From Pseudobdellovibrionaceae bacterium (GTDB lineage Bacteria; Bdellovibrionota; Bdellovibrionia; Bdellovibrionales; Bdellovibrionaceae), in contig JAHBUS010000002.1 in the NCBI GenBank assembly GCA_019637955.1, positions 62,001 to 126,000 of the forward strand: a DNA stretch of 64,000 nt, in the 5' to 3' direction. The position numbers and the translations under genes were made by a program. Shown here piece by piece: positions 1 to 64,000 of the stretch. Position 1 is the first letter of the stretch; every line of letters starts with the position of its first letter. The notes beneath the pieces were generated by a model, which worked only from the letters and a program-made list of their open reading frames with translations, did no database searches and had not been told where the DNA came from.

Positions 1-1013
1 TTAGGTAGTAGCTCCGGCGCAATGCCTTTCCCGTTATCCTGTATCGAAACCGCCACCATGCTGCCGTCGGCCTCAATATCAATCTCGATTCGTCCATCAG
101 AACCGATGGCTTGGAGAGCATTGTCGAGGAGATTTGAAAGCGTGGCTTTCAAGTCCGGTCCGCTGATGCGCGTGTAGGCGCAGGGAGAATTGCTTTTGAT
201 TTCAAGCAAAGCAGAACTTTGAAGCAGGGACTTTTCTTCAAGGATTTGCCGTGCGAGCGCGACGGCATCAAAGATGGCCGTTGGCGAAGGCACGGCCTGG
301 GGAACAGGCTCGCCGCCACCTTCCATCTCCGACAGAATTTCTTCGATACGATGAGCGGCGCGGTGGCCCTGATCCTTGAGTGCCAGCGACTCGGTCGAGG
401 TCGCCGTGAAGTAGGCGTTCAGCACCGCGAGCGGAGAACGGATGTTATGGCGAACCTTTCCCACAAGGTCTTTGAGAATTTTTGAGTTCTGGAAGGCGAG
501 CTCTTTTTCAAGTTCGTAGCTGAGTCTTCTTTTCGCACTCGTAAACGGAAACGCGATCAGAGCGACGACAAAAATCCAAACCAGGATAGCATATCCCGCA
601 AGCTCAAAGCGCGAGTAGATGAAAGAGAGTGCGCCGACCTGAGTTTCCCGTTCGTCGTCGAGACGAATGACAGATCTGACCTCGGCATGAAGAAGCCTAT
701 CCCAAAGGCTTCGGTTCCTGTACTCGATGGGAGCCACCGTCGGCGGAAGGGTTACGATCCTGCGTCCTTCGCTATCGTACTGCGTGATGCTCTGAAAGGA
801 TGCGAACCTGATGCCGTTCATGATCTGGAGCTCGCCCCTGGTATCTCCGGCCTGAAGAGTCTTTCTCAAGAAGAGGGTCGCTTGATCGGCCAGTTCTTGC
901 TTGATCGAATTGTTCCAAATGATCGAGACGCCGAGCAGACCGAGCAATAGCAACGCCGCCGTTACGACGTATCGACGAATCAGGCGATTGAAGGCTAAGT
1001 CCAAATCCTTCAT
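1..1013 (-). CDS. Sensor histidine kinase, C-terminus cut by window edge
   Basis: Reading from the ATG at 1013, the protein has an N-terminal membrane segment, a periplasmic stretch of roughly 110 residues, a second membrane segment (GYAILVWIFVVALIAF) and then the kinase core. The phosphoacceptor region reads VRHNIRSPLAVLNAY, a variant of the usual SHELRTPL H-box. The ATPase domain shows the N-box NLLDNALQAI and the G1 box DNGKGIAPE. The frame is still open at base 1, so the G2 box and C-terminus lie outside. Its ATG overlaps the TGA of the YcaO gene by four bases, so the two are translationally coupled. It is the last visible gene of an operon that begins with an NtrC-type regulator, its likely partner. 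The ligand is unknown; the upstream peptide and binding protein suggest a peptide. Confidence 0.85.
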   Translation of the reverse strand, partial: MKDLDLAFNRLIRRYVVTAALLLLGLLGVSIIWNNSIKQELADQATLFLRKTLQAGDTRGELQIMNGIRFASFQSITQYDSEGRRIVTLPPTVAPIEYRNRSLWDRLLHAEVRSVIRLDDERETQVGALSFIYSRFELAGYAILVWIFVVALIAFPFTSAKRRLSYELEKELAFQNSKILKDLVGKVRHNIRSPLAVLNAYFTATSTESLALKDQGHRAAHRIEEILSEMEGGGEPVPQAVPSPTAIFDAVALARQILEEKSLLQSSALLEIKSNSPCAYTRISGPDLKATLSNLLDNALQAIGSDGRIEIDIEADGSMVAVSIQDNGKGIAPELLP

Positions 1014-1858
1014 GCCAGAAACTCCGGTTGGGAGAAAACCGCTTCGCTCGAATATCGAGAGAACACCAAGGGACAGTCGCCGAAGGCATCGTCAGTTTGT
1101 AACCGATCAAACTTACCATCGGGAATCACGACATCCGAAGCCGTCCGATTAAGAGAAGCCACGAATTCTTGAAAATAGGAAGTGTCTCGCAGGAGGGCTT
1201 GCCGGTTCTGACTGGTTGGGCGCTCGATCTTCAGGAAAGCCTCGCGGCTGATCGACGCGGGTTTAGTGTGAAGGCAAAACTCCAGGTTCCGCAGACATTC
1301 GAGCCGTGCCTTGTCCTGGGCGGCCTCGATGCTTGAGGCTGCGCCAAGCCCCAGGATACCGCCAAAGGCAGGCTCCGCATTTTTGCCGTTTGCAAGACAA
1401 AGAGCGACCGACACGCCGGAAGGCGAAGCGAGACGGTAAAGGCCGATCTCAACACCGAGGCGAGCGTAGCGTGCGCCGACGGCCGGATCTATCGACAGCG
1501 GGTTCAGTGCGATTCCGCGGCTCACTTGGTCTGAGAAGCAAAACCGCTCAACGTATTCAAGTCGTGCGTTCTCTTGGGCCAACTCCATATTGATATGGCC
1601 CGCGACTCCAAGTGAGCCGATCCCGTGGCGGAAACAGGTTGCTCGCTCCACCGCTTCGCAAACAGCCTTCGCAAGTGCTGTGTTTGCGACGGGATCAGAG
1701 CCGCGGCCAACGAATTTTTCACCAAAGATGGAAATGGAAACCCGAAGGTCGCGCCATCCTGGGAAGATGGCTTTGATCCATAACAGCTCTTGAACCCGAA
1801 GATCGAAGCGTGTCGCGTTCTGAAGTATCCATGCGGTCAGTTCCTCTTGACGAGCCAT
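1010..1858 (-). CDS. Short YcaO-fold protein
   Basis: This 282-residue protein carries the three helix motifs that form the YcaO ATP/Mg site in the usual order: ExxER in AVCEAVERATCF (E68, E71, R72), a second ExxER in ARLEYVERFCF (about 101-105), and a third helix ARLECLRNLEF (about 185-194). In the third motif the common Gln is replaced by Arg. GRGSDPVANTALAKA precedes motif 1, as in other family members. YcaO enzymes activate peptide amides with ATP to make azolines, amidines or thioamides, and some act on other substrates. At 282 residues it is shorter than most, so it may be a divergent or partner-dependent form. No ThiF/E1-like partner, TfuA or dehydrogenase is visible. The ATG at 1858 is chosen because it gives a 22-base overlap with the preceding gene and starts just before the conserved region. 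Confidence 0.75.
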   Translation of the reverse strand: MARQEELTAWILQNATRFDLRVQELLWIKAIFPGWRDLRVSISIFGEKFVGRGSDPVANTALAKAVCEAVERATCFRHGIGSLGVAGHINMELAQENARLEYVERFCFSDQVSRGIALNPLSIDPAVGARYARLGVEIGLYRLASPSGVSVALCLANGKNAEPAFGGILGLGAASSIEAAQDKARLECLRNLEFCLHTKPASISREAFLKIERPTSQNRQALLRDTSYFQEFVASLNRTASDVVIPDGKFDRLQTDDAFGDCPLVFSRYSSEAVFSQPEFLA

Positions 1859-3387
1859 ATCGGATTGTTTGCAAAAAGCTGTGAGAGTTCGATTTTCCAT
1901 CCCTTTTTTGCAAGGGCGACATAAGGGCACGACGCCAACGGCACGAAGACCCCTTTTTGAAGGGACGACTCGTGAATAGACTTGAGCATTTTTAGGCGTT
2001 CTTCTTTGTCGGAAATTTTCATGTACTTCGCAAGCCACGAGGCGCGTTCGTCCTTCGTCATGCCGAAGGTTCCAGAGTTCAGCATGTACGAGATCAAACT
2101 GATGTCTTCGTGGTAGCCAGTATCCGGCCCTCCAATGAAGAAATGGGGCATATCCTCTTCTTTTTCGTATTTGGAAAAAGTCGGTACATTCGAGCCTTCT
2201 TCGGCTTGAATACCGGGGATCGCCTTTTCAAGAAGAGGGCGCAAAGCGGAAATGTCACCCACGCGAACGGTCGTGAGTTTAAGCTTCTTTTCCCTAAGGC
2301 TAAAATCACCCGCTGGGACTGCAGATTTTATTTTTCGGATCGTGTCTTCGTCCAAAGCCCCGTAGCTGAAGGATGGGAAATATTGATCGGTCGCCTCATA
2401 TCCAGGGATCTTTGAGAAGTAGGGCCAAAGGGCGTCTTTCACCCGCTTTCCGACCTGGCGTCTTTCGCCATCGGAAAGCTCCTTCAACCCGCGCTCCGTA
2501 AAAACAAGAACGATAGTGCGAATATTCGCGGTCGTGTGCATCACTGAATCCGAGTGACTCTTTGAAAAAGCGATCACGTCCTCGGGTTTGGCCGCGTCGA
2601 TAGTCGTTACGAAATCCACCTCGCCTTTTTCAAATAGGTTGAGGGATGCGGTCTTATCCCGCTTATCAACGGGCACGAGACGGATTGTTTCGGGGATGTC
2701 GTGACTTGCTCGATAGTGATTTGGATTCAGCTTCAAGATGATGTGTCCCGTCTCACTATCCGTTTCGACGTAGTAGGGACCGGACGTATTACGGTAGTCC
2801 GCGATGTTGAGACTTTTTGGATCGACCGATCCTTTCGGGATAATGGCAAAGTCGATGCCCGAGAGCATGGGCAGAATGAACGCGGATTCGCCAATGACTT
2901 TGATAAAGAGATTGTTCCCCTTGCTCCAAATGCCTTCGCAGTTGTCGTCAACGGTTTTGAGCTGTGCAGCCCCGCACACGAGGCTCTGAAAATCCCCATG
3001 CGTATTTCCGGTGCGAACAAGAAGGCGCTTCAATGAAAATTCTGCGTCCTTCGCGGTGATTTTGATGCCATCAACTGTCCTGAGATTGTCGCGTATCTTG
3101 AGCGTCAACACTTCGCCGTTCCAACTCCAGCTTTCCGCTACACCGGGGCGAAGGCTCGCATCTTTCGGTGAAACTTCCACGAGAGGGCTGAAGGTGTTTT
3201 CCAGAAAGATATATTCCGGCGCTAGATGAATGAGCGTTGGTTCGTAGAACTTCGCAGGCTTATCATACGGGAAAGCAACTCTGATTTCCGAAGGCATGAT
3301 GGTTTCCTCTCCCATTTTGAAAAAGCCCACTACCGCTAAGATCAGTAGTGGGACGGTTATCCAGACGGCTTTTTTCACGATCCACAA
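1837..3387 (-). CDS. Family 5 (oligopeptide-type) extracellular solute-binding protein, membrane-anchored
   Basis: The 516-residue product has one N-terminal hydrophobic segment (about residues 7-23) with no lipobox cysteine, so it is probably held in the inner membrane and faces the periplasm. The rest matches SBP_bac_5 proteins such as OppA: the opening IRVAFPYDKP, FSPLVEVSP, LRPGVAESWSW, LTLKIRDN and ITAKDAEFSLKRLL are the familiar early blocks. Such proteins bind peptides, nickel chelates or opines. No ABC permease or ATPase gene is beside it, so it may present ligand to the co-encoded kinase instead of to a transporter. It lies six bases after the small exported peptide gene and overlaps the YcaO start by 22 bases. 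Confidence 0.85.
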   Translation of the reverse strand: MWIVKKAVWITVPLLILAVVGFFKMGEETIMPSEIRVAFPYDKPAKFYEPTLIHLAPEYIFLENTFSPLVEVSPKDASLRPGVAESWSWNGEVLTLKIRDNLRTVDGIKITAKDAEFSLKRLLVRTGNTHGDFQSLVCGAAQLKTVDDNCEGIWSKGNNLFIKVIGESAFILPMLSGIDFAIIPKGSVDPKSLNIADYRNTSGPYYVETDSETGHIILKLNPNHYRASHDIPETIRLVPVDKRDKTASLNLFEKGEVDFVTTIDAAKPEDVIAFSKSHSDSVMHTTANIRTIVLVFTERGLKELSDGERRQVGKRVKDALWPYFSKIPGYEATDQYFPSFSYGALDEDTIRKIKSAVPAGDFSLREKKLKLTTVRVGDISALRPLLEKAIPGIQAEEGSNVPTFSKYEKEEDMPHFFIGGPDTGYHEDISLISYMLNSGTFGMTKDERASWLAKYMKISDKEERLKMLKSIHESSLQKGVFVPLASCPYVALAKKGWKIELSQLFANNPIWLVKRN

Positions 3388-3393
3388 CCTGCG

Positions 3394-3666
3394 TTAGTAG
3401 CAGATTGAAGAGTCGGACGCGAATTGTGTTTCCACTCGTCCGCGCTGCCAGAGCTGATCCAAAGCATCTTGATCCCTCACGATGACGTGACCATCCACAA
3501 TTTCGATAACGCCGGCTTCGATCAGTTTCTCGATGAACCTTACCTCTTGCTCAGGCGAAAGCTCCTTTGCTTCGGCCCCAATCGTTTCTGCTGGCGGCAA
3601 AGCGGCGAATGCGCCCTGGCCCGAGATAGCGAGAAGACCCGCGAGTAACATTATACTTTTCTTCAT
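3394..3666 (-). CDS. Small Sec-exported peptide, possible YcaO substrate
   Basis: The 90-residue product has a clear signal peptide (MKKSIMLLAGLLAISGQGAFA, cleavage likely after residue 21). About 69 mature residues follow: an acidic segment with SPEQEVRFIEKLIEAG, a short strand-like segment EIVDGHVIVRD, and a tail ending FASDSSICY. The single Cys is the second-last residue, next to a run of Ser. Cys and Ser are the residues that YcaO cyclodehydratases modify, and a C-terminal core after a folded leader is a common precursor layout. It sits between the NtrC-type regulator (21-base gap) and the binding protein (6-base gap). I recognise no family. A role as ligand, inhibitor or partner of the binding protein is equally possible. 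Confidence 0.75.
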   Translation of the reverse strand: MKKSIMLLAGLLAISGQGAFAALPPAETIGAEAKELSPEQEVRFIEKLIEAGVIEIVDGHVIVRDQDALDQLWQRGRVETQFASDSSICY

Positions 3667-3687
3667 TACAACCCCCTTTTTGTTGGT

Positions 3688-5067
3688 TCATTTTTTCGTT
3701 TCAATTCCTAATGCTTTGGCTCGGCTATAAAGCGTCGGCTTGGGTACTCCCAGGACTTCGGCGGTCTTTCCCAGAGAGCCCGTCCTCTTAAGTAACGACG
3801 TGATGAGCTCACGCAGTTCCTTATCGTGTCGCTCGATCATCCCTTTGTAGCTCTCCGTAAAGTCGGAGTCCGTCTCCGCGCCTAGAAAGCGAATATTGTC
3901 ATCCAAGTGCTCGGATTCGATGAACCGCGCCTCCGTCCGGGCAAGAACGCGGGCCATGACACCTTCAAGTTCGCGGACGTTTCCAGGCCACGAATAGGCT
4001 TTGAGCGCCGAAATAGTACGAACGCGGATTTCCTTTCTTTCGCCAGTTTTCGCGTTCCACCGATCCAATATGCTGTGAACAAGAGGTCCGATGTCGTCGG
4101 GTCGCTCGCGTAGAGGTTTGATCTGAATGGGCATAACGTTCAGGCGATAGTAAAGGTCCTCTCGGAAGCGTCCGGATTTGATTGCGTCTTCGAGTTTGGC
4201 GTTGGTCGCCGCGATGATTCGTACACGAATTTTTATGGGCTTGTTCGTGCCGACCGGTACGATCTCCTTTTCCTGCAAGACACGGAGAAGTTTCGCTTGG
4301 GCGGAAAGAGGCATGTCGCCGATTTCATCCAGGAAGAGGGTTCCACCATTTGCTTCTTGGAAGTAGCCTTTCCGATCGCGCACGGCTCCGGTAAACGATC
4401 CCTTCGTATGCCCGAAGAGTTCACTTTCGATTACGCCTTCGCTGATCGCAGCACAGTTCACCGCAATAAAGTTGCCGTCTGCCACTTCGGAACGCGAATG
4501 GATTGCCCGCGAAACGCGCTCTTTTCCGGTACCATTTTCACCGCGAATGAGGACAGGCTGATCCGTTTTTGCGTAACGATCTATGAGCCGGCACAGTTCC
4601 GCTAGGTGATCTGATTCACCGATCAAGCCGTGAGAAGCGATGAATCTGCTTTTTTCTTCATCGACGACCGACACGCGAGAAACGGCCGTTTTTCGCTCGA
4701 AGTTTTGGCAATAGCTGCTGATGATCGACTTCAATGCTCCGTCAGGAAGTGCCCGACTCAAAACCGAGTAAGAGCCCGCGTCCATGTGTTTTTGAATCGT
4801 TTCTTCAGTGGGCTCTCCTGTGATGGAGAGGCACTGAATGTCGGGGTCGATGCTTCTGAAAAGTCGAATTGCCTCGTCGCCGTTTTTTCCCGGCATATTG
4901 TGGTCGATGAGAGCTAGAGAGATTTTGCCCTTGTAGCGTTTGACGATGCTTGCGCCGTAATCGACATTCTCCGCGGGAAGAATGTTGTAGCCCTGAGGCT
5001 TCAAGATAGCTCGGAAGAAGTCGAGATTTTCGCTCTTGTCATCTACAAGAAGTAATGTATGTTGCAT
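3688..5067 (-). CDS. Sigma54-dependent response regulator (NtrC type)
   Basis: The 459 residues contain a receiver domain (LLLVDDKSE, phosphoacceptor in LIDHNMPG, about 1-120). The AAA+ activator domain has Walker A GENGTGKE, GSFTGA in place of GAFTGA, and Walker B GGTLFLDEIGDM. A C-terminal Fis-type helix-turn-helix reads GSLGKTAEVLGVPKPTLYSRA. The conserved receiver lysine near SRALPDG appears to be Arg. The ATG at 5067 is preferred over an upstream start because GGAGG lies nine bases before it and the receiver begins at once. It is the first gene of the operon leading to the kinase at 1-1013, so it is probably that kinase's partner. I found no convincing sigma54 promoter in its own leader. 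Confidence 0.92.
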   Translation of the reverse strand: MQHTLLLVDDKSENLDFFRAILKPQGYNILPAENVDYGASIVKRYKGKISLALIDHNMPGKNGDEAIRLFRSIDPDIQCLSITGEPTEETIQKHMDAGSYSVLSRALPDGALKSIISSYCQNFERKTAVSRVSVVDEEKSRFIASHGLIGESDHLAELCRLIDRYAKTDQPVLIRGENGTGKERVSRAIHSRSEVADGNFIAVNCAAISEGVIESELFGHTKGSFTGAVRDRKGYFQEANGGTLFLDEIGDMPLSAQAKLLRVLQEKEIVPVGTNKPIKIRVRIIAATNAKLEDAIKSGRFREDLYYRLNVMPIQIKPLRERPDDIGPLVHSILDRWNAKTGERKEIRVRTISALKAYSWPGNVRELEGVMARVLARTEARFIESEHLDDNIRFLGAETDSDFTESYKGMIERHDKELRELITSLLKRTGSLGKTAEVLGVPKPTLYSRAKALGIETKK

Positions 5068-5118
5068 GGCTGAACCTCCGAGCGCACTAGGGATCAGCCA
5101 ATCTCTCCTTGATGTAAC

Positions 5119-5137
5119 ATTGCCTTTGCTGGGCAAT
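5119..5137. promoter_or_regulatory. Inverted repeat ATTGCC-N7-GGCAAT
   Basis: A perfect 6-bp inverted repeat with a 7-base spacer lies about 55 bases upstream of the response regulator start. It is the only strong dyad in the leader, so it is a candidate operator for the operon or for the XRE gene on the other side. No match to a known consensus is claimed. Confidence 0.35.
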
Positions 5138-5273
5138 CCTAGTACACGCCTCTGGCGCTTTTAACTCGATTGCGTTTAAAGCTACAAACAAGTAGCCGCA
5201 GGTCGTTCAATAAAAACGAAGTTTCGACCATAAGAATTGCGAAAAATCCACTTGGGGGCGATTGGAGAGAGAC

Positions 5274-5591
5274 TTAAGGGCGTGAATTAGGCGTCTTTTT
5301 CTTTCGTTTCTGAATGAGCTCTGTATGAACCATCGTAAGATCGCTGATGATACGATGGATTCGATTTTCAATGGACACCTCCTCTTGGCTTTCTCCCAGT
5401 AGACGCTCGAGAGAAACGCCAAAGGCAGTGGCAATTTTTTGGTATGGCTCGCCAAGAATTTTTCGTCCATATTCCCATTCACGATAGGTGGTTTCTGGTA
5501 CGCCGATCCGACGTGCAGCTTCACGCATGGAGATCCTTCGCTCAAGGCGAAGCTTTTTGAGTTTTCGTCCAAATCCTTCCATTTCATCCAT
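5274..5591 (-). CDS. XRE-family transcriptional regulator
   Basis: A 105-residue protein with a Cro/C1-type helix-turn-helix at about residues 7-62: LKKLRLERRISMREAARRIG followed by VPETTYREWEYGRKI and IATAFGVSLERLL. The tail is basic (KRKKKTPNSRP) and has no sensor domain. The start is uncertain between ATG codons at 5591 and 5582; neither has a strong ribosome-binding site. It lies downstream of the membrane protein and PAS-like genes on the same strand and may be co-transcribed with them. Target unknown. Confidence 0.8.
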   Translation of the reverse strand: MDEMEGFGRKLKKLRLERRISMREAARRIGVPETTYREWEYGRKILGEPYQKIATAFGVSLERLLGESQEEVSIENRIHRIISDLTMVHTELIQKRKKKTPNSRP

Positions 5592-5624
5592 CCGTTAATA
5601 TATAAAAATTCACTATCCCTATCC

Positions 5625-5906
5625 TTATTGTGCAAAACGCGAACGCATGAACCGCATGAGGAGTGTCAGTGCGCCTGCGATAGCGGATAGTCTAAGAATT
5701 GTTTTTCTTTCTTTTTCGAGTTGAGGATCGTCTCGTTCCTTTAGAAGCGGATAAAAGAGAATCAAAAAAAGGATAAGCAGCAAGATCCTCTCTAAGGGGA
5801 GAAAATCAGTTGTCAGACCGCCGAGCGGATTTCTCTGGGTTGGTGTCGAATGCGGGATGTGCCAGACAGCCAGCATTTTTGATTGTATGAAATCAAGAAT
5901 GCGCAT
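5625..5906 (-). CDS. Small membrane protein of unknown function
   Basis: A 93-residue protein with one strong hydrophobic segment (ILLLILFLILFYPLL, about 41-55), a charged linker ERDDPQLEKERKT and a second weaker segment near the C-terminus, ending MRFMRSRFAQ. The start ATG directly follows the TAG stop of the PAS-like gene, which supports real, coupled translation. I recognise no family. Confidence 0.55.
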   Translation of the reverse strand: MRILDFIQSKMLAVWHIPHSTPTQRNPLGGLTTDFLPLERILLLILFLILFYPLLKERDDPQLEKERKTILRLSAIAGALTLLMRFMRSRFAQ

Positions 5907-6215
5907 CTACCGTCTGACCTCGACAAGTACGAACTCTGAATTTCTTAATGTCCTTACGATCAATTGCAAGTGGCCGGCACCAATTTTAAGACGCCTGTAC
6001 CCTTCTTGCTTCGGTGTAAAGAGAGATCTTAGGTGAGAGACACTGATTTTTTCGAGGTCTGAAAAACTGATTTTTGCGACTGAGAGCAGCTTTCTCGCGG
6101 CTTCATTCATGCGAGTCACTCGACCCATACGATGAATCAAAAAAATGGGCTCGTGAATCTTTTCAAGGAATGTAAAGCCGTAGTCAGCTAGACATTCTCC
6201 GACACTGTATTTCAC
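5907..6215 (-). CDS. PAS-like single-domain protein
   Basis: A 102-residue protein that reads like a lone PAS fold: EPIFLIHRMGRVTRMNEAARKLLS resembles the standard PAS opening where a residue environment such as N-x-A-A follows the first hairpin. A sheet-rich tail follows (YRRLKIGAGHLQLIVRTL, then EFVLVEVRR). There is no kinase, HTH or cyclase domain. It heads the minus-strand cluster PAS-like, membrane protein, XRE regulator, and faces the kdp-linked porin across a shared intergenic region. A small sensor or anti-factor role is possible but unproven. Confidence 0.55.
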   Translation of the reverse strand: MKYSVGECLADYGFTFLEKIHEPIFLIHRMGRVTRMNEAARKLLSVAKISFSDLEKISVSHLRSLFTPKQEGYRRLKIGAGHLQLIVRTLRNSEFVLVEVRR

Positions 6216-6276
6216 TTTGGTCTCCTTCGGGCACGGCGTTTTCGACAGCCCAATACGTCTAATCTAAGGAACCGAA

Positions 6277-6362
6277 GCGTAAAAAAGATGTAAAAAACTG
6301 CGCCCTTCGACTGCGCGTGCGTAAAAACGGCGTAAAAATCGCGCTCTTTACAGCATTTTTAC
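6277..6362. promoter_or_regulatory. Cluster of KdpE/OmpR-like direct-repeat boxes
   Basis: Three paired direct repeats with about 11-bp period lie between the PAS-like gene and the porin: GCGTAAAAAAGATGTAAAAA at 6277-6296, the GCGTAAAAACG/GCGTAAAAATC pair at 6319-6340, and TTTAC..TTTTTAC in reverse sense at 6347-6362. OmpR-family regulators bind such tandem half-sites. The first box recurs exactly, inverted, before kdpF. KdpE encoded at 14879 is the obvious candidate. Confidence 0.6.
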
Positions 6363-6411
6363 GGCCAGAGGGGAGATAAATAGTTCGCTTAAACAAGCGG
6401 AGGAAAAAGAA

Positions 6412-7560
6412 ATGAAAACGACCGTTCCTACGAAAAATAAAATCTATTTTGGTTCTAAAGTGATTGTAGTTGGGGTCTCGGCCCTGTTGATCTCGGCATC
6501 TTTAATTTCGATGGATGCCCTTGCCGAAACCGAGCGCAAGGTTACATGGGGCGGGTTCGTCGATACTCAGTATAGCTATGATTTCAATTCCCCGCCGAAT
6601 GGAGACCGCGTTTTCACGACCCAGCCCGCGCGCAGTAATGAGTTCAATATCAACCTTGGGTTTGTCGAAGCGAAGCTCGATTCGTCAAAGATTCGGGCTC
6701 GTTTTGCTTTGCAGGCAGGCACCTCCGTCCAAAGCAACTATTCATCCGAACCGCGCCGAGGGAGCGTGAGCGGCGGCGACCTTTCACGGCATATTCAAGA
6801 AGCCAGGATAGGGTATGCGGTCAGCGAGCGAACTTGGGTTGATGCGGGTATTTTCTTTGCCCACGTTGGAGCGGAGTCATGGATTTCAAGAGATAATTTG
6901 ACCCTTACGCGCTCACTTACAGCGGAGTATTCGCCTTACTATCTGTCCGGAGCGAAAATTACCCACGTTTGGTCGGATCGGCTTTCCACTCTGCTCCTCG
7001 TAACGAACGGCTGGCAGAACATCTCTGAGAACAATACGGACAAAAATCTCGGGACCGGCATCGAATACTCTTTCGATCAGATTACGCTGGCCTACAACGC
7101 CATGTTTGGAAATGAGGTCTCTCCGGATTTGAATGGGGTGGCTCGTAAAGGCGAGTTTCGCCACTTTCACAACTTCATTCTAAAGAACAGATCCCCCGAC
7201 CGGATTGAGTGGATTGCACAGGCCGATTTCGGCTTTCAACGAAAACCCGACAGCTCCAGCTATAGCTCTTGGTGGGGAACGGCTCTGGCGGCCAGGTATA
7301 AGCTGAATGAAGCGCAGAAAGTTTCCTTACGCCTTGAGCATTATGAAGATCTCGATCAGGTGATCATCGTCACAGGACAAGGCGCGCCCTTTAACGGCAC
7401 GGGCGGCTCTATCGGTTTCGACCAGGTTCTTGAAGAAGGCTTGCTGTGGCGTAATGAAGTCCGTTATCTGGCTGCGGCCGAAAACCTGTTTCCCAAGGAT
7501 GGCGGTTCGACGGCCAAAGATGACACAACGGTTACAACCTCCCTGGCGCTTTCGTTTTGA
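6412..7560 (+). CDS. Outer-membrane beta-barrel porin (OmpL/BBP2-like)
   Basis: The 382-residue precursor has a long signal peptide ending near SMDALAE. After it comes a barrel with WGGFVDTQYSYDFNSPPN, FNINLGFVEAKLD, RIGYAVSERTWVDAGIF and SPYYLSGAKITHVWSDRLS, typical of the putative beta-barrel porin-2 (OmpL-like) family, ending in a terminal Phe (SLALSF). It has AGCGGAGGAAAAAGAA before its ATG. The location directly before kdpF, with matching regulatory boxes, suggests it lets K+ cross the outer membrane when potassium is scarce. That role is inference; the barrel call is firm. Confidence 0.85.
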   Translation: MKTTVPTKNKIYFGSKVIVVGVSALLISASLISMDALAETERKVTWGGFVDTQYSYDFNSPPNGDRVFTTQPARSNEFNINLGFVEAKLDSSKIRARFALQAGTSVQSNYSSEPRRGSVSGGDLSRHIQEARIGYAVSERTWVDAGIFFAHVGAESWISRDNLTLTRSLTAEYSPYYLSGAKITHVWSDRLSTLLLVTNGWQNISENNTDKNLGTGIEYSFDQITLAYNAMFGNEVSPDLNGVARKGEFRHFHNFILKNRSPDRIEWIAQADFGFQRKPDSSSYSSWWGTALAARYKLNEAQKVSLRLEHYEDLDQVIIVTGQGAPFNGTGGSIGFDQVLEEGLLWRNEVRYLAAAENLFPKDGGSTAKDDTTVTTSLALSF

Positions 7561-7586
7561 GCAACGACGTGAAGATAGGCCACCGA

Positions 7587-7606
7587 TTTTTACATCTTTT
7601 TTACGC
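7587..7606. promoter_or_regulatory. KdpE-like box upstream of kdpF
   Basis: TTTTTACATCTTTTTTACGC is the exact reverse complement of the box at 6277-6296. It contains two TTTTTAC half-sites one helical turn apart and lies about 37 bases before the kdpF ATG. It is the likely activator site for the kdp operon. Confidence 0.65.
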
Positions 7607-7642
7607 GAGGGCACGCTAGTTTGAGAAGACAAGGAGTTTGAA

Positions 7643-7726
7643 ATGGACTTTGTTTTTGCCGGTTTAGTTGGGATCGCGGTGCTGGGGTATCTCTTTTATA
7701 CCCTTTTTAACCCCGAGAAATTTTAG
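7643..7726 (+). CDS. kdpF: KdpF, small subunit of the K+-transporting ATPase
   Basis: A 27-residue single-span peptide (DFVFAGLVGIAVLGYLFYTL, ending NPEKF) encoded eight bases before kdpA, with AAGGAG before its ATG. KdpF is the stabilising one-helix subunit of the KdpFABC complex in the inner membrane, and the C-terminal Pro-x-Lys-Phe tail is typical. Size, position and composition all fit. Confidence 0.9.
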   Translation: MDFVFAGLVGIAVLGYLFYTLFNPEKF

Positions 7727-7734
7727 AGGCCTAT

Positions 7735-9426
7735 ATGAATATGTTTGATGCCTTACAATTCGTTCTTTTTATCGGGCTTCTGACGTTGCTGACCCCGCCG
7801 CTCGGAAAGTTCATGGCCCGCGTGTTTCAAGGCGAAAGGACATGGCTCCATCAACCTCTAGGCTGGCTTGAGCGCCTTACTTATCTGGCCGGCGGCGTCG
7901 ATGAGAAAAGAGACATGGGGTGGAAGGAGTACGCGCTCGCGCTCCTTTGTTTCAACCTTATCGGACTTGTCGTTTTGATTGTCCTTCAAATGATCCAGGG
8001 TGGTTTGCCGGCCAATCCGCAGGCCTTTCCCGGCGTAAGCTGGCATTTAGCATTTAATACTGCCGCAAGTTTTGTCGGAAACACCAATTGGCAAAGCTAC
8101 GCCGGCGAGACGACGATGAGCTATCTCACGCAGATGCTTGGGCTCGCCTTCCAGAACTTTGTCAGTGCCGCCGTCGGGATCGCCGTCGCCGTCGCTCTGA
8201 TAAGAGGGATCGTCAGAAAATCCGCGCAAGGAATTGGAAATTTCTGGGTCGATCTCACTCGTTCCACGATCTACGTTCTGTTGCCAATCGCCTTTGTGCT
8301 GGCCCTCGTATTCGTCTCTCAAGGCGTGGTTCAAAACTTTTCGCCGTACCTCGAAGCTCTGACCCTTGAGGGTGCGAAACAGATCCTTCCATTCGGGCCT
8401 GCGGCATCTCAAGTTTCAATCAAGTTTCTTGGCACGAATGGCGGCGGCTTCTTTAATGCGAATTCCGCGCATCCGTTCGAGAATCCGACCGCTCTGGTGA
8501 ACCTTCTCCAGATGCTCGCTATTTTCATCATTCCGGCCGCTTTGACATATACGTTCGGCGTGATGGCAAACGCGAAAAAGCATGGATGGCTTATCTACGG
8601 CGTAATGATGGCGCTGTTTGTGAGTCTGACCTGCGCATCTCTTTATTCTGAATACTCGTACAATCCAATCGTCGGTCAAGGCAGCGTCATGGAGGGGAAA
8701 GAGGCGCGATTCGGAATCTTCAATAGCATTCTTTTTTCCACCGTTACGACGTCCGCATCGTGCGGGGGGGTGAATGCGATGCACTCCTCACTTTCTCCGC
8801 TTTCGGGCGGGATCGCTATGTTCAATATGATGCTTGGAGAAATCATTTTCGGCGGCGTCGGAGCGGGCCTCTACGGAATGCTGCTTTTCGTTCTACTCAC
8901 GATCTTCTTGGCGGGGCTTATGGTCGGAAGAACGCCTGAATATTTGGGAAAGAAAATCGAAGGACGAGAAATGATGATGGTGATTTTGGCGATCCTCGCT
9001 CCTTGCGCGACGATCTTGCTGGGAACCGCCTTTTCCTCCGTTCTTCCCGCGGGCCTTTCGAGTCTTGCGAACAAAGGCCCTCACGGGTTTTCGGAAATTC
9101 TCTACGCCTTCACGTCCGCCGCCGCCAACAATGGTAGCGCTTTTGCTGGACTTAACGCGAATACCCCTTACTACAACGTCATGCTCGGCCTCGCCATCCT
9201 ATTTGGGCGGTTCTTGATTATCGTGCCGATCCTGGCGGTTGCCGGAAGCCTTGCGAATAAGAAAATCTCTCCGGCCTCGTCGGGAACTTTCGAGGTGGAT
9301 ACGCCGTTGTTTGCGGCTCTCTTGATCGGTGTGATTCTCATCGTCGGTGCGTTGACTTTCCTGCCGGCACTTTCTCTTGGCCCTATCGTTGAGCACGTTT
9401 TGATGCTGAACGGGCGGACTTTTTAG
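7735..9426 (+). CDS. kdpA: KdpA, potassium-binding channel-like subunit
   Basis: The 563-residue membrane protein has the four filter-loop repeats of Kdp[51 protein letters not shown] and [13 protein letters not shown]. KdpA is the selectivity-filter subunit of the high-affinity K+ P-type ATPase and passes K+ through an intersubunit tunnel to KdpB. Length matches the family (about 560). The gene is followed after 11 bases by kdpB. Confidence 0.98.
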
Positions 9427-9437
9427 GAGTTTCAATT

Positions 9438-11522
9438 ATGAATAAAACCGAAAATGGTCTTTTAAAGCGCGAGCTCCTGATTCCTGCAATCAAGGAATCA
9501 TTTTTGAAACTCGATCCTAGAGTTCAAATGAGAAACCCTGTGATGTTCGTCACGCTGATCGGCGCGGTCTTAACCACCCTGAGCGCGATGTTCAGCATCG
9601 GACGTGGGTTCAATGCGTTTGAAGTCCAAATCGCACTCTGGTTATGGTTCACGGTGATTTTCGCCAATTTCGCCGAGGCCATTGCGGAGGGACGCGGAAA
9701 AGCGCAGGCAGAGGCCTTGCGCAAAACCAGGACTTCGACCGAGGCCCGCTTGATGAAAGAAGGAAGAGAAACGCGCGTTTCTGCCTCCAGCTTAAAGCTG
9801 AACGACCTCGTTGTTTGCGAAGCCGGAGATGTCATTCCGGGGGATGGAGAAGTCGTCGAAGGAATTGCCAGCGTCGATGAATCGGCCATTACGGGAGAAT
9901 CCGCGCCCGTTATTCGGGAATCCGGCGGTGATCGAAGCGCCGTAACCGGCGGGACGAGAGTCATTAGTGATCGCATCGTTATCCGTATCACGGCGGAGGC
10001 TGGAAGCAGCTTTTTAGACCGCATGATCGCCCTTGTTGAAGGAGCCAAGCGTCAGAAAACCCCGAACGAAATCGCTCTGAGCATCGTCCTTTCGGGATTG
10101 ACCATCATTTTTTTGCTCGCGGTCATGACCTTGAAGCCGTTCACCAACTACGCGGCGTCGGCTTCCGGGCAAGACCTCTCGGGTATCGTGACGCTGCCAG
10201 TTTTGGTGGCGCTCCTCGTTTGCCTGATTCCGACGACCATTGGCGGACTCTTAAGCGCCATCGGGATTAGTGGAATGGATCGCCTTATCCAAAAAAATGT
10301 CATTGCGACGAGCGGTCGTGCGGTGGAAGCCGCTGGCGACATCGACGTTCTTCTGCTCGACAAAACGGGCACGATTACGCTCGGAAACCGAATGGCTTCA
10401 AGTTTCCTGCCGGTTCATGGCGTGGATGTCAGAAGCCTTGCGGAGGCCGCTCAGCTTGCGTCGCTGGCCGACGAAACCCCGGAGGGTCGCTCGATCGTCG
10501 TCCTTGCCAAAGAGAAGTTCTCTCTACGAGCGGAAACGATCCAGCCGCATGAAGCGACCTTCGTTCCGTTCACGGCGCAGACTCGGATGAGTGGAATCGA
10601 CTTTAGTCAGGATGGTAAAGTCGTGAGCATCCGAAAAGGGGCCGCGGATGCCATCATCAGTTCCGTTCAAAGCATGGGAGGAAAAATCCCTTCCGATTTA
10701 AAACGGATTGTCGATGAGGTAGCCCAAAAGGGAGCCACCCCTCTCGTTGTGGCTCACGGAAAGGGCATCCTCGGAGTCGTTGACCTTAAGGATGTCGTCA
10801 AAGGCGGAATACGGGAACGCTTTGCGGAACTTAGAAAAATGGGCATTCGCACCGTTATGATTACGGGGGACAACGCAATGACGGCTGCCGCGATTGCGGC
10901 GGAAGCCGGAGTTGATGACTTCATGGCGCAAGCTACGCCGGAGACGAAGCTCAAAAGGATTCGTGAAGAACAAGCCAAGGGACACCTTGTTGCCATGACG
11001 GGAGACGGGACCAATGATGCGCCGGCGCTCGCGCAAGCCGACGTCGGCGTTGCGATGAATACGGGTACGCAGGCCGCGCGTGAAGCCGGAAACATGGTCG
11101 ATCTCGATAGTAACCCGACGAAGCTTATCGAGATCGTTGAAATTGGAAAGCAGTTGCTCATGACCCGCGGAAGCCTGACGACGTTCAGTATTGCGAATGA
11201 CGTGGCAAAATATTTTGCGATTCTACCGGCCCTTTTCGGCTCTCTTTACATCGCCCAGGGAGCGAAACAAGGCCCCTTGTCCGTTTTCAACATCATGGGT
11301 TTGCAATCTCCGCAAAGCGCCATTTTGAGCGCGGTGATCTTCAATGCTCTGGTCATCGTTGCCTTGATTCCGCTCGCCTTGAGGGGGGTAGCTTACCGTG
11401 CGGAAGGCTCCTCTGCGGTTTTACGTCGAAATCTTCTGATCTATGGTCTTGGTGGAATCATCATCCCTTTTATCGGAATCAAGCTCATTGATGTTCTTAT
11501 CACTTCGATAGGTCTTGCTTAA
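9438..11522 (+). CDS. kdpB: KdpB, P-type ATPase catalytic subunit
   Basis: The 694-residue protein shows all class IA P-type ATPase marks: the actuator TGES motif in [12 protein letters not shown], the phosphorylated Asp in [14 protein letters not shown], the nucleotide-binding KGAADAI region, and the hinge [18 protein letters not shown]. It hydrolyses ATP and couples this to K+ movement through KdpA. TGES includes the Ser that is an inhibitory phosphorylation site in E. coli KdpB. A full-length gene 11 bases after kdpA and 14 bases before kdpC. Confidence 0.98.
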
Positions 11523-11536
11523 AGGAGTCGTGATTT

Positions 11537-12175
11537 ATGAAGCACCTTCTAAGTTCAATTCGCATTACGTTTTTTTTGATGTTGGTCCTTGGGGTTGCTT
11601 ACCCCATCCTTGTGACTTTCATCGCGCAGGTCGTCTTCCCGAAACAGGCCAACGGGTCGCTCATCTACGAGGATGGTCGGCTTCGAGGCTCGGAGTTGAT
11701 TGCCCAGAACTTTGAAAAGCCTGAATACTTCTGGCCGCGCCCTTCGGCGGTTTCTTTTAATCCACTTCCCTCCGGTGGAACCAATCTTGGGCCTATAGCG
11801 CAAGATCTCCAAAAGGCCGTCAAAGAAAGAGGCGAAAAGTTGCGTGCTGCTCACCCCGGCGCGGGGGAGCCACCTCAAGACCTTCTTTTTGCATCGAGTA
11901 GCGGTCTCGATCCCCAGGAAAGTGTTTCTGCAATCCGATACCAAGCCTCCAGAGTAGCTGCGGCGCGCAATCTTTCAGGGGAAACCCTCGAAAAGCTCAT
12001 TTCTGAGCATATCGAGCATCGGCAACTTGGAGTGTTAGGAGAGGAAGTTGTGAATGTATTGGCTCTCAACCGTGCCCTTGATAAAATGAAACCCGTATTA
12101 CAATCACCGACCCAAGAGCCAGCCGCACAAGATCAGATTCAGCCCAATCATCCTTCTGACTCTTCTGGAAAGTGA
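11537..12175 (+). CDS. kdpC: KdpC, accessory subunit of the K+ ATPase
   Basis: The 212-residue protein has one N-terminal membrane helix (ITFFLMLVLGVAYPILVTFIA). The conserved blocks GSELIAQNFEKPEYFWPRPSA and SGGTNLGP, plus the helix with FASSSGLDPQESVSAIRYQ, mark KdpC. It stabilises the complex and raises ATP affinity. It is slightly longer than usual because of a polar C-terminal tail (QSPTQEPAAQDQIQPNHP) not needed in other species. Confidence 0.97.
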   Translation: MKHLLSSIRITFFLMLVLGVAYPILVTFIAQVVFPKQANGSLIYEDGRLRGSELIAQNFEKPEYFWPRPSAVSFNPLPSGGTNLGPIAQDLQKAVKERGEKLRAAHPGAGEPPQDLLFASSSGLDPQESVSAIRYQASRVAAARNLSGETLEKLISEHIEHRQLGVLGEEVVNVLALNRALDKMKPVLQSPTQEPAAQDQIQPNHPSDSSGK

Positions 12176-12191
12176 CAGGAGGATTTTAAGG

Positions 12192-14882
12192 GTGAGCGAC
12201 GAGGAGAGACTTGATCCCGATGCCCTTTTAAGGGTCATTGACGACGAGACAAAATCAAAATTTCGCGGCAAACTCCGAGTTTTTCTAGGAATGTCCGCAG
12301 GCGTTGGGAAAACCTACGCCATGCTAAAGGCCGCCCACCGAATGAAAGCCGAGGGGCGCTCTGTTGTCATCGGTCTGGTTGAAACTCACGGACGCTCCGA
12401 GACGGCCGAGCTCCTCCAAGGCCTTGAGGTTATTCCCAAGAGAGTGCTTCAACATCGAGGAATCACCCTTGAAGAAATGGATCTTGATGCCATTCTTTCG
12501 AGGAAGCCTGATATTGTCATCGTTGATGAGCTTCCGCATTCCAACGCCCCTGGCTCGCGCCATGACAAACGATACCAAGATATTCTTGAAATTCTCGAAG
12601 CAGGGATCGACGTTTTCACGGCGCTGAATGTTCAGCACCTTGAAAGTAGAAAAGACTCGGTTGAGAGCATCACCGGAATCCGCATTCGTGAAACCGTCCC
12701 CGACGGCATTCTCGATCAGGCGTCCTTGGTTGAATTGGTTGATATAGCTCCGTCGGAGCTTTTGAAGCGTTTAGCCGAAGGAAAGGTCTATCTGGGTGAC
12801 AAGGCTAAGGAAGCTGCCGACAAATTTTTCAAAGAAGACAAGCTGACGGCTTTACGCGAAATCGCTCTAAGGATGACCGCGGAGCGGGTTGACCAGGATC
12901 TTCAGAGGTTTTCCGCCACCCGAAATGAGAGCCCTTGGCAGACGAACGAAAGATTGCTGGTCGCTATCTCACACAGCCCCTATTCGGAAAAGTTGATTCG
13001 AGCAACACGACGGCTTGCCTATAACCTCGAAGCTCCTTGGGTCGCCGTTCATATCGACACGGGCGTGAGCCTGAACGATGAGGACCAAGCTCAATTGGTC
13101 AAAAACCTACAGCTTGCGCGCGAGCTCCGTGCGGAAGTGATCACGACGACAGATACCAGTCTTGCGGCCGCGATCAAACGGATCGCCCGGCAGAAAAATG
13201 TCACCCAAGTCGTTGTCGGACGCCCAACAAGAAGGTGGTTCCGAGAACTTCTTGAGGGAGGCTCGCTGCTTTTCAGGTTGGTGAACGAAAGCCATGAAGT
13301 GGATATTCACGTCATCCGGATCGAAAAACTCACGCATCGAAGGCCGTCACTTTGGACGGAACTGGCTCTTTACCGTACGAGGACCGGATTCGTTAAATAT
13401 TGGAATACGCTTTGGTTCATGTTGGGAGTCACTTTCTTAAGTGTATTCTTTGAAGGTTACGTCGGCTACCGGGTGGTCGGTTTCATTTATCTCCTCGTGG
13501 TTTTGATCGTCGGCATGTTCGGGAGCATTGGCGCTGTCCTCTTCGCCGCCGCGTTTAGCGCCCTTGCCTGGGACTTTTTGTTCATCAATCCCAAGTTCAC
13601 GTTTACCATCGCTTCCGCGGAAGACATCATCTTGTGCTTTGCCTACTTCGTCGTCGCCCTGATTACCGGATTTTTGACCAACAGGATTCGCTTTCACGAA
13701 AAGCTGATGCGGGAGCGGGAGGAGCGAATGGCCGTCCTGTACCGCGTTCTGAAAGATATTTCCGAGAGCAAGAATAAAGAAGAGTTCATCAACAAAGTCA
13801 GCAGTCGAGTGGGGGAGCTCTTGGAGGGCGAATGCGGAGTAGTCCTCAAAGCACGAGATGGTCTTCTGGATTTTACAGGATCGAAAAAATATTCGCTCAA
13901 CTTGGACGAAAGAGAGCGCGCCGTCGCGCTCTGGACATTCCAAAACCAAAAGTCCGCGGGTTGGTCCACGGAGACGCTTTCGCAAGCCCGAGCGCTATAT
14001 ATTTCGCTCAAGGGCGCAAACGAGATTCTCGGTGTTTTTCTTTTTAGGCCCGAAAGGAAATCCAGAAAACTTGGCCCCGATCAGGAAAATTTGCTCCATA
14101 CGATTGTCGACCAGCTTGGCCTCTCCATTGAGCGGCATTTCTGGAGTCGGAGGATCGCCGAGGCTCAACGGATTCAAGATTCCGAGAAACTTCAACAAAC
14201 GATTCTCTCCTCGATTTCCCATGAACTTAGAACACCGCTTACCGCTATTCTAGGATCTGCCGCCGCGTTGGACAGTGATCTCATCGAAAATCCTTTAGCG
14301 AAGACCATTGTTAAAGACCTCGAAAGCAACGGGGAAAGGCTGAATCGAGTCATCGAGAATTTGCTCGACATGAGTCGGCTTTCAAGCGGGTCTCTTGCTC
14401 TGAATCTCGAATGGCAAGACATGAGCGACCTCATCGGCGTGGTCCTGAAAAAACACGCAAAACCCCTCTCCGGCCATCGAGTGACCGTCGAGATGAAAAC
14501 CGACATGCCGCTACTGAGATTGGATTTCCGTCTGTTCGAGCATGCGCTTTCGAATCTAGTGATAAATGCCGCTCAATACAGTTCCCCAGGTACTGAGATT
14601 TTTGTAAGAGTTCGGGCCATCGGGAAGAATTTGGTCATTTCGGTCGAAGATCAGGGTGCCGGCATTCCCGAAGAGTATGCGAGCCAGGTTTTCGAGAAAT
14701 TCTACCGCGTTCCAGGCACGCTTCCTGGAGGGACAGGGCTGGGCCTCTCCATTGTGCGAAATATCGTGGAGCTTCATCGAGGGACCGTTCGATATGAAAA
14801 GAACGAGCCTCATGGTTCGCGTTTTGTGATTGATCTCCCTCTCGAACCCCAGCCGGAAATACCTGAGGAGGTTAAGGGATGA
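12192..14882 (+). CDS. kdpD: KdpD, potassium-responsive sensor kinase
   Basis: The 896-residue protein starts at a GTG with AGGAGG about 11 bases before. The N-terminal KdpD domain (about 25-235) has Walker A GMSAGVGKTY and IVDELPHSN. A UspA-like domain covers about 255-375, four membrane helices about 400-500, and a GAF-like region follows. The kinase core has the H-box SHELRTPLTAI, N-box NLVINAAQYS and G boxes DQGAGIPEE and GGTGLGLSI. KdpD phosphorylates KdpE when external K+ is low. Length and domain order match E. coli KdpD. Confidence 0.97.
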   Translation: MSDEERLDPDALLRVIDDETKSKFRGKLRVFLGMSAGVGKTYAMLKAAHRMKAEGRSVVIGLVETHGRSETAELLQGLEVIPKRVLQHRGITLEEMDLDAILSRKPDIVIVDELPHSNAPGSRHDKRYQDILEILEAGIDVFTALNVQHLESRKDSVESITGIRIRETVPDGILDQASLVELVDIAPSELLKRLAEGKVYLGDKAKEAADKFFKEDKLTALREIALRMTAERVDQDLQRFSATRNESPWQTNERLLVAISHSPYSEKLIRATRRLAYNLEAPWVAVHIDTGVSLNDEDQAQLVKNLQLARELRAEVITTTDTSLAAAIKRIARQKNVTQVVVGRPTRRWFRELLEGGSLLFRLVNESHEVDIHVIRIEKLTHRRPSLWTELALYRTRTGFVKYWNTLWFMLGVTFLSVFFEGYVGYRVVGFIYLLVVLIVGMFGSIGAVLFAAAFSALAWDFLFINPKFTFTIASAEDIILCFAYFVVALITGFLTNRIRFHEKLMREREERMAVLYRVLKDISESKNKEEFINKVSSRVGELLEGECGVVLKARDGLLDFTGSKKYSLNLDERERAVALWTFQNQKSAGWSTETLSQARALYISLKGANEILGVFLFRPERKSRKLGPDQENLLHTIVDQLGLSIERHFWSRRIAEAQRIQDSEKLQQTILSSISHELRTPLTAILGSAAALDSDLIENPLAKTIVKDLESNGERLNRVIENLLDMSRLSSGSLALNLEWQDMSDLIGVVLKKHAKPLSGHRVTVEMKTDMPLLRLDFRLFEHALSNLVINAAQYSSPGTEIFVRVRAIGKNLVISVEDQGAGIPEEYASQVFEKFYRVPGTLPGGTGLGLSIVRNIVELHRGTVRYEKNEPHGSRFVIDLPLEPQPEIPEEVKG

Positions 14883-15559
14883 GCTCATCATCACGAATTT
14901 TAATCATAGACGATGAAGCGGCAGTCAGGAATGTCGTGAAAATGGCTTTGGCAAATGCTGGGCACAGCATCGCTGAAGCCGCAACCGGAGCCGAGGGCCT
15001 TGATAAGGCCAGCTCTTTTCATCCCAATTTGATTATTCTCGATCTAGGTCTTCCGGATCTAAATGGCCGAGAAGTCTTAAAGCAGGTGAGAAGTTGGACG
15101 ACGATTCCCGTGATCGTCCTCACGGTATCGGACGATGAGAAAACCAAAGTCACTTTGTTGGACTCCGGGGCGGACGATTATCTAACTAAACCATTCGGAC
15201 CTGACGAGCTTCTGGCGAGAATCCGGGTGGCCCTTCGCCACACGGGAATGATCGAGGCCACTCCGATTTTCGAGTCAGGAGATCTGAAGGTGGATCTGAA
15301 TAAAAAGACAGTTCTCGTTTCCGAGAATCAAATCCGCCTAACGAGCACCGAGTATGCCGTGCTTTCGAGACTGGTTCGAGATCACGGCAAAGTGGTTTCA
15401 CAGATTCAGCTTCTGAAGGAGATTTGGGGAACGACGGCAAAAGATCAAAGTCACTACTTACGAATCTACATCAATCAGCTCCGAAAGAAGATTGAGTCGA
15501 ATCCATCGGAGCCCGTTCACATTCTCACTGAGCCAGGGGTCGGTTATCGCCTTATTTAG
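14879..15559 (+). CDS. kdpE: KdpE, OmpR-type response regulator of kdp
   Basis: The 226-residue protein has a receiver domain (ILIIDDEAAVRN, acceptor Asp in LIILDLGLPDLNG, KPFGPDELLARI) and a winged-helix output domain (LTSTEYAVLSRLVRDHGKVV, then SHYLRIYINQLRKKIE and EPGVGYRLI). The ATG overlaps the kdpD stop by four bases. The repeat boxes at 6277-6362 and 7587-7606 fit its expected tandem half-site binding. Confidence 0.97.
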   Translation: MSSSSRILIIDDEAAVRNVVKMALANAGHSIAEAATGAEGLDKASSFHPNLIILDLGLPDLNGREVLKQVRSWTTIPVIVLTVSDDEKTKVTLLDSGADDYLTKPFGPDELLARIRVALRHTGMIEATPIFESGDLKVDLNKKTVLVSENQIRLTSTEYAVLSRLVRDHGKVVSQIQLLKEIWGTTAKDQSHYLRIYINQLRKKIESNPSEPVHILTEPGVGYRLI

Positions 15560-15652
15560 GATTGCGGAGTGTGCTCGGTAAGCCGTGTCTGTGCGGGCAA
15601 CTAGCAGCGGCCAAAGCCTATAAGTCTGATTAAAAGGTCTCTTGGCTTATTG

Positions 15653-15916
15653 TTACAAGTCGTTCAGCAGGTCTATTAACCCATCTTTGTATCCGAGGGC
15701 ACGAGCCACCCGATCCAGCGTCAATATGCCAATGTTCCTGTCCGCATCGAAAATCCTTCGCACAGTGGCCCTAGAGGTTTCACTTTCAAAGGCTAACCAC
15801 TCCACCGGCTTGTCCAGATCGTGAAGACATTTGTGTATGTGCTGCCCGATCTTGCGTAAAAATCGAAGCTCAGTCTCGGAACGTGGGGCTGAAGAATTTT
15901 TCTCTCGTATTTTCAT
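15653..15916 (-). CDS. Small XRE-like DNA-binding protein
   Basis: An 87-residue protein with a helix-turn-helix in KPVEWLAFESETSRATVRRIF followed by IGILTLDRVARALGYKDGL, the usual fourth and fifth helices of a Cro/C1 domain. The leader has no clear ribosome-binding site, so translation may be leaderless or weak. It faces the HTH gene at 16072 across a region with two inverted repeats. It is probably part of a small accessory insert after kdpE. Confidence 0.65.
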   Translation of the reverse strand: MKIREKNSSAPRSETELRFLRKIGQHIHKCLHDLDKPVEWLAFESETSRATVRRIFDADRNIGILTLDRVARALGYKDGLIDLLNDL

Positions 15917-15921
15917 TAATT

Positions 15922-15937
15922 TAGGGTATTGGCCCTA
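15922..15937. promoter_or_regulatory. Inverted repeat TAGGG-N6-CCCTA
   Basis: A 5-bp dyad immediately upstream of the HTH gene starting at 15916, in a position to act as its own operator. The short arms make this a weak call. Confidence 0.3.
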
Positions 15938-15953
15938 GAAAATAGAGACCGGC

Positions 15954-15987
15954 CATATATGAGCCTTTTTTATGAGGCTCATATATG
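15954..15987. repeat. 12-bp perfect palindrome between divergent HTH genes
   Basis: Arms CATATATGAGCC and GGCTCATATATG flank a 10-base T-rich loop. The position between two divergent regulator genes favours an operator or a cruciform. The T-run lies inside the loop, not after the stem, so it does not look like an intrinsic terminator. Confidence 0.6.
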
Positions 15988-16071
15988 TTTAGATGTTTGA
16001 TGTTGGCGATTGGGGCGGTCTTAAATTTTGCGCAAAGCCGACTGACGAAGGCGAGAGCAGGTGTATTGAAA

Positions 16072-16422
16072 ATGATCCATTACAATATTGGGCAAGAGCT
16101 TAAAATTAATGAACGCTTTGGTCTTCTCTTGCTGGGGGAGAGGAAAAACAGCGGGCGTTCCGTGCGATATATCGCCCGAAGGTTTAGGATCAGCCGTCGA
16201 AATATTCAACGGTGGGAGCAGGGGCTTTCTTCGCCGCCCGCGAAGGTTTTTTACAGGCTCATACAGCACTACGGCCTTACTGCCGTACAGCGGGCCCAGA
16301 TTCTCGATCTCGAAATCCAGCTTGAGAAATATGAGATGGTGAAACGGCGCACAGCTGCGGAGGCGGCACAATTTTCCGACCAAACGGAGCCAATAGAAAT
16401 GCCCATGCTCGTCGCCGGCTAG
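16072..16422 (+). CDS. HTH-domain protein
   Basis: A 116-residue protein with a helix-turn-helix region SVRYIARRFRISRRNIQRWEQGL, then PPAKVFYRLIQHYGLT. The middle helix plus RRNIQRWEQG is the Cro/C1 recognition pattern. A helical tail (RAQILDLEIQLEKYEMVKRR) may dimerise. I chose the ATG at 16072 because the upstream in-frame part is non-conserved in character and overlaps the palindrome. Its stop overlaps the end of the convergent small exported protein by four bases. Confidence 0.65.
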   Translation: MIHYNIGQELKINERFGLLLLGERKNSGRSVRYIARRFRISRRNIQRWEQGLSSPPAKVFYRLIQHYGLTAVQRAQILDLEIQLEKYEMVKRRTAAEAAQFSDQTEPIEMPMLVAG

Positions 16423-16661
16423 TTTGTGCCCCCCTCGGAGCGGGGCGACCGCGTACGATAGTTTTTTGGATCGTATGCTTGGCAGGCGTCCCCATTGAAG
16501 ACGGACGGGCATCCCCAATTTGAATTTGCCCCCTCCAGGGCCTTGCTGCGCAGCTCCGCGATCATCTTCCATGGAAGATCGGGCCGTCCAACGGCGACGC
16601 ATCCTAGGTACAAGGAAATGAAGGTTCCCGCGAGAGCGGTGATTGCACTTTGAAAATTCAT
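16419..16661 (-). CDS. Small exported or membrane-tethered protein
   Basis: An 80-residue product with an N-terminal hydrophobic segment MNFQSAITALAGTFISLYLG followed by Cys, and a polar tail with two more Cys (NWGCPSVFNGDACQAYDP) that could form a disulphide outside the cell. AGGAG lies seven bases before the ATG, which supports expression. The LGC sequence is not a canonical lipobox. No family recognised. Confidence 0.55.
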   Translation of the reverse strand: MNFQSAITALAGTFISLYLGCVAVGRPDLPWKMIAELRSKALEGANSNWGCPSVFNGDACQAYDPKNYRTRSPRSEGGTN

Positions 16662-17112
16662 GGCATCTCCTGGTGAAAGCCGGTTCCTTTATGGTTCCCA
16701 AGGGGGCTGGGGAACTAGAAAATGATCCCTGGGAACTGGAAAGGAACCACAATTTTGAAATTCTGGTTCCGTGCGTTTTTCATTGTCATGCCGAGAGGTT
16801 GTGAGAAGCATACCATTCAACGGCGGCGGCTCTAAGATCCGCGGCCCCTCTCCGCCAATTTTGCTACGCAAATTTTCTCTATTCTCGATTTTCTATTTTC
16901 GGCGAGTTACTTACGAGTACCCCATTAATCCGAACTGGCGCGGAAGCGCATCACGTCTCATCAAGACCCATCACGGAAGTTGGCTACATTCTGGCTACAA
17001 ACTTCATTCACGGGTTGTGAACTAAAAAGCTGAATCGGTAGCAGTCGTGCGCCCTCCAAAAGCGTTCCCTTTTGAAGCGACAGGTCGATCACTTCGATGC
17101 TAGATACATCGA
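16662..17112. other. Non-coding, repeat-rich stretch
   Basis: No convincing gene is present in these 451 bases. It holds a hyphenated inverted repeat (GGTTCCTTT at 16682-16690 with AAAGGAACC at 16740-16748, with nested GGTTCCC/GGGAAC). A pair of GGCTACA direct repeats lies near 16980-17002. Composition shifts towards AT near 16860-16920. Codon-like structure is absent on both strands. Confidence 0.5.
16845..16857 (+). other. tRNA-Ser-like 3' end fragment
   Basis: CCCCTCTCCGCCA resembles the 3' acceptor end of many bacterial tRNA-Ser genes, including CCA, and the bases before it loosely resemble a T-arm. No full cloverleaf can be folded. It could be an attachment-site scar of a departed element, or chance. 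Confidence 0.22.
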
Positions 17113-18105
17113 ATGAATTTAGATCAAAAGGTTTTACGAGATCGTATTCAGGCTCTCCTTGCCGCGAATTCGGAGCCCGGTGCGCTTATAGAAATAAGTA
17201 GCAAAGGTACCCCGTCAATCAGCCTTAATTTTGGTGTTCAAGAAGTCACCGCGAGTTTTCCTGTCTATAGTATCGCAAAAACAATCTTAGCCATTCTTGC
17301 GCTTGATCTAGCAAACCAAGGAGAACTGAATCTTGACGCTGAAATTGGCAAATACGTACAGCGAGAAATTCCAGACTGGCTTAAAAAAGCAACGTTGAGA
17401 CATCTCCTATCTCATCGGTCCGGTATTTTCGATTATGGCCCGTTTAAGAGTTATCACGAGGCGGTACGGAGCCGTCCCGATCATACTGAGGGGCGTGAGC
17501 ACTTTGTTGCTAAGGTCTTCGACAAAGGCCCTCAATTTGAGGCCGGAAGCTCATTTTTTTATTCGAATATCGGTTACATGCTGATTCGAGAAATCATTGA
17601 GTCAAAAGCCGACACAGATCTGCAGACATTGTTCGACTCAAAAATCGGCACGCCGTTGAAAATCCAAATGGAATTTTTGCGAGGACCGACAAATGAGATC
17701 ATGTCTGGATTTTCTCCATACCTTTCGAAAGATTGTCCTGATGTAAAAGGCTTTTATGATTTTTCCTGGGTTTTCCACGGAACGTTTCGAGCTACCTTAT
17801 CCGATCTGACAAGTCTCATCGAGAATCTAGAAACCTTAGTTGGAACCAGTGCATTCAAAGAAATGATAAGCCTTCATCCCCTGGAATTTCCTCACCCTAC
17901 GATTCATCCATCTTATGGGCTTGGCCTCATGGGAGATATGGGCGCAAGCTTCGGACCGACGTACGGTCACAATGGTGGAGGACCGGGCTTCTCTGTTGCG
18001 GCTTATGCATCCCCAGAGAAGGACGTCACGATAGCGGCTGTCGTAAATCGCGATAGTTCCGTCGAGGCAGAGACTTTGGTCTTTGAGGCGTTGAATCTAA
18101 TTTAG
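17113..18105 (+). CDS. Serine beta-lactamase-fold hydrolase (class C/DD-peptidase-like)
   Basis: The 330-residue protein has the three active-site motifs of the family: SxxK in VYSIAKTILA, YxN in SSFFYSNIGYM, and HxG in YGHNGGGPGF. The block LRHLLSHRSGI is also typical. Such proteins include esterases, DD-carboxypeptidases and lactamases acting by an acyl-serine. No signal peptide is seen, so it may be cytoplasmic. The gene looks more AT-rich than its surroundings and has no operon partner, consistent with acquisition. Substrate unknown. Confidence 0.85.
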   Translation: MNLDQKVLRDRIQALLAANSEPGALIEISSKGTPSISLNFGVQEVTASFPVYSIAKTILAILALDLANQGELNLDAEIGKYVQREIPDWLKKATLRHLLSHRSGIFDYGPFKSYHEAVRSRPDHTEGREHFVAKVFDKGPQFEAGSSFFYSNIGYMLIREIIESKADTDLQTLFDSKIGTPLKIQMEFLRGPTNEIMSGFSPYLSKDCPDVKGFYDFSWVFHGTFRATLSDLTSLIENLETLVGTSAFKEMISLHPLEFPHPTIHPSYGLGLMGDMGASFGPTYGHNGGGPGFSVAAYASPEKDVTIAAVVNRDSSVEAETLVFEALNLI

Positions 18106-18202
18106 CTTCAGAAACACTAGATTCTGGGCTCTTCGCGGTTCTCCAAAACTGAGCTATCCACTTCAGCTTGCAGTCTGAGCGAAGATTCCGCCGTTTACAA
18201 AA

Positions 18203-18242
18203 ACAGAATTCAGGATACCGTTCACCGTCTTCTGAATTCTGT
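18203..18242. terminator. Inverted repeat between convergent genes
   Basis: An 11-bp perfect dyad (ACAGAATTCAG and CTGAATTCTGT) with an 18-base loop lies between the hydrolase and the convergent exported protein. It could end transcription from both sides, but there is no long T-tract and the loop is large. Confidence 0.35.
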
Positions 18243-18262
18243 TCAGGTTCGAATCATGAAAT

Positions 18263-18658
18263 TTAGTTATTCACCAATTTGTTGATCAAATTGACAAGGG
18301 CGGGCCGCGCGATCACGGTTTCGATCTGCAAGTGGTCAAATCGCTGCTCCATCGTCAGAAGCTCTTGTTTCATTTTCTTGAGGCCCGCCTTATCTTCTTT
18401 TCGCTGAAGAATCATTTCGACAACCTGATTGATGGACCGGGGCGAGGATCCCGACAATAGCTGCTCCGCGAGCTCCTCGCACATTTGGGCCGTGATAGGG
18501 GTCGGGTCCGACACCATTTTTTGGATCTGAGCGCGCTTGGTGATGCAGGTCGCGATCACGTCGGCTTTAACCTCGCTCAAAAGCTGTTCATGGTGAACTT
18601 CGGCGGCGAAAGAAACGGACCCCAGAAGCGTGATGGTTGTAATGAGTACTTTGAACAT
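18263..18658 (-). CDS. Periplasmic protein of unknown function
   Basis: The 131-residue precursor has a signal peptide (MFKVLITTITLLGSVSFAAE, cleavage near residue 18). The mature part is mostly helical, with two Cys (ATCITKRA and QMCEELAEQ) that could pair, and a charged helix QRKEDKAGLKKMKQELLTME. GGAGATGATTC lies before the ATG. I recognise no family. Confidence 0.7.
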   Translation of the reverse strand: MFKVLITTITLLGSVSFAAEVHHEQLLSEVKADVIATCITKRAQIQKMVSDPTPITAQMCEELAEQLLSGSSPRSINQVVEMILQRKEDKAGLKKMKQELLTMEQRFDHLQIETVIARPALVNLINKLVNN

Positions 18659-18807
18659 ATCGAATCATCTCCTTGATTGATTGTTGGATGAGAGTTCGGA
18701 ATGCAATCACGGTTCCAAAGTTCACAATCGTGGAGAAGGCTTTATTTCAAAATGGTTGGGTTGCCTGTCAAACTTCTCGCCATGAACCCTTGAGCGGCCT
18801 TGTAAAA

Positions 18808-18833
18808 GGTCTGCCATTTAAAATTGGCAGACC
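18808..18833 (-). terminator. Rho-independent terminator of the beta-helix lipoprotein gene
   Basis: On the minus strand a 9-bp perfect stem (GGTCTGCCA/TGGCAGACC) with an 8-base loop is followed by CTTTTAC, 13 bases after the stop of the upstream gene. Confidence 0.65.
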
Positions 18834-18845
18834 GGTTTCCGAAAA

Positions 18846-20381
18846 TCAGTAAGCGCCCATCGACCAGCCCGTGATGCCGTTTCCGGTACGGGTGATTCCG
18901 AGCAAGTTTGTCGAAAATCCCCAGCTGAGCGCGCTGCCGTCGAGCCCGCCTTCGCTGATAGACGTCGGCGCGGTTCCCGACAAGCGCCAATCTCCATTCG
19001 CGGGATCCGTAAAGTAGCCAGCCGCTTTCATTTCGACCGAGATGTTGCCGGAGGCTTCGGTGGGGTGGGCGGTCTCCAGATCTGCCACCGTCGTGTAGCT
19101 TTCACTCGTGCTCAGATCGTTGAACACTTTGCTGAGTAAGAAGAGGTTGTTGTTCTTGAACGACTGCAGCGTCAGCGTCACGTTGGCATCGCTGTAAATG
19201 CCGTAAACCATGTTGCTAGCGCTCTTCCCCAAAAAAGCGATGTTGTTGTCGAAGGAGAGATCCACCGCCCCGCTGCTACCACCCGACCCCCTGACGGCGG
19301 CCGACGACTGGTAGGTTCCAAGGATAAAGGTGTTGTTTCGGATCAAGAGTTTTCCGGGAGAAGCGCTCGGGTCGGCAATTTTAATCGCGGAGGGGTTGTC
19401 ATTGTAGGGATTGACCGCCACGTTGATCACGTTATTCTCGATTTTTCCCTCTGAAGTGCTGGTGATCTCCTCGAAAGTGATGCCATCAACATACCTTCCC
19501 GTGTTGATCGCCAGATTGATGAAGTTCCCCGAAATGGTTCCCGTAAACTCTCGCACCACCCGGATTCCTTTGGAGGTCCCGTTGTTCGCGTCGATGATAA
19601 TTTTATTTCTCCGGATGGATGTGTTGGGGCTGGCGGAAAGATAAATCCCGATGCAGCCGCTGGAGCTCGGGGTCGTGAGCGTGATTCCTTCAATCAGCTG
19701 AGTTCCGGTCAGTCCGCTAACTCGAATGGCTCCACTGACACATGAAGCTGATGAGTAGGTCAAAATCGTCTCGTTGGCGGCGATATCGCGATTCCAATTC
19801 GAATCGTACCCGCCAAGAAGCTGAATGTTATTGTTGCCGAGCGAGAGCTGGGCCGTTTGCGAGTAAGTCCCCGCAGCCACGCGCACGGCTCGCTTGGTCG
19901 CCGAGGCGGCGGCCGAGGCCAAGCCTTTCGCGACGGTTTGATACGGGTTCGCCGCGCTTCCGTCCCCGGTGGTGTCGTTACCCGTCGTGGCAACGTAAAA
20001 AGAATTGATGTCCCAATTGGCAAAAAGCGTGACGTTAGCGCAAGGCATGGTCAACGAAGCTGAAGCCGCGTAGTTGGTGCCGGTTCCATCAGCGGCGGTG
20101 TTCCAGCCCAAGAACGAGTGGTAGGTTTTCGCGAGCGATCCCACCGTCGGCATGGTCACGGCGCTGCCCGAGGCGTAGGTATTGGCGTCCGTCGGTGCGG
20201 TCCCGCCGGTGGCCCCGTTCGCATCGTAGGTGATGGAATGTTCTTGCGAGCAGCTGCTACCGCCGCCTGCGGGTTTGGAGCTGGTGAGAGATGTTCCTCC
20301 GGTCTCTCCACAGCCCGAGATCACGATGGCCAGGGCGGCGAGCGCCCAAATGAAGACTTGATAGATCGAGTTTGATTTCAC
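18846..20381 (-). CDS. Surface lipoprotein with InlB-type repeat and beta-helix
   Basis: The start is GTG (20381) with AGGAG about 9 bases before; it overlaps the stop of the upstream outer-membrane gene. The 511-residue product has a lipobox (VISGC, Cys24). A Listeria-Bacteroides (InlB B) repeat follows, with ITYDANGATGGTAPTD, FLGWNTAADGTG and VTLFANWD. A right-handed parallel beta-helix begins at FYVATTGNDTTGDGSAANPY. This layout fits a surface adhesin or polysaccharide-binding protein. No catalytic residues of a lyase are evident. Confidence 0.8.
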   Translation of the reverse strand: MKSNSIYQVFIWALAALAIVISGCGETGGTSLTSSKPAGGGSSCSQEHSITYDANGATGGTAPTDANTYASGSAVTMPTVGSLAKTYHSFLGWNTAADGTGTNYAASASLTMPCANVTLFANWDINSFYVATTGNDTTGDGSAANPYQTVAKGLASAAASATKRAVRVAAGTYSQTAQLSLGNNNIQLLGGYDSNWNRDIAANETILTYSSASCVSGAIRVSGLTGTQLIEGITLTTPSSSGCIGIYLSASPNTSIRRNKIIIDANNGTSKGIRVVREFTGTISGNFINLAINTGRYVDGITFEEITSTSEGKIENNVINVAVNPYNDNPSAIKIADPSASPGKLLIRNNTFILGTYQSSAAVRGSGGSSGAVDLSFDNNIAFLGKSASNMVYGIYSDANVTLTLQSFKNNNLFLLSKVFNDLSTSESYTTVADLETAHPTEASGNISVEMKAAGYFTDPANGDWRLSGTAPTSISEGGLDGSALSWGFSTNLLGITRTGNGITGWSMGAY

Positions 20382-21031
20382 GGACGGCTCTCCTTTTCGT
20401 TTTCGTTTGTGCTTTGAGTGGGGGATGTCGTTCCAAAGTGATAAGACAGGCCCACTTCGATCATCCATTGACTGCTCAGCTTGGAGTTGTCGGTCCCGCC
20501 GACGTGAAATGTGCTCCAGCGTGTGTAGCTGAGGCCTGCATCCAGGCTCCATTGGTCGCGGAAAAGATGCTGCGCTTTTGCGCGAAACCCGAGCGGAGCG
20601 GCCAAATGATCGTCTTCGGCGTTCGAGGTGGGTTTATCGAAGTCATATCTTCCCAGAAATTCGACCGCGGTCTGAAGCCGCCACTTTTCGTCGATCTGGT
20701 ATTGAGCACCGAGGCCGATCAGCCAGGCCCGGCCTTTGAGATTGGTTCCGTCCGCATCGCTCAACGAGGCGAGCTGGCTCTGGAAGCGGCAATTCAGATC
20801 ACCGCCAATGATCCAACGGGAGTTCAATCGGTAACCCGCGAGAGCCTCCAGGGAAGCCGCGCTCATGGCGCGGTCCTTAAGACCCATGTCATTGCTCCCG
20901 AGTTGGCCGTAACCCCAAGAGACGCCAAGCGTGCCCGCGAAGCCGGATGCGTCTTGCGGACCGTCATTGGCCGATCCTAACGACGGCTGAAGAAGAAAAA
21001 AAATCAATGCCATTCCCAAAACCTTGAGCAC
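20378..21031 (-). CDS. Outer-membrane beta-barrel protein
   Basis: From the GTG at 21031 (GGGAGG eight bases before) the 217-residue precursor has a signal peptide ending PSLGSAND. It then has repeated amphipathic strands: LGVSWGYGQLG, LEALAGYRLNSRWIIGGDL, WLIGLGAQYQIDEKWRLQ, AAPLGFRAKAQHLF and WMIEVGLSYHFG. It is translationally coupled to the beta-helix lipoprotein, which suggests a shared surface role, perhaps anchoring or export. The polar tail after YHFG is unusual for a barrel. Confidence 0.75.
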   Translation of the reverse strand: MLKVLGMALIFFLLQPSLGSANDGPQDASGFAGTLGVSWGYGQLGSNDMGLKDRAMSAASLEALAGYRLNSRWIIGGDLNCRFQSQLASLSDADGTNLKGRAWLIGLGAQYQIDEKWRLQTAVEFLGRYDFDKPTSNAEDDHLAAPLGFRAKAQHLFRDQWSLDAGLSYTRWSTFHVGGTDNSKLSSQWMIEVGLSYHFGTTSPTQSTNENEKESRP

Positions 21032-21180
21032 GTTGCCCTCCCTAAAAATCCGAATTGAACGAAAGCGATCGAGTCTAATTGCAGCATGTTCAGATAAAAT
21101 GCGGCCCATACATTTCGTACGGGGACAGCCGATTATTTTGTGACTAGACTGGATCTCAAGCCAGGAGGCGACGTTAAGAG

Positions 21181-22899
21181 ATGCTCAATTTTCCAACGCT
21201 GATCGTGGGACTTTACGTTTTTATTTTTGTGCTTGGGGTCTTGATCTTGATCAAGGCGTTCCCGAGTCGGCAGCGCGTGGAAGTGCGTTGGCTGCTCCTG
21301 TTTACGGCGACCATCGCGATCATTTCTTTCTGTAGCCTCAACGTTTACGTCCAGGATGTCCTTGCAAACAAAGCTCTTTTTTCACGCCTGCGGCTTCTGG
21401 GCTTTTCGATCGCGGGGCAAGCGTGGTTCTTTTTTATTTTTCACACTTACGGTAGGCGCCGGTTTTTTCACCAATGGTGGGTCATCGCGGCCAGTTTTGC
21501 ACCGGCAGCCGTCACATGGACTCTGCTGCTCGTTCCGGGCTGGCAAGATTTGGTCACCTTGAATTACGAAACTTTTCCTTGGCGGGGCGTCGCGCTGGTC
21601 ACCTTTGAGAACGGACCGTGGTGGAAGTTTCACATGATCTGGTGCCATTTGTTTATGTGGCTCGGCGTGTTCTACACGCTGTACTTGATCCCCAAGCTCA
21701 ACCGCGCGAAGCGGAACCAACTGATCCTTCTTTCTCTGGGTGGATTCGTGGCGGTGGGGGTTGACCTTTTGGCCGTCACGTCCTTTCCGAGTCTTCGCTG
21801 GGCGATGCTCTCGGGAGGCACCACCGTTCTCACGGAAATTGCGATTCTGTACTCGATCATGAAGCACGGTCTGCTCGATTTGTCTTTGATCGCGAAAGAC
21901 CATATTTTTCAGAAAATTCCCGACCCGGTCTTGATTCTGGACGAAAAAAACCGGCTCAGCGATTTCAACGGATCGGCCGAACGGTTTTTTCGTCTCACGC
22001 CGTCGCACAAGCGCCGTGCCTTTGATGAGATTGCGGGTCTCAAAGGAATGGACCCGCTTCGATTGCCGTCGGAAGCGCGTCTTTCGAGCGAAGGTCTGGA
22101 GCCCCGCTCGTTTCAACTCATCATTGAACCCCTGGACCCCGAGGCGCCGTTCGGCGACCGGGTCGTTCTTTTTCGCGACATCAGCGCGCAAAAGACGATG
22201 GAGCGGAGTCTCAATGACAACCTGGAGTTTAAGGCGCGTCTGCTCGCCATGATCGCCCATGACTTTTCTGGAGTTATGGAGTCGCAAACCGCCTTGTCGT
22301 CGGCACTGGAGCGCCAATCCGGCGGTGACACGAAGTCTCTGGCGCAGAACTTGGTCCACTCCACCTCGACGTCCAAAGATTTTTTGACCAACGTTCTTCT
22401 CTGGGCAAAATCGCAAGAAAACAAGTTTCAGCCCCAAGTGCAGCCTCTTGAGTTGAACATGCTCATTCAGGACGTGCTTCACGAGCTGGAGAGCACGCTG
22501 CGGCTTCACGATCTTGAGGCGGTGGTTCGCTCGGAGAGAGACCCGATTCTCATGAAAGGCGACGATGTCATGTTGGAATCGGTTGTTCGAAATCTCTTGA
22601 AGAACGCCATCCGGGCCTCGAAGCCTGGTCAGACGATCGACATTCTGATTCGCGAAAAACAATTGGATCAGGTGCAGGTGACGATTCAGGACAAGGGCGT
22701 CGGGATGTCACCCAAGCAACTGGAGTCCCTTCAGCGCAGCTCGGCGGATCTCTTTGTCAGTGACCCCGAAACCAGGCCTCTCGGTTTTGGAATCGGCCTC
22801 GCGATCGCCCGTCGCTTTGTGGAGCTTCATCGAGGCAGCTTGGCGTTCGAGTCCGAGCAGGGCCGCGGAACTTCAGTGACTTTGACGCTTCCAATTTAA
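21181..22899 (+). CDS. Hybrid-free sensor histidine kinase with 7TM input domain
   Basis: The 572-residue protein starts with about seven membrane helices (residues 5-225) resembling the 7TM histidine-kinase input family. A PAS-type domain follows (IFQKIPDPVLILDEKNRLSD), then the phosphoacceptor MIAHDFSGVMES, the N-box NLLKNAIRAS and G-boxes DKGVGMSP and GFGIGLAIA. The 3' end overlaps the convergent response regulator by 27 bases. Its signal is unknown; membrane-embedded ligands are common for this input type. Confidence 0.88.
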   Translation: MLNFPTLIVGLYVFIFVLGVLILIKAFPSRQRVEVRWLLLFTATIAIISFCSLNVYVQDVLANKALFSRLRLLGFSIAGQAWFFFIFHTYGRRRFFHQWWVIAASFAPAAVTWTLLLVPGWQDLVTLNYETFPWRGVALVTFENGPWWKFHMIWCHLFMWLGVFYTLYLIPKLNRAKRNQLILLSLGGFVAVGVDLLAVTSFPSLRWAMLSGGTTVLTEIAILYSIMKHGLLDLSLIAKDHIFQKIPDPVLILDEKNRLSDFNGSAERFFRLTPSHKRRAFDEIAGLKGMDPLRLPSEARLSSEGLEPRSFQLIIEPLDPEAPFGDRVVLFRDISAQKTMERSLNDNLEFKARLLAMIAHDFSGVMESQTALSSALERQSGGDTKSLAQNLVHSTSTSKDFLTNVLLWAKSQENKFQPQVQPLELNMLIQDVLHELESTLRLHDLEAVVRSERDPILMKGDDVMLESVVRNLLKNAIRASKPGQTIDILIREKQLDQVQVTIQDKGVGMSPKQLESLQRSSADLFVSDPETRPLGFGIGLAIARRFVELHRGSLAFESEQGRGTSVTLTLPI

Positions 22900-23520
22900 A
22901 AACCACGCGCGCAGGGCGGCTCCCGTACGAATATTCGTTTTTTGCAGAATATTGGCGCGGTGAAATCGGACGGTCGTCACCGAGCACCCGAGCTTTTCGG
23001 CGATCTGCGGGTTCGAGAGCCCTTGCACGAAGTGCTGGAGAACTTTGTACTCTTGCGGAGTGAAGTCGATGTCGCCGTACTCCTTCAAAAGAGCGGCGAC
23101 TGACGGCTCCAGAAAGATCGTCTTCGGATGCAGTTCCATGTAATCCAGAGCCTGGCCCAGGTACTCGGGCGATGCGTCTTTGCGCAAAATTCCTTGCACC
23201 CGAAGCTTCTTGGCCACCGAAAGAGTTGACGGGTCGTCGCAACTGGTGACCAATAGAATTCGCAGGTCACGGTCGATCTCTCGGAGTTTTTGGATCAGGT
23301 CGATCCCCGAGATGTCGGGAAGTCCCAAGTCAAGAATCGCCAAGTCGGGCCGCTTCTCGTTGGCCAAGCGAAGAGCGTCTAAACCCGTACTGGCCATGCG
23401 AAAAGACTGCAGATTTGGAAAGGCGTCTTTAAAGCACACCTCGAGGCCGATCTGCACGAGAGGATGATCCTCACAAATTAAAATGTCTCGAGTCGCCGAC
23501 CGGCTGAAGGTGGATTGCAC
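22873..23520 (-). CDS. LuxR/NarL-type response regulator
   Basis: The 215-residue protein starts at a GTG. It has a receiver (ILICEDHPLVQIGLE, acceptor Asp in LAILDLGLPDISG) and a C-terminal LuxR helix-turn-helix (FTPQEYKVLQHFVQGLSN, then IAEKLGCSVTTVRFHRANIL). It is transcribed towards the kinase gene at 21181, and their 3' ends overlap by 27 bases. The two are probably partners in spite of this tail-to-tail order. Confidence 0.9.
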   Translation of the reverse strand: MQSTFSRSATRDILICEDHPLVQIGLEVCFKDAFPNLQSFRMASTGLDALRLANEKRPDLAILDLGLPDISGIDLIQKLREIDRDLRILLVTSCDDPSTLSVAKKLRVQGILRKDASPEYLGQALDYMELHPKTIFLEPSVAALLKEYGDIDFTPQEYKVLQHFVQGLSNPQIAEKLGCSVTTVRFHRANILQKTNIRTGAALRAWFLNWKRQSH

Positions 23521-23848
23521 ATCTTAGAGTGTGATCAGTGCAGACATCTAAGACAAGCGGACACCTTGAGTGGAAAGGGATCGACGCGCCTCGTCCCATT
23601 CTTCCCTGAGAATTCCGAAGCCAAGGCCGTCTTAGGACTATATCGAGACGCACGAGTTCGGGTCGGACGCTGAAAAGGTGATCGATCCAAAGCCTCATCG
23701 CGGCGTCGGCGATCACCAATCGCATTGGAGGTGTCGGAAAGTTTGAGAGCGCCATTCCGATTCTGCATAACAACTTTCATCTATTGGGCCTAGACGCTGC
23801 CGGCCTTTGCCGGTAACTGTCGCCGGAACTCAAATCAAGGAGAGTCTC
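23521..23848. other. Intergenic region without a supported gene
   Basis: Two open frames of about 80-100 codons on the minus strand are rich in Arg/Ser, lack ribosome-binding sites and conserved features, and look spurious. The stretch presumably holds the divergent promoters for the response regulator and the exported protein at 23849. Confidence 0.5.
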
Positions 23849-24244
23849 ATGAAAGTCCTGTTCGCCGCACTGATCGCTCCCGCGCTGTTCGCTTCGATCG
23901 CGAATGCAAAAACGATGGCCTGCGCTTCGGGAAAAGAGGAGATTCTTTACTTCCAAGATGGCCAACTCGTGATGACCGCCGACGTCGTGGCGCCGGATAA
24001 AATCGAGAACGTGAAAATGTCCTTCTTGCCTGATCGCAAGCTCGGTGCGAGCGAAACCGAAGTTCAAGCTCAGAAAAAGGGCGACTGGATGCGCTTCTAC
24101 CTGGATGGCGATGCTTGGTGCAGCTACAAAGTCGTGGTTCCTTCGAGCTTTAGCCAATCGAACGGTTCTTTCACCGCGATCGTCGATGCGGTTTGCGAAG
24201 AGAATATCAATTCGACCATCCGGATGAATTGCCGTCTGCGGTAA
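23849..24244 (+). CDS. Periplasmic protein of unknown function
   Basis: The 131-residue precursor has a signal peptide (MKVLFAALIAPALFASIANA, cleavage after residue 20) and AAGGAGAG before the ATG. The mature protein is beta-rich and has four Cys (MACASGK, AWCSYK, AVCEEN and MNCRLR at the very end), which suggests two disulphides. No family recognised. Confidence 0.75.
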   Translation: MKVLFAALIAPALFASIANAKTMACASGKEEILYFQDGQLVMTADVVAPDKIENVKMSFLPDRKLGASETEVQAQKKGDWMRFYLDGDAWCSYKVVVPSSFSQSNGSFTAIVDAVCEENINSTIRMNCRLR

Positions 24245-24246
24245 GT

Positions 24247-25482
24247 TTAAATTCCTTTGAGCGCGTCGTGCGTGTTTTGACGTCCCATGCGAATTAAGGG
24301 AATCAAAACCGCCGCCACCGTCGACAAGAGAGCCGCGAGCCAAATGGGCGCGCTGATCAGCAGGGAGCTGGGAACGAGTTCCGCTGGCGGTAGCGCGGAT
24401 CCCAGCTGCGAGCGTAGAAGGGGTAATGCCATCAAGTCCAGCAGTGCGCCCAGGACGAGGCCCATGGCTCCCATGAGAACGCCTTCCCAGAGAAGCCACC
24501 GAGCAATCTCGGATTTGTGATAGCCCAAGGCGCGAAGAACCGCGAGCTGGGTTGACATGCCTTCAAACCGGGTCATCAACATCGCGCAGACGGCCAAGGC
24601 ACCTAAAGCAATAACGAACGAAGTGACGAGCAGACCCACATTGCGACCCGCGCCGGAGAGTTCTTGCAGACGGTCTTTTTGATCGCTGATCCGGATCGCC
24701 TGGGCCACCGTGCGCCGGTTCACCAAAGTTTCGAGACCGTCGAAACCTCCGGGCTTGAGGTAGACCAAAAAATAGTGAAGAACCTGCGGGCCCCAAATCG
24801 ACTTGCGGGCGATCATCGCGGAAGACTCGGCAAAGAAACTCCAGGCTTGATCAAGACTCGAATACAGGGTGCGGTCCCATTGAGTTCCGGTGGGGTGCAA
24901 GACTCCCACAACCGTGAGAGTCAGATTCGAAGGTGGAGAATCATCCCTCCAGCCTTGCACGGTGATGGTGTCGCCGACTTTGAGCCCAAGGCTCTGCGCA
25001 ACGGCGGCGCCCAGCACCACTTCACCGCTGCTTTCAAAGAGCCGGCCTTGAGCGAAGGTCAGACTTTCAGACCGAGGACGGTGAAAGAAAGAGCCGTCAG
25101 TTCCGGCAAGGCGGTAGCCTCCAAATTTTCCGAAGTAAACCAGCGGAATGACGGATTCGATGAACGACGGCTTCGTGGAGGCACCGTCCTCAAAACGAAC
25201 GGCTTGTTCCACCCGCAAAGATTCAAATAATTTGTAAGGAACAAAATCCGGAAAAGAACCTTCACCATTCAAGCCACCGAGAAGAATTTCGATGCCTCCT
25301 GCCTTGGCGCCCACCATGGCGTCTCCGCCAGAGCCCATGGCCGAAAAACGAGACTCGGAGAGTTCGTAAAGACGGAGTAAGATCCCTCCGCAGGCCACCG
25401 ACAGGCCGATGGCGATGACGGTGATCGCGGTTGCAAAACGGTGCCGGGTCAAGCTGAGGAGGGCCAAACGGAGCGGCGTCAT
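24247..25482 (-). CDS. ABC transporter permease, FtsX/MacB type
   Basis: The 411-residue protein has one N-terminal helix (ATAITVIAIGLSVACGGILL). A large periplasmic domain (about 45-270) follows, with VVLGAAVAQSLGLKVGDTITV and LTVVGVLHPTGTQWDR. Three C-terminal helices include LLVTSFVIALGALAVCAMLM and SAPIWLAALLSTVAAVLIPLI. This is the MacB/LolE layout. The start overlaps the end of the ATPase gene by four bases. Together they may extract or export a lipoprotein, peptide or toxic compound; no membrane fusion protein is adjacent. Confidence 0.88.
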   Translation of the reverse strand: MTPLRLALLSLTRHRFATAITVIAIGLSVACGGILLRLYELSESRFSAMGSGGDAMVGAKAGGIEILLGGLNGEGSFPDFVPYKLFESLRVEQAVRFEDGASTKPSFIESVIPLVYFGKFGGYRLAGTDGSFFHRPRSESLTFAQGRLFESSGEVVLGAAVAQSLGLKVGDTITVQGWRDDSPPSNLTLTVVGVLHPTGTQWDRTLYSSLDQAWSFFAESSAMIARKSIWGPQVLHYFLVYLKPGGFDGLETLVNRRTVAQAIRISDQKDRLQELSGAGRNVGLLVTSFVIALGALAVCAMLMTRFEGMSTQLAVLRALGYHKSEIARWLLWEGVLMGAMGLVLGALLDLMALPLLRSQLGSALPPAELVPSSLLISAPIWLAALLSTVAAVLIPLIRMGRQNTHDALKGI

Positions 25483-26114
25483 CGGGTCAGCTCCGTAAAA
25501 TCTTGAATCGACGAGAAGTATTTTTCGATACGTTGATCATGGCTCACCACGATCAAAGTTTTATCCCGGCAGGACTCGACCAAGAGGCGAGCCACCTCGT
25601 GGGCATTGGCTTCGTCAAGGCTCGACGTGGGCTCGTCGGCGAAAACCACTGACGAGTGGCCCGCAAGAACGCGGGCGACGGCGGCCCGCTGCTGCTCACC
25701 CAGGCTGAGAACCGAGACGCGCTCATGTTCGCGGCCCCCAAGCCCGACCGCTTTCAGGGCGCTCAAGGCGCGTTCGTGATCGTGAGCTTTTTGGGTTGCG
25801 AGCTCAATATTCTCGAGGACCGTGAGGTGCTCAATCAGATTCAGTTTTTGGAAAATGAAGCCGACGTGCCGGCGTCGAAAAGACGTGCGTTCGGACTCCG
25901 TCATCTGATCGAGAGAGAAGGTTCCGACCTTAACCTCGCCTCGCGAGGGCGAGAAGAGCCCCGCGAGCAAATGCAAGAACGTGGTTTTTCCTTTGCCGCT
26001 GGCGCCCTTCAGGAGCAGCTTTTCTCCCTCTTTGAGGGTCCATCGAGAAATCGAGAACAAAGCTTTGTTCTCGGTGCCGACGTTCACGGTGATGTTCGAG
26101 AGTTCGATTTGCAT
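25479..26114 (-). CDS. ABC transporter ATP-binding protein, LolD/MacB type
   Basis: The 211-residue protein contains Walker A GASGKGKTT, Q-loop HVGFIFQKLNLIEHLT, signature VLSLGEQQRAA, Walker B VVFADEPTSSLDE and the switch His in VVSHDQRIE. The signature is LSLGE in place of LSGGE. The ATG at 26114 is preferred, with GAGG five bases before. It is coupled to the FtsX-type permease at 24247, and energises it from the cytoplasm. Confidence 0.9.
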   Translation of the reverse strand: MQIELSNITVNVGTENKALFSISRWTLKEGEKLLLKGASGKGKTTFLHLLAGLFSPSRGEVKVGTFSLDQMTESERTSFRRRHVGFIFQKLNLIEHLTVLENIELATQKAHDHERALSALKAVGLGGREHERVSVLSLGEQQRAAVARVLAGHSSVVFADEPTSSLDEANAHEVARLLVESCRDKTLIVVSHDQRIEKYFSSIQDFTELTR

Positions 26115-26166
26115 CGGCCTCAATTCTCAAAGAAATCAAGATCCGAGTCATCCGGATTTACCAAGA

Positions 26167-27255
26167 TCAAGAAGTTTTGATCGAGGCGAGATAGGAGTGG
26201 ATCTCGCTGCGGCCGCCCATGGCCAAAACCTGGGGACGACGCTGTAAAAACGATTTTTCATAAAGGGGATCGTAATACCAAGCGAGCAGTTTCTCGATCC
26301 AACGGCGAGAAGGACTGAGTTCACCGGTTTCGCGAAAATGCGTTTCGGCAGCGCCCAAATCGCCCAAAATCTCTTGGCTGCGCAGTCCGCCCAGCTTGGC
26401 TTGAATTTTTTGAATCGAAGCGCGCAAGCTCAAAAAAAGTTCCGGGTCACGGGAGCGGGAGACCACGTACTCTTGGTAGGTATTTTCAATTCGGTCCTCG
26501 AGGCTTTCGTTCAAAACAAGAACGGGAGAGTCGCGCTTTCTCAAAAAGAAAGCCTCGGGTTGAACGATGCTGCCGATCATGCGGCTTTCGTCTTCAACTA
26601 GAAGTGGACGGTTGAGAAGCCTGATCTTGGTTTTTCCCAAGGCCAGCGCGAGTTCGTTCTCATAGTTGATCTGAGTGGGTTGAGGTTCTGGATAGGCGCC
26701 GAAGGCCGAGCCCCGATGGCGCGCCAGGAGTTCGAGATTCACGGAGGGGTAGGCGCTCTCGCGCAAAAACTGAGTTTTACCCGCACCTGTTTTGCCGGTC
26801 AGGACGAGCATATTTTGAAAAGAAGCGGCGGCCAATTCATCCATGAGGAACTGCCGCATCTTCTTGTACCCACCATCGAGGCGCGCCAGGGCGTATCCGC
26901 GCTCGCGCATCCACGATTGCGCCAATTGCGAGCGAAGACCGCCGCGAAAGCAAGTCATCACGGTGTGCTTGGGACGCTGCGAGTAAGTTTGAATCCAGGC
27001 TTGGATTCGTTCTTCTTTGATAGCTCCGCTCACCAACTGGTGACCCAATTCGATGGCGCGCTCGGGGCCCTCAATTCTGTAAGTGGTGCCCACAAGGGCG
27101 CGCTCGTTGTCATTTAAAATCGGCCTGTTCACCGAAGCGGGAAGGCTGCCGGCCGCAAATTCCACCGGCGCGCGAACATCAATGACCTGAACTTGACCCT
27201 CAAGTAAACGAGCCCACAAATCTTTGGCCTGAAGAGTGTCCGGACTCAAGTTCAA
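26167..27255 (-). CDS. selU: tRNA 2-selenouridine synthase
   Basis: The protein (also called MnmH or YbbB) replaces sulphur by selenium at the wobble 2-thiouridine of tRNAs, using selenophosphate. It has an N-terminal rhodanese domain with catalytic Cys in MTCFRGGLRSQLAQ and a P-loop domain with Walker A TGKTGAGKTQF. Taking the TTG at 27255, which overlaps the selD stop, gives 362 residues, almost the E. coli length, starting NLSPDTLQAKDL. The frame remains open upstream but inside selD. Being coupled to selD fits the pathway exactly. Confidence 0.93.
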   Translation of the reverse strand: MNLSPDTLQAKDLWARLLEGQVQVIDVRAPVEFAAGSLPASVNRPILNDNERALVGTTYRIEGPERAIELGHQLVSGAIKEERIQAWIQTYSQRPKHTVMTCFRGGLRSQLAQSWMRERGYALARLDGGYKKMRQFLMDELAAASFQNMLVLTGKTGAGKTQFLRESAYPSVNLELLARHRGSAFGAYPEPQPTQINYENELALALGKTKIRLLNRPLLVEDESRMIGSIVQPEAFFLRKRDSPVLVLNESLEDRIENTYQEYVVSRSRDPELFLSLRASIQKIQAKLGGLRSQEILGDLGAAETHFRETGELSPSRRWIEKLLAWYYDPLYEKSFLQRRPQVLAMGGRSEIHSYLASIKTS

Positions 27256-28292
27256 GGGAGAACGTCCACGGCCCAGGCACTGGCGGGTTCGACCGATCCC
27301 ACCACGCCCGCACGGCCAAAACGTGAACGGAGCTTTTTCACGATCGCCTCGGATTGTGCAGGATCGACGCTCAAGAGAAGACCCCCGCTGGTTTGGGGGT
27401 CGCAAACGACGTTCTTCTGCACGGGCGACAGGCCATCGGTGCGGCAATGGGCTTGGGTGTACTGCGCATTGCTGGCATGAGCTTTGGTGAGGAAGCCATT
27501 TTCCAAACAAGACAGGGTCTGTTCGAAAAGAGGCAGACGGCTAAAGGTGAAAGAGAAGGTCTTGCCGCTGGCTTTCGCCATCTGTTGGCTATGACCTAAA
27601 AGGCCAAAACCCGTGATATCGGTGGCCGAGTGGATGGAGGCCGCCTCGGTTTCAGAAAAAAGATCCAGGACTTGATTGAGAGTCATCATGCTGTTCAAAG
27701 GCTCCTGCAGCTGCCCTTCGGTCAAATGCTGGCGCTTCAACGAAGCCATGCAGGTGCCGGTGCCGAGCGCTTTGGTGAGAATCAGGTGATCGCCCGCACG
27801 TGCGCCGGCATTGGACCAAACCCGTTTCGGGTGAACAAACCCCGTCACCGAAAGGCCGAACTTTAAAGTGTCGTCGTCGATCGAGTGTCCGCCCACAAAG
27901 CTCACGCCCGCTTCGCGCATTTTATCGCTCGCGCCTTGGAGAACTTCCACGATCACGTCGTTTTCGAGCACGCCCAAAGGAAAAGCCAGAATGGCCATCG
28001 CGGTTTTGGGCGTTCCACCCATGGCGTACACGTCAGAGAGGGCATTGGCCGCGGCGACGGCGCCGAATGCGCGTGGAGAGTCGACGATGGGCGTGAAAAA
28101 ATCCAGAGTTTGCACTATCGCCAAGTCTTCGGAGATTTTGTAGATCGCGGCGTCGTCAAACAAACCGCCGTCGACCATCACGGCCGCATCGTTCGGCGGA
28201 AATTGAACCTGGCCGAGAATCTTTCGAAGTTCGCTGGCGGCGACTTTGGCCGCGCAGCCACCTTTTTTGACGGTTTGTGTGAGCTGTACCAT
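27252..28292 (-). CDS. selD: Selenide, water dikinase (selenophosphate synthetase)
   Basis: The 346-residue enzyme makes selenophosphate from selenide and ATP. The active-site region is KKGGCAAK: the catalytic Cys and the Lys three residues later are present, and the second Cys of the E. coli GCGCK motif is Ala. Other family blocks are LDFFTPIVDSP, NALSDVYAMGG, GGHSIDDD, LTKALGTG, SATDITGFGLLGH and CDPQTSGGLLLSV. The visible use of its product is selU next door; no selA or selB lies in the window. Confidence 0.96.
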   Translation of the reverse strand: MVQLTQTVKKGGCAAKVAASELRKILGQVQFPPNDAAVMVDGGLFDDAAIYKISEDLAIVQTLDFFTPIVDSPRAFGAVAAANALSDVYAMGGTPKTAMAILAFPLGVLENDVIVEVLQGASDKMREAGVSFVGGHSIDDDTLKFGLSVTGFVHPKRVWSNAGARAGDHLILTKALGTGTCMASLKRQHLTEGQLQEPLNSMMTLNQVLDLFSETEAASIHSATDITGFGLLGHSQQMAKASGKTFSFTFSRLPLFEQTLSCLENGFLTKAHASNAQYTQAHCRTDGLSPVQKNVVCDPQTSGGLLLSVDPAQSEAIVKKLRSRFGRAGVVGSVEPASAWAVDVLP

Positions 28293-28331
28293 CCCTTTGG
28301 TATTTCGTATGCCGTGGGGGACGTCAATGCT

Positions 28332-30098
28332 TTAGGCAGCTCGGCGCAGGGGAGCGGCATCCTCATCTTGGTCCTGGTGAACCTCGGAGGTCTTGGCGAG
28401 GTCCGTCGTCGAGTTCTGGCCGCGGATGGTGGAGACCAGTCGAGCGACGGCTTCATTCAGTGAGCGCGCTTGCTCGGCCAGGTGCGAGGCGGAACCGGCC
28501 GATTGTTCGCTGGTCGCAGCGTTGAGCTGAGTCACTTGATCCATCTGCTGCATGGCCTTGGTGAGCTGCTGCACACCTGCGGCCTGCTCTTGACTGGCGT
28601 TCGAAATTTCGTCGGCCATGTGATTCACGTTCGAGATGTTCTCGACGATTTCGTCTAAAACGCCGCCGCATTGACGGGCGACGCTCGTTCCGGTCTCGAC
28701 CTTTTCCCGGCCCTTTTTCACGAGCTCCTCGACACGCCCCTTTGTTTGGATCGCGATGGTCTCAACTTTCCGGATACTGCCTTCGAGCATGTCCGAAATT
28801 TCTTTGGCGGCGGCGCCGCTCATTTGCGCGAGGCTTCCGACCTCTTCGGCGACAACGGCAAACCCTTTGCCATGCTCGCCCGCCCGCGCCGCTTCAACGG
28901 ATGCATTGAACGAGAGAAGCTTGGTTTGAAAGACGATTTCATTGATGACTTTGGTTTTCTCGCCGATTTCACGGATGACGCTGACGATTTCGTTCATTTC
29001 TCGGTTGGACTGGTCGATCTGGGAGATAATGTCGTTGTTACTTTGATTGATTTCATCCATCGAAGTCATCATCTGCTCGACCACTTGGCGACCTTGCTCG
29101 GCCTTACCCCGCGAGTCCGAAGCGGTGTGCGACGTGTTCTTGGCATTGTCGGAATTGCGTGACACCATCGAACTCATTTCCTCGATAGAGGACGAAGTCT
29201 CTTGGAGTGCGGCGGCCTGTTCGGTCGTGGCGCGCGCGAGATCTTGCGCCGAGCCGGCAATTTCCTGCGAGGTCGAATTGACGTGATGACTGGCTTTGGC
29301 CAAGGACTGAGCGACATGGTTCAAAGCATTGAGAGGCGCGCTGACCATCAGTGAACCGAGCAAAACAGCGACCAGCGCGCCCGCGGCGATCGCCAAGATC
29401 AAAGTTTTTTCGGGAGAGACGGTGTGGCCGGCGGTTGCGGCGGCGGCGACTTCATCTTTGTTCTGGGAAATGGCAAAGACGCCATGAAGTTTTCCATCGC
29501 TCCAATTTTCCATCGGAAAGCCCAAGATATCGCGCCCATTGCCCCAAGGACTTGTCTGCGGATCTCCATGGCAAACCAAACAGCCCTGTTTCTGACTCAA
29601 GCGGATGGGGCGGTACATGGTGATGAGTTGGCCGTCTTTCAAAACCAGCTCCTGCAGTTCGGGGTCGCTTTCAAATTTTTTGAAGATGGTCATTTCTTCT
29701 TCGCTGGCGGCATTTTCGCGGCGCCGCGGTTCGTTTGAGAACACCCGAAACTTGTATTTGTCAAAATCCGCATTTTTGCGTCCGATCTCCATTCCGGCGT
29801 AAATCGGAACTTGGTTCAGAATCTCTTTTTTATCCTGAGGAGTCAGTTGTTCGGCCGACTGGTACTTGGTGCGGAATTTCTCGACGACGTCTGCAAGTCC
29901 GCCTTGATTGGCGACATAGGAGATGGCCGCCGAGAGCTGAGCGTGGATCGTCCGTTCTTTATTCTCAATGCCGGTCTCAAGATCTTTGTCGGTGAAGTGT
30001 AAGAAGCCCCAAATCGAGACGGCGGCGCAAAGTCCGCAGGACAGTCCCACGATCAGAAGAACGCGGCTTCGAAGGCTGAAGTGATCAAGGATCGACAT
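28332..30098 (-). CDS. Methyl-accepting chemotaxis protein with haem-binding DUF3365 sensor
   Basis: The 588-residue protein has membrane helices at about 11-31 and 231-251. Between them is a DUF3365-type periplasmic domain with a c-type haem motif CLVCH (173-177). After TM2 it has a long coiled-coil signalling domain with the hairpin tip EEVGSLAQMSGAAAKEIS. The usual HAMP is short or absent. It has no C-terminal CheR/B pentapeptide. AAGGTGG precedes the ATG at 30098. The haem implies sensing of redox state or a gas such as NO or O2. It lies 126 bases after a dihaem cytochrome gene on the same strand. Confidence 0.9.
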   Translation of the reverse strand: MSILDHFSLRSRVLLIVGLSCGLCAAVSIWGFLHFTDKDLETGIENKERTIHAQLSAAISYVANQGGLADVVEKFRTKYQSAEQLTPQDKKEILNQVPIYAGMEIGRKNADFDKYKFRVFSNEPRRRENAASEEEMTIFKKFESDPELQELVLKDGQLITMYRPIRLSQKQGCLVCHGDPQTSPWGNGRDILGFPMENWSDGKLHGVFAISQNKDEVAAAATAGHTVSPEKTLILAIAAGALVAVLLGSLMVSAPLNALNHVAQSLAKASHHVNSTSQEIAGSAQDLARATTEQAAALQETSSSIEEMSSMVSRNSDNAKNTSHTASDSRGKAEQGRQVVEQMMTSMDEINQSNNDIISQIDQSNREMNEIVSVIREIGEKTKVINEIVFQTKLLSFNASVEAARAGEHGKGFAVVAEEVGSLAQMSGAAAKEISDMLEGSIRKVETIAIQTKGRVEELVKKGREKVETGTSVARQCGGVLDEIVENISNVNHMADEISNASQEQAAGVQQLTKAMQQMDQVTQLNAATSEQSAGSASHLAEQARSLNEAVARLVSTIRGQNSTTDLAKTSEVHQDQDEDAAPLRRAA

Positions 30099-30224
30099 GC
30101 AAACCACCTTTTCAAAGAAGGTGTCGGCACGTCGACGTCTGAATTTAAGGGGAGGGGTGAAGCAAAGATTCACGACGTCGAATATTAATCAAGTCTTGAG
30201 GTCCGAGATGGAGAGTTCTCCATC

Positions 30225-31091
30225 TCACTGACTGCGGATGTAGCGATACATCGCTTCGATTTCAACATCGGTCATAGCGGCGAAAGACGTCCAAGGCATG
30301 TAGGCCGGATTGATTTGTTGACCGTCGGGTTTGGTTCCGGTTTTGACCGCGGTGGCGAACTGCTGAAGGGTCCAAGTTTGCACGCGTCCGGTCGGGGTGA
30401 GGTCCGAGGCAGGGGGCCACTCGGGCGGCACGCCGGGAATGGGTCCGCCTCTCAGGTCCGCACCATGACAACCCGTGCAACTTGCGATCATGTATTTGCC
30501 GTACACGGGCTCGGTGCTCGGCGCGAGGCTCTCCAGTGGAACCGCGGTCCGGTCGATCAGCTCGGCTTGGAACATCAACGGAAACTTGCCCGCGAGGTAG
30601 AGAACTTTTCCCAAAGGACCGACGCTGAGGGCGGCCGGCTGATTTTGAACGGGAGCGGCGGTGCGCAAATGCGCGATGATTTTACCCAGATCCTCGTTGG
30701 TCAGCTGCGCGAATTCGGTTGAGGGCATGAAGATCAACTTTCTGCCTTCGGGGTTCAGGCCGTAACGGACCGCCCGCACCCAGTCTCTAACGCCATAATC
30801 TTTGGTGGCTCCCGCCGGGGTGATGTTCGCTCCGGCGAAGAAGCCCACGGGGCCGGCATCGGCAAAAACGCGGCCGCTCAGATCGGCGCCGTGGCAATCG
30901 TAGCAACCTTTGACCTGCACGAGCCGGCGCCCCTCGGCGAGACTAGCAGCGTCGGTGGGGAGCGAAATTTCGGGAGGATCGAAAGCGATTCGCTCCCGCC
31001 GATGGGCTTCATAACGAAAATGAACGACGGCGGCGGCCAAACTGAGTGCCACGGCCAATGCGAGCAAGACTCGCCCCAGAATTTTGAGCAT
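30225..31091 (-). CDS. Membrane-anchored dihaem cytochrome c
   Basis: The 288-residue protein has one N-terminal helix (LGRVLLALAVALSLAAAVV) followed by two class I cytochrome c domains. The first has CYDCH (63-67) with likely axial Met in IFMPSTEFAQ; the second has CTGCH (205-209) with AYMPWTSF. TTGAGG precedes the ATG. It probably passes electrons at the periplasmic face. Its promoter region carries two TetR operators shared with the divergent regulator. Confidence 0.9.
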   Translation of the reverse strand: MLKILGRVLLALAVALSLAAAVVHFRYEAHRRERIAFDPPEISLPTDAASLAEGRRLVQVKGCYDCHGADLSGRVFADAGPVGFFAGANITPAGATKDYGVRDWVRAVRYGLNPEGRKLIFMPSTEFAQLTNEDLGKIIAHLRTAAPVQNQPAALSVGPLGKVLYLAGKFPLMFQAELIDRTAVPLESLAPSTEPVYGKYMIASCTGCHGADLRGGPIPGVPPEWPPASDLTPTGRVQTWTLQQFATAVKTGTKPDGQQINPAYMPWTSFAAMTDVEIEAMYRYIRSQ

Positions 31092-31110
31092 AAAAACCTC
31101 AAGATGATTG

Positions 31111-31146
31111 TTAGTATTTACTAATATGTATTATAGTGTTTACTAA
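31111..31146. promoter_or_regulatory. Tandem TetR operators in a divergent promoter
   Basis: TTAGTATTTACTAA (31111-31124) is a perfect 14-bp palindrome and ATAGTGTTTACTAA (31133-31146) matches it at 12 of 14 positions. The centres are 22 bp apart, about two helical turns. They lie between the cytochrome start (31091) and the TetR gene start (31176), so they fit autoregulation and control of the cytochrome. Confidence 0.7.
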
Positions 31147-31175
31147 CATTCAACGGAAAGTTAGATTGCGCGGGT

Positions 31176-31913
31176 ATGCCGTCGCAAAACAAGACCGTCC
31201 AGAATAAAACGCAAAAGAGGCTCGCCGCCCCCGAACGCCGACAGATGATCATCGAGACGGCCTCGCTTCTTTTTGCCAAGCGCGGTCTTCATGGCGTCAC
31301 GACCAAAGAAATCGCCAAGGCTTGCAAAATCAGCGAGCCCGTCCTGTATCAGCACTTCGAGAGCAAAGAGCACATTTACCAAGAGCTCCAAATCATGTGC
31401 AAAGGCCAAACGCTCTATTTTCATCAAGTTTTGAAGCAGGTGCCGGCGGGGTCTTTTGGTTTGGTCCTCACGGTTTTTCTTTTGTGCTACACGGTTCAAA
31501 TTTGCCGGGACCCCACGCAAAAGGGAAACCGGCACGCCGAGATCACCGATATTTTGTTGCGCTTGCAGGGATTTAGTTTTTTAGAAGATGGGCGCTTCGC
31601 CAAAGCTCTGGTCAAAGACTGCATCGGCAGCGTGATGCCCTATCTGATTGAAAGCTACAAAGTGGCCGAAAAAGCGGGGGAGATCGACGGCGACGTCTCG
31701 ATGGAAGAGGATCTTTGGATCACTTACGAGTTGATCATCGGCTCGGCCCTCTTTCATTTGACCAAGCCCGGATTGATCCCCTCGCTTTCGGATAGCGACG
31801 TTCTGCTCGAGCGAACGGTGGCGTACATCCTGCGCGGTCTCGGGATGAAATCCGGCGTGATCAAGAAACACCACCGAACCGCGCATCTGATGAAGTACAT
31901 CGGATTGAATTAA
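31176..31913 (+). CDS. TetR/AcrR-family regulator
   Basis: The 245-residue protein has the TetR N-terminal domain (RRQMIIETASLLFAKRGLHG, TTKEIAKACKISEPVLYQHFESKEHIY, about 22-70) and a helical ligand-binding domain. The effector is unknown. Target sites are most likely the paired palindromes just upstream. Its stop overlaps the convergent SRPBCC gene by four bases. Confidence 0.9.
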   Translation: MPSQNKTVQNKTQKRLAAPERRQMIIETASLLFAKRGLHGVTTKEIAKACKISEPVLYQHFESKEHIYQELQIMCKGQTLYFHQVLKQVPAGSFGLVLTVFLLCYTVQICRDPTQKGNRHAEITDILLRLQGFSFLEDGRFAKALVKDCIGSVMPYLIESYKVAEKAGEIDGDVSMEEDLWITYELIIGSALFHLTKPGLIPSLSDSDVLLERTVAYILRGLGMKSGVIKKHHRTAHLMKYIGLN

Positions 31914-32446
31914 GAAATTCGAGCGACCAACTTTTTCATCTTATCCAGAGACGAGCTCCAGCCCGCCACGCAGTCATCGTGCTGCTCGGCCGGAATGCCC
32001 TCGTGGGTCAGCTCGATGCGTGTTTGATAGGGCGATAGGGGCCCGAAGGTGACCGTCACGTACATGACCTCGGGCCAATTGCCGGTCATGCCGTAGTCGG
32101 CGGGGGCCATGTAGTTGCCGCGCTCATCCGAAAAGTGATCGGTGAAGGCCAGCTTCTGCCCGGGAATGATTTGTTCATAAACGCCGGTGCTCCAAGACAC
32201 GTTGCCGGTTTGATTGTCTTTCATGGCGAAGATGTATTGGCCGCCCACCTTAAAAGTGATTTGCGCCTCCGGGCAGCTGAAGTGAGCGGGGCCCCACCAC
32301 TGTTTGATCAATTCGGGGGTGCTCCAAGCTTTCCAAACTTTCTCGAGCGGAGCTTGAAAGGTCTTTCTCACTTGCACCAAGGGCGAGGTGAAAAGGGTTT
32401 TGTCGTAGCGCAGTCCTGTTTCGGTGTTCTGAGACATTTGAGCCAT
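31910..32446 (-). CDS. SRPBCC/AHSA1-domain protein
   Basis: A 178-residue protein of the Aha1 C-terminal/START-like family: VQVRKTFQAPLEKVWKAWSTPELIKQWWGP is the diagnostic opening, and WSSSLDKMKKL the closing helix. The fold makes a hydrophobic ligand cavity. The substrate is unknown. GAAAGGATACCC precedes the ATG. No signal peptide, so cytoplasmic. Confidence 0.88.
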   Translation of the reverse strand: MAQMSQNTETGLRYDKTLFTSPLVQVRKTFQAPLEKVWKAWSTPELIKQWWGPAHFSCPEAQITFKVGGQYIFAMKDNQTGNVSWSTGVYEQIIPGQKLAFTDHFSDERGNYMAPADYGMTGNWPEVMYVTVTFGPLSPYQTRIELTHEGIPAEQHDDCVAGWSSSLDKMKKLVARIS

Positions 32447-32598
32447 GGGTATCCTTTCGTCAGAAGTTGCTCTGATCTAAAAATCTGCAATTGTCAGACC
32501 CCCAACCATTTGGAATGAGAGGGAAACCGCGAGAAAATTGGGGTATTATGCCCTTGGGTCAAGGGGCGGCACTAGGCTAAGTTGACCCGGGAGGTCTT

Positions 32599-32859
32599 AT
32601 GGCGAAATTTCGCAAATCGTCCAAGGTGGTTTGGACATGGCTTGGAAAACCAGTGCAGGGAACCGTCGAAGAGGTTTTTCACGAGTCGGTCACCAAGACC
32701 ATCAAAGGAAAAAAGATTACCCGTCATGGTTCCGCCGAAAAACCCGCGTACCTCGTCAAATCGGCCGCCGGCAACACCGCTCTCAAGTTGGAAACCGAGC
32801 TGCGCCCCTCCTCCGCCTCGGTTTCCAAAGCGAAGTCGCAGCCCAAGATTTTTAGCTGA
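32599..32859 (+). CDS. DUF2945/HVA1 family (TUDOR-like) protein
   Basis: An 86-residue protein with the DUF2945 pattern: VVWTWLGKPVQGTVEEVF, then KGKKITRHGSAEKPAYLVKS and LKLETEL. The family is a small SH3/TUDOR-like beta fold of unknown biochemical role, often near stress genes. CGGGAGG lies before the ATG. The stop abuts, without overlap, the stop of the convergent gene. Confidence 0.8.
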   Translation: MAKFRKSSKVVWTWLGKPVQGTVEEVFHESVTKTIKGKKITRHGSAEKPAYLVKSAAGNTALKLETELRPSSASVSKAKSQPKIFS

Positions 32860-33309
32860 TCAAGCGCTGGCGAGCGTGGGCGAGAACCAACGTCGCAGCA
32901 CGTCCTCTCCGAAGAGGTCGACATTGTAGTTCAGAAATTTCTCGAGATTGGTTTCGAACTCAAAACCTCGCGTTTCAAACACGGGAACCAAATCCGGTTG
33001 ATGATGCAGATATTCACCAAAATGCTTTTGGCAAAACTCCATGTAGTCCCGGGTATAGAGCAAGAAAATGTGCCACATCTGATCGATTTCGCGCATGTCG
33101 TCGTCCATGATGAAGAAGAAATTCAGGGCTTCGTCATGGGGTGCTTGGCTTTTATCCAGCAAGTGACGGCGAGTGCCCCAAAAGAAAAGTTTCAGATCCT
33201 CGAAGATCTGTTCAGCGCGGTCCGATTTTTGCGGATTTTCTTTTTGAAAGCGTCTGATGACGCCCGGATTTTTGTAATCCAAAATTTCGCTCAGTTTGCA
33301 AAGTTTCAC
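32860..33309 (-). CDS. GRDP/DUF1399-like protein
   Basis: A 149-residue protein starting at GTG with AAGGAGG before it. The core reads EIDQMWHIFLLYTRDYMEFC followed by HFGEYLHHQPD, resembling the glycine-rich-domain-protein (DUF1399-like) motif in which WH, FC and HH residues are conserved. These His/Cys/Asp residues could bind a metal. It lies 52 bases after a 27-residue CC-rich peptide gene, with a strong hairpin between. Family assignment is from motif memory; function unknown. Confidence 0.6.
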   Translation of the reverse strand: MKLCKLSEILDYKNPGVIRRFQKENPQKSDRAEQIFEDLKLFFWGTRRHLLDKSQAPHDEALNFFFIMDDDMREIDQMWHIFLLYTRDYMEFCQKHFGEYLHHQPDLVPVFETRGFEFETNLEKFLNYNVDLFGEDVLRRWFSPTLASA

Positions 33310-33327
33310 GGTTCGACCTCCTTCAAG

Positions 33328-33353
33328 GGGAGCGGCAGATCTCCGCCGCTCCC
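33328..33353 (-). promoter_or_regulatory. Intercistronic hairpin after the CC peptide
   Basis: A 9-bp GC-rich perfect stem (GGGAGCGGC/GCCGCTCCC) with an 8-base loop, nine bases after the peptide stop and before the ribosome-binding site of the next gene. No T-tract follows. It may attenuate readthrough or protect the peptide mRNA, giving more peptide than protein. Confidence 0.6.
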
Positions 33354-33361
33354 ACGGTTTC

Positions 33362-33445
33362 TCAGAAAACGGCGCAACATTTACCGCAGCAGCGACCCGC
33401 CGCGCGTTTGGCCTTCATGATTTGACTGACGAGATTGTTTTTCAT
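33362..33445 (-). CDS. 27-residue CCGKCC peptide
   Basis: A short gene with GGGAGG before its ATG encodes MKNNLVSQIMKAKRAAG followed by RCCGKCCAVF. Four of the last ten residues are Cys in a CC-x-x-CC arrangement, after a basic amphipathic helix. There is no signal peptide. The layout (short leader, Cys-dense C-terminus, hairpin, then a conserved partner gene) resembles a modified-peptide precursor or a tiny metal-binding peptide. I know of no named family. Confidence 0.6.
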   Translation of the reverse strand: MKNNLVSQIMKAKRAAGRCCGKCCAVF

Positions 33446-33449
33446 AAGC

Positions 33450-33471
33450 GTTCCTCCCTTCTGGAAGGAAC
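33450..33471 (-). promoter_or_regulatory. Hairpin covering the ribosome-binding site of the CC peptide
   Basis: On the mRNA GTTCCTTCC and GGGAGGAAC can pair (nine positions, one of them G-U) around a 4-base loop. The 3' arm contains the Shine-Dalgarno sequence, so folding would hide it. Confidence 0.4.
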
Positions 33472-33530
33472 TTACCGCGTGTCGATGATCAAAATATAAT
33501 CAATAGGAGCGATTGCAGCCATAGATCTGA

Positions 33531-34838
33531 CTAGGGTTCATCGGGATGGCTCGAAAGGAGCGGCCATCCTTTAGCGAGAATAAACCGCAGCCACGCGCCT
33601 GCCGCCTGCGACGTGATGATCGCGGTGAGGACGAGGGTGGTGTAAAATGGCGCATTGATAATGCCGGCATCGAACGCCACGCTCGCCAGCACGATGCCGG
33701 GCCCACCGCGCGCGTTCGTGGTCACGGCGAGATTGACGATATCGAGGCCTTTAAATCCCGCCAATCGGGCTGCAAGGCCGTTGGCGATCAGCGCGATGAA
33801 GGACGAGCCCACCAAGAAAAGGGCCAGCATCGAGAACGAAAAGTCGCGGCCAAGCGCGAGCTTAAAGCCGACCATTGCAAAATAGATCGGGATAAAAAAC
33901 GACATCGAAACTTTGGCGATGGCCTCCAGCGAGCCGCTGAAATGGGCGCGCTCACCACCTTGAAGACCGCCCACCAGCCCGAAGCCCGCGAGAAAGGCGC
34001 CGAACACCAAATTGACATCCAAAGCTGAGGCCACCGCGATGTAGGCGAACAGGACGCAGAAGATGTAACCTTTCGGTGAGGCGCGCACCAAAAGATTCCA
34101 GCGCGAGTGGTGCAGGCGCCGCAAGATCCAGGGTGCGGCGGTGAGACCTAAGAGCATGAAGGCCATGGTCACCATCGTGTGCGACACGATTTCGGGGGTG
34201 ACCGAGGTGGTGGCTGCGGTGGCTTGCGCGCCCACAAGGCCGGTGGCGACCGCGAGGACGCCCCAAAGAATCAGATCTTCAAGCACCGCCGAACCCAGCA
34301 CGAGGCTCGCGAAGCGCGTGTGCAGAATTTTGAGGTCAAAGAAGATCCGCGAAATCACCGGGATGGACGTCACCGAAACCGCGATGGCCAAAATTAAAAG
34401 CGCCGACATCTCTTGTGCGGCCGTGCCGGTGATGTCCGCGAGCGGGAGCACCGAGGCGAGCCCCAAAGCGAGAACGAGCAAAAAAGGAAGAGGCGTCCCC
34501 ACGCCCAGCATCCAGGCGATCTCTTTGCGGTTCTCTTTGGCGAGTAAGCGTCGGGTTTCGCTTCCGGACAAAAACATCAAGAGAAACAGGCCCACCCAGG
34601 AGATGAAGTTGAGCACGACGTCAATCTTGGCGTTGGTGCTTGAACCGGTTCCGGTCAGAGTCGAGTACAGCGAGGGATGAAGCTGGCCCAAAACAAACGG
34701 TCCGATCAAAACGCCGGCGAGGATCTCGCCGATCAGCCGCGGCTGGCGCAGTTTTTCAAAAATGAATGCCAGGGTGTGAGCAAGCGCCATCAAGAGTCCC
34801 AGGGTGAGGGCCACCGCCCCGATCTCGGCGCTCGACAT
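33531..34838 (-). CDS. Cation:proton antiporter, CPA2 (KefB-like) type
   Basis: The 435-residue protein has about twelve membrane helices. Typical CPA2 blocks are LRQPRLIGEILAGVLIGPFVLG near the start, VTSIPVISRIFFDL, ASLVLGSAVLEDLILW and TTNARGGPGIVLASVAFDAG. There is no RCK/TrkA domain at the C-terminus. It exchanges Na+ or K+ for H+ at the inner membrane. AAGGGG precedes the ATG, three bases after the upstream gene's stop, so the two are co-transcribed. Confidence 0.9.
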   Translation of the reverse strand: MSSAEIGAVALTLGLLMALAHTLAFIFEKLRQPRLIGEILAGVLIGPFVLGQLHPSLYSTLTGTGSSTNAKIDVVLNFISWVGLFLLMFLSGSETRRLLAKENRKEIAWMLGVGTPLPFLLVLALGLASVLPLADITGTAAQEMSALLILAIAVSVTSIPVISRIFFDLKILHTRFASLVLGSAVLEDLILWGVLAVATGLVGAQATAATTSVTPEIVSHTMVTMAFMLLGLTAAPWILRRLHHSRWNLLVRASPKGYIFCVLFAYIAVASALDVNLVFGAFLAGFGLVGGLQGGERAHFSGSLEAIAKVSMSFFIPIYFAMVGFKLALGRDFSFSMLALFLVGSSFIALIANGLAARLAGFKGLDIVNLAVTTNARGGPGIVLASVAFDAGIINAPFYTTLVLTAIITSQAAGAWLRFILAKGWPLLSSHPDEP

Positions 34839-34840
34839 CG

Positions 34841-36055
34841 TTAGTCCCCTTGTGCGCCGGCATCTTCATAGCGGCGAAGATGGTTCGGCTCGGCAATGGA
34901 CAACATCAAGTAGGTGATGGGGCCGGCGAGCGAAGGATGCTTTTCGAGATCGCCAATGGTCACCTTGGGCATGATCTTCGAGCTCTCGCCCGTCTCTTCG
35001 GCGATGGTCATCAAGCTGAACAGATCTTGGTTGGGCTCAAAGATCCCCTCATAGTTCGGATTGTTCCACAGGCGCCGAATCAAGCTGGGACGGCAGCGCT
35101 CGGCGCTTGATTTTTCAATATCGTCCAAACGTTTGTAGGCATCACTCATATACCTGATGGCCAATCGGCGGAAGGCGAGAGCGGAGGCCAGAGTTTCATA
35201 AACGCGCTGGCAAAGTCCCGGTTCCAAAACGGCGTACTGGCGAAACGCTTGATCGGAGAGACGCAGGTCCAAAAACGCGGGCTGCGCCCAGAAATAACGC
35301 CGGGCCGCCTCGAGATCCTCTTCGGCGATGGGATGCCAGTTGAGACCTTTGCGCGCCTCTTCGGAAAGAGCGGCGTAGAAGCCGGTTTCTTGTTTGAGCA
35401 TCGCGATCGCGATCATGGTTGCGATCAAGGACTCATTGGTCATGGTAAGCTTAGCGAGCTGACGCACGTCCTTGAAGGCATTCTCCAGATCTTTGTCATC
35501 GCGTCCTTTGAGAAGACGCAACTTGCTCCACGCCACGAGATCCGCGTACTCGGGTTGGGGCATGGTCATGATTTTGTAGTCTTGGCCTTGGTCGTAAAGA
35601 GGACCACCTTGATCAAAGCTCCAATGATCAAAGCGGTGCAGGCTGGTGAACCAAGAGAAATCGAGGTTGAGCTGCTTCCAATCCGGCTGAGCGTCCCAGA
35701 AGTGGCCTTGCGGCGGGAGCTCCAAAATTTTTCGGGCTTCGGGCGGGAGGGCGAGCAGACCGGGATGCTGGGGCCAGCTGATCAACGGGTTGAGAAACGT
35801 GGAGGCATCCAGTTGCCCGCGCGTCGACGATTGAAAGAACTCAATGGCGGCCAAACGCAGGCGGTCCGCTTCGATCAAAGGAGCCTTTTGCTCGAGAATT
35901 TTTTCGGGACTGCGGCTTTCGTATTGCGACTTGAGATCGCCCGAAGAAAGAGTCAGTAAAATCCCGGCGACATCGTAGCGAAAGACCCACACAAGTCCGA
36001 ACAAAAGGAGCAATGAAACCGAAGCGACCAAGAGGGCTTTTTTAAAAGGCGTCAT
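34841..36055 (-). CDS. Membrane-anchored protein of unknown function
   Basis: A 404-residue protein with one N-terminal helix (ALLVASVSLLLLFGLVWVF, about 7-25) and a long, mostly helical, Trp- and Leu-rich periplasmic part (LDFSWFTSLHRFDHWSFDQGG, then LAKLTMTNESLIATMIAIAM). I chose the ATG at 36055; an upstream TTG would add 18 residues. Its stop is directly before the antiporter start. No family recognised. Confidence 0.65.
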   Translation of the reverse strand: MTPFKKALLVASVSLLLLFGLVWVFRYDVAGILLTLSSGDLKSQYESRSPEKILEQKAPLIEADRLRLAAIEFFQSSTRGQLDASTFLNPLISWPQHPGLLALPPEARKILELPPQGHFWDAQPDWKQLNLDFSWFTSLHRFDHWSFDQGGPLYDQGQDYKIMTMPQPEYADLVAWSKLRLLKGRDDKDLENAFKDVRQLAKLTMTNESLIATMIAIAMLKQETGFYAALSEEARKGLNWHPIAEEDLEAARRYFWAQPAFLDLRLSDQAFRQYAVLEPGLCQRVYETLASALAFRRLAIRYMSDAYKRLDDIEKSSAERCRPSLIRRLWNNPNYEGIFEPNQDLFSLMTIAEETGESSKIMPKVTIGDLEKHPSLAGPITYLMLSIAEPNHLRRYEDAGAQGD

Positions 36056-36149
36056 GATCCAAAATGTTAGGTCCGGCTTTGGGGGTTGTCCATCACCAAA
36101 CGATGACAATCCAGATCTCGAGTTTTAAGGTCGAAGGTCGGAGGCTATC

Positions 36150-36647
36150 ATGAGAATCGGATCCCTGATCTTGATCATCTTCTTTTCGTCGATGAGCTTT
36201 GCGCAAATAAAAATGGGTTTCGTCGATTTGCAAAAGGCCGTTCAGTCGACTTCGGCGGGCAAGAAGGCGAAATCGGAGCTGGATGCCGATTTTGCTAAGC
36301 GTAAAAGAGATCTCGACCGGCAGGAGCAGGACCTGCGCCGCCGGGATGAGGAACTCCAAAAAAAGCGGACGGTTCTTTCCGAAGCCGCTTACCGCAAACA
36401 ATTGGCCGGCCTTGAGAAGAGTGCGAGCGATTTTCGCGACCTGATGGGCCGCACTCAGATGGAGTTTCAGAAAAAAGAATTGGATCTGACGACGCCGATT
36501 CTAGAAAAAATGCGTCGAACCATTTCTCGGGTGGCCAAAGAGAACGGTTACACCGTCGTGATGGAGATGACCGCGCAAGTGCTGTATTCTCCCGAAAGCG
36601 ACGACCTCACCGATCGCGTCGCGCGTGAATTTGAAAAAGAGAAGTAA
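36150..36647 (+). CDS. Skp/OmpH-family periplasmic chaperone
   Basis: The 165-residue precursor has a signal peptide (IGSLILIIFFSSMSFA) followed by KMGFVDLQKAVQSTSAGKK, a long charged coiled coil (about 45-110) and the closing LTDRVAREFEKEK, all typical of OmpH/Skp. It holds unfolded outer-membrane proteins in the periplasm. GGAGGCTATC lies before the ATG. It is not next to bamA here, so it may be a paralogue. Confidence 0.85.
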   Translation: MRIGSLILIIFFSSMSFAQIKMGFVDLQKAVQSTSAGKKAKSELDADFAKRKRDLDRQEQDLRRRDEELQKKRTVLSEAAYRKQLAGLEKSASDFRDLMGRTQMEFQKKELDLTTPILEKMRRTISRVAKENGYTVVMEMTAQVLYSPESDDLTDRVAREFEKEK

Positions 36648-37742
36648 CTAGCGGGGATTCGGATCGCACTTTTCCGGTGCGGGCTTTGGTTTGTCGTTCT
36701 TCTTTTTTCCGTACAGCAGAGAGTGGGACATGCCGAGGCCAATCGTGGCGCCGCTGCACAACTCGGCGGTTTGGGTCGGCCCTCCGCCGACGAACTCTTT
36801 GTTCGGCGAGTTGAAAGTATTGGGCGCCCAGTTCCAACTGCCAAAGTAGCAAAGACCCTTCGCGGTTCCTCCTAGGAGCATCCCGGTCGGGTTGTAACCA
36901 CGCGCATAGAGATAGGCGGAAGGTGCCGCCGTCGTGAGCGTCCCGAGGCCTGTCATGTAAGCGAGATTGCGCCATTTTCCGGACTCATCGACGCCGCGAA
37001 CGCCATCTTTCATCACCATTTGCTCGCCGTAAGGGACGAACAATCCCGGCAGCATCAGTCCGCCGGTGATGGCACCGTCGAGGCCGCCATTGAAGTACCC
37101 CAGGCCCATGTATCCCAGGGTGGTGACAAGACGGCGCTCTCCCGATTTGGAATCGTTGTGGTCGGTGAAAAGACCGCCCCCTCGATAGCGCCAGAGAACG
37201 CTGGAGGCCACGGTTGTCACGGCCATCTTCGCCCATGGCGGGATGTCCGAGAAAGGGGCTTCAGATTGCTCGCGGTTCCAAAAGTCGCTCCACCAACTCC
37301 GCTCGGGTGGCGCCTGTCCAAATTCGGTGGAGAGGTGGCAGGACAGATCGCGGCGCAAACCTGAGAGTTGACCCAAGCAAGCATTGGGCTGCTGGTCCAT
37401 CCCGTCGACAATGCCCTTGTATTGGCTCACGACCTCGGACGCACTGTCTTTGGCTTTTTCGCGGCTCGCGTGAGCGGACACTTCTTGAAGACGCAGAAAC
37501 TGATTCACCGCCGGAGAGCAGCTCGCCCTTTTTTGGGGATCGGCATTCAACTCCTGACAAAGACGCAGCCCCCGCGCCAGCGAGTTTGCGGCCTGATCGA
37601 ATTGAGGCGCGCATTTCGGGTCTTGGGTTTTTCGGGAGAGCACTTCGTTCAGCCAATGCGCATGCTTGGCACAGGCGGGCTCCGCGCGAACGTGCGGAGC
37701 TAAGAGGCAGACGCAGAGAAAAAGTTGAAGCCAACGAAGCAT
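36648..37742 (-). CDS. Exported Cys-rich protein of unknown function
   Basis: The 364-residue precursor has a signal peptide (LFLCVCLLAPHVRAEP). A helical N-terminal half has Cys pairs (CAKHA, CAPQF, CQELN, CSPAV, CLGQL, SCHLS). The Gly-rich second half has several moderately hydrophobic stretches (TLGYMGLGYFNGGLDGAITGG, shortened here) and ends CDPNPR. It may insert in the outer membrane. Its stop abuts the stop of the convergent Skp-like gene. No family recognised. Confidence 0.65.
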   Translation of the reverse strand: MLRWLQLFLCVCLLAPHVRAEPACAKHAHWLNEVLSRKTQDPKCAPQFDQAANSLARGLRLCQELNADPQKRASCSPAVNQFLRLQEVSAHASREKAKDSASEVVSQYKGIVDGMDQQPNACLGQLSGLRRDLSCHLSTEFGQAPPERSWWSDFWNREQSEAPFSDIPPWAKMAVTTVASSVLWRYRGGGLFTDHNDSKSGERRLVTTLGYMGLGYFNGGLDGAITGGLMLPGLFVPYGEQMVMKDGVRGVDESGKWRNLAYMTGLGTLTTAAPSAYLYARGYNPTGMLLGGTAKGLCYFGSWNWAPNTFNSPNKEFVGGGPTQTAELCSGATIGLGMSHSLLYGKKKNDKPKPAPEKCDPNPR

Positions 37743-37821
37743 AAGGCCGTATCGGAACGGAATGGGTTGTTCTTAACAAAAGGGCCTCGACTTTAGGACG
37801 GAAGAGAGTCAAATTTGTGGG

Positions 37822-38343
37822 ATGTCCTCGCCCTACGACAATCCAAAAGCCGTCGTTCGCCGCACGCGCAAATATGGCCGGGCCGTTTTTGCCCGTGAAG
37901 ACATTCGCAAAGGCGAGACGATCGCCGTGTTCGATGGCCCGGTGCTCGATGACGACTTCGAACCATGGACGGACGATCTTCGCAACCACACGATTCAAGT
38001 GGGACCGACCGAGTGGCGAGACTCCAAGGGTTTCGCCCGTTATCTCAATCATTCTTGCGATCCCAACTGCGGCATCAAAAACCGAAATCGGGTGGTCGCC
38101 ATGCGGCCGATCCAGGCCGGTGAAGAGATCACGTGGGACTACGAGATGACCGAGAAGAACGATTGGTGGAAGATGAAATGCCGGTGCGGGAGCGATTTAT
38201 GCCGAAAGCAAATCGGCAACTACCGCAACATGCCCCGCAAAATTCGCGAGAAGTACAAAGGCTATATTTCGGACTGGCTTACAGGGCCGTCCAAAGCAAA
38301 ATCGCGACCCCCAGCATCGAAACGCTCCAAATCAAAGTCCTGA
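37822..38343 (+). CDS. SET-domain protein methyltransferase
   Basis: The 173-residue protein has the SET motifs YGRAVFAREDIRKGETIAVFDG, RYLNHSCDPNCG (the RFINHSCxPN signature), the pseudoknot segment GEEITWDYEM, and a post-SET-like KCRCGSDLCRK that could bind zinc with the upstream Cys. The tail is Lys/Ser-rich. SET proteins transfer methyl from SAM to Lys; in bacteria targets are mostly unknown. The last 65 bases overlap the convergent MAPEG gene. Confidence 0.88.
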   Translation: MSSPYDNPKAVVRRTRKYGRAVFAREDIRKGETIAVFDGPVLDDDFEPWTDDLRNHTIQVGPTEWRDSKGFARYLNHSCDPNCGIKNRNRVVAMRPIQAGEEITWDYEMTEKNDWWKMKCRCGSDLCRKQIGNYRNMPRKIREKYKGYISDWLTGPSKAKSRPPASKRSKSKS

Positions 38344-38668
38344 CGTACGGAATGCCGAACGCGTACAGCGGCCAGTAAATCAATCGTGCAAAGAAGTAAA
38401 GCTGCGCTCCCAGGGCCGAGATTTCGCTCGTGCGTCCGCTGGCGACGACGGCAAACGTCGCGGCCACAAAAAACGGAAACGTTTCGAGAAAGTTCTTAAA
38501 CGATCGGTCAAGACGCCCCGGGATGCCCGTCAGCTCCGGCATTTTTTGGTCGCGAGGACTGACATTCCACTTGAGACCCCGCACCTTTGTCGCCGCTTGG
38601 GTGGCGGCGAGCAGTTGCACCAGTCCGAGAATTGCGGCGTAGATCAGCATTTTAAGTTCGGTGGACAT
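38279..38668 (-). CDS. MAPEG-family membrane protein
   Basis: The 129-residue protein has four membrane helices and the MAPEG pattern: LTGIPGRLDRSFKNFLETFPFFVAA (shortened family block with R, N and E), then LYFFARLIYWPLYAFGIPYVRT. The family includes glutathione-dependent enzymes of lipid and peroxide metabolism; bacterial short members are uncharacterised. It lies eight bases after the flavoprotein gene on the same strand. Confidence 0.85.
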   Translation of the reverse strand: MSTELKMLIYAAILGLVQLLAATQAATKVRGLKWNVSPRDQKMPELTGIPGRLDRSFKNFLETFPFFVAATFAVVASGRTSEISALGAQLYFFARLIYWPLYAFGIPYVRTLIWSVSMLGVAILLWTAL

Positions 38669-38676
38669 GTCTTCTC

Positions 38677-39750
38677 CTATTTGTCGTTGGGTTTGGTCAG
38701 GGCTTCGTCCGTGGCGTTGAATTTTCCGGTGCGCAAGATCTCGATTTGCCGTCCGAGCATCGTGGCCGCAACTTCAACTTCTTTCATGAGGGCTTTGTCT
38801 TTGTCGAGATGTTCGTGGCTTTGCGCGTACGACTCGTTGTACCCAATGTAGCGTTCGAACGTGGCTCGCGGGCCCGCCGAGATCAGTTCCATGTCGGTGA
38901 GCCAATCGGTCAAAGATCGGCGCACATTTTCGGCCCCGGCCGCGTCGCCGTGAACCACGACCGAGAACGCGCGCCCCGCGAGCGGCCGCGGGTAGTTCCA
39001 ACCTTTGAGTTCGATTTTTTTTGCCTTCTCGGCGTCTTTTCCTTGCGTGGAGGTGGGGTCGGGATTGCCGCCATCCGCACAGACCAGGCGGTCCATCATC
39101 AGTTTCATGACGCTGGGAACTTGGTACCAATGAACGGGGGTGATGATCATCACGCCGTGCGCGCGCATCCAACGCTCGTAAATGTCGCCCATAACATCGT
39201 GGGTTTGTCCCATGCTGTGGTGCGGGTAACACGAACACGGCCAATGGCAGAGGGGCATGGCGGTCGAAACGCATCCTTTGCAAGGATGAATCTGCTTTCC
39301 GTATTGCGAGGTGAGTTCGCTGAGATCCAAAAGATCCACCTCAAGACCCAACTCCTGCATTTTTTGAATCGCGATCTGCGTGAGCCGGTAAGATTTTGAA
39401 ATTTCTCCGGGACATGTGTGTTCATTGCGTGGCGATCCGTTGATCAACAGAACCCGCGAAGGCGACGTTGAATGTTCCTTTTCGGCCTTGAGCAGGCGCC
39501 CGCGAACCTCAAGCCACTCCTGCGATAAAAGGTACTCGGGATCGGCAAAGCCCGCTCCCGCTTGGACCCGGCGGGGAGCCTTGCGACCCTCCCGGTAGTT
39601 TTGCCAGGCGACTTCGGCAACGGCGTCCAGTTCCGTCGCCACGGTCTGATAGCGGGGATCGAAGAATCCTTTTTTGAATTCGAGCTTAAAGGCCTCTTCG
39701 GTGAGGCGATGATCGGGTTGGCCGTGGCGGAGTTCGATTTTTCCAAACAT
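38677..39750 (-). CDS. Flavodoxin-fold NAD(P)H oxidoreductase with Cys-rich insert
   Basis: The 357-residue protein has a charged N-terminal extension (about 1-98) before the flavodoxin-like core (SRVLLINGSPRNEHTCPGE for FMN phosphate binding, then ITPVHWYQVPSVMKLMMDR). A Cys/His-rich loop sits at about 156-178 (HPCKGCVSTAMPLCHWPCSC), which could hold a metal or cluster. Likely an FMN-dependent reductase of quinones, chromate or iron. It precedes the MAPEG gene by eight bases. Confidence 0.82.
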   Translation of the reverse strand: MFGKIELRHGQPDHRLTEEAFKLEFKKGFFDPRYQTVATELDAVAEVAWQNYREGRKAPRRVQAGAGFADPEYLLSQEWLEVRGRLLKAEKEHSTSPSRVLLINGSPRNEHTCPGEISKSYRLTQIAIQKMQELGLEVDLLDLSELTSQYGKQIHPCKGCVSTAMPLCHWPCSCYPHHSMGQTHDVMGDIYERWMRAHGVMIITPVHWYQVPSVMKLMMDRLVCADGGNPDPTSTQGKDAEKAKKIELKGWNYPRPLAGRAFSVVVHGDAAGAENVRRSLTDWLTDMELISAGPRATFERYIGYNESYAQSHEHLDKDKALMKEVEVAATMLGRQIEILRTGKFNATDEALTKPNDK

Positions 39751-39878
39751 GTCCCGTGAGATTGCAAAGGGGCCGCCTCATTGGAAACATCATCAATTCT
39801 CAACAATCTCGGCACTCGGGGCATAATGGGAATTGCCGGGGCACATTGCGCCATGATCCAATGGCTCTTGGAGGCGGC

Positions 39879-40640
39879 ATGCGCTTGGGGATCCTCATCT
39901 CTTGTTTGTTGGTCGGAATGCACTCGTGGGCTCTTGAAGGTCAAGGCGACACCTCGGCCGATCTGATTGGCCGGAGCACTCCGGTCGGTCTCTCGCTCGA
40001 AGGCACGGCCGGTTACGGCGTTCCGCTTTGGGGAGATTCCAAAGACGGCAATCCCTTCTACGGTTACTTGCGACCGTTCGCGAACGTCGCGCTCTCTTCG
40101 GTGGCCGCGTCCAAACTTGCTCTCGAATTTTATCCGGTGTCCTTTGTCGGCTTCACCGTGGGACGCTCTTACCGGTACCGCACGCTCGATTTTTCGGGCA
40201 TCAATTGCGAGGCCTCCGCGTGTAAGGGCTGGCTCAATAGCACTTACGTCCGCGCGCGCGTGATCGGCAAGTTTCAGAACTTTTTTGGCTCCTTGGTTTT
40301 TGAGAAATACGACTTCGATCACCGCGACGATCTTCAAGGGCCGATCATCGAAGAGATCAATGCCGTCAATCTGGCGCCCCGGCACGATGAAGGTTACGGA
40401 AACTCGGTCGTGGTCGGTTACAGTCTCGACGACGAGTGGAGCGCGGGGCTTCGTGCCGACAGCTTTAAGACCCGCAAATGGGAGAACACCTCCGAGATGC
40501 AAGTGGTGTTTGTACGATCCATCCGACGTGAATGGACTTACATCGTGGGACTGGGACGTTTTGCTTCGAGCCAGTTCGGCGTTGCCCCCGAAGTCGTGGC
40601 CGCGGTCAATTGGACCGGCCTGAAAAAGATCGGACCTTGA
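39879..40640 (+). CDS. Probable outer-membrane protein of unknown function
   Basis: The 253-residue precursor has a signal peptide (LGILISCLLVGMHSWALEG) and GGAGG before the ATG at 39879. The mature part alternates polar and hydrophobic residues as in a small barrel (VGLSLEGTAGYGVPLWGD, then VALSSVAASKLALEFYPV, and EWTYIVGLGRFASS). Two Cys (INCEASACKGW) are close. It is followed two bases later by the DUF2238 gene. Confidence 0.65.
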   Translation: MRLGILISCLLVGMHSWALEGQGDTSADLIGRSTPVGLSLEGTAGYGVPLWGDSKDGNPFYGYLRPFANVALSSVAASKLALEFYPVSFVGFTVGRSYRYRTLDFSGINCEASACKGWLNSTYVRARVIGKFQNFFGSLVFEKYDFDHRDDLQGPIIEEINAVNLAPRHDEGYGNSVVVGYSLDDEWSAGLRADSFKTRKWENTSEMQVVFVRSIRREWTYIVGLGRFASSQFGVAPEVVAAVNWTGLKKIGP

Positions 40641-40642
40641 AA

Positions 40643-41269
40643 ATGAAGTATTGGAAAATCGCCGCCTTTGCCGTTGTCGCCGCCGTGTTGATCTGGTCGG
40701 GCATTGAACCCTACGACCGCTTTACGTGGGTGATGGAAGTTTTCCCGGTCTTGTTGGGCGCGCCCTTGCTTATTTATATCGGCCGCAAACACGGCGTGAC
40801 GCCGCTCTTGTTTTTCTTGTTGGCTTTTCATGCCATCGTGCTTTGCGTGGGCGGTAAGTACACTTATGCCCGCGTCCCGATCGGATTTGCCTTTCAAGAG
40901 TTGTTCGGTTTTGCCCGCAATCATTACGACCGCTTCGGTCACTTGATGCAGGGTTTTGTTCCCGCGATTTTGTTCCGCGAATGGATCCTTCGGAAAAAAG
41001 GCGTCGAATCGAAAGCGCTCTTGTTCGTGACGGTCGCCTCGTTCTGTCTGTCGTTCGCCGTTTTTTACGAGTTTCTCGAATGGTGGACCGCGCTCATCAC
41101 GGGCGAAGGCGCGGAATCTTTCTTGGGAACTCAGGGCGATGTTTGGGACACGCAGTGGGATATGCTGCTCGCTTTGATCGGCGCCTTGACGTCGTTAATC
41201 ACGCTCTCAAAGCTGCACGACCGTCAGGTCAAGACCATCGAGAAGAAATCCACTGGGTTAAAACGGTAA
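40643..41269 (+). CDS. DUF2238/YjdF-family membrane protein
   Basis: The 208-residue protein has about six membrane helices and the family blocks GGKYTYARVPIG, RNHYDRFGHLMQGF, FYEFLEWWTALITGE and TQGDVWDTQWDMLLALIGA. The conserved His, Asp and Glu residues inside membrane segments suggest a metal or lipid site; no function is established. Its last 41 bases overlap the convergent DUF2177 gene. Confidence 0.88.
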   Translation: MKYWKIAAFAVVAAVLIWSGIEPYDRFTWVMEVFPVLLGAPLLIYIGRKHGVTPLLFFLLAFHAIVLCVGGKYTYARVPIGFAFQELFGFARNHYDRFGHLMQGFVPAILFREWILRKKGVESKALLFVTVASFCLSFAVFYEFLEWWTALITGEGAESFLGTQGDVWDTQWDMLLALIGALTSLITLSKLHDRQVKTIEKKSTGLKR

Positions 41270-41645
41270 CCGATCCGAAAAGGACGGTTCCCCAAGCCCA
41301 ATCCGCGAATAAGAGTTTGAGCGGAAATTTTTCGAGCGTGGCGTAGTTGGTCAGATCGTAGATTCCGTAAATCACGAAACCGAGCGCCGCGCCTTTCAAG
41401 AAAATCGTCACCCAAGACGTCTCGCTTGCCACCATCGGCATCGCAAAAAAGACCAGCGCGAAGGTCATCAAAAAATAAACCAAGACCGCGGCCCACATCA
41501 CGGGCTTGATGCGTCCGTCTTGAAAACGGCCGATCTCGGCGAGCTGCGTTCCGTAGAAGTCGCGGGTGATGTAACCGAGCCAAATAAAGTCGATCACGGC
41601 AAAAAGGACAATGGCGATCAGGGCGATTTTTAATTGAGGAAACAT
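41229..41645 (-). CDS. DUF2177-family membrane protein
   Basis: The 138-residue protein has four membrane helices with the family sequence IDFIWLGYITRDFYGTQL, PVMWAAVLVYFLMTFALVFF, IYGIYDLTNYATL and DWAWGTVLFGSV. AAGGAG precedes the ATG at 41645, ten bases after the FMN reductase stop, so both are in one operon. Function unknown. Confidence 0.85.
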   Translation of the reverse strand: MFPQLKIALIAIVLFAVIDFIWLGYITRDFYGTQLAEIGRFQDGRIKPVMWAAVLVYFLMTFALVFFAMPMVASETSWVTIFLKGAALGFVIYGIYDLTNYATLEKFPLKLLFADWAWGTVLFGSVTVLTQWISSRWS

Positions 41646-41655
41646 GCGGGACTCC

Positions 41656-42219
41656 TTAGTTTTTCTTTTTTGCGAAGGCACCGGCAAAGTCGAGATACTT
41701 GTCGATCAAAGCCGCCAGACGTTTTCGGGTGGCTTCGTCTTCGAGCGCGCCGGTCGCGGTAAAGGCCTTGTCTCCGTGCGGAATGCCGAAGACGTCGGGG
41801 TAGACATAATTGTTGAGCTTTTCAAAGGGAGACTTGGAATGCAAAAGGCCCCGAACCGCGCCCAAACCGCCCGGCGACGTTCCCATCAAGAGGACGGGTT
41901 TTCCGGACAGAGGCATCGGTTTTAATCGGGACACCCAATCGACCGTGTTCTTAAGCGCACCCGAGATGGAGCCGTTGTATTCGGGACTCGCGATCAAAAG
42001 GGCATCGGCCTCGTCGATCAACTGGCCGAGCATTTTGACGTTCTCGGGGAGACCAGCGCTCTCGATGTCGCCATCATAGACCGGAAGGGTGAGCGGCTGC
42101 AGGTCGATCAGAACCGTTTCAAGACCGCCTTTAGCCTCGAGGATCTTGTGAGCGACCGCGAGAAGTTTTTTATTGAGCGAGTCTTTTCGCAAACTGCCCG
42201 CAAACAGAAGAAGCTTCAT
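41656..42219 (-). CDS. NADPH-dependent FMN reductase
   Basis: The 187-residue flavodoxin-like enzyme has the phosphate loop LLFAGSLRKDSLNKKL, the SPEYNGSISGALKNTVDWVSR motif that is diagnostic of the NADPH-dependent FMN reductase family, and GTSPGGLGAVRGL. It reduces quinones, azo dyes or chromate using NAD(P)H. AGAGGTGTGT precedes the ATG at 42219. Confidence 0.92.
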   Translation of the reverse strand: MKLLLFAGSLRKDSLNKKLLAVAHKILEAKGGLETVLIDLQPLTLPVYDGDIESAGLPENVKMLGQLIDEADALLIASPEYNGSISGALKNTVDWVSRLKPMPLSGKPVLLMGTSPGGLGAVRGLLHSKSPFEKLNNYVYPDVFGIPHGDKAFTATGALEDEATRKRLAALIDKYLDFAGAFAKKKN

Positions 42220-42285
42220 ACACACCTCTGCTTTGTTGTACCCGCCGAGCACCGCCGCTCGCAATGGACTTTGTCTAAAGATCTC

Positions 42286-43566
42286 TTAAGGCTTGAGTTT
42301 CCAGTCGCGCTCCGTGATCAGGCGCGAGCCGCGTTTTGAAAACAGGTAGCTCCACGCCCATTGGCCCATCACCGAGACGCGGTTCTTAAAGCCGATCAAG
42401 TAGAAGATGTGGACAAAGAGCCAAGCGAACCAGGCCAGGATGCCGGTCATCTTGAGCGATCCCGATTCGGCGACGGCTTTGTTTTTACCGATGGTGGCCA
42501 TCTGTCCTTTATCGAAATAAACAAAGTCTTCGCGCGGCTGGCCCGCGATGGAGGACAAAATATTGGCGGCCGTGTGTTTGCCGGCTTGGATCGCGGCGGG
42601 CGCGAGACCCGGCATCGTGCCGCCTTGCGGAAGTTCGAAAGCGGCCATGTCGCCGATCACGAAGCTGTCTTCATAGCCCGGAATCGAAAAATCTTTGCCG
42701 ACATTCACGCGGCCCGCGCGGTCGTGCGCGACCTCGGGTGAGATTTTCATCTTGGTGGCCTGAACGCCAGCCGCCCAGAAGACGCTCTGGGAGTGAATGA
42801 GTTTGTTGCCGACTTGCACCCCCGTGGCATCGATGTGCTCGACACGGGAAGAGAGCATCACTTCGACACCGATGGATTCCAAATCTTTCAGGGCGCGCGC
42901 CGAAAGATCTTCGGCGAAGCTTGCCAGAACACGAGGGCCCGCTTCGACTAAGATCACGCGCGCGCTCTCGGGACGGACATTCTTAAAGTCGCTGACCAAA
43001 ACCGTGCGGCTGATCTCGGCGATCGCACCGGCCAGCTCAACGCCGGTCGGGCCTCCGCCCACGACCACGAAGTTTAAAAGGTGTTTTTGCTTCTCGAGAT
43101 CGGTTTCGTTTTCGGCCTGCTCGAACGCGAGCAGAATGCGGCGGCGGATCTCGGTGGCCTGTTCTAAAGTTTTGAGACCCGGCGCGAAGGGCTCCCATTC
43201 GGGATGCGCGAAATAGCTGTGCTGAGCACCGCAGGCGAGGACCAAATAGTCGTAGTCAAGCTCGGCGATGTCGGACTGAACGGTCTTGCGCTTCAGATCC
43301 ACCGAAAGAACGCGGTCAAGATGCACTTCGATGTTTTCGTACTCGGAGAATTGCGCCCGGATCGGAACCGCGATTTCGGAGGGATTCAGTCCCGCCGTCG
43401 CGACCTGGTAGAGCAAAGGCTGAAAGAGGTGATGGTTGCGCTGATCGACGAGGACGACGTGGACTTGCGGTTGGCCCGCGAGAGCTTTGGCGGCGTTTAG
43501 ACCCGCGAAGCCTCCGCCCACGATCACGACAAGTTTTTGGCCGGTTTTCAATGACGGGTGTCTCAT
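42286..43566 (-). CDS. ndh: Type II NADH dehydrogenase
   Basis: The 426-residue flavoprotein has the FAD-binding motif LVVIVGGGFAGLNAAKAL and the NADH-binding motif VVVGGGPTGVELAGAIAEI. The FAD-binding VIGDMAAFELPQGGTMPGLAP and the C-terminal hydrophobic region WFAWLFVHIFYLIGFKNR, which attaches to the membrane, complete it. It oxidises NADH and reduces quinone without pumping protons. GAAAGGGG lies before the ATG at 43566. Confidence 0.93.
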   Translation of the reverse strand: MRHPSLKTGQKLVVIVGGGFAGLNAAKALAGQPQVHVVLVDQRNHHLFQPLLYQVATAGLNPSEIAVPIRAQFSEYENIEVHLDRVLSVDLKRKTVQSDIAELDYDYLVLACGAQHSYFAHPEWEPFAPGLKTLEQATEIRRRILLAFEQAENETDLEKQKHLLNFVVVGGGPTGVELAGAIAEISRTVLVSDFKNVRPESARVILVEAGPRVLASFAEDLSARALKDLESIGVEVMLSSRVEHIDATGVQVGNKLIHSQSVFWAAGVQATKMKISPEVAHDRAGRVNVGKDFSIPGYEDSFVIGDMAAFELPQGGTMPGLAPAAIQAGKHTAANILSSIAGQPREDFVYFDKGQMATIGKNKAVAESGSLKMTGILAWFAWLFVHIFYLIGFKNRVSVMGQWAWSYLFSKRGSRLITERDWKLKP

Positions 43567-43634
43567 GCCCCTTTCTTGCGCCAATCGCGACCGAAAGGCA
43601 ACGCGCAAAAAAGTCACACAGAACCAAAAAGAAA

Positions 43635-43659
43635 GAGGCACCTGGTTCGCAGGTGCCTC
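43635..43659 (-). terminator. Rho-independent terminator
   Basis: On the minus strand a 10-bp stem (GAGGCACCTG/CAGGTGCCTC) with loop CGAAC is followed by TTTCTTTTTGG. It lies 31 bases after the stop of the exported-protein gene at 43690 and ends its transcript. Confidence 0.8.
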
Positions 43660-43689
43660 AAGAAAAATTGAAACTTCGAGGGCGTGAGG

Positions 43690-44274
43690 TTATTGAGCGC
43701 CGTTGGCGCGCAGAGTTTCTTGCAGCGCTTTGATGATCGGGCTGACTTGCAACTTCAAAAGGTTGTAGATCTCTTTTTGAACCATGCCGCTCGAGTAGTT
43801 GGGGGCTTGGTGCGCCGAAGCGGTGAGTTCGGCTTGACCGCCCGAAGACGTCTTGTTGAAGCAAATCGAAACATTGAGTTGATCGTAAACGTCGGTCAGA
43901 GTCTGGCTCGAGCGCGTGAGATCAATCGTCATCGCGTAGTTTTTCTCGCAGCGGCCCGAGGTCGAACGGACCGAAACTTCGGCGTTCATATCGACCGTTT
44001 GGCAAACGAAGAGCACGCATTTTTGGATCGAAACTTTGAGCGTGGGGTTGCTTTGCGTGCCGCCCACCTGAAGGGGAGACACGATTTTGCTGCCCGAATC
44101 CAAAGCGACCTTATAGCGGTTGAAGATCCCTTTCACGTTGTCGATCGTTTTATCGAGAACCGTGTCCACGTCCTTGGCGGTCACTTTGATGGTCTCTTTC
44201 GCGAGGGCATCCGAAGCCGCGAACGCAAAAGACGAGCTGAACAGGGCCACGGTCAATACCAAGATCGATTTCAT
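43690..44274 (-). CDS. Periplasmic protein of unknown function
   Basis: The 194-residue precursor has a signal peptide (SILVLTVALFSSSFAFAAS) with GGAGAT before the ATG. The mature part has a helix KVTAKDVDTVLDKTIDNVKG, a beta-rich middle with Cys pairs (SIQKCVLFVCQTVD, GRCEKNY, SICFNK), and a C-terminal helix. A terminator follows. No family recognised. Confidence 0.72.
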   Translation of the reverse strand: MKSILVLTVALFSSSFAFAASDALAKETIKVTAKDVDTVLDKTIDNVKGIFNRYKVALDSGSKIVSPLQVGGTQSNPTLKVSIQKCVLFVCQTVDMNAEVSVRSTSGRCEKNYAMTIDLTRSSQTLTDVYDQLNVSICFNKTSSGGQAELTASAHQAPNYSSGMVQKEIYNLLKLQVSPIIKALQETLRANGAQ

Positions 44275-44415
44275 TGTCTAATCTCCATTTAAAGAGGTCC
44301 TCAGGGGCGGGCCTCGATGTTTTTGATGATGGGCTCATCTCCACAAAAGATGCCATGAGAGTTCGGCACTGCCTCCGGCTGTATCATAGATGAGCCTGAG
44401 GGTTTGGACTTTTTT

Positions 44416-45186
44416 TCAGGCCTGTGCCGACTTTGAGCACCAATAAAGGTCGGTCCGGTACGGGATGGTGAGGGTCGAATCAGGGGCCACGGATTCGCCC
44501 AGAGCCCTCACGTTCGATAAAAGCTCAGTCTTTTCGGGGCCGTCGAGAGCCGCCACAAAACTAATGGAGGCCACACGGTCCACCAAGATATCCACATTCC
44601 CCTGTTGGTCGTGTCGAAACGATTTTGAATGCAACGGCGTGAAGATTGAGGGCTGCGCGAAGGCCTCGCGCCAGCGTCCCGACGTGTACCGGGGCGTTTC
44701 GCCCTCAAAGGGCGCGAGCAGGGCGGTGAGTGTCTGCACCCAAGGCACGCTCTCATCGCGCGCGTTCCAGATGAGGACAAGACGCCCGCCCGGCGCGAGC
44801 ACGCGGTGAAACTCACGCAAAGCTTCACGCCCGCGAAACCAGTGAAAAGCCTGCGCCACGACGATGGCATCGAAGGCGCCGTCTTGAAACGGAAGGCTCT
44901 CCGCGGAACCTTCAAAAATCTTCACGTCGGGGACCTGCTTCTGAAATTCGGCTCGCATCCCGGCGACCGGTTCCACCGCGGTCACATTCCAGCGGCGCTG
45001 GGCCAAGAGATGCGTGAACTTTCCGGTGCCAGCACCGACATCCAAAAGGCGGGTGCTCGGGCCGAAACCCAAGTCCGACGCCAAAAAATCGAGAGCCTGT
45101 GACGGATAGTCGGGACGGCCTTTGGTGTAAGCCTGAGCGGCGCGATCGAATCCGGTTTGCGCTGTGGGATGAATGTGCTGAGTCAT
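44416..45186 (-). CDS. Class I SAM-dependent methyltransferase
   Basis: The 256-residue protein has the SAM-binding motif I RLLDVGAGTGKFTHLLA, motif II with acidic residue in VTAVEPVAG, then FEGSAESLPFQDGAFDAIVVAQAFHWF and LAPGGRLVLIWNARDE. It belongs to the Methyltransf_11 group near the ubiE/trans-aconitate branches. Substrate unknown. Single gene between unrelated neighbours. Confidence 0.88.
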   Translation of the reverse strand: MTQHIHPTAQTGFDRAAQAYTKGRPDYPSQALDFLASDLGFGPSTRLLDVGAGTGKFTHLLAQRRWNVTAVEPVAGMRAEFQKQVPDVKIFEGSAESLPFQDGAFDAIVVAQAFHWFRGREALREFHRVLAPGGRLVLIWNARDESVPWVQTLTALLAPFEGETPRYTSGRWREAFAQPSIFTPLHSKSFRHDQQGNVDILVDRVASISFVAALDGPEKTELLSNVRALGESVAPDSTLTIPYRTDLYWCSKSAQA

Positions 45187-45222
45187 TTGTAAACTCCCGG
45201 TTTTTTGCTAGAGTTAGCCCCG

Positions 45223-46320
45223 ATGATCTCGAGCCTCAAAGAAAAAGCACTGAGTTATTACGAAAAGAACGAAACCAAGGTCGATATCGGTTTCTTTCTC
45301 GCCGGGGTTGTCTTCGATATCTTCACGCTCTCGGACATCGACGATCCGCTGTCGATCGCGCAGCAAGTGATTTATCTTGTGCTGGTCGGAAGTCTTCTGA
45401 TGCAGGACTTTTTGGTTTCTCAGAACTTGGCGCTACCACCGCGCTGGTTGTCAAAAATTTGGAACTACCGCGATGCGATCCTGCACTTCTTCATGGGAAG
45501 CCTGCTCAGTCTGTATTCGCTGTTCTTCATCAAGAGTTCGTCGTTCTGGTCTTCGTTCCTCTTTTTGGGCGTGATGCTGGGGTTGATGGTCGCCAATGAG
45601 CTCAAGCAAGTTCAGAAAAACGTCATCAACTTAAAAGTCGGCCTGTATTTTATATGCCTCTTTTCATTTTTCTCGATGATCTACCCGGTGGTGTTGGGCT
45701 TCGTCGGCTGGACTCCCTTCTTGCTCGCCACGGCAACGACCTTGTTGGCGCTTTGGTTGTGTTGGCGTCACCTCGCTTCGAAAATCTCCGATCGTAAACT
45801 TCTCGGGTTGAAGGTCGGCGCGCCGGGAGCGGGCGTTATCCTTTTGTTTGTCGTTTTCTACGTGTTCGGCTGGATTCCGCCGGTGCCGCTGTCGGTGCAA
45901 GACATGGGCGTTTACCACAAGGTCGAAAAATCCAACGGCAATTTCACGGTCTTTCACGAAAAACCCGTTTGGAAGTTTTGGGAGACGGGGGATCAAGACT
46001 TTATCGCCGAGCCCGGAGATGCCATTTATTTCTTCGCCAAGATTTTTTCGCCGGGGCGTTTTGATGATTCGGTGATTTTGCATTGGCAGTACAAGGACAT
46101 CCGCCAAGGCTGGAAGACCACCGATAAGGTCCCCATGCGCGTGACCGGTGGGCGCAAGGGCGGTTACCGCGGTTTTGCGACCAAGCAAAACTACTCACCC
46201 GGAGACTGGCGCGTGAAAGTGGAGACCACCGATGGGCGCGAAATTGGACGGTTCAATTTTCAGGTGACGACGGTGGAGACGGCCAATCCCGATCGCATCT
46301 TGATCGGCGAAAACCAATAA
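45223..46320 (+). CDS. Membrane protein with C-terminal DUF2914 domain
   Basis: The 365-residue protein has about seven membrane helices (through about residue 225), then a soluble domain reading WKFWETGDQDFIAEPGDAI, VILHWQYKDI and KQNYSPGDWRVKVETTDGRE, which is the DUF2914 pattern. Function unknown. An in-frame ATG six codons earlier is equally possible; neither has a strong ribosome-binding site. Confidence 0.75.
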   Translation: MISSLKEKALSYYEKNETKVDIGFFLAGVVFDIFTLSDIDDPLSIAQQVIYLVLVGSLLMQDFLVSQNLALPPRWLSKIWNYRDAILHFFMGSLLSLYSLFFIKSSSFWSSFLFLGVMLGLMVANELKQVQKNVINLKVGLYFICLFSFFSMIYPVVLGFVGWTPFLLATATTLLALWLCWRHLASKISDRKLLGLKVGAPGAGVILLFVVFYVFGWIPPVPLSVQDMGVYHKVEKSNGNFTVFHEKPVWKFWETGDQDFIAEPGDAIYFFAKIFSPGRFDDSVILHWQYKDIRQGWKTTDKVPMRVTGGRKGGYRGFATKQNYSPGDWRVKVETTDGREIGRFNFQVTTVETANPDRILIGENQ

Positions 46321-46333
46321 AGACCTTCTCAAT

Positions 46334-46930
46334 TTAACCGAGTTTCTTTTTAATTTCGCGGATCTGTTGCAAGTGCAGCCCCGCATGGATCGGTAGCAGC
46401 CAAAACCATTCGTGCGCGTTCATGGGGCCAAACCAGGGGTGCGGCCACTTCAGCTGGCGGAGCTTTTCGCCTTTGGCGGCGTTGATCTTGCCGATGCAGC
46501 TGGTGACGTACTCTTCAAAGTAGATGAGCGTTTCTTCGGGAGTCATCTGTCCCGCCGGTTTGACTTTGGCGGTGTCGACTTCGGAGGCGGGCACTTCGCC
46601 GTTGCTGAGGGTGACGACCAAGCTTTGAATGCCGCTGCCGACAATCACGATGTGCTCGAGCGTTTCTTTGAGGTTCCAAAAGCGCGAGCTGTCTTCGAGG
46701 CCTCGCTGAGGTGGGATCAGAATCTTGGCGCTCCACTTGTTGTAAGGGACGCTCGAAACTTCGTTCAAAATCGTGCCGTGAATTTTGTAGAAGAGTTTTT
46801 CATTGTGCAGCCAATCCGAAGTCGCGGCGATGCGCGGCCGCACGTACCAGCGCATGAGCATGCGATGGTGCATCGGGATTCCCGCGCCGGGTGCATCAAG
46901 CTGAGGTGTTTGCTGCGGAAGCTGCGCCAT
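46334..46930 (-). CDS. DinB-like (metal-binding four-helix) protein
   Basis: The 198-residue protein has the DinB-type histidine set: ETLEHIVIVGSG in the middle and LPIHAGLHLQQI near the C-terminus (HxxxH). Such proteins bind a divalent metal in a four-helix bundle, and some are thiol-dependent transferases. The ATG at 46930 is preferred to an upstream TTG. Substrate unknown. Confidence 0.75.
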   Translation of the reverse strand: MAQLPQQTPQLDAPGAGIPMHHRMLMRWYVRPRIAATSDWLHNEKLFYKIHGTILNEVSSVPYNKWSAKILIPPQRGLEDSSRFWNLKETLEHIVIVGSGIQSLVVTLSNGEVPASEVDTAKVKPAGQMTPEETLIYFEEYVTSCIGKINAAKGEKLRQLKWPHPWFGPMNAHEWFWLLPIHAGLHLQQIREIKKKLG

Positions 46931-47081
46931 GGGGATCAGGATATTCCCGGGCCTCAGGGGCGACAAATGAAATTCTTTCCAGCCTCTGTTAGCGGCGTCG
47001 ACAGGGGCGACCGCGCCGTCCCCCGTTAATTTCGAGATGAAGGCGATTTTGCGGGGTCTCAGTTTTGATAGAAGCCCGGGA

Positions 47082-47939
47082 ATGAAGATTCATGCCTTAC
47101 TCTTGAGCCTCGCGCTTGTCGCCGTCACCACCGCCGCTCCGGCCAAGGTTTACTGCGCTCAAGTTTACCCCACCCCCGTCGACAATGGTCCGATCTCACG
47201 TTTTGGCGCGATGAACTCCCAAGTTCAAGACCGTCTTCCGGAGTTGTTCCGCCTGCTCGTTTGGAACGTGAAAAAGAACGAAATCAAAGGGATGGTCGAG
47301 GATTACCGGCAAATCAGCCAGGACGCTCATCTTGTTTTACTGCAAGAAATGATCGATCAGCCGCAGCTCATGGTCGACATGACGCTGGCGAAGCCCGATC
47401 TCACATGGACCATGGCCCGCGCGTTTTTCTGGAAGTCCACTCAGTCTTATACCGGGGTCGCGACGGGTTCAACCGCCCGCCCGATCCGGATGGAGCCCTA
47501 CCTCTCTCCCGTGGCCGAACCGATCGCCAAAACCCCGAAGAGCGTGATGCTGTCGGAGTACGAAATCGGAAACAGCGGTGCCCGGCTGATGGTCGTTAAT
47601 ATCCACGCGATCAACTTCGTTTCGCAATCCTCTTTTGCTGCGCATATCGATCAGGTCGTGTCTTTGATCCGCGACCACGTCGGCCCTTTGGTTGTCGCTG
47701 GTGATTTTAATACGTGGACCGATCCGCGCCTCATTTACCTTGAACGCGCGATGAACAAGCTCGGCCTAAAGAACTTGGATCTGGGCAAAGCGGGTTGGCT
47801 GAATGCTTTCGACCATGTGTTCGCGCGCGGACTGCGCGTTGAGCAGTCGATCGGTCTTGATCGCATCGTGACGTCCGATCATAAGCCGCTGCTCGTGGAC
47901 CTTGTTTACGATCCCCACGCGGTGTCACCTCTTCCTTAA
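47082..47939 (+). CDS. Exported endonuclease/exonuclease/phosphatase-family protein
   Basis: The 285-residue precursor has a signal peptide (IHALLLSLALVAVTTAAPA). Its motifs are FRLLVWNVKKN, VLLQEMIDQ, VVNIHAINF, LVVAGDFNTWTD, FDHVFARGL and IVTSDHKPLLVDLVY, covering the metal (Asn, Glu, Asp) and catalytic (His) positions of the EEP superfamily. Likely a secreted DNase or phosphodiesterase. The preceding in-frame ATG at 47037 is less likely because it would bury the signal peptide. Confidence 0.87.
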   Translation: MKIHALLLSLALVAVTTAAPAKVYCAQVYPTPVDNGPISRFGAMNSQVQDRLPELFRLLVWNVKKNEIKGMVEDYRQISQDAHLVLLQEMIDQPQLMVDMTLAKPDLTWTMARAFFWKSTQSYTGVATGSTARPIRMEPYLSPVAEPIAKTPKSVMLSEYEIGNSGARLMVVNIHAINFVSQSSFAAHIDQVVSLIRDHVGPLVVAGDFNTWTDPRLIYLERAMNKLGLKNLDLGKAGWLNAFDHVFARGLRVEQSIGLDRIVTSDHKPLLVDLVYDPHAVSPLP

Positions 47940-48040
47940 TCGCCCTGGAATAAAATCCCAAAAAAGTCTTGCTTGAGCCCTGGGGGCTCACATAAAAACG
48001 GTCTGCTTCTCGCCCACGACGGGGCGGGGGAGGGAGACTT

Positions 48041-48403
48041 ATGCGTTTGTTTTTGCTCACTTTTTTGATGATGGCGCCGCTGGCCGCGAAAGCCACAATT
48101 CTGAACTGGGACCCCCGCATCAGCTTGTCTGAGGCCCGCACCGAAATGGTGGTCGAGGCGTCGACGATGATGGAAACCGAGTGGGCTGAAGGCACGATCA
48201 AGTGCGACTTTGAAAGCCAAGAGCATCTCGAACTTCTGCGCGCGGATTTCGATGGCGCGCAAGTGAAGACCTTCACCGTGGCTTCGGCCGCGACCGTGGG
48301 CGGTCCCACCTGCCCCGGACAAGTTTTTTCTTGTGAGACCACGTTCACCTGGCTCTCGTTCCAAGAGTGGGACGTGAAGAGCGTTTGCGAAGACCCTTCT
48401 TAA
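48041..48403 (+). CDS. Small periplasmic protein of unknown function
   Basis: The 120-residue precursor has a signal peptide (LFLLTFLMMAPLAAKA) with GGGAGGGAGA before the ATG. The mature part has three Cys (TIKCDFES, GPTCPGQVFSCET, KSVCEDPS, the last pair near the end). It precedes the membrane gene by 12 bases and starts the cytochrome block. No family recognised. Confidence 0.65.
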   Translation: MRLFLLTFLMMAPLAAKATILNWDPRISLSEARTEMVVEASTMMETEWAEGTIKCDFESQEHLELLRADFDGAQVKTFTVASAATVGGPTCPGQVFSCETTFTWLSFQEWDVKSVCEDPS

Positions 48404-48415
48404 GGAGAAACCCCG

Positions 48416-49021
48416 ATGGTACAGGTCGATATTTTTTGGTCGTACGGTTTGAGCGCGGGACTGGCTTTGGCCGGTCACAAAGTTCTGAAGAACACCAAGT
48501 CTTGGTATAACAACGAGATCTTCTTGTTCAGCGTTCTTTGGACCGCGTGCATCTTCGCACCCTCGGGCCTGTACCTGCTCTGGACGAACCCCGCTTGGGA
48601 GACCATGTTTGTTGCGCGCAACTTTGAGAGTCTTCCGCCGTGGCTGGTCGCTCTGTTCGCGATCACCAATGTCACGCAAGGCGTGCTGGGCTTTTACGTG
48701 ACGGCCAAACTCATCCGTGCGGACAAATGGCGCGCGGCTGTTTGGCAGCCGATCTGGTCGCACATGGCGATGTTCTTTATTCTGGTTGTGGGTTGGGATG
48801 GAACCGGCTACCGCCGCTTCTTCTACGCGGGCACCGGTGAAGACTGGCACACGGGCGTGGAGTATCCGATCACGGCGTTCTTCTCGTCGCCGATTTTCTA
48901 CGCGCTGTTGATCCTGGGCGTGTTTTTCATTCCCTCGTACTTAGGTCTTGTTCGCCACTTTATGCGCGCCTCGACTGTCTCCGAGGCGGCTCGTGCCGCC
49001 TCGACTTCCGTCGAAAAGTAA
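48416..49021 (+). CDS. Polytopic membrane protein of unknown function
   Basis: The 201-residue protein has about five membrane helices (WSYGLSAGLALAGH, FSVLWTACIFAPSGLYLLW, WLVALFAITNVTQGVLGFYV, SHMAMFFILVVGW, IFYALLILGVFFIPSYLGL) and Arg/Trp-rich loops (GYRRFFYAGTGEDWHTG). It lies between a small exported protein and the dihaem cytochrome gene. It may be the inner-membrane partner of those cytochromes; that is inference only. Confidence 0.65.
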   Translation: MVQVDIFWSYGLSAGLALAGHKVLKNTKSWYNNEIFLFSVLWTACIFAPSGLYLLWTNPAWETMFVARNFESLPPWLVALFAITNVTQGVLGFYVTAKLIRADKWRAAVWQPIWSHMAMFFILVVGWDGTGYRRFFYAGTGEDWHTGVEYPITAFFSSPIFYALLILGVFFIPSYLGLVRHFMRASTVSEAARAASTSVEK

Positions 49022-49047
49022 CCGTAACATTGTTTGTTGTCGTCCTT

Positions 49048-49107
49048 TTGAAAGAACCGACCCTAAACTGAAATCGATCCGACTTTCAGTAAAAGAGGTT
49101 CTTTCAA
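49048..49107 (+). promoter_or_regulatory. Structured leader hiding the cytochrome start
   Basis: An 11-bp perfect outer stem pairs TTGAAAGAACC (49048-49058) with GGTTCTTTCAA (49097-49107), the last base being the A of the start ATG. An inner 7-bp stem pairs ACTGAAA (49067-49073) with TTTCAGT (49084-49090). Together they would close the ribosome-binding region of the next gene. It fits an RNA thermometer or a regulated leader; no known riboswitch consensus is recognised. Confidence 0.5.
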
Positions 49108-51794
49108 TGAAGAGAGTTTCCTGGCTCCATAAAGGAAGTGGCTCGCGCCACTTCGCCGTCGTCGCCCTGGCTGTTCTTGCCGTCGCGCTTGTCGTCCCGG
49201 CATGTCTTTCCACCAACAACCGTTCGCAACCAGAGAATGCCAAGCGAACACCTTCTTCTGAGCTTGAGGGTGTTTACGATAAATTCTCGGAAAAAGGTTA
49301 CGAAGAGGCCACCCACCGGCAAATGCAAGAAGGGCGCACCCTCTCGCGCGAGCAGATCGTCAATGAGATGGCTGGCCGCGAGATTTGGTACAAAAGTGCG
49401 CCGAATGGCCGCTTTCATACTTACGTTTTCGGTCAACGCGTGAACGCGCCCATCGATTGGTACCGCGTCTTGCGCACCGACCAGCGCTGGCAGCGCTTCA
49501 ATATCTGGGGCGTGATGAACGATCCCGATTGCTGCACGCCCGGCCGCGATTGCGATCAAAAAGGCGCTAAGTTCAAGGGCCGTTCGGTCACGCTGCAAGA
49601 CACTTACGGTCTCGATTACTGCCCTGGTGACGAAGAGCTCTTGGGTTACGTCGGTGCCGAAGACTCGGATTACCGCAAGGTCGATCCGGCGTGCTCGAAC
49701 CCCGCGGTCAAGGCGGCGGATATTTTAGACAAGAATCCCCGCGAAAACGCCTGTGAACTGGCGTTCGGAACTTCGACCGGCGCGGTTGGTTTCCGTAAGT
49801 TTCCGAATCCTCGTTTCAATGCCGCCCGTTGGAAAAAAATGAATGAAGCCGAACTGGCCAAGAAAGGCCAGCGTTGGGACGGCACGAGCTGGGATGGTCT
49901 GACGCTTCGTGAAGTTGAGGGCTCGGTAGAGCCTCCCTTCCGCGTCGCGATCAGCTGCGCGTCTTGCCACGTCTCGTTTGATCCTTCGCGCCCTCCGCGC
50001 GACCTGAATCATCCCGAATGGAACAATCTCTCGGGTACGGTCGGCAATCAGTACATTCAGATCTCCGAGATTCTGGGTTCGGGAACTCGTCCCGATTCGC
50101 TCGAGCAGCAGCTTTTCATCCCGATGGGCCGCGCGGGCGCGACCGACACTTCGGCCGTTCCGAACGACACCGTCGGCAATCCCGGAACGATCAATGCGGT
50201 GATCAATATCCCGCAGCGTCCGCAGTTCACCGACAAGGTGTCGCGTTGGTTCCATGTCCCGTCTTGCGATCCTAAAAAAGGCGATTGCCAAGAGGTCAAT
50301 TACAAGACCGGTCAGAAAAAATACTGGCAGTGGGACACCAAAGACATGAAGGTCTTCCATATCTTGAAAGGCGGCGAGGACTCGGTGGGGGCGGATCTCG
50401 CGGTTCAGCGCGTTTACGTCAACATCGGCATGTGCGCCGAGCAGTGCTGGATGAACCATCACATGGACCTGCGCGCCCTCAATCCGCACGACCGCGGATT
50501 CGGCCAGACACCCTTTAATATCGCCCAGTGCCGACGCGACTGCGCTCCCTGGCGCGCCAACGAAGACCGCGTGACCGACATCGTTCAATTCTTGTTGTCG
50601 GCGCGCCCGACGGATTTGAAGCAAGGTCTGAAAAACACGTCGAAAATCTCGGCGGACAGCCCTGAAGAGCTCGATGCGAAATTCCAAGATTTCCTCGAAG
50701 GCCGTTACGGCGCGGGCTCCGTGGCTCGTGGCCGCGACATTTTCGCGAAAAACTGCGCGAGCTGCCATTCGTCACAAAATCAGAACAAAGCGGACCTGAC
50801 TCCCACGGCCGAAGATTTCACGTCGGTGGATTTCGCCAAAGAAGTCACGCTTCCTTCGGGCGAAGTGATCCGCGCCGATTGGATGGGCAACGAAAAATCA
50901 ACCAGCGCTTCGGAGATCGGCACGTACCGTTGCCGCGCTCACCACACCAATCACATGAAGGGCCATCTCTGGGAGCAGTTCGCGTCCAACTCCTATTGGA
51001 ACAAACCCGCGACCAGCCGCGACCCGAAAGGTAAACCGATCGCGGGCGGTCCGGGCTACTACCGAAACATCTCGCTCATCAACGTTTGGGCCTTCGCGCC
51101 CTTCTTGCACAACAACGCCGTGGGACCCGAGGTTTGCGGACGTCCCGAGGGTGCCGGTCTCGAAGTGCATAGCAACACTTATGAGGGCGAGCAGATCGAT
51201 CCCAAAACCAAACGCACGTGCGATATGAAATTCGATGCATCGATCGAAGGCCGCCTAAAAGTGTATGAGGCTTCGATGGACGAACTTCTCACCGAAGAGT
51301 CCAAGCGTAAGAAAAAAATCACGCGCGCCGACGTGCCCATCCGTTTGCCTTTGGGCATGAGCCTGAAGTCCTTGGGTCAGCCCGCGCGCAAGTTCTATCT
51401 CGAGTTTCCCGCGGGCACGCCCATCGCGACCATCGGCAATTTGGATCTGAAGGGTCTGGTCGCCGATATCATGGGGAGCCTGAAGTACATCGACAATGAG
51501 GCCGAGTACAACAAGTACTGGAACGAGCAGGCCGGTGTCGGCGGCGCCGAAATGGCGGCGGCGGTGAAGGGAACTCTCGCGCTGTTCAAAAACATCAAAG
51601 ACGTGCAGGCGATCAACGGTGTCATCACCGAACTGCAAGCCTCGATCCGCGAGAACAGCAATGAGCGTCTGAAAACGTACATGAAGTATTACTCGAACTG
51701 CTTGGCCTCTTACGAAAATGTCGGCCACAACATCGGTGTGAATCTTCCTCAACAGGACAAGAACGCTTTGAAGGCCTTCTTGGCGACATTCTAA
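49107..51794 (+). CDS. Large dihaem cytochrome c lipoprotein
   Basis: The 895-residue precursor has a probable lipobox (VVPAC, Cys33) and two CASCH haem motifs at about 284-288 and 550-554. Additional Cys clusters include NDPDCCTPGRDCD and CAEQCWMNHH. The segment SLINVWAFAPFLHNNAVGP resembles the conserved Trp/Phe/His region of dihaem oxygenases and peroxidases of the RoxA/MauG/CcpA superfamily. It may be a surface dihaem oxidase or peroxidase. I chose the ATG at 49107 because the upstream open frame lies in the structured leader and the preceding gene. Confidence 0.85.
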   Translation: MKRVSWLHKGSGSRHFAVVALAVLAVALVVPACLSTNNRSQPENAKRTPSSELEGVYDKFSEKGYEEATHRQMQEGRTLSREQIVNEMAGREIWYKSAPNGRFHTYVFGQRVNAPIDWYRVLRTDQRWQRFNIWGVMNDPDCCTPGRDCDQKGAKFKGRSVTLQDTYGLDYCPGDEELLGYVGAEDSDYRKVDPACSNPAVKAADILDKNPRENACELAFGTSTGAVGFRKFPNPRFNAARWKKMNEAELAKKGQRWDGTSWDGLTLREVEGSVEPPFRVAISCASCHVSFDPSRPPRDLNHPEWNNLSGTVGNQYIQISEILGSGTRPDSLEQQLFIPMGRAGATDTSAVPNDTVGNPGTINAVINIPQRPQFTDKVSRWFHVPSCDPKKGDCQEVNYKTGQKKYWQWDTKDMKVFHILKGGEDSVGADLAVQRVYVNIGMCAEQCWMNHHMDLRALNPHDRGFGQTPFNIAQCRRDCAPWRANEDRVTDIVQFLLSARPTDLKQGLKNTSKISADSPEELDAKFQDFLEGRYGAGSVARGRDIFAKNCASCHSSQNQNKADLTPTAEDFTSVDFAKEVTLPSGEVIRADWMGNEKSTSASEIGTYRCRAHHTNHMKGHLWEQFASNSYWNKPATSRDPKGKPIAGGPGYYRNISLINVWAFAPFLHNNAVGPEVCGRPEGAGLEVHSNTYEGEQIDPKTKRTCDMKFDASIEGRLKVYEASMDELLTEESKRKKKITRADVPIRLPLGMSLKSLGQPARKFYLEFPAGTPIATIGNLDLKGLVADIMGSLKYIDNEAEYNKYWNEQAGVGGAEMAAAVKGTLALFKNIKDVQAINGVITELQASIRENSNERLKTYMKYYSNCLASYENVGHNIGVNLPQQDKNALKAFLATF

Positions 51795-51807
51795 GGTGGA
51801 GGCTCAG

Positions 51808-52716
51808 ATGAAAAAAACATTCTTGGCAGTCGTTGTTATTCTGACCGGCCTCGCCGCCCAAGCTCAAGTACGCTTCATGCCCTTGTCGCAAGGACCTGGC
51901 GATCCGAAACACTATTCAAAAAAACCCGATTTTGCGGTTCTCGAGGCGAAGTTGCCCCTGACGCCGAAAGAGCGTTTGGGACTCACGCGTGAAGCGCTGA
52001 TGAAAATGGACCAAGAGCAGCTCGATCAGCTGTACGGACGTTTGCAATCGGGTCCCATCCCGGTGGGCGATTACAAAGGCACCGTGCTGATCAAGAACGA
52101 AACCATCGTTGAAACCGAGCAAAAGCTTTTGAAGTCTTTGTTCGAGAAATCGATCTGGGGCGTGTTCGGTAAGCTCGCGCTCGCGGGGATTTGCATGAGC
52201 CGTGACCGTATGGAGTGCCTGTCGGAGTGGCTCTGGTACGGGAAGCGTTTCTACGCGGTGAATGAATTCGGCGAACTTCAGCTTCGCAACGCGGTTTCTC
52301 CGCGCGTGCGCACCGAGTATCTGCTCAAAAAAGCGGGCCTCGAGAAGATGATCGAGCCCCTGAGCCGCGCTCCCGTTCAAAAGTTTAACGGCAGCGACAT
52401 GCTCATGATGTTCCCCGCGCACGTCTATTGCGGTTTGAGCTTGGTCGACACCCGTCACGAGTCGATCATCATCGACTACGCGTACGGCGACGACTTCAAA
52501 CCCTACATCCCCGAAATCGACGGGATCGTGGGCCGCGAAGGAAAATGGATCCGCGACGAAATCCGCATGATCCGCCCGGGCTTGTACCTGGGTCGCGCCT
52601 ACATGGACCGCATCTTCCTGCTCAACTTCGTTCTTGAGAACAAAGAGGTCGCCAAGACCAATACTGAAGTCAGCGCTTGGAAGAACAAATGCTGGACCGG
52701 AGATTCTTGGCAGTAA
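51808..52716 (+). CDS. Exported protein within the cytochrome block
   Basis: The 302-residue precursor has a signal peptide (KTFLAVVVILTGLAAQAQ) and GGAGG before the ATG. The mature protein has PAHVYCGLSLVDTRHESI, then IIDYAYGDDFKPYIPEIDG, and ends WKNKCWTGDSWQ. No haem motif. Its stop overlaps the start of the next gene in TAATG, so it is coupled to the second cytochrome. No family recognised; it is likely an accessory protein. Confidence 0.7.
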   Translation: MKKTFLAVVVILTGLAAQAQVRFMPLSQGPGDPKHYSKKPDFAVLEAKLPLTPKERLGLTREALMKMDQEQLDQLYGRLQSGPIPVGDYKGTVLIKNETIVETEQKLLKSLFEKSIWGVFGKLALAGICMSRDRMECLSEWLWYGKRFYAVNEFGELQLRNAVSPRVRTEYLLKKAGLEKMIEPLSRAPVQKFNGSDMLMMFPAHVYCGLSLVDTRHESIIIDYAYGDDFKPYIPEIDGIVGREGKWIRDEIRMIRPGLYLGRAYMDRIFLLNFVLENKEVAKTNTEVSAWKNKCWTGDSWQ

Positions 52717-55235
52717 TGAAACGCAAGTTTGCCGCGCTTCTTTTGATCCTCGCGGGTGCTGGAGCCCTTCATTGGTGGCTTCAGCGCTCGGTGACATGGA
52801 CGCAAGAGCTTGAACTGGCAAGTAGCGGTGCGGATTCGATGCCGGGCGAACTTTCGATTCGCCCTTTTGACGAACCCTTCTCGGTTCCATCGACGGGCTC
52901 CAGTCTTTTTGACAAAGCCTTCTCCGTTAAGAATGCTCAAGGCCTGCGTGAGTACCAAGTTCCGTATCCCTTCACCAAAGTGATCGACCGCCTCAAAGAG
53001 TTGAGCGGCGGCGTGGCGCCGCAAATCACCATCTTTCCGATGGGACGGTCGCTCCAGCGTTCGGCCGCGATCGAAGGGATGCGAGACGTTCACAATCTCG
53101 ATCCATTTTACCGCTTTCCGCGCATCGTGATGGGCTTCGATCAAGACTCGATCAACGCGCCCAACGGCATTCGCCTTAATTTCAAAGAGCGTCTTTACAT
53201 CGGAATGAACGAGCGCTCCAAGTTGATGGAAGTCATCAGCTACAATGACGAAGCCGGACGTTTCGAGTACCAAGTCGTGCGCGATTACGAGCCCGGAAAA
53301 AGTGCCCACGTCTTTTATGCCAACCGGCAGCTGTGTCTCACCTGCCACCAGAACCAAACGCCGATCTTCTCGCGGGCACCTTGGACCGAATCCAATGCCA
53401 ACCCGGCCATGCAAGAAGGATTGCTACGCGTTCTGAAGGGGACCTTCGGCGATCAACCTTGCGCGCAGAATCCGCACCAACCGTTCTGCTTTCAAGACAA
53501 CGAGGCGGGACGCCAGTACCGGTACTGGGGCGCGCCGCTGATCGTGGATCAACAGGTTCCCTACGCTCTGGATCAGGCCACTAAATCCGGCAATTACTTT
53601 CATGCGTACCACAAAATGTTTCAGCGCTTGTGCTCGGAGCTGTCGTGCCGCAAAGAACTGCTGAAGCAAATCTTCTTGTACCGATTGACCGATCAACAGG
53701 GCCTTTTACAGACCACCGACGTGCGCGACTTCAATCGCAATCTCAAAGAAAAGTGGGCCAAAGAATTTCCGCAAGGCCTCAAGCTTCCCGAGGCCGCCAT
53801 TCCGAACCGTGATCCGCTGCTCAATCAAAAAGACCGCGGCCGCGAGGATTTGAGCTTGATCGACGGCAAACAGTCGCACGTCAAAACGGGCTTGGAGCAA
53901 GTTCTCGCCAATAGCGACGTTCCCGGCGAGTTTGAGCCCCTGCTCCCGCGTCCCGCCAGCGAGTTCTGGCAAAATCCCATGATGGAAGGCGGGTTGATCT
54001 CGCGTCTGGTGTTTGGGTACTCCGGGTTTTTCACCAACTCGGACGTGCGCGTGATCGATGACAATCTCGCCGCGCGTCCGGTGGACCCCGATCTCACCGA
54101 AACGCAGGTCAGCGTCTGTAAAATCAAGCGCGGTGCGAACACGGCCAAGCCCGACTACTCCATCAATTGTGCTTACGGCCCCGATCAAAAAGGCGTGCAG
54201 TTCTCGAGCTACATCCGCGTGGTTCCCAACACGGCGGACTTGATCGGAACCTCGCGCCAGCTCAAACTTCTGTTTCCTTCACTTCGCTGCGATCCCAACG
54301 TTCTGGCCACGCCCGAAAATCTGGCGGCGGGAAGTGCGTGCCCGCAGGTGGCCAACTTGTTCACGCGGGTGCGCTCGCTTCCGAATGGCGGGACGCGCTT
54401 GATGTTCCAGACTCAAAGCGGTTTGTCCGTTCGTCTCTGGGATGGACGGCGTCTCGCGCCCGTGACGCTGCCGGCTTTGAATCCTGGAGAAGAGAAAACG
54501 GTTTCTCTCCCTTTCCAGCTCGTGCGCGACACCGCCCCCTTGCTCATCGCTCTGGAAACGGCTTACCAGTCGGGTGCTTTCAAAAAGTTTGTCGATGGAC
54601 CCGCGCTCAATCGATTGTCGGCGATGTCGATGATCTTGTCGTTCCTCGGAACGGCCAACGATCAAGTTCAAACGCTGACCAAAGAAATGCAGACGCTCAA
54701 AAAAGAGACCGAAGCGCCTGAAGACGAGCTGCGTGAGCTTCCGATCAATCCCATCGAGCGTGCCCTCGCGCTTTCGACCCGAAACTGCGCGGCTTGCCAT
54801 TACAACCGCGAAGGCATTCCGCCCGCGTTCTTGGGCGGACCGCAAGAAACTCTGAGCGGCAAAGACAAATGCTCGAAGCTTGCGACCTGCTCGGCCCGTA
54901 TGCTCTACCGCCTCAAGATGTGGGAATGCGCCGAGGCCGACTACAAGATCAAGAAGACGCCCATGCCGCCGCTCTCAAGGTTGCGCGCGATGGGAACGGA
55001 TGTCGATCACTGGGTGGGCGTGGACCGCAAACAGTTGATCGAATCGCTGCAGGCGGTGTTTCCGTCGGCAGCGCTCGTCAAACAGTTGGTTCAATCAGGA
55101 ATTTCAGAGGGCGAAGCGCAAAGCTTCGTTCAAGAACTGAGAACAGCTTCATGCCCGAAGGCTCAGAGCACGCTGTTCGAAAAACTTCCGCGCTGCGATC
55201 AGGATCTGAGACTCGACAGCGCTCTTTGCAATTAA
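52716..55235 (+). CDS. Large dihaem cytochrome-like protein
   Basis: The 839-residue protein has an N-terminal membrane anchor (FAALLLILAGAGALHWWLQ) and two haem motifs, CLTCH (207-211) and CAACH (691-695), widely separated. A third Cys-rich segment is near SACPQVANLF, and another near CSKLATCSARMLYR. The start ATG overlaps the upstream stop. The end overlaps a convergent gene by four bases. Related to uncharacterised multidomain cytochromes of predatory bacteria by general layout; substrate unknown. Confidence 0.8.
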   Translation: MKRKFAALLLILAGAGALHWWLQRSVTWTQELELASSGADSMPGELSIRPFDEPFSVPSTGSSLFDKAFSVKNAQGLREYQVPYPFTKVIDRLKELSGGVAPQITIFPMGRSLQRSAAIEGMRDVHNLDPFYRFPRIVMGFDQDSINAPNGIRLNFKERLYIGMNERSKLMEVISYNDEAGRFEYQVVRDYEPGKSAHVFYANRQLCLTCHQNQTPIFSRAPWTESNANPAMQEGLLRVLKGTFGDQPCAQNPHQPFCFQDNEAGRQYRYWGAPLIVDQQVPYALDQATKSGNYFHAYHKMFQRLCSELSCRKELLKQIFLYRLTDQQGLLQTTDVRDFNRNLKEKWAKEFPQGLKLPEAAIPNRDPLLNQKDRGREDLSLIDGKQSHVKTGLEQVLANSDVPGEFEPLLPRPASEFWQNPMMEGGLISRLVFGYSGFFTNSDVRVIDDNLAARPVDPDLTETQVSVCKIKRGANTAKPDYSINCAYGPDQKGVQFSSYIRVVPNTADLIGTSRQLKLLFPSLRCDPNVLATPENLAAGSACPQVANLFTRVRSLPNGGTRLMFQTQSGLSVRLWDGRRLAPVTLPALNPGEEKTVSLPFQLVRDTAPLLIALETAYQSGAFKKFVDGPALNRLSAMSMILSFLGTANDQVQTLTKEMQTLKKETEAPEDELRELPINPIERALALSTRNCAACHYNREGIPPAFLGGPQETLSGKDKCSKLATCSARMLYRLKMWECAEADYKIKKTPMPPLSRLRAMGTDVDHWVGVDRKQLIESLQAVFPSAALVKQLVQSGISEGEAQSFVQELRTASCPKAQSTLFEKLPRCDQDLRLDSALCN

Positions 55236-55696
55236 TTGCGGGGATTCAGAATGTAATTCGAAGCTCCGCAGCGGACTTGGCGGTCCAGCGCCATGCCGTC
55301 GCCGTTGTCGTACTGGAAGCGGCCCGAAAGACCCTGGGGTCCGTCGACAATTTCGAGCGAGACGTCTTCGGCGTAGTAAGAACCGGGGCGCGAACCGTCA
55401 ACAGTGAGCATTTTCGATCCCAGGTTGGCCGTCAATTTGGCGGCGTCTTTTTTCGAGAACGAAATCACGTTCAAAGACTCCGAGGGGAAAACCACGATGA
55501 CTTGCATTTCTTTAACGGTGCCAGCTTGAATGACGGTGTTCACGTGAACTTGCGCTTCGGCATCAACGCTCGAGCAAGTCAGGCGGTAGAAGTTCGAACC
55601 TTGCAGAGCTTTGAGGTTCTCGAATTTCTGGGCACCAGCGGCCATCGAAAATTGAGCGAAGAGAAGGGGCAAAGTCGTCAGGGCGATTTTCAGCAT
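55232..55696 (-). CDS. Periplasmic protein of unknown function
   Basis: The 154-residue precursor has a signal peptide (LKIALTTLPLLFAQFSMAAG) and GGAGT before the ATG. The beta-rich mature part has two Cys (LTCSSVD and QVRCGASNY) that may pair. Its stop overlaps the end of the convergent cytochrome gene by four bases. No family recognised. Confidence 0.7.
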   Translation of the reverse strand: MLKIALTTLPLLFAQFSMAAGAQKFENLKALQGSNFYRLTCSSVDAEAQVHVNTVIQAGTVKEMQVIVVFPSESLNVISFSKKDAAKLTANLGSKMLTVDGSRPGSYYAEDVSLEIVDGPQGLSGRFQYDNGDGMALDRQVRCGASNYILNPRN

Positions 55697-55774
55697 GAAA
55701 ACTCCGGGTTAAGTGATTCAGCCGGGGTTATAGCCCTCGCCATCTAAAAAGACGAGGCTGTCGAAATTTTTTCA

Positions 55775-56317
55775 TCACGGCGGCGTGATTCTGCAGTCGA
55801 GCTGAACCCATCCTAACGTGGTCTTGACGGGACCGGCGTCCCGAATTGGACTCTGAACCGAAAAGACGGGTCCATCCAGCTCCGGACGGTGCAAGTAGGC
55901 GGCGAAATACCCGCCCGAAATAAAGAGTTCGATTGAAAGCCCCGCGACTCGGTCATCCGTGGCGCCAAAGCGGCTGAGCTTGAGTTCAACGGGAGGTCGG
56001 CCTAAATCCTGAGAACCGCGCAGGATCCGGATCTCACTGGGGGTCAGATTCTCGAGGGGGCCCAGGGCCCATTCGGAGTGAAGGGGGGCCTGTTTGGGGT
56101 CCAGCTCAATAGACACCAAGGACCAAGCCGTCTGAACCATGCTTTGCTCGGGGAGCAGCTCCAGCTTTTGCGCATGAAACGCCCGGAGGGGGAAGTCGCG
56201 CGAGACCACGGGTCGGCGGTAAGCGCTGGCGTAACAGCTGACGGTCTCGACCGGAGCCGGGGTTTGCGACCAAGCCATGCTGCCAAGACCAAGACTGAAG
56301 AGAAGGACTTTGAACAT
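55775..56317 (-). CDS. Periplasmic protein of unknown function
   Basis: The 180-residue precursor has a signal peptide (FKVLLFSLGLGSMAWSQ). The mature protein is beta-rich (PVETVSCYASAYRRPVVS, LELLPEQSMV, LSIELFISGGYFAAYLHRPE, VQLDCRITPP), with Cys at each end that may form one disulphide. It faces the gene at 56384 across a short divergent region. No family recognised. Confidence 0.65.
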   Translation of the reverse strand: MFKVLLFSLGLGSMAWSQTPAPVETVSCYASAYRRPVVSRDFPLRAFHAQKLELLPEQSMVQTAWSLVSIELDPKQAPLHSEWALGPLENLTPSEIRILRGSQDLGRPPVELKLSRFGATDDRVAGLSIELFISGGYFAAYLHRPELDGPVFSVQSPIRDAGPVKTTLGWVQLDCRITPP

Positions 56318-56383
56318 GCGGGCATCTTGTCTTTACAGGTTCCGGGGAGCAACTCAAAATTGAACCTGGCACGAGGAGGTCCC

Positions 56384-56980
56384 ATGAAAAGCACCACCAT
56401 CACGTTCATCTTTTTGGCATTCTCCGTGGGATCGTTCGCGAATCCTGAGGCGGCGGCCCCGCCGTCATCGGCCGCCGGTGCCCCGGTCGCCGTAGGCGCC
56501 GCTCCGGTCTCGAGTCTCTCGTGGTACCAGGACGCCAAAGAGCAGTACAAGATTCAATACCCGTCGAAGTGGAAGCTGCAAACACCCGATCCCAAGAAGG
56601 ACGCTTCAAGCCGTCAGCTGGTGACATTCGCAAAAGCCGACTCGACGATTATGGTGAGCGTTCTGAAGGGCAAAGCCGAGGGCAAGCAGACCGCCGCCGA
56701 CTTTCTGAATCAGCTCGATCAATCGCGAAAAGTTCAAAATTTGATTCCGGAAAAACAGCGCTCACTTCCCCAAGATGTCGCGGACCGTGCGAAAGTCGTT
56801 GAAGCCGCTGTCGGCTACTACGAGATCGCGGGCAAGAGCGCGGTTCTACAAAGAGTGCTGTGCTTGAAGAAGAAGGATGGCCAGATTTTCGTGATCACCG
56901 GGACCTTTCAGAAGGCCCGCGAAGCGGACGAGGACCCTCTGATCGAGTCGATCCTCGCAAGTTTTCAAGTCACGAAATAA
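56384..56980 (+). CDS. Exported PsbP-like protein
   Basis: The 198-residue precursor has a signal peptide (TTITFIFLAFSVGSFANP), GAGGAGGT before the ATG, and an Ala/Pro linker. The domain reads WYQDAKEQYKIQYPSKWKL, ending FVITGTFQKAREADEDPLIE. This is the general form of PsbP-like or DcrB-like small periplasmic domains (a Trp-x-Leu after a YPSxW motif). Partner unknown. Confidence 0.65.
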   Translation: MKSTTITFIFLAFSVGSFANPEAAAPPSSAAGAPVAVGAAPVSSLSWYQDAKEQYKIQYPSKWKLQTPDPKKDASSRQLVTFAKADSTIMVSVLKGKAEGKQTAADFLNQLDQSRKVQNLIPEKQRSLPQDVADRAKVVEAAVGYYEIAGKSAVLQRVLCLKKKDGQIFVITGTFQKAREADEDPLIESILASFQVTK

Positions 56981-56984
56981 ACGA

Positions 56985-57002
56985 GCGCGCGGATCAGCGC
57001 GC
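56985..57002. terminator. GC hairpin at convergent gene ends
   Basis: GCGCGC-GGATCA-GCGCGC between the stops of the two convergent genes; the 3' arm lies inside the end of the minus-strand gene. There is no T-run, so termination strength is doubtful. Confidence 0.35.
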
Positions 57003-57476
57003 TTCGAACATGGAGCGGCCGAAGTCGCCCTTGAGATAACTGGGGTCATTGTCGGCTTTCACGCCAGCGACGCGCCAGAAATACTGTTTGCCCGCTTCGA
57101 GATTTTTGAGCTCGTAAGTCGTGCCTTGAACTTTAGGATCGTTCACAACCAACCATTTAAAGTTCGGATCCGTCGCGACTTGCACGAGGTAGCCCGTCGC
57201 GCCTTTCGACTCTTTCCATTTCAGAGTGGTCGCGCCGCCCGTGACTTTTGACAGAGCGGGGGGAGCTTCAACAACGACGGGGGTCGGGCGGGTTGTTTTG
57301 TTGGTATCCGAAACGGGCGGAGGGAGCAGGTGCAGGTTGGCGCCGTGACGGGGAGCATGACCACCGTGTCCGGCATCATGGCCGCCCTCTTCACCATGAC
57401 CGGCATCACCGGCAGCGAAAGAAACCGAAGCCATAGAGAGGACCAAACCCAACGCAAACAACGATGTCATTTTCAT
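56994..57476 (-). CDS. Exported His-rich fibronectin type III protein
   Basis: The 160-residue precursor has a signal peptide (LFALGLVLSMASVSFAAG). A His/Gly-rich region follows (GDAGHGEEGGHDAGHGGHAP, then RHGANLHLLPP) that could bind divalent metal. The C-terminal fibronectin type III-like domain (TTLKWKESKGATGYLVQVAT, then YELKNLEAGKQYFWRVAGV) is typical. AAAGGAAG precedes the ATG. Confidence 0.75.
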   Translation of the reverse strand: MKMTSLFALGLVLSMASVSFAAGDAGHGEEGGHDAGHGGHAPRHGANLHLLPPPVSDTNKTTRPTPVVVEAPPALSKVTGGATTLKWKESKGATGYLVQVATDPNFKWLVVNDPKVQGTTYELKNLEAGKQYFWRVAGVKADNDPSYLKGDFGRSMFEAR

Positions 57477-57609
57477 ACTGTGTCTTCCTTTTACCCCGGC
57501 GCGCGACGACGCGCGCTCGTCTATTGGCGCTTAAGTTATCGAAATCCGTAAGCTTCTTCAAGAACTTCGAGAACTTGTGGAATCAAGCGCCCCGTGTTAG
57601 GTTGCGGCC

Positions 57610-58005
57610 TGATTTTGCGGGCGGTCGCGGGTGGACAAAACCTTGAGAAATCAAGGTTTTCGAAGCGCGAGGAAAGTCCGGACTCCAAAGGACGATGCAG
57701 GGGGTAATGCCCCTCACGGTGTGCCGGTCAAACGGTGTGCTGGCGGAACAGTGGAACAGAGAGAATGTCCAGGGCTATGAGCCGACGAACGGGAACGGGA
57801 GTTCATCGGGGAGCTGCTGGAGTGAAAACAGCCAAACTCTGCATGGAGCAAGAACAAATAGGGAAGCGGTTAAATGCGGTCCGCATGTGCTTCCGGGTAC
57901 GTTCGCTTGAGCCCACAGGTAACTGTGGGCCTAGATGAATGATCGCCACTTTGCTGGAGTTCGGAACGAAGGCAGAGAACAGGATCCGGCTTACAGCAAA
58001 ATCAA
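57610..58005 (+). ncRNA. rnpB: RNase P RNA (bacterial type A)
   Basis: The catalytic RNA that trims tRNA 5' ends. Diagnostic conserved regions are present: GAGGAAAGTCCGGACTCC near 57669-57686 and the 3' element AGGATCCGGCTTACAG near 57981-57997. A perfect P1 helix pairs TGATTTTGC (57610-57618) with GCAAAATCA (57997-58005), which fixes the ends. P3 is visible as CCTTGAGAAATCAAGG. All open frames across it are spurious. Confidence 0.95.
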
Positions 58006-58044
58006 AGTCCGAAAATGGGGGGCCGCAAGGCCCCTCGCCTTTAT

Positions 58045-58115
58045 CAGGTGCCTGGCACTTCCAAAGCAGCCGCGGCACAAAGTGATGCAGATGCTTTGGA
58101 AGTGCCAGGCACCTG
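58045..58115. repeat. REPIN-like inverted pair
   Basis: Two 24-bp arms (58045-58068 and 58092-58115) are perfect inverted copies around a 23-base spacer. Each contains the small palindrome GTGCCTGGCAC. A related element AAGGTGCC-A-GGCACCTT lies at 63776. The pair sits between rnpB and the peptidase start, and would fold into a long hairpin in the transcript. Confidence 0.75.
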
Positions 58116-58131
58116 GCGAAAGGAATTTTGG

Positions 58132-59949
<1,818 letters not shown>

Positions 59950-59985
59950 AAGAGCGCGCGTCGCCTGCGCGCCGGGGTCAATTGA

Positions 59986-61497
59986 ATGAGAATCGTGCTG
60001 TCCACCCTTAACGCCCGTTACACGCATGCCAGTTTTGGCCTGCGCTACCTACAGGCGAACTTAGGACCGCACGAAGCCTCTTCGGTCATCAAAGAATACA
60101 CCATCAAGCGCCCCGCCGGCGAAATCGCGGCGGATCTTTTGTCGCTTGAACCTGAGCTCGTCGGCTTTGGCGTGTACATCTGGAACACCGATCAAACGTT
60201 GGCGGTCGTGCGCGAGCTGCGCGCGCGAAAGCCCGGTCTTTTGATCGTGCTGGGTGGACCTGAAATCTCCCATGAGACGGAGTCGCAGCCCTTGTACGAG
60301 CTGGTCGATCACGTGTTTAAAGGCGAGGCCGACTTCTTGTTCCGTGATTTTGTCGCCGACTGGATCGAGCGCGGCGTGCGTCCCGATAAAAAAGTTTTGG
60401 GACCCAAATTGCCCGAAATCAAAGAGATTGCGATGCCCTACCGGTTGTATTCGGATGAGGACATCAAGCACCGCACGCTCTACGTCGAAGCCTCGCGCGG
60501 CTGTCCTTACAAATGCGAGTACTGCCTGTCGTCGCTCGATGTTTCGGTCCGCAACTTCAAGGCCGACGAGTTTTTGCACGAAATGGACCAGTTGATCCAG
60601 CGGGGCGCACGCCAATTTAAATTTGTCGACCGCACCTTCAACTTAAGTCCGACGGTAAGCTGTCAGATTTTGCAGTTCTTTTTAGACCGCATCGATCTGG
60701 GTTTGTTCCTGCACTTTGAAATGGTTCCCGACCGCTTACCCGAGGAACTCAAAGAGCTCATCAAAAAATTTCCGGCCGGGTCTCTGCAATTTGAGATCGG
60801 CGTGCAGACCTGGAGTCCGCTTGTCGCGCGCAACGTGAGCCGCCGTCAGAATTACGAAAAGATCCAAGAGAACTTCAAATTCTTGAAGGCCGAAACTGGG
60901 GTCCACACGCATGCCGATTTGATCGTCGGGCTTCCGGGCGAGACATTCGAGTCTTTTGCCGCGGGTTTCGATGCGCTCGCGAGTTTAAAGCCCGACGAAA
61001 TTCAGGTCGGGATCTTGAAGCGCCTCAAAGGAACACCGATCGTTCGGCACGATCAGACCTTCGCGATGAAATACGATGTCGTGCCGCCCTTTCAGATTTT
61101 AGAAAATAAAGATCTGAGCCCCGAGCAGCTGGGACGCCTCGAGGTTTTTGCCGACTTCTGGGACTTGGTCGCCAACTCGGGCCGCTACAATCAGGTAATG
61201 AGCCTGTTTGAAGGTCAAAAATCGCTCTTTGATTCGGTCTACAAACTTTCGCAAGACTTGCACCGCACTTTTGGGCGCACGCACTCCATCCATTTGCGCG
61301 AGCTGGATGCCGAACTTCCCAAAGCGGTGAGTGGGGTTTTGGGCTGCGGGGAGGCGGTGGTGATGGAGGCTTTGCGGGTCGACCAAGAGCGCCGTCAGAA
61401 GGCTGGAAGCGGGCACGAAAGTGCACAGGTCCAGGCCGTTCCGGAGCGCCAACGCTCGCATTTGGCAGGCGCCAGCGGGCAAACCAACATCCACTAG
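59986..61497 (+). CDS. B12-binding-domain radical SAM enzyme
   Basis: The 503-residue protein has an N-terminal cobalamin-binding-like domain (LVGFGVYIWNTDQ, LIVLGGPEISHE) and the radical SAM cluster motif RGCPYKCEYCLS (Cys 173, 177, 180), then SLQFEIGVQTWSP and ADLIVGLPGETFES. The C-terminus resembles DUF4080. It probably performs a radical methylation or rearrangement. A GC hairpin lies in the gap after the peptidase stop (59954-59972). Substrate unknown. Confidence 0.9.
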   Translation: MRIVLSTLNARYTHASFGLRYLQANLGPHEASSVIKEYTIKRPAGEIAADLLSLEPELVGFGVYIWNTDQTLAVVRELRARKPGLLIVLGGPEISHETESQPLYELVDHVFKGEADFLFRDFVADWIERGVRPDKKVLGPKLPEIKEIAMPYRLYSDEDIKHRTLYVEASRGCPYKCEYCLSSLDVSVRNFKADEFLHEMDQLIQRGARQFKFVDRTFNLSPTVSCQILQFFLDRIDLGLFLHFEMVPDRLPEELKELIKKFPAGSLQFEIGVQTWSPLVARNVSRRQNYEKIQENFKFLKAETGVHTHADLIVGLPGETFESFAAGFDALASLKPDEIQVGILKRLKGTPIVRHDQTFAMKYDVVPPFQILENKDLSPEQLGRLEVFADFWDLVANSGRYNQVMSLFEGQKSLFDSVYKLSQDLHRTFGRTHSIHLRELDAELPKAVSGVLGCGEAVVMEALRVDQERRQKAGSGHESAQVQAVPERQRSHLAGASGQTNIH

Positions 61498-61565
61498 ATT
61501 GCTTATAAGTATTTAAATGAACAGGGTTCATCTAAAACAGAGCGCATTTGCCTTGAGAGCCTGTT

Positions 61566-61620
61566 GTTTCAAAAACACGCGGGTACTTGTTTCAGTGTTA
61601 GAAACACCTGTTTCAGAAAC
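61566..61620. promoter_or_regulatory. GTTTC/GAAAC operator cluster
   Basis: GTTTC-N7-GAAAC (61589-61605) and GTTTCAGAAAC (61610-61620), with a further partial GTTTCAAAAAC at 61566. They lie 39-93 bases before the TIGR02147 start and are likely autoregulatory sites. Confidence 0.5.
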
Positions 61621-61658
61621 TCTTTGCGGTGTGTCCGCTCCCAGGCTATTTCTAGGGC

Positions 61659-62423
61659 ATGGAAACAAAAACTCTCCGAGAAACTCTGAGTGCGGAACTC
61701 AAGCGGCGCCAGGATAAAAACCCGGCCTACTCGCTTCGGGCTTTCGCCAAAAACTTGGGTCTGAGCCCCGCGCAGGTGTCTCAGGTGATCTCCGGTAAAC
61801 GTGCGGTCACGATGAAAACCTACCGGCGGATCGCCGAGATCTTGCACTTTTCACCCCTCGAATCGATGCAGTTCTTGGAAGAGATCTCCAAGGGTGAAGC
61901 CGCGATCGATCAGCGCAAAATGATGATGTCGGAAGACGAGTTCCGTTTGATCGCCGATTGGTGGCATTTCGCGATTTTGAGTCTCACGCACATTCCCGGG
62001 ATGAAAAAAGACGCGCACCTCATTTCGGAGCGTCTGGGGATTTCGCCGGACCAGGCCCGCCAGGCGATCGAACGCTTGGAGCGCATGGGCGTTTTGTCGG
62101 TGGGAGCGAAGTTTGAGCAGATTTGCGATGCGATCCGCGTGATCACCGAGAAGCCCTCGGTGTCGATCCAGCGTTCGCACCAGCAAACGCTGGCGCTCGC
62201 GGCCGAGAAGCTCTCGGTGCCGCTCGAGCTTCGCGATTACACTTCAATGACGATGGCCATCAACCCGAAGAACCTGCCGAAGGCGAAAAAAGCGATCGAA
62301 GATTTTCGCAATAACATCGTCAAACTTCTCGATAAAGGCGAGGCGAGTGAAGTTTATACGTTCGCTTGCCAGTTGTTCCCCCTCACCCAAGTTCCCGAGC
62401 CCGCCGTGGCGAAAGAGGCTTGA
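61659..62423 (+). CDS. TIGR02147-family regulator
   Basis: The 254-residue protein has an N-terminal HTH (SLRAFAKNLGLSPAQVSQVI, about 25-60, then SGKRAVTMKTYRRIAEIL). The family's middle domain (DEFRLIADWWHFAILSLTH, then ISERLGISPDQARQAIERLERMG) and the closing MAINPKNLPKAKKAIEDFRNN complete it. This family is concentrated in Bdellovibrio-type and Fibrobacter genomes. It precedes the lipoprotein gene by two bases, so it may be co-transcribed. Confidence 0.92.
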   Translation: METKTLRETLSAELKRRQDKNPAYSLRAFAKNLGLSPAQVSQVISGKRAVTMKTYRRIAEILHFSPLESMQFLEEISKGEAAIDQRKMMMSEDEFRLIADWWHFAILSLTHIPGMKKDAHLISERLGISPDQARQAIERLERMGVLSVGAKFEQICDAIRVITEKPSVSIQRSHQQTLALAAEKLSVPLELRDYTSMTMAINPKNLPKAKKAIEDFRNNIVKLLDKGEASEVYTFACQLFPLTQVPEPAVAKEA

Positions 62424-62425
62424 AT

Positions 62426-63091
62426 ATGAAGTCGGTTTTGATGCTTTCTTTGATTGTGATTCTGGCGGGCTGCGCGACGATGCACCCCGGAGCCAAGGGC
62501 CATCAGGTTCAAGGGTCGGCGCAGGCCCTCGTCGTGAGCGCGAACCCCGTTCCCGAGTACTCCGACAAGTCGAACGTCTTTATCGACTTCACGTTCGAGA
62601 ACCAAGGCACGCGCTGGCTGCGCATCGATCAAGTGAAGATCGAGTTTCCGAACAAGACCAATGCCGCACACAACGTGATCGTCGGTGACGATCTCAAAAT
62701 CTGGGCCGAGTCTTATAAGAATAAACGTAAACTCAGTCAGCACAACAGCGACTTGGGAATCGCGTCGCTCATTTTGTCGGGCGCCGGTATCGCGATCGCG
62801 GGCACGCGTTCGAACAATGGCGGCTTTGAATCCGTGGGTCTGGCCGGTGTGGGCGCGGGCGCCACATGGTCGGCGGCCCGTTCCATGCGCGACAGTCAGC
62901 GCGCGGCTCAAACCTCGGAGATCGTTCCCGAGAACTACGTCTTGGCACCGATCACGATCCCGAGCCAAGGCTTCTTGCGCCGTTGGGTGCTGGTCAATAT
63001 TCCGACCGAGATGATCGCCAAACACGCGCTCTTGACGCTCACGACGGTCGAGGGCGACGTTTTGAAATACGAAATTCCGATTCAATTTTAA
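62426..63091 (+). CDS. Lipoprotein of unknown function
   Basis: The 221-residue precursor has a lipobox (ILAGC, Cys16). An Ig-like or beta-rich segment follows (VFIDFTFENQGTRWLRIDQV), then a Gly/Ala-rich putative membrane segment (IASLILSGAGIAIAG, then GLAGVGAGATWSAA), and a beta-rich tail ending EIPIQF. It sits between the TIGR02147 regulator and an exported protein gene on the same strand. No family recognised. Confidence 0.72.
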   Translation: MKSVLMLSLIVILAGCATMHPGAKGHQVQGSAQALVVSANPVPEYSDKSNVFIDFTFENQGTRWLRIDQVKIEFPNKTNAAHNVIVGDDLKIWAESYKNKRKLSQHNSDLGIASLILSGAGIAIAGTRSNNGGFESVGLAGVGAGATWSAARSMRDSQRAAQTSEIVPENYVLAPITIPSQGFLRRWVLVNIPTEMIAKHALLTLTTVEGDVLKYEIPIQF

Positions 63092-63102
63092 GGACGGTAG
63101 TC

Positions 63103-63732
63103 ATGAACACGTTGATCGTTTTGATGATGAGTTTGGTGGGTCTCGCGGCGGGCAGCAACAACGGCAACGGTGTTGGCAACGGCGGGGTCGGGTTCTTGTG
63201 CGACAAAAACGGCAAGAAAGAAGTCCGCGTGCTGGATTTGACCGAGATGCAAGGCAAGCCCGAGGCTTCGCTGCAGAATCTCAAACGTGAAGAGGCCCTT
63301 AAAAAAGTTTGGCAAAACCTGGAACGGCTCGCGCCCTCCCTTTCGAAGCAGTATGCGCGCCGGTTCCAGGGTTTTGACGACCACGTCGAGTTCCGCTCGG
63401 ACGTCGATCTCACCAAAACCAACGATACGCTTCACTTGGCGTCGCCCAAAGGCTGCGAGCTGAAGCAGCTCGCCATCCGCCGCGTGCAGAAAGACAGCCT
63501 GTCGAAAGACTTCATGATCGACCGCGAGATGTGGGATCTGATGGACGAAAGCGGCCGCACGGCGCTCACGCTGCACGAAATCGTGTACGATCACTTCGCG
63601 AAACTCGGTGAGAAGAACTCGGTCAAGGCCCGTAAGATCACGGGCTACCTGCTGAGCGAGAAATCCTTCAAAGACAAACCCGAGGATTTCTGGAAATTGA
63701 TCGGTGAACTGAGTCTTCCGATCTACCAATAA
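63103..63732 (+). CDS. Exported protein of unknown function
   Basis: The 209-residue product has a short hydrophobic start (TLIVLMMSLVGLAAGS) that is a possible signal peptide, a Gly/Asn run (NNGNGVGNGGVGFLC) and a helical mature part (LTLHEIVYDHFAKLGEKNSV, with HEIVYDH looking like a His/Asp/Glu cluster). A good terminator follows. Similar short exported proteins with an HE-x2-YDH motif are common in this lineage, but no function is known to me. Confidence 0.65.
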   Translation: MNTLIVLMMSLVGLAAGSNNGNGVGNGGVGFLCDKNGKKEVRVLDLTEMQGKPEASLQNLKREEALKKVWQNLERLAPSLSKQYARRFQGFDDHVEFRSDVDLTKTNDTLHLASPKGCELKQLAIRRVQKDSLSKDFMIDREMWDLMDESGRTALTLHEIVYDHFAKLGEKNSVKARKITGYLLSEKSFKDKPEDFWKLIGELSLPIYQ

Positions 63733-63758
63733 AAAAGGCGGGTCGAACCCGCCTTTTT
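63732..63758 (+). terminator. Rho-independent terminator
   Basis: A 12-bp stem (AAAAAGGCGGGT/ACCCGCCTTTTT) with a 3-base loop, starting at the stop codon of the exported-protein gene. It has A- and T-runs on both sides, so it can act in both directions. Confidence 0.9.
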
Positions 63759-63775
63759 ACGCGCCGTTACCCTAA

Positions 63776-63792
63776 AAGGTGCCAGGCACCTT
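63776..63792. repeat. REP-like palindrome
   Basis: AAGGTGCC-A-GGCACCTT, related to the arms at 58045-58115. It touches the stop codon of the outer-membrane gene that follows on the minus strand. Confidence 0.6.
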
Positions 63793-64000
63793 AGAAAACG
63801 TATTTGGCTTGGAGTTTCCAGCTGAACAAAGAGCCGGTGCCGTAGTCGAAGGTGGTGGTGCCGGATTTGCCTTCGAGTTTCCAGTTGTTGATGAACATGT
63901 GAGTTTCCAGCGCGATGTTTGGGTGCACGAGGAAGCCGACGCCGACTTGAGTGCCGATGCCGCCTTTGGAGTCGATCGAGCCGGTGTAGCCCGAGCTGGG
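63791..64000 (-). CDS. Outer-membrane beta-barrel protein, N-terminal part outside window
   Basis: Only the last 69 residues are visible. They alternate as barrel strands (GGIGTQVGVGFLVHPNIALE, THMFINNWKLEGK, SLFSWKLQAKYVF) and end in Phe, the usual recognition residue for barrel assembly. The stop is TAA at 63791-63793. Function cannot be judged. Confidence 0.75.
   Translation of the reverse strand, partial: PSSGYTGSIDSKGGIGTQVGVGFLVHPNIALETHMFINNWKLEGKSGTTTFDYGTGSLFSWKLQAKYVF

Follow-up and report, generated by a model that had tools for sequence, protein, structure and literature searches.

A very short gene for a cysteine-rich peptide and the gene that follows it on the minus strand form a conserved pair across many bacteria, and it is suggested, with a probability of about 0.6, that they encode a RiPP-like peptide precursor and its maturation protein, related to MctA of the E. 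coli microcin Mcc1229 and remotely to the plant glycine-rich domain proteins (GRDP), such as GRDP1 and GRDP2. The existence of the pair itself is close to certain. The pair was examined in a 64,000-nucleotide stretch of DNA from a Pseudobdellovibrionaceae bacterium, hereafter the window, and in homologous loci (labelled L) from other genomes (labelled G), plasmids and phages (Table 1). An earlier note, made from the sequence alone, had described a CCGKCC peptide, a 9-bp hairpin and a protein with conserved-looking WH, FC and HH residues, and each of these elements was confirmed. The two genes are separated by 52 nt, and the hairpin in this gap comprises the 9 contiguous Watson-Crick pairs described in the note plus a G.U and a G-C pair, with a predicted stability of -23.9 kcal/mol for the 42-nt stretch and a z score of -4.75, no shuffled sequence being as stable. 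Among 113 ORFs of 20-45 aa preceded by a ribosome-binding site in the window, the peptide gene is the only one with 4 or more Cys in its last 12 residues. A CPA2-type antiporter gene lies upstream on the same strand and a convergent TUDOR-domain gene lies downstream, so that the unit consists of two genes.

Table 1. Coordinates of the peptide-partner pair in the window and of further features in the window and in related loci.
Locus	Position	Strand	Feature	Basis or remark
Window	33453-33458	-	Ribosome-binding site GGGAGG of the peptide gene	Read from the sequence
Window	33362-33445	-	Putative precursor peptide gene, ATG start, 27 aa, MKNNLVSQIMKAKRAAGRCCGKCCAVF; leader-like helix MKNNLVSQIMKAK, core AAGRCCGKCCAVF	ORF with SD; homologues in 9 genomes beside the same partner; third-codon-position bias 0.63 vs 0.25
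Window	33328-33353	-	Intercistronic hairpin, 11 pairs, no U-run	Folding and shuffling; hairpins of different sequence at the same place in 7 of 10 close loci
Window	33317-33323	-	Ribosome-binding site AAGGAGG of the partner gene	Read from the sequence
Window	32860-33309	-	Partner gene, GTG start, 149 aa, WH-Y-C-HH domain (GRDP-like superfamily, remote)	Invariant D76, H80, Y89, H103
Window	26167-28292		SelD-like gene (27252-28292) followed by a tRNA 2-selenouridine synthase-like gene	By eye
L052 (G253 contig 3)	6985-8276		MNIO gene (PF05114) and its DUF2063 partner, 1.5 kb from the peptide-partner pair	Probably a separate pathway
L060 (G227 contig 318)	2412-3530		Domain fused to a long C-terminus with two copies of a DP..QC.TPSG..AP.TI repeat	
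L064 (G266 contig 116)	3382-4890		Domain as the N-terminus of a 502-aa protein, behind a Sec-type precursor ending ETPCAGIDRG	No Pfam match
L072 (Cupriavidus pMTS1)	3956-4561		Domain with a tail of repeated AYCAR units, like a precursor with several cores	No gene annotated there
L075 (Klebsiella phage 05F01)	1806-2666		Phage protein of this family ending in a long CSSSS repeat	
L103 (Rhizobium gallicum plasmid)	4920-6898		Fused member with a glycosyltransferase gene	Inside a nif gene region
L119 (G053 contig 91)	1640-1710		Decayed peptide remnant	Partner gene deleted

The partner protein belongs to a wide family that is not recognised by any Pfam or NCBIfam model, and it also matches no PADLOC family. 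Its distribution is patchy, with homologues in 10 of 66 genomes of the same family and 27 of 291 genomes of the same phylum (taken to be Bdellovibrionota), one relative being found in a Deltaproteobacteria MAG. Searches of annotated plasmids and phages extended the family to E. coli, Agrobacterium, Rhizobium, Streptomyces, Nonomuraea, Rhodococcus, Paenibacillus, Jeotgalibacillus, Vibrio, Cupriavidus, Aureibacter and Klebsiella phage 05F01, whereas five scans of viral contigs, including a WH-motif pattern with 25 hits, returned no member of the family, and PHROGs, PADLOC and PDB sequence searches gave nothing convincing. In an alignment of 40 members, Asp76, His80, Tyr89 and His103 are invariant, W79 is kept in 39, T86 and C93 in 38, and H102 in 37, so that the WH, FC and HH residues proved to be truly conserved, although invariant residues may also be structural. 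An AlphaFold2 model built from two sequences reached a pLDDT of only 48 and was not used.

The association of the peptide with the partner is supported by several lines of analysis. About 25 of 27 partner homologues across the phylum have a Cys peptide gene directly upstream, contradicting the condition set beforehand for rejecting the pair, namely that relatives never have such a peptide. These peptides include MKKSLIQTIMTNKKAKDKCFGKCCAIVR, MKQKLISQILNAKKAAGKCRAKCCLVTNH and MKEKLITKILKERKACGCKPKCCLWKRY, the more distant KELLIERLLAKAELTYKCCAGNCGH or KETLLNEILASKIIDDGCCGGCR, and a third type of 60-99 aa with a Sec-like signal, recognised by eye, ending TCGAGSHGGDGDPV or similar. Using a mechanical rule, 21 of 25 gene-called partners have an upstream ORF preceded by a ribosome-binding site with at least one Cys in its last 20 residues, against 30 of 168 other genes of the same stretches (p about 1e-10), and 16 of 25 against 7 of 168 have two or more Cys (p 4e-12). 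A profile of ten close peptides gave strong hits (E<1e-10) in 291 genomes only at those ten sites, all next to a partner; as these ten built the profile, the informative part is that no other strong site exists. Differences at the three codon positions amount to 0.37, 0.25 and 0.63, and 183 of 345 identical residues are written with different codons, which is selection on the protein. The next profile hit, in G053 (E 3.6e-5), is a remnant which has lost its start and in which the partner gene is gone, while the neighbouring MFS gene of the G044 locus is still adjacent. The N-terminal half of the close peptides shares the pattern MKxxLIxKIM, and a scoring matrix built from this phylum also fits the peptide upstream of the Aureibacter (Bacteroidota) partner, MEKKETIIENLLAERKDLGLGHCSNCGHCSASF, with 0 of 5000 shuffles as good, whereas the C-terminal halves differ widely but keep Cys, as in the leader and core pattern of RiPP precursors.

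Outside this phylum the domain mostly carries its own Cys-rich C-terminus, with 12 of 18 members having three or more Cys in the last 35 residues against 4 of 222 background genes. These include CKGCSACSSCGGGGSC in Agrobacterium, followed by a glycosyltransferase and an ABC exporter, CSQCYQGC in Nonomuraea, CSSGGSSCGGGCGGGCGS in Jeotgalibacillus and the AYCAR repeats in Cupriavidus. Most telling is MctA, a 232-aa protein encoded on E. coli plasmid p0.1229_3 with the tail VCGCSGKGCGAGCSCNSR, which is required together with an ABC transporter and a JmjC/cupin protein for Mcc1229, an iron-regulated microcin of unknown chemistry taken up through CirA and TonB (PMC8853679). The protein of L005, a close relative of the window protein, hit mctA in a tblastn search at E 1e-12, with 97% of that relative aligned at 28.6% identity and D, WH, Y, C and HH in place; the family profile gave E 6e-42, although that profile includes MctA. 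The Cys-rich tail was noted by the authors of that study, but no identification of the domain in front of it was found in the parts consulted. In contrast to the window pair, the peptide is here a tail of the same ORF, and the operon also holds immunity genes, an exporter and a cupin gene, neither of the latter two being found beside the window pair. A leader motif in the MctA tail, which looked plausible by eye, fitted the matrix no better than shuffled sequences (579 of 5000), and MctC and a Streptomyces 347-aa protein encoded next to a partner are not convincingly homologous (BLAST E 0.028). In a tree, split and fused forms are partly mixed (5 changes for each label), but most deep forks are weak and do not settle the number of fusion or fission events.

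Tailoring-type or export genes lie beside several relatives. A P450 gene overlaps the partner by 4 nt in L002, GNAT genes follow partners with TCGxGSHG precursors, JmjC_2 genes also occur, and the Aureibacter pair lies among CobN, ExbB, DUF2149, TonB receptor and DUF4374 genes. LysR-type genes, which may control the peptide, are divergent from the pair in four loci (L039, L052, L053 and L057). However, no recognised RiPP-modifying enzyme, and no protease, exporter or second tailoring enzyme, was found next to the window pair. While 7 of 10 close loci have a hairpin, the other three have gaps of 4-19 nt without one, which fits a device that lowers partner expression and speaks against a mechanism that needs the hairpin.

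Together, the interpretation given in the earlier note, a peptide with a maturation or binding partner, is supported. It is proposed that the two genes form a minimal RiPP-like operon, in which residues 1-13 of the peptide would form an amphipathic leader recognised by the partner and the C-terminal RCCGKCCAVF would be the core. In this view, the partner may be a metal-dependent enzyme using Asp76 and His80, one helix turn apart, and His102/His103 as ligands, with Tyr89 and Cys93 near the site, and acting on the core cysteines; the hairpin would lower expression of the partner, giving more substrate than enzyme; and the mature peptide would probably be exported and be metal-related or bacteriocin-like, as in the case of MctA. 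The i, i+4 spacing of D76 and H80 and their invariance make a metal site likely but do not prove it, and the assignment as a metal-dependent Cys-modifying enzyme remains tentative. The analysis directly establishes both ORFs, their conservation, selection and linkage, the fusions, the invariant residues and the hairpin, whereas translation of the peptide, the division into leader and core, recognition, the metal site, chemical modification, export and the biological role are inferred from sequence.

The main alternative, considered possible but unlikely, is a metal-buffering pair without modification, in which the Cys peptide binds a soft metal (Cu, Zn) and the partner acts as its loading or carrier protein. 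The CCxxCC-type cores, the His/Asp-bearing partner, the Aureibacter gene neighbourhood and the Fur regulation and CirA dependence of Mcc1229 (PMC8853679) are in line with this, but many cores have few or no paired Cys (TCGAGSHG, KECGYV, PCAGIDRG), the leader is more conserved than the Cys pattern, and oxidase- or transferase-type genes sit beside several members. A cysteine-responsive attenuator, in which Cys codons stall ribosomes before the hairpin, is suggested by the order of Cys-rich ORF, hairpin and gene, as polycysteine regulatory sORFs exist in mycobacteria (Canestrari et al. 2020, as cited in PMC9094748). It is considered improbable since N-terminal amino acids are conserved with free third positions, three close loci lack the hairpin, some peptides are 57-99 aa with a signal sequence and a single Cys, and the domain and a Cys tail occur as one protein elsewhere. 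A toxin-antitoxin or bacteriocin-immunity pair, to which the short basic amphipathic peptide, the patchy distribution and the microcin homologue might point, is similarly improbable, as immunity in Mcc1229 maps to mctDE and not to MctA (PMC8853679), an immunity protein would not be fused to its toxin in one ORF, and the invariant polar residues look like an active or metal site. Although short ORFs are common, a chance ORF is all but excluded by the linkage, selection and decay of the peptide and its uniqueness in the window.

The pair resembles methanobactin and bufferin systems in having short leader-core or Sec-signal Cys precursors beside a small partner protein, but it is not one of them, since no MNIO enzyme (PF05114) was found in the window genome by a search that detected it in control genomes, and the partner does not match the DUF2063 or MbnC models. 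The GRDP/DUF1399 label proposed in the earlier note is right only remotely. The window protein and its 10 relatives do not match PF07173 at E<=10, and a PF07173 search in 20 genomes gave nothing but was uninformative, as its control genomes gave nothing either, whereas the divergent bridging members L036, P. amygdali and Cupriavidus have PF07173 as their best Pfam match at E 2e-4 to 2e-3 (19.4-22.3 bits), just below the cut-off of 22.7. Plant GRDP2 also joins the domain to a C-terminal stretch, [CG]GGGCGG[GC] (PMC4299439), although in the window the peptide is separate and no RNP motif is present; no earlier statement of this parallel, which is an inference, was found in the papers searched.

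The two-gene peptide system is, as far as could be found, undescribed. A further, tentative reading is that the partner defines a new, widespread family of metal-dependent peptide-cysteine-modifying enzymes, acting on Cys-rich peptides in trans in the window's phylum and Bacteroidota, or on their own Cys/Gly tail in cis in E. coli Mcc1229, Agrobacterium, Streptomyces, Paenibacillus and a phage. The family would then be the bacterial root of the plant DUF1399/GRDP proteins, whose CGGGCGG tails would be candidate self-modified segments. The finding gives an unassigned protein family a testable role, links an E. coli microcin of unknown chemistry to a minimal two-gene version that can be reconstituted in vitro, and suggests a biochemical lead for plant GRDP/DUF1399 proteins, whose function is unknown.

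Follow-up and report, generated by a model that had tools for sequence, protein, structure and literature searches.

The 64,000-nt window analysed here (the whole stretch of DNA) carries five consecutive genes on its + strand, raising the question of whether these genes act as one unit and what chemistry its large dihaem proteins may perform in the cell envelope. Gene A (48041..48403) encodes a small exported protein of 120 aa, gene B (48416..49021) a polytopic membrane protein of 201 aa, gene C (49107..51794) an exported dihaem protein of 895 aa that has a MauG/RoxA fold and is probably a lipoprotein, gene D (51808..52716) an exported protein of 302 aa from an unclassified family, and gene E (52716..55235) an exported dihaem protein of 839 aa, also from an unclassified family. 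The intergenic gaps measure 12 nt (A-B), 85 nt (B-C) and 13 nt (C-D), and the coupling of the last two genes proposed in the initial annotation is directly visible as a TAATG stop-start overlap at 52714..52718 (+ strand). Recent acquisition of foreign DNA was rejected on composition, GC content being 0.55–0.57 in the block and in its surroundings alike. A scan for promoters and terminators performed no better than on shuffled sequence, and a search of the open-licence PMC literature returned no paper on the C-D-E module.

The five open reading frames lie as the initial annotation described them, but the unit that recurs elsewhere is C-D-E alone. Neither A nor B is matched in any of the four other Bdellovibrionota C-D-E loci; A was found in one of 59 genomes, its own, and B in 4 of 368 genomes of the phylum, the window genome included, the other three (G013, G014 and G220) not being among those with matches to C, D or E. 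Membership of A and B in a five-gene unit was rejected for this lack of co-occurrence, leaving them as neighbours outside the conserved unit. A close C occurs in 5 of 368 phylum genomes, and D in six, five of which are exactly the five with a close C; the order C-D-E holds in all four other Bdellovibrionota loci that have a close C. A profile scan of contigs, from which the 80 best of 103 confirmed relatives were kept, added 17 proteobacterial loci, 15 of them with this order, the hosts being Accumulibacter, Zoogloea, Propionivibrio and others; the two exceptions are contig ends, one after C (L078) and one after D (L079). The idea that the set might be a general trait of predators was rejected, given the presence of a close C in so few genomes of the phylum and the finding that, within the same best 80 of 103, the nearest other hosts of C are wastewater Betaproteobacteria. 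Conservation of the C-D-E order, of the CxxCH motifs and of the neighbours extends over two phyla and exceeds chance. As for whether the two large proteins occur alone with unconserved CxxCH motifs, the motifs are conserved, and relatives of E are also found alone.

Both profiles and predicted fold place C in the dihaem MauG/RoxA superfamily, bearing out the earlier suggestion that the first cytochrome resembles dihaem oxygenases of this group. Structural comparison of the C model using VIA-align gave Z 12.1 for MauG (257 residues, 3.8 Å), Z 11.6 for the MauG-like copper-homeostasis protein 6e1c and Z 9.8 for RoxA (4b2n; 388 residues, 5.0 Å, 17% identity), with the next unrelated chain at Z 4.1; the model itself has a middling pLDDT of 72, and its Foldseek E-values are poor (best 0.78). 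Using HMMER, our A1 profile of C matched RoxA (E 3.1e-4) over three collinear segments, and RoxA was no longer listed at E <= 0.001 for the A5 profile alone, made from 48 of 82 C open reading frames plus the window protein (n=49). An alignment of RoxA-like proteins (A4, 20 of 52 rows) matched RoxA at 7.8e-26, and hhalign of A5 with A4 gave 98.8% over the GH C-terminus, the whole-length alignment covering only 29 columns. Among curated families, NF040606 (di-heme-cytochrome C peroxidase) was matched by 49/49 C sequences (E <= 0.01), PF21419 (RoxA-like_Cyt-c) by 10/13 at E <= 1 and 12/49 at E <= 0.01, and the RoxB, RoxC and RoxA models by 14, 6 and 3 of 49 relatives, weakly (E <= 0.01). The window protein falls under the curated cut-offs of both NF040606 (31 of 150 bits) and PF21419, and has no match at E <= 0.01 to the RoxA, RoxB and RoxC NCBIfam models. 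We know of no close relative of C with a tested function.

Several residues of C that align with functional sites of RoxA are conserved. A Sec signal precedes Cys33, which lies in an odd lipobox in the window copy (VVPAC) and in a clearer one in four Bdellovibrionota orthologues (TTSC, SSC, SSC and AGC). Both haem motifs are CASCH: the first (residues 284–288, 49956..49970, + strand) corresponds to RoxA C191-H195 and would hold the catalytic haem, and the second spans residues 550–554 (50754..50768, +). Each is kept in 13/13 and in 49/49 aligned C sequences of the listed relatives, and 80 of 82 listed C open reading frames have two CxxCH motifs, the remaining two, L079 and the truncated L088, having one. 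The residue aligned with the inter-haem Trp302 of RoxA is W448 (50448..50450, +; 49/49), and H874 (51726..51728, +; 49/49) aligns with RoxA H641, the distal ligand of haem 2. F470 (50514..50516, +) is placed opposite RoxA F317 in both HMMER and MAFFT alignments, the column holding F, I or V in 18, 28 and 3 of 49 sequences, with I at this site in most relatives outside the C-D-E clade. The equivalent of RoxA F301 is not kept (Q446-C447 in C). In the available text of PMC6797691 and PMC4496055, which describe the roles of RoxA residues, F317 stabilises bound O2.

The available text of PMC6405878 describes a distal Gln-Pro-Glu set for bCCP, MauG and BthA (MauG Q103, P107 and E113). In C, P469 is kept in 46/49 sequences, and the column that would correspond to MauG Glu113 in an alignment made through RoxA, six residues after P469, holds C, A, G, L or N, with Glu in 0/49. 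The putative distal pocket of C would appear RoxA-like (F470) and devoid of the peroxidase Glu. Outside the C-D-E clade, a Glu stands directly ahead of the inter-haem Trp (column 446) in 33/37 relatives. The C-D-E clade itself is marked by a twin CX3C (C443/C447 and C475/C479; 50433..50543, +), which flanks the putative distal pocket and was found in 16/16 clade members against 0/45 others among the listed C sequences; our tree was a quick one, midpoint-rooted and without bootstrap.

D is the most constant partner of C, and W143 and Y260 are invariant in it (alignment A7, 30 of 39 rows). Searches found no Pfam family for the window protein, only noise in NCBIfam, and nothing of use in the PDB with a D sequence profile. 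In clusters of C with GMC oxidoreductase, D takes a form of ~145 residues that begins MAYDV... and has no visible signal peptide.

E had been expected to be of the same type as C, which the profiles do not bear out: hhalign gave 13.9% probability against the C profile and 16.8% against the RoxA-like profile, over CxxCH only, and on these grounds a RoxA/MauG kinship by sequence was rejected. Judged by its sequence, E is an unclassified dihaem family. Its first haem motif, CLTCH (residues 207–211, 53334..53348, +), lies in a conserved N-terminal domain and is invariant in 9/9 and 15/15 sequences; the second, CAACH (residues 691–695, 54786..54800, +; 15/15), belongs to a C-terminal cytochrome c domain. 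M750 in KTPMPP (54963..54965, +), invariant in 15/15, is a candidate sixth ligand of the C-terminal haem, and an MP motif occurs 42–59 residues past the second CxxCH in 22/22 listed E sequences with two such motifs, suggesting that this domain is probably His/Met-ligated (alignment A6 comprises 14 of 15 E, omitting L075, which has one CxxCH). A Foldseek search with the E model (pLDDT 65) gave no match at E <= 0.001, VIA-align of the same model gave nothing beyond Z <= 6.5, over a beta-barrel segment (452–610), and a PDB sequence search with the E profile led nowhere.

The gene neighbourhoods differ between clades. Two RoxA-like dihaem open reading frames (~500 residues) come after C-D-E in each of the 15 proteobacterial loci, and, among the best 80 of 103 relatives, a GMC oxidoreductase lies within the locus in 56 of the 63 outside the C-D-E clade. 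A GMC oxidoreductase also stands beside E in G208, G212 and G214. Neighbours such as GMC and phospholipase genes are mostly a feature of the sister clade, whose loci also contain a gene labelled catalase-like (CATL), a label without Pfam support in the one member scanned (L121); likewise, no family was found for the neighbour X433. The window genome has neither a GMC oxidoreductase (PF05199) nor, as far as our search found, a second RoxA-like protein, and therefore C-D-E must work without both here; the partner that would define a GMC-linked periplasmic dehydrogenase system is thus missing. The window copy has no lipid gene beside it.

C-D-E is a conserved, uncharacterised envelope redox set, in line with the initial annotation. 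Our preferred reading, to which we give a probability of roughly 0.4, is that the three genes make up a single operon encoding an exported oxidation system based on dihaem proteins, in which C is the catalyst, an oxygenase or peroxidase acting on a hydrophobic substrate, E its redox partner and D an accessory protein. In C, a MauG/RoxA-superfamily protein of the long kind, the N-terminal haem (H288) is probably five-coordinate and would bind O2 (or a hydroperoxide), with F470 in the surrounding non-polar pocket; W448 would bridge the two haems and, together with the second one (H554/H874), would store and transfer electrons. The substrate would most likely be hydrophobic and unsaturated or alcohol-bearing, for example a lipid or isoprenoid, because C is related to RoxA and to the fatty-acid dioxygenase PA2077 and because of the neighbours of C relatives, which include a GMC flavoenzyme, two further RoxA-like enzymes and a patatin-like phospholipase. 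E combines an N-terminal haem domain that is unclassified with a C-terminal cytochrome domain that is probably His/Met-ligated, and may serve as the dedicated redox partner of C; D may play the accessory role.

Two peroxide-based accounts must be weighed against this oxidation system, and we consider both unlikely. C could be a modifier of the MauG/MbnH type, one that would work with peroxide through a bis-Fe(IV)-like state and oxidise Trp or Tyr of an adjacently encoded partner, D or E; MbnH converts a Trp of MbnP to kynurenine. MauG is indeed the best structural match (Z 12.1; 6e1c, Z 11.6), the inter-haem W448 is invariant, and C has a constant partner in D with its invariant W143 and Y260. 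However, the canonical distal Glu is missing at the aligned position, RoxA aligns over more residues than MauG (388 vs 257), and the short D encoded in C-GMC clusters has no visible signal peptide, so that it would not be expected to encounter C, which is exported. Alternatively, C could be a detoxifier of the bacterial cytochrome c peroxidase type that reduces H2O2 or lipid hydroperoxides with electrons supplied by E, with D as an accessory. Such a role would suit the NF040606 matches (49/49), the probable His/Met electron-transfer domain of E, the GMC enzymes beside relatives, which may make H2O2, and the sister-clade Glu ahead of the inter-haem Trp, which could serve peroxide chemistry; yet the window protein scores far below the NF040606 cut-off, C is twice the usual size, and the Gln-Pro-Glu set, as described for bCCP, MauG and BthA in the available text of PMC6405878, is not kept.

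That C and E together form an electron conduit or a surface oxidation system devoid of oxygenase chemistry, the second option of the initial annotation, is improbable. Four CxxCH motifs across two exported proteins would fit a conduit, and both proteins weakly match MtrC/MtrF-type Pfam domains, but at E-values (0.04–0.05) that amount to noise; moreover, each protein has just two haems in ~850 residues, the fold of C is that of an enzyme, and the block contains no recognised porin-like gene. On the evidence, an oxygenase or peroxidase is favoured over a wire. For a latex-cleaving rubber oxygenase of the RoxA type, the RoxA fold and the conserved equivalents of W302, F317 and H641 are offset by the 17% identity on structural alignment and by RoxA, RoxB and RoxC models that match few relatives weakly and the window protein not at all, making this identity of C highly implausible.

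Comparison with known systems shows how far the resemblance extends. C shares with RoxA (4b2n) and RoxB/RoxC the dihaem fold, the inter-haem Trp, a hydrophobic residue at the F317 position and the C-terminal GH ligand. Unlike the RoxA latex oxygenase, it is ~200 residues longer, spaces its CxxCH motifs by 266 rather than 199 residues and has a twin-CX3C pocket; fixed D and E partners likewise set it apart from RoxA, RoxB and RoxC. MauG and 6e1c have the fold in common with C (Z 11.5–12.1), whereas C has over double the length of such enzymes and does not keep the distal Glu position; BthA can be set beside C by description only. By description, too, C is likened to the large RoxA-related dihaem oxygenases of P. 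aeruginosa, the 10S-dioxygenase PA2077 and the diol synthase PA2078 (FadCcp), for which, as for C-D-E here, an envelope lipid is proposed as the substrate; the available text of PMC4496055 names no D or E partner for them.

A bolder form of the preferred oxidation system would place C-D-E in a class of its own among envelope systems that oxidise lipids or isoprenoids. A twin-CX3C disulfide hairpin would clamp the catalytic pocket of a RoxA-type dioxygenase and act as a redox lock controlling access to the haem, with E as a dihaem reductase of a new cytochrome family and D as a new carrier. This system would be found in a few predatory bacteria and in wastewater bacteria that accumulate polyphosphate, the latter having a pathway extended by two additional RoxA-like enzymes. 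We regard this fuller picture as quite doubtful.

To our knowledge, few proteins of the large dihaem superfamily of RoxA and MauG have had their function tested. The module brings to this superfamily a clearly marked clade whose fixed partners, D and E, are both without any Pfam or NCBIfam family, and its hosts include bacteria of practical importance, Ca. Accumulibacter and Zoogloea. The twin CX3C at the putative catalytic haem, together with the constant gene order, leads to testable predictions on the electron supply and gating of such enzymes.

Direct reading of the sequence confirmed the five plus-strand open reading frames of the initial annotation, here called A (48041-48403), B (48416-49021), C (49107-51794), D (51808-52716) and E (52716-55235), in a Bdellovibrionota genome of 3.77 Mb (window at G000:C7:62001-126000). 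C (895 aa) carries CxxCH motifs at residues 284 and 550 and E (839 aa) at residues 207 and 691; a motif scan of the translations detected none in A, B or D. Spacing is 85 nt between B and C and 13 nt between C and D, the stop of D and the start of E overlap as TAATG, and the block has the same base composition as its flanking DNA. Three genes downstream lies a PsbP-like exported protein (56378-56977; PF18933, 1.5e-5, slightly below the family cut-off). On the minus strand, a dihaem cytochrome c gene (30228-31091) adjoins a chemoreceptor gene (28335-30104; MCPsignal 4.7e-42, N-terminal Tll0287-like domain 9.3e-21, one CxxCH), a candidate haem-based sensor of redox state or gas.

Using A-E and seven neighbouring proteins as tblastn queries against 16 related loci, we found C, D and E adjacent in three genomes of the same family (G208, G212 and G214; G031 is a further family member) and in one of another family of the phylum (G273), with no match to A or B in these four C-D-E loci. 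Of the proposed five-gene block, C-D-E thus stands as a real conserved unit, while A and B, absent from the other C-D-E loci, fall outside it. Among 368 Bdellovibrionota genomes, C matches occur in 14 (five of them close, including the window genome), E matches in 23 and D matches in six, five of which are those with a close C (hypergeometric 1.1e-10, ignoring kinship, four of the five genomes being one family); in the sixth, G367, D is solitary. B is present in 4/368 genomes, the window genome among them; the other three (G013, G014 and G220) are scattered relatives outside the C-D-E set, whose B proteins show 61-68% identity, with no common neighbour seen. In G273, two D paralogues flank C, one on each side (L052:5856-6347 and 8997-9677). 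Of the five C-D-E loci in Bdellovibrionota, three have a GMC oxidoreductase gene directly after E; a search that was positive in 5/14 control genomes gave no GMC match in the window genome, and a query for the second extra RoxA-like protein, run with no positive control, gave no match there either.

A C profile scan of 84,980 species genomes showed that C-D-E is spread more widely, in wastewater Proteobacteria more than in predators. Among the best 80 of 103 relatives, 17 loci (L064-L080) come from Ca. Accumulibacter, Zoogloea, Propionivibrio, other Rhodocyclaceae and metagenome-assembled genomes labelled Gamma-, Alpha- or simply Proteobacteria, their C being 39-44% identical to the window C over the best segment. 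Fifteen contain C-D-E followed by two dihaem ORFs of ~500 residues, and the other two stop at contig ends (L078 after C, L079 after D). Three proteins of this ~500-residue type were scanned, a pair from L064 and a single one from L100, and all matched Pfam RoxA-like_Cyt-c above cut-off; the profile of such proteins matched RoxA (4b2n) at 7.8e-26. In a quick maximum-likelihood tree of 61 C proteins, those of C-D-E loci form a single group of 16 (SH-aLRT 100).

The remaining 63 of these best 80 loci (L081-L143; C 24-30% identical) are from Acidobacteriota, Rhizobiaceae, Gilvimarinus, Chromobacterium, Cupriavidus and others, and form a sister group. A GMC oxidoreductase lies within 56/63 of them; in 53 cases no more than 1 kb separates it from C, and in 52 it shares C's strand. 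A D relative occurs in 21/63, a patatin-like phospholipase in 10/63, and a DyP-like family and an unclassified 433-residue family in 17/63 each. A recurrent cluster by the dihaem gene (for example L121:13766-18238, L134:13910-18342 and L101:14335-18817) comprises GMC, short D, the unclassified ~433-residue family, DyP-like and a ~400-residue family that we provisionally labelled catalase-like, a label that Pfam did not support in the one member scanned (L121). Other Bdellovibrionota encode a compact C relative of 736-766 aa (L054, L055, L009), followed in L054 and L055 by cupredoxin and aldehyde dehydrogenase genes; of the dehydrogenase, L009 shows only the beginning.

Both CxxCH motifs of C are invariant in two alignments (13/13 and 49/49). 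The 13-row profile matched RoxA at E 3.1e-4 in three collinear stretches, and the 49-row profile did not list RoxA at E <= 0.001. An AlphaFold2 model from 49 rows (pLDDT 72.3, pTM 0.77) superposed on MauG with Z 12.1 (257 residues, 3.8 Å) and on RoxA with Z 9.8 (388 residues, 5.0 Å; model 68-895 on chain 28-662), the first unrelated chain following at Z 4.1; Foldseek's own E-values for the model were non-significant. We put the probability of this fold class, together with the conserved C-D-E unit, at roughly 0.9.

E and D lie outside Pfam and NCBIfam, which gave no family covering E and none for D. The first CxxCH of E is invariant in two alignments (9/9 and 15/15) and the second in 15/15; an MP motif, a feature of His/Met class I cytochromes when it follows CxxCH, comes after the second in all 22 listed E proteins with two CxxCH. 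The E profile did not align with C or RoxA-like profiles beyond CxxCH, and a fold search with its poor model (pLDDT 65) gave no clear match. E also occurs alone: the stretches taken around it at 15 loci of other Bdellovibrionota gave neither C nor D, and no GMC or RoxA-like gene either. In G243, a 566-residue RoxA-like dihaem ORF adjoins E. E belongs to a wider unclassified dihaem family (~430-810 aa), mostly solitary, in many Bdellovibrionota (L149-L163, L060-L063). In D, W143 and several Tyr and Gly residues are invariant (31/31), and a lipobox pattern occurs in 14/16 C-D-E loci; the window D has a Sec-type signal, and no signal was visible in short forms. C-D-E adds to the RoxA/MauG kind a further form, in which two partners are unclassified.

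In two profile alignments the C-terminal GH falls on C H874, the counterpart of RoxA H641, a distal ligand of the second haem. MAFFT placed RoxA W302 on C W448, and both HMMER and MAFFT placed F317 on F470; W448 and H874 are invariant in 49/49 C proteins, and position 470 holds F (18 proteins), I (28) or V (3). In published accounts of RoxA, H195 is found at the haem that binds O2, W302 lies between the two haems, F317 and F301 are near bound O2, and H641 is a haem ligand (PMC6797691, PMC4496055). A common distal Gln, Pro and Glu are described for bCCP, MauG and BthA (PMC6405878); C has a Pro in 46/49 and a Glu six residues beyond in 0/49. From these alignments a RoxA-like pocket is inferred, although a Glu immediately ahead of the inter-haem Trp in 33/37 sister-clade proteins counts against it. 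Family models matched the di-haem peroxidase NF040606 in 49/49, RoxB in 14, RoxC in 6 and RoxA in 3, and Pfam RoxA-like_Cyt-c matched 12/49 at E <= 0.01. An oxygenase, rather than a peroxidase or protein-modifying enzyme, is a tentative reading to which we give slightly less than even odds.

A twin CX3C (443/447, 475/479) flanks W448 and F470 in 16/16 C proteins of the C-D-E group and 0/45 others, and C142, C143 and C149 occur in 12/12 of the group versus 2, 0 and 0 of 37 others. Because the twin motif is confined to this group and disulfides are described as uncommon in BthA's peroxidase family (PMC6405878), a hairpin stapled by disulfides over the catalytic haem is a specific prediction from sequence. 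C would bind O2 or hydroperoxide at haem 1 and oxidise a hydrophobic molecule, electrons would pass from E to C or from C to E, and D would assist.

Among open-licence PMC articles, we found no paper describing the C-D-E module. It is narrower than first claimed, with three genes, yet its distribution is wider than supposed.
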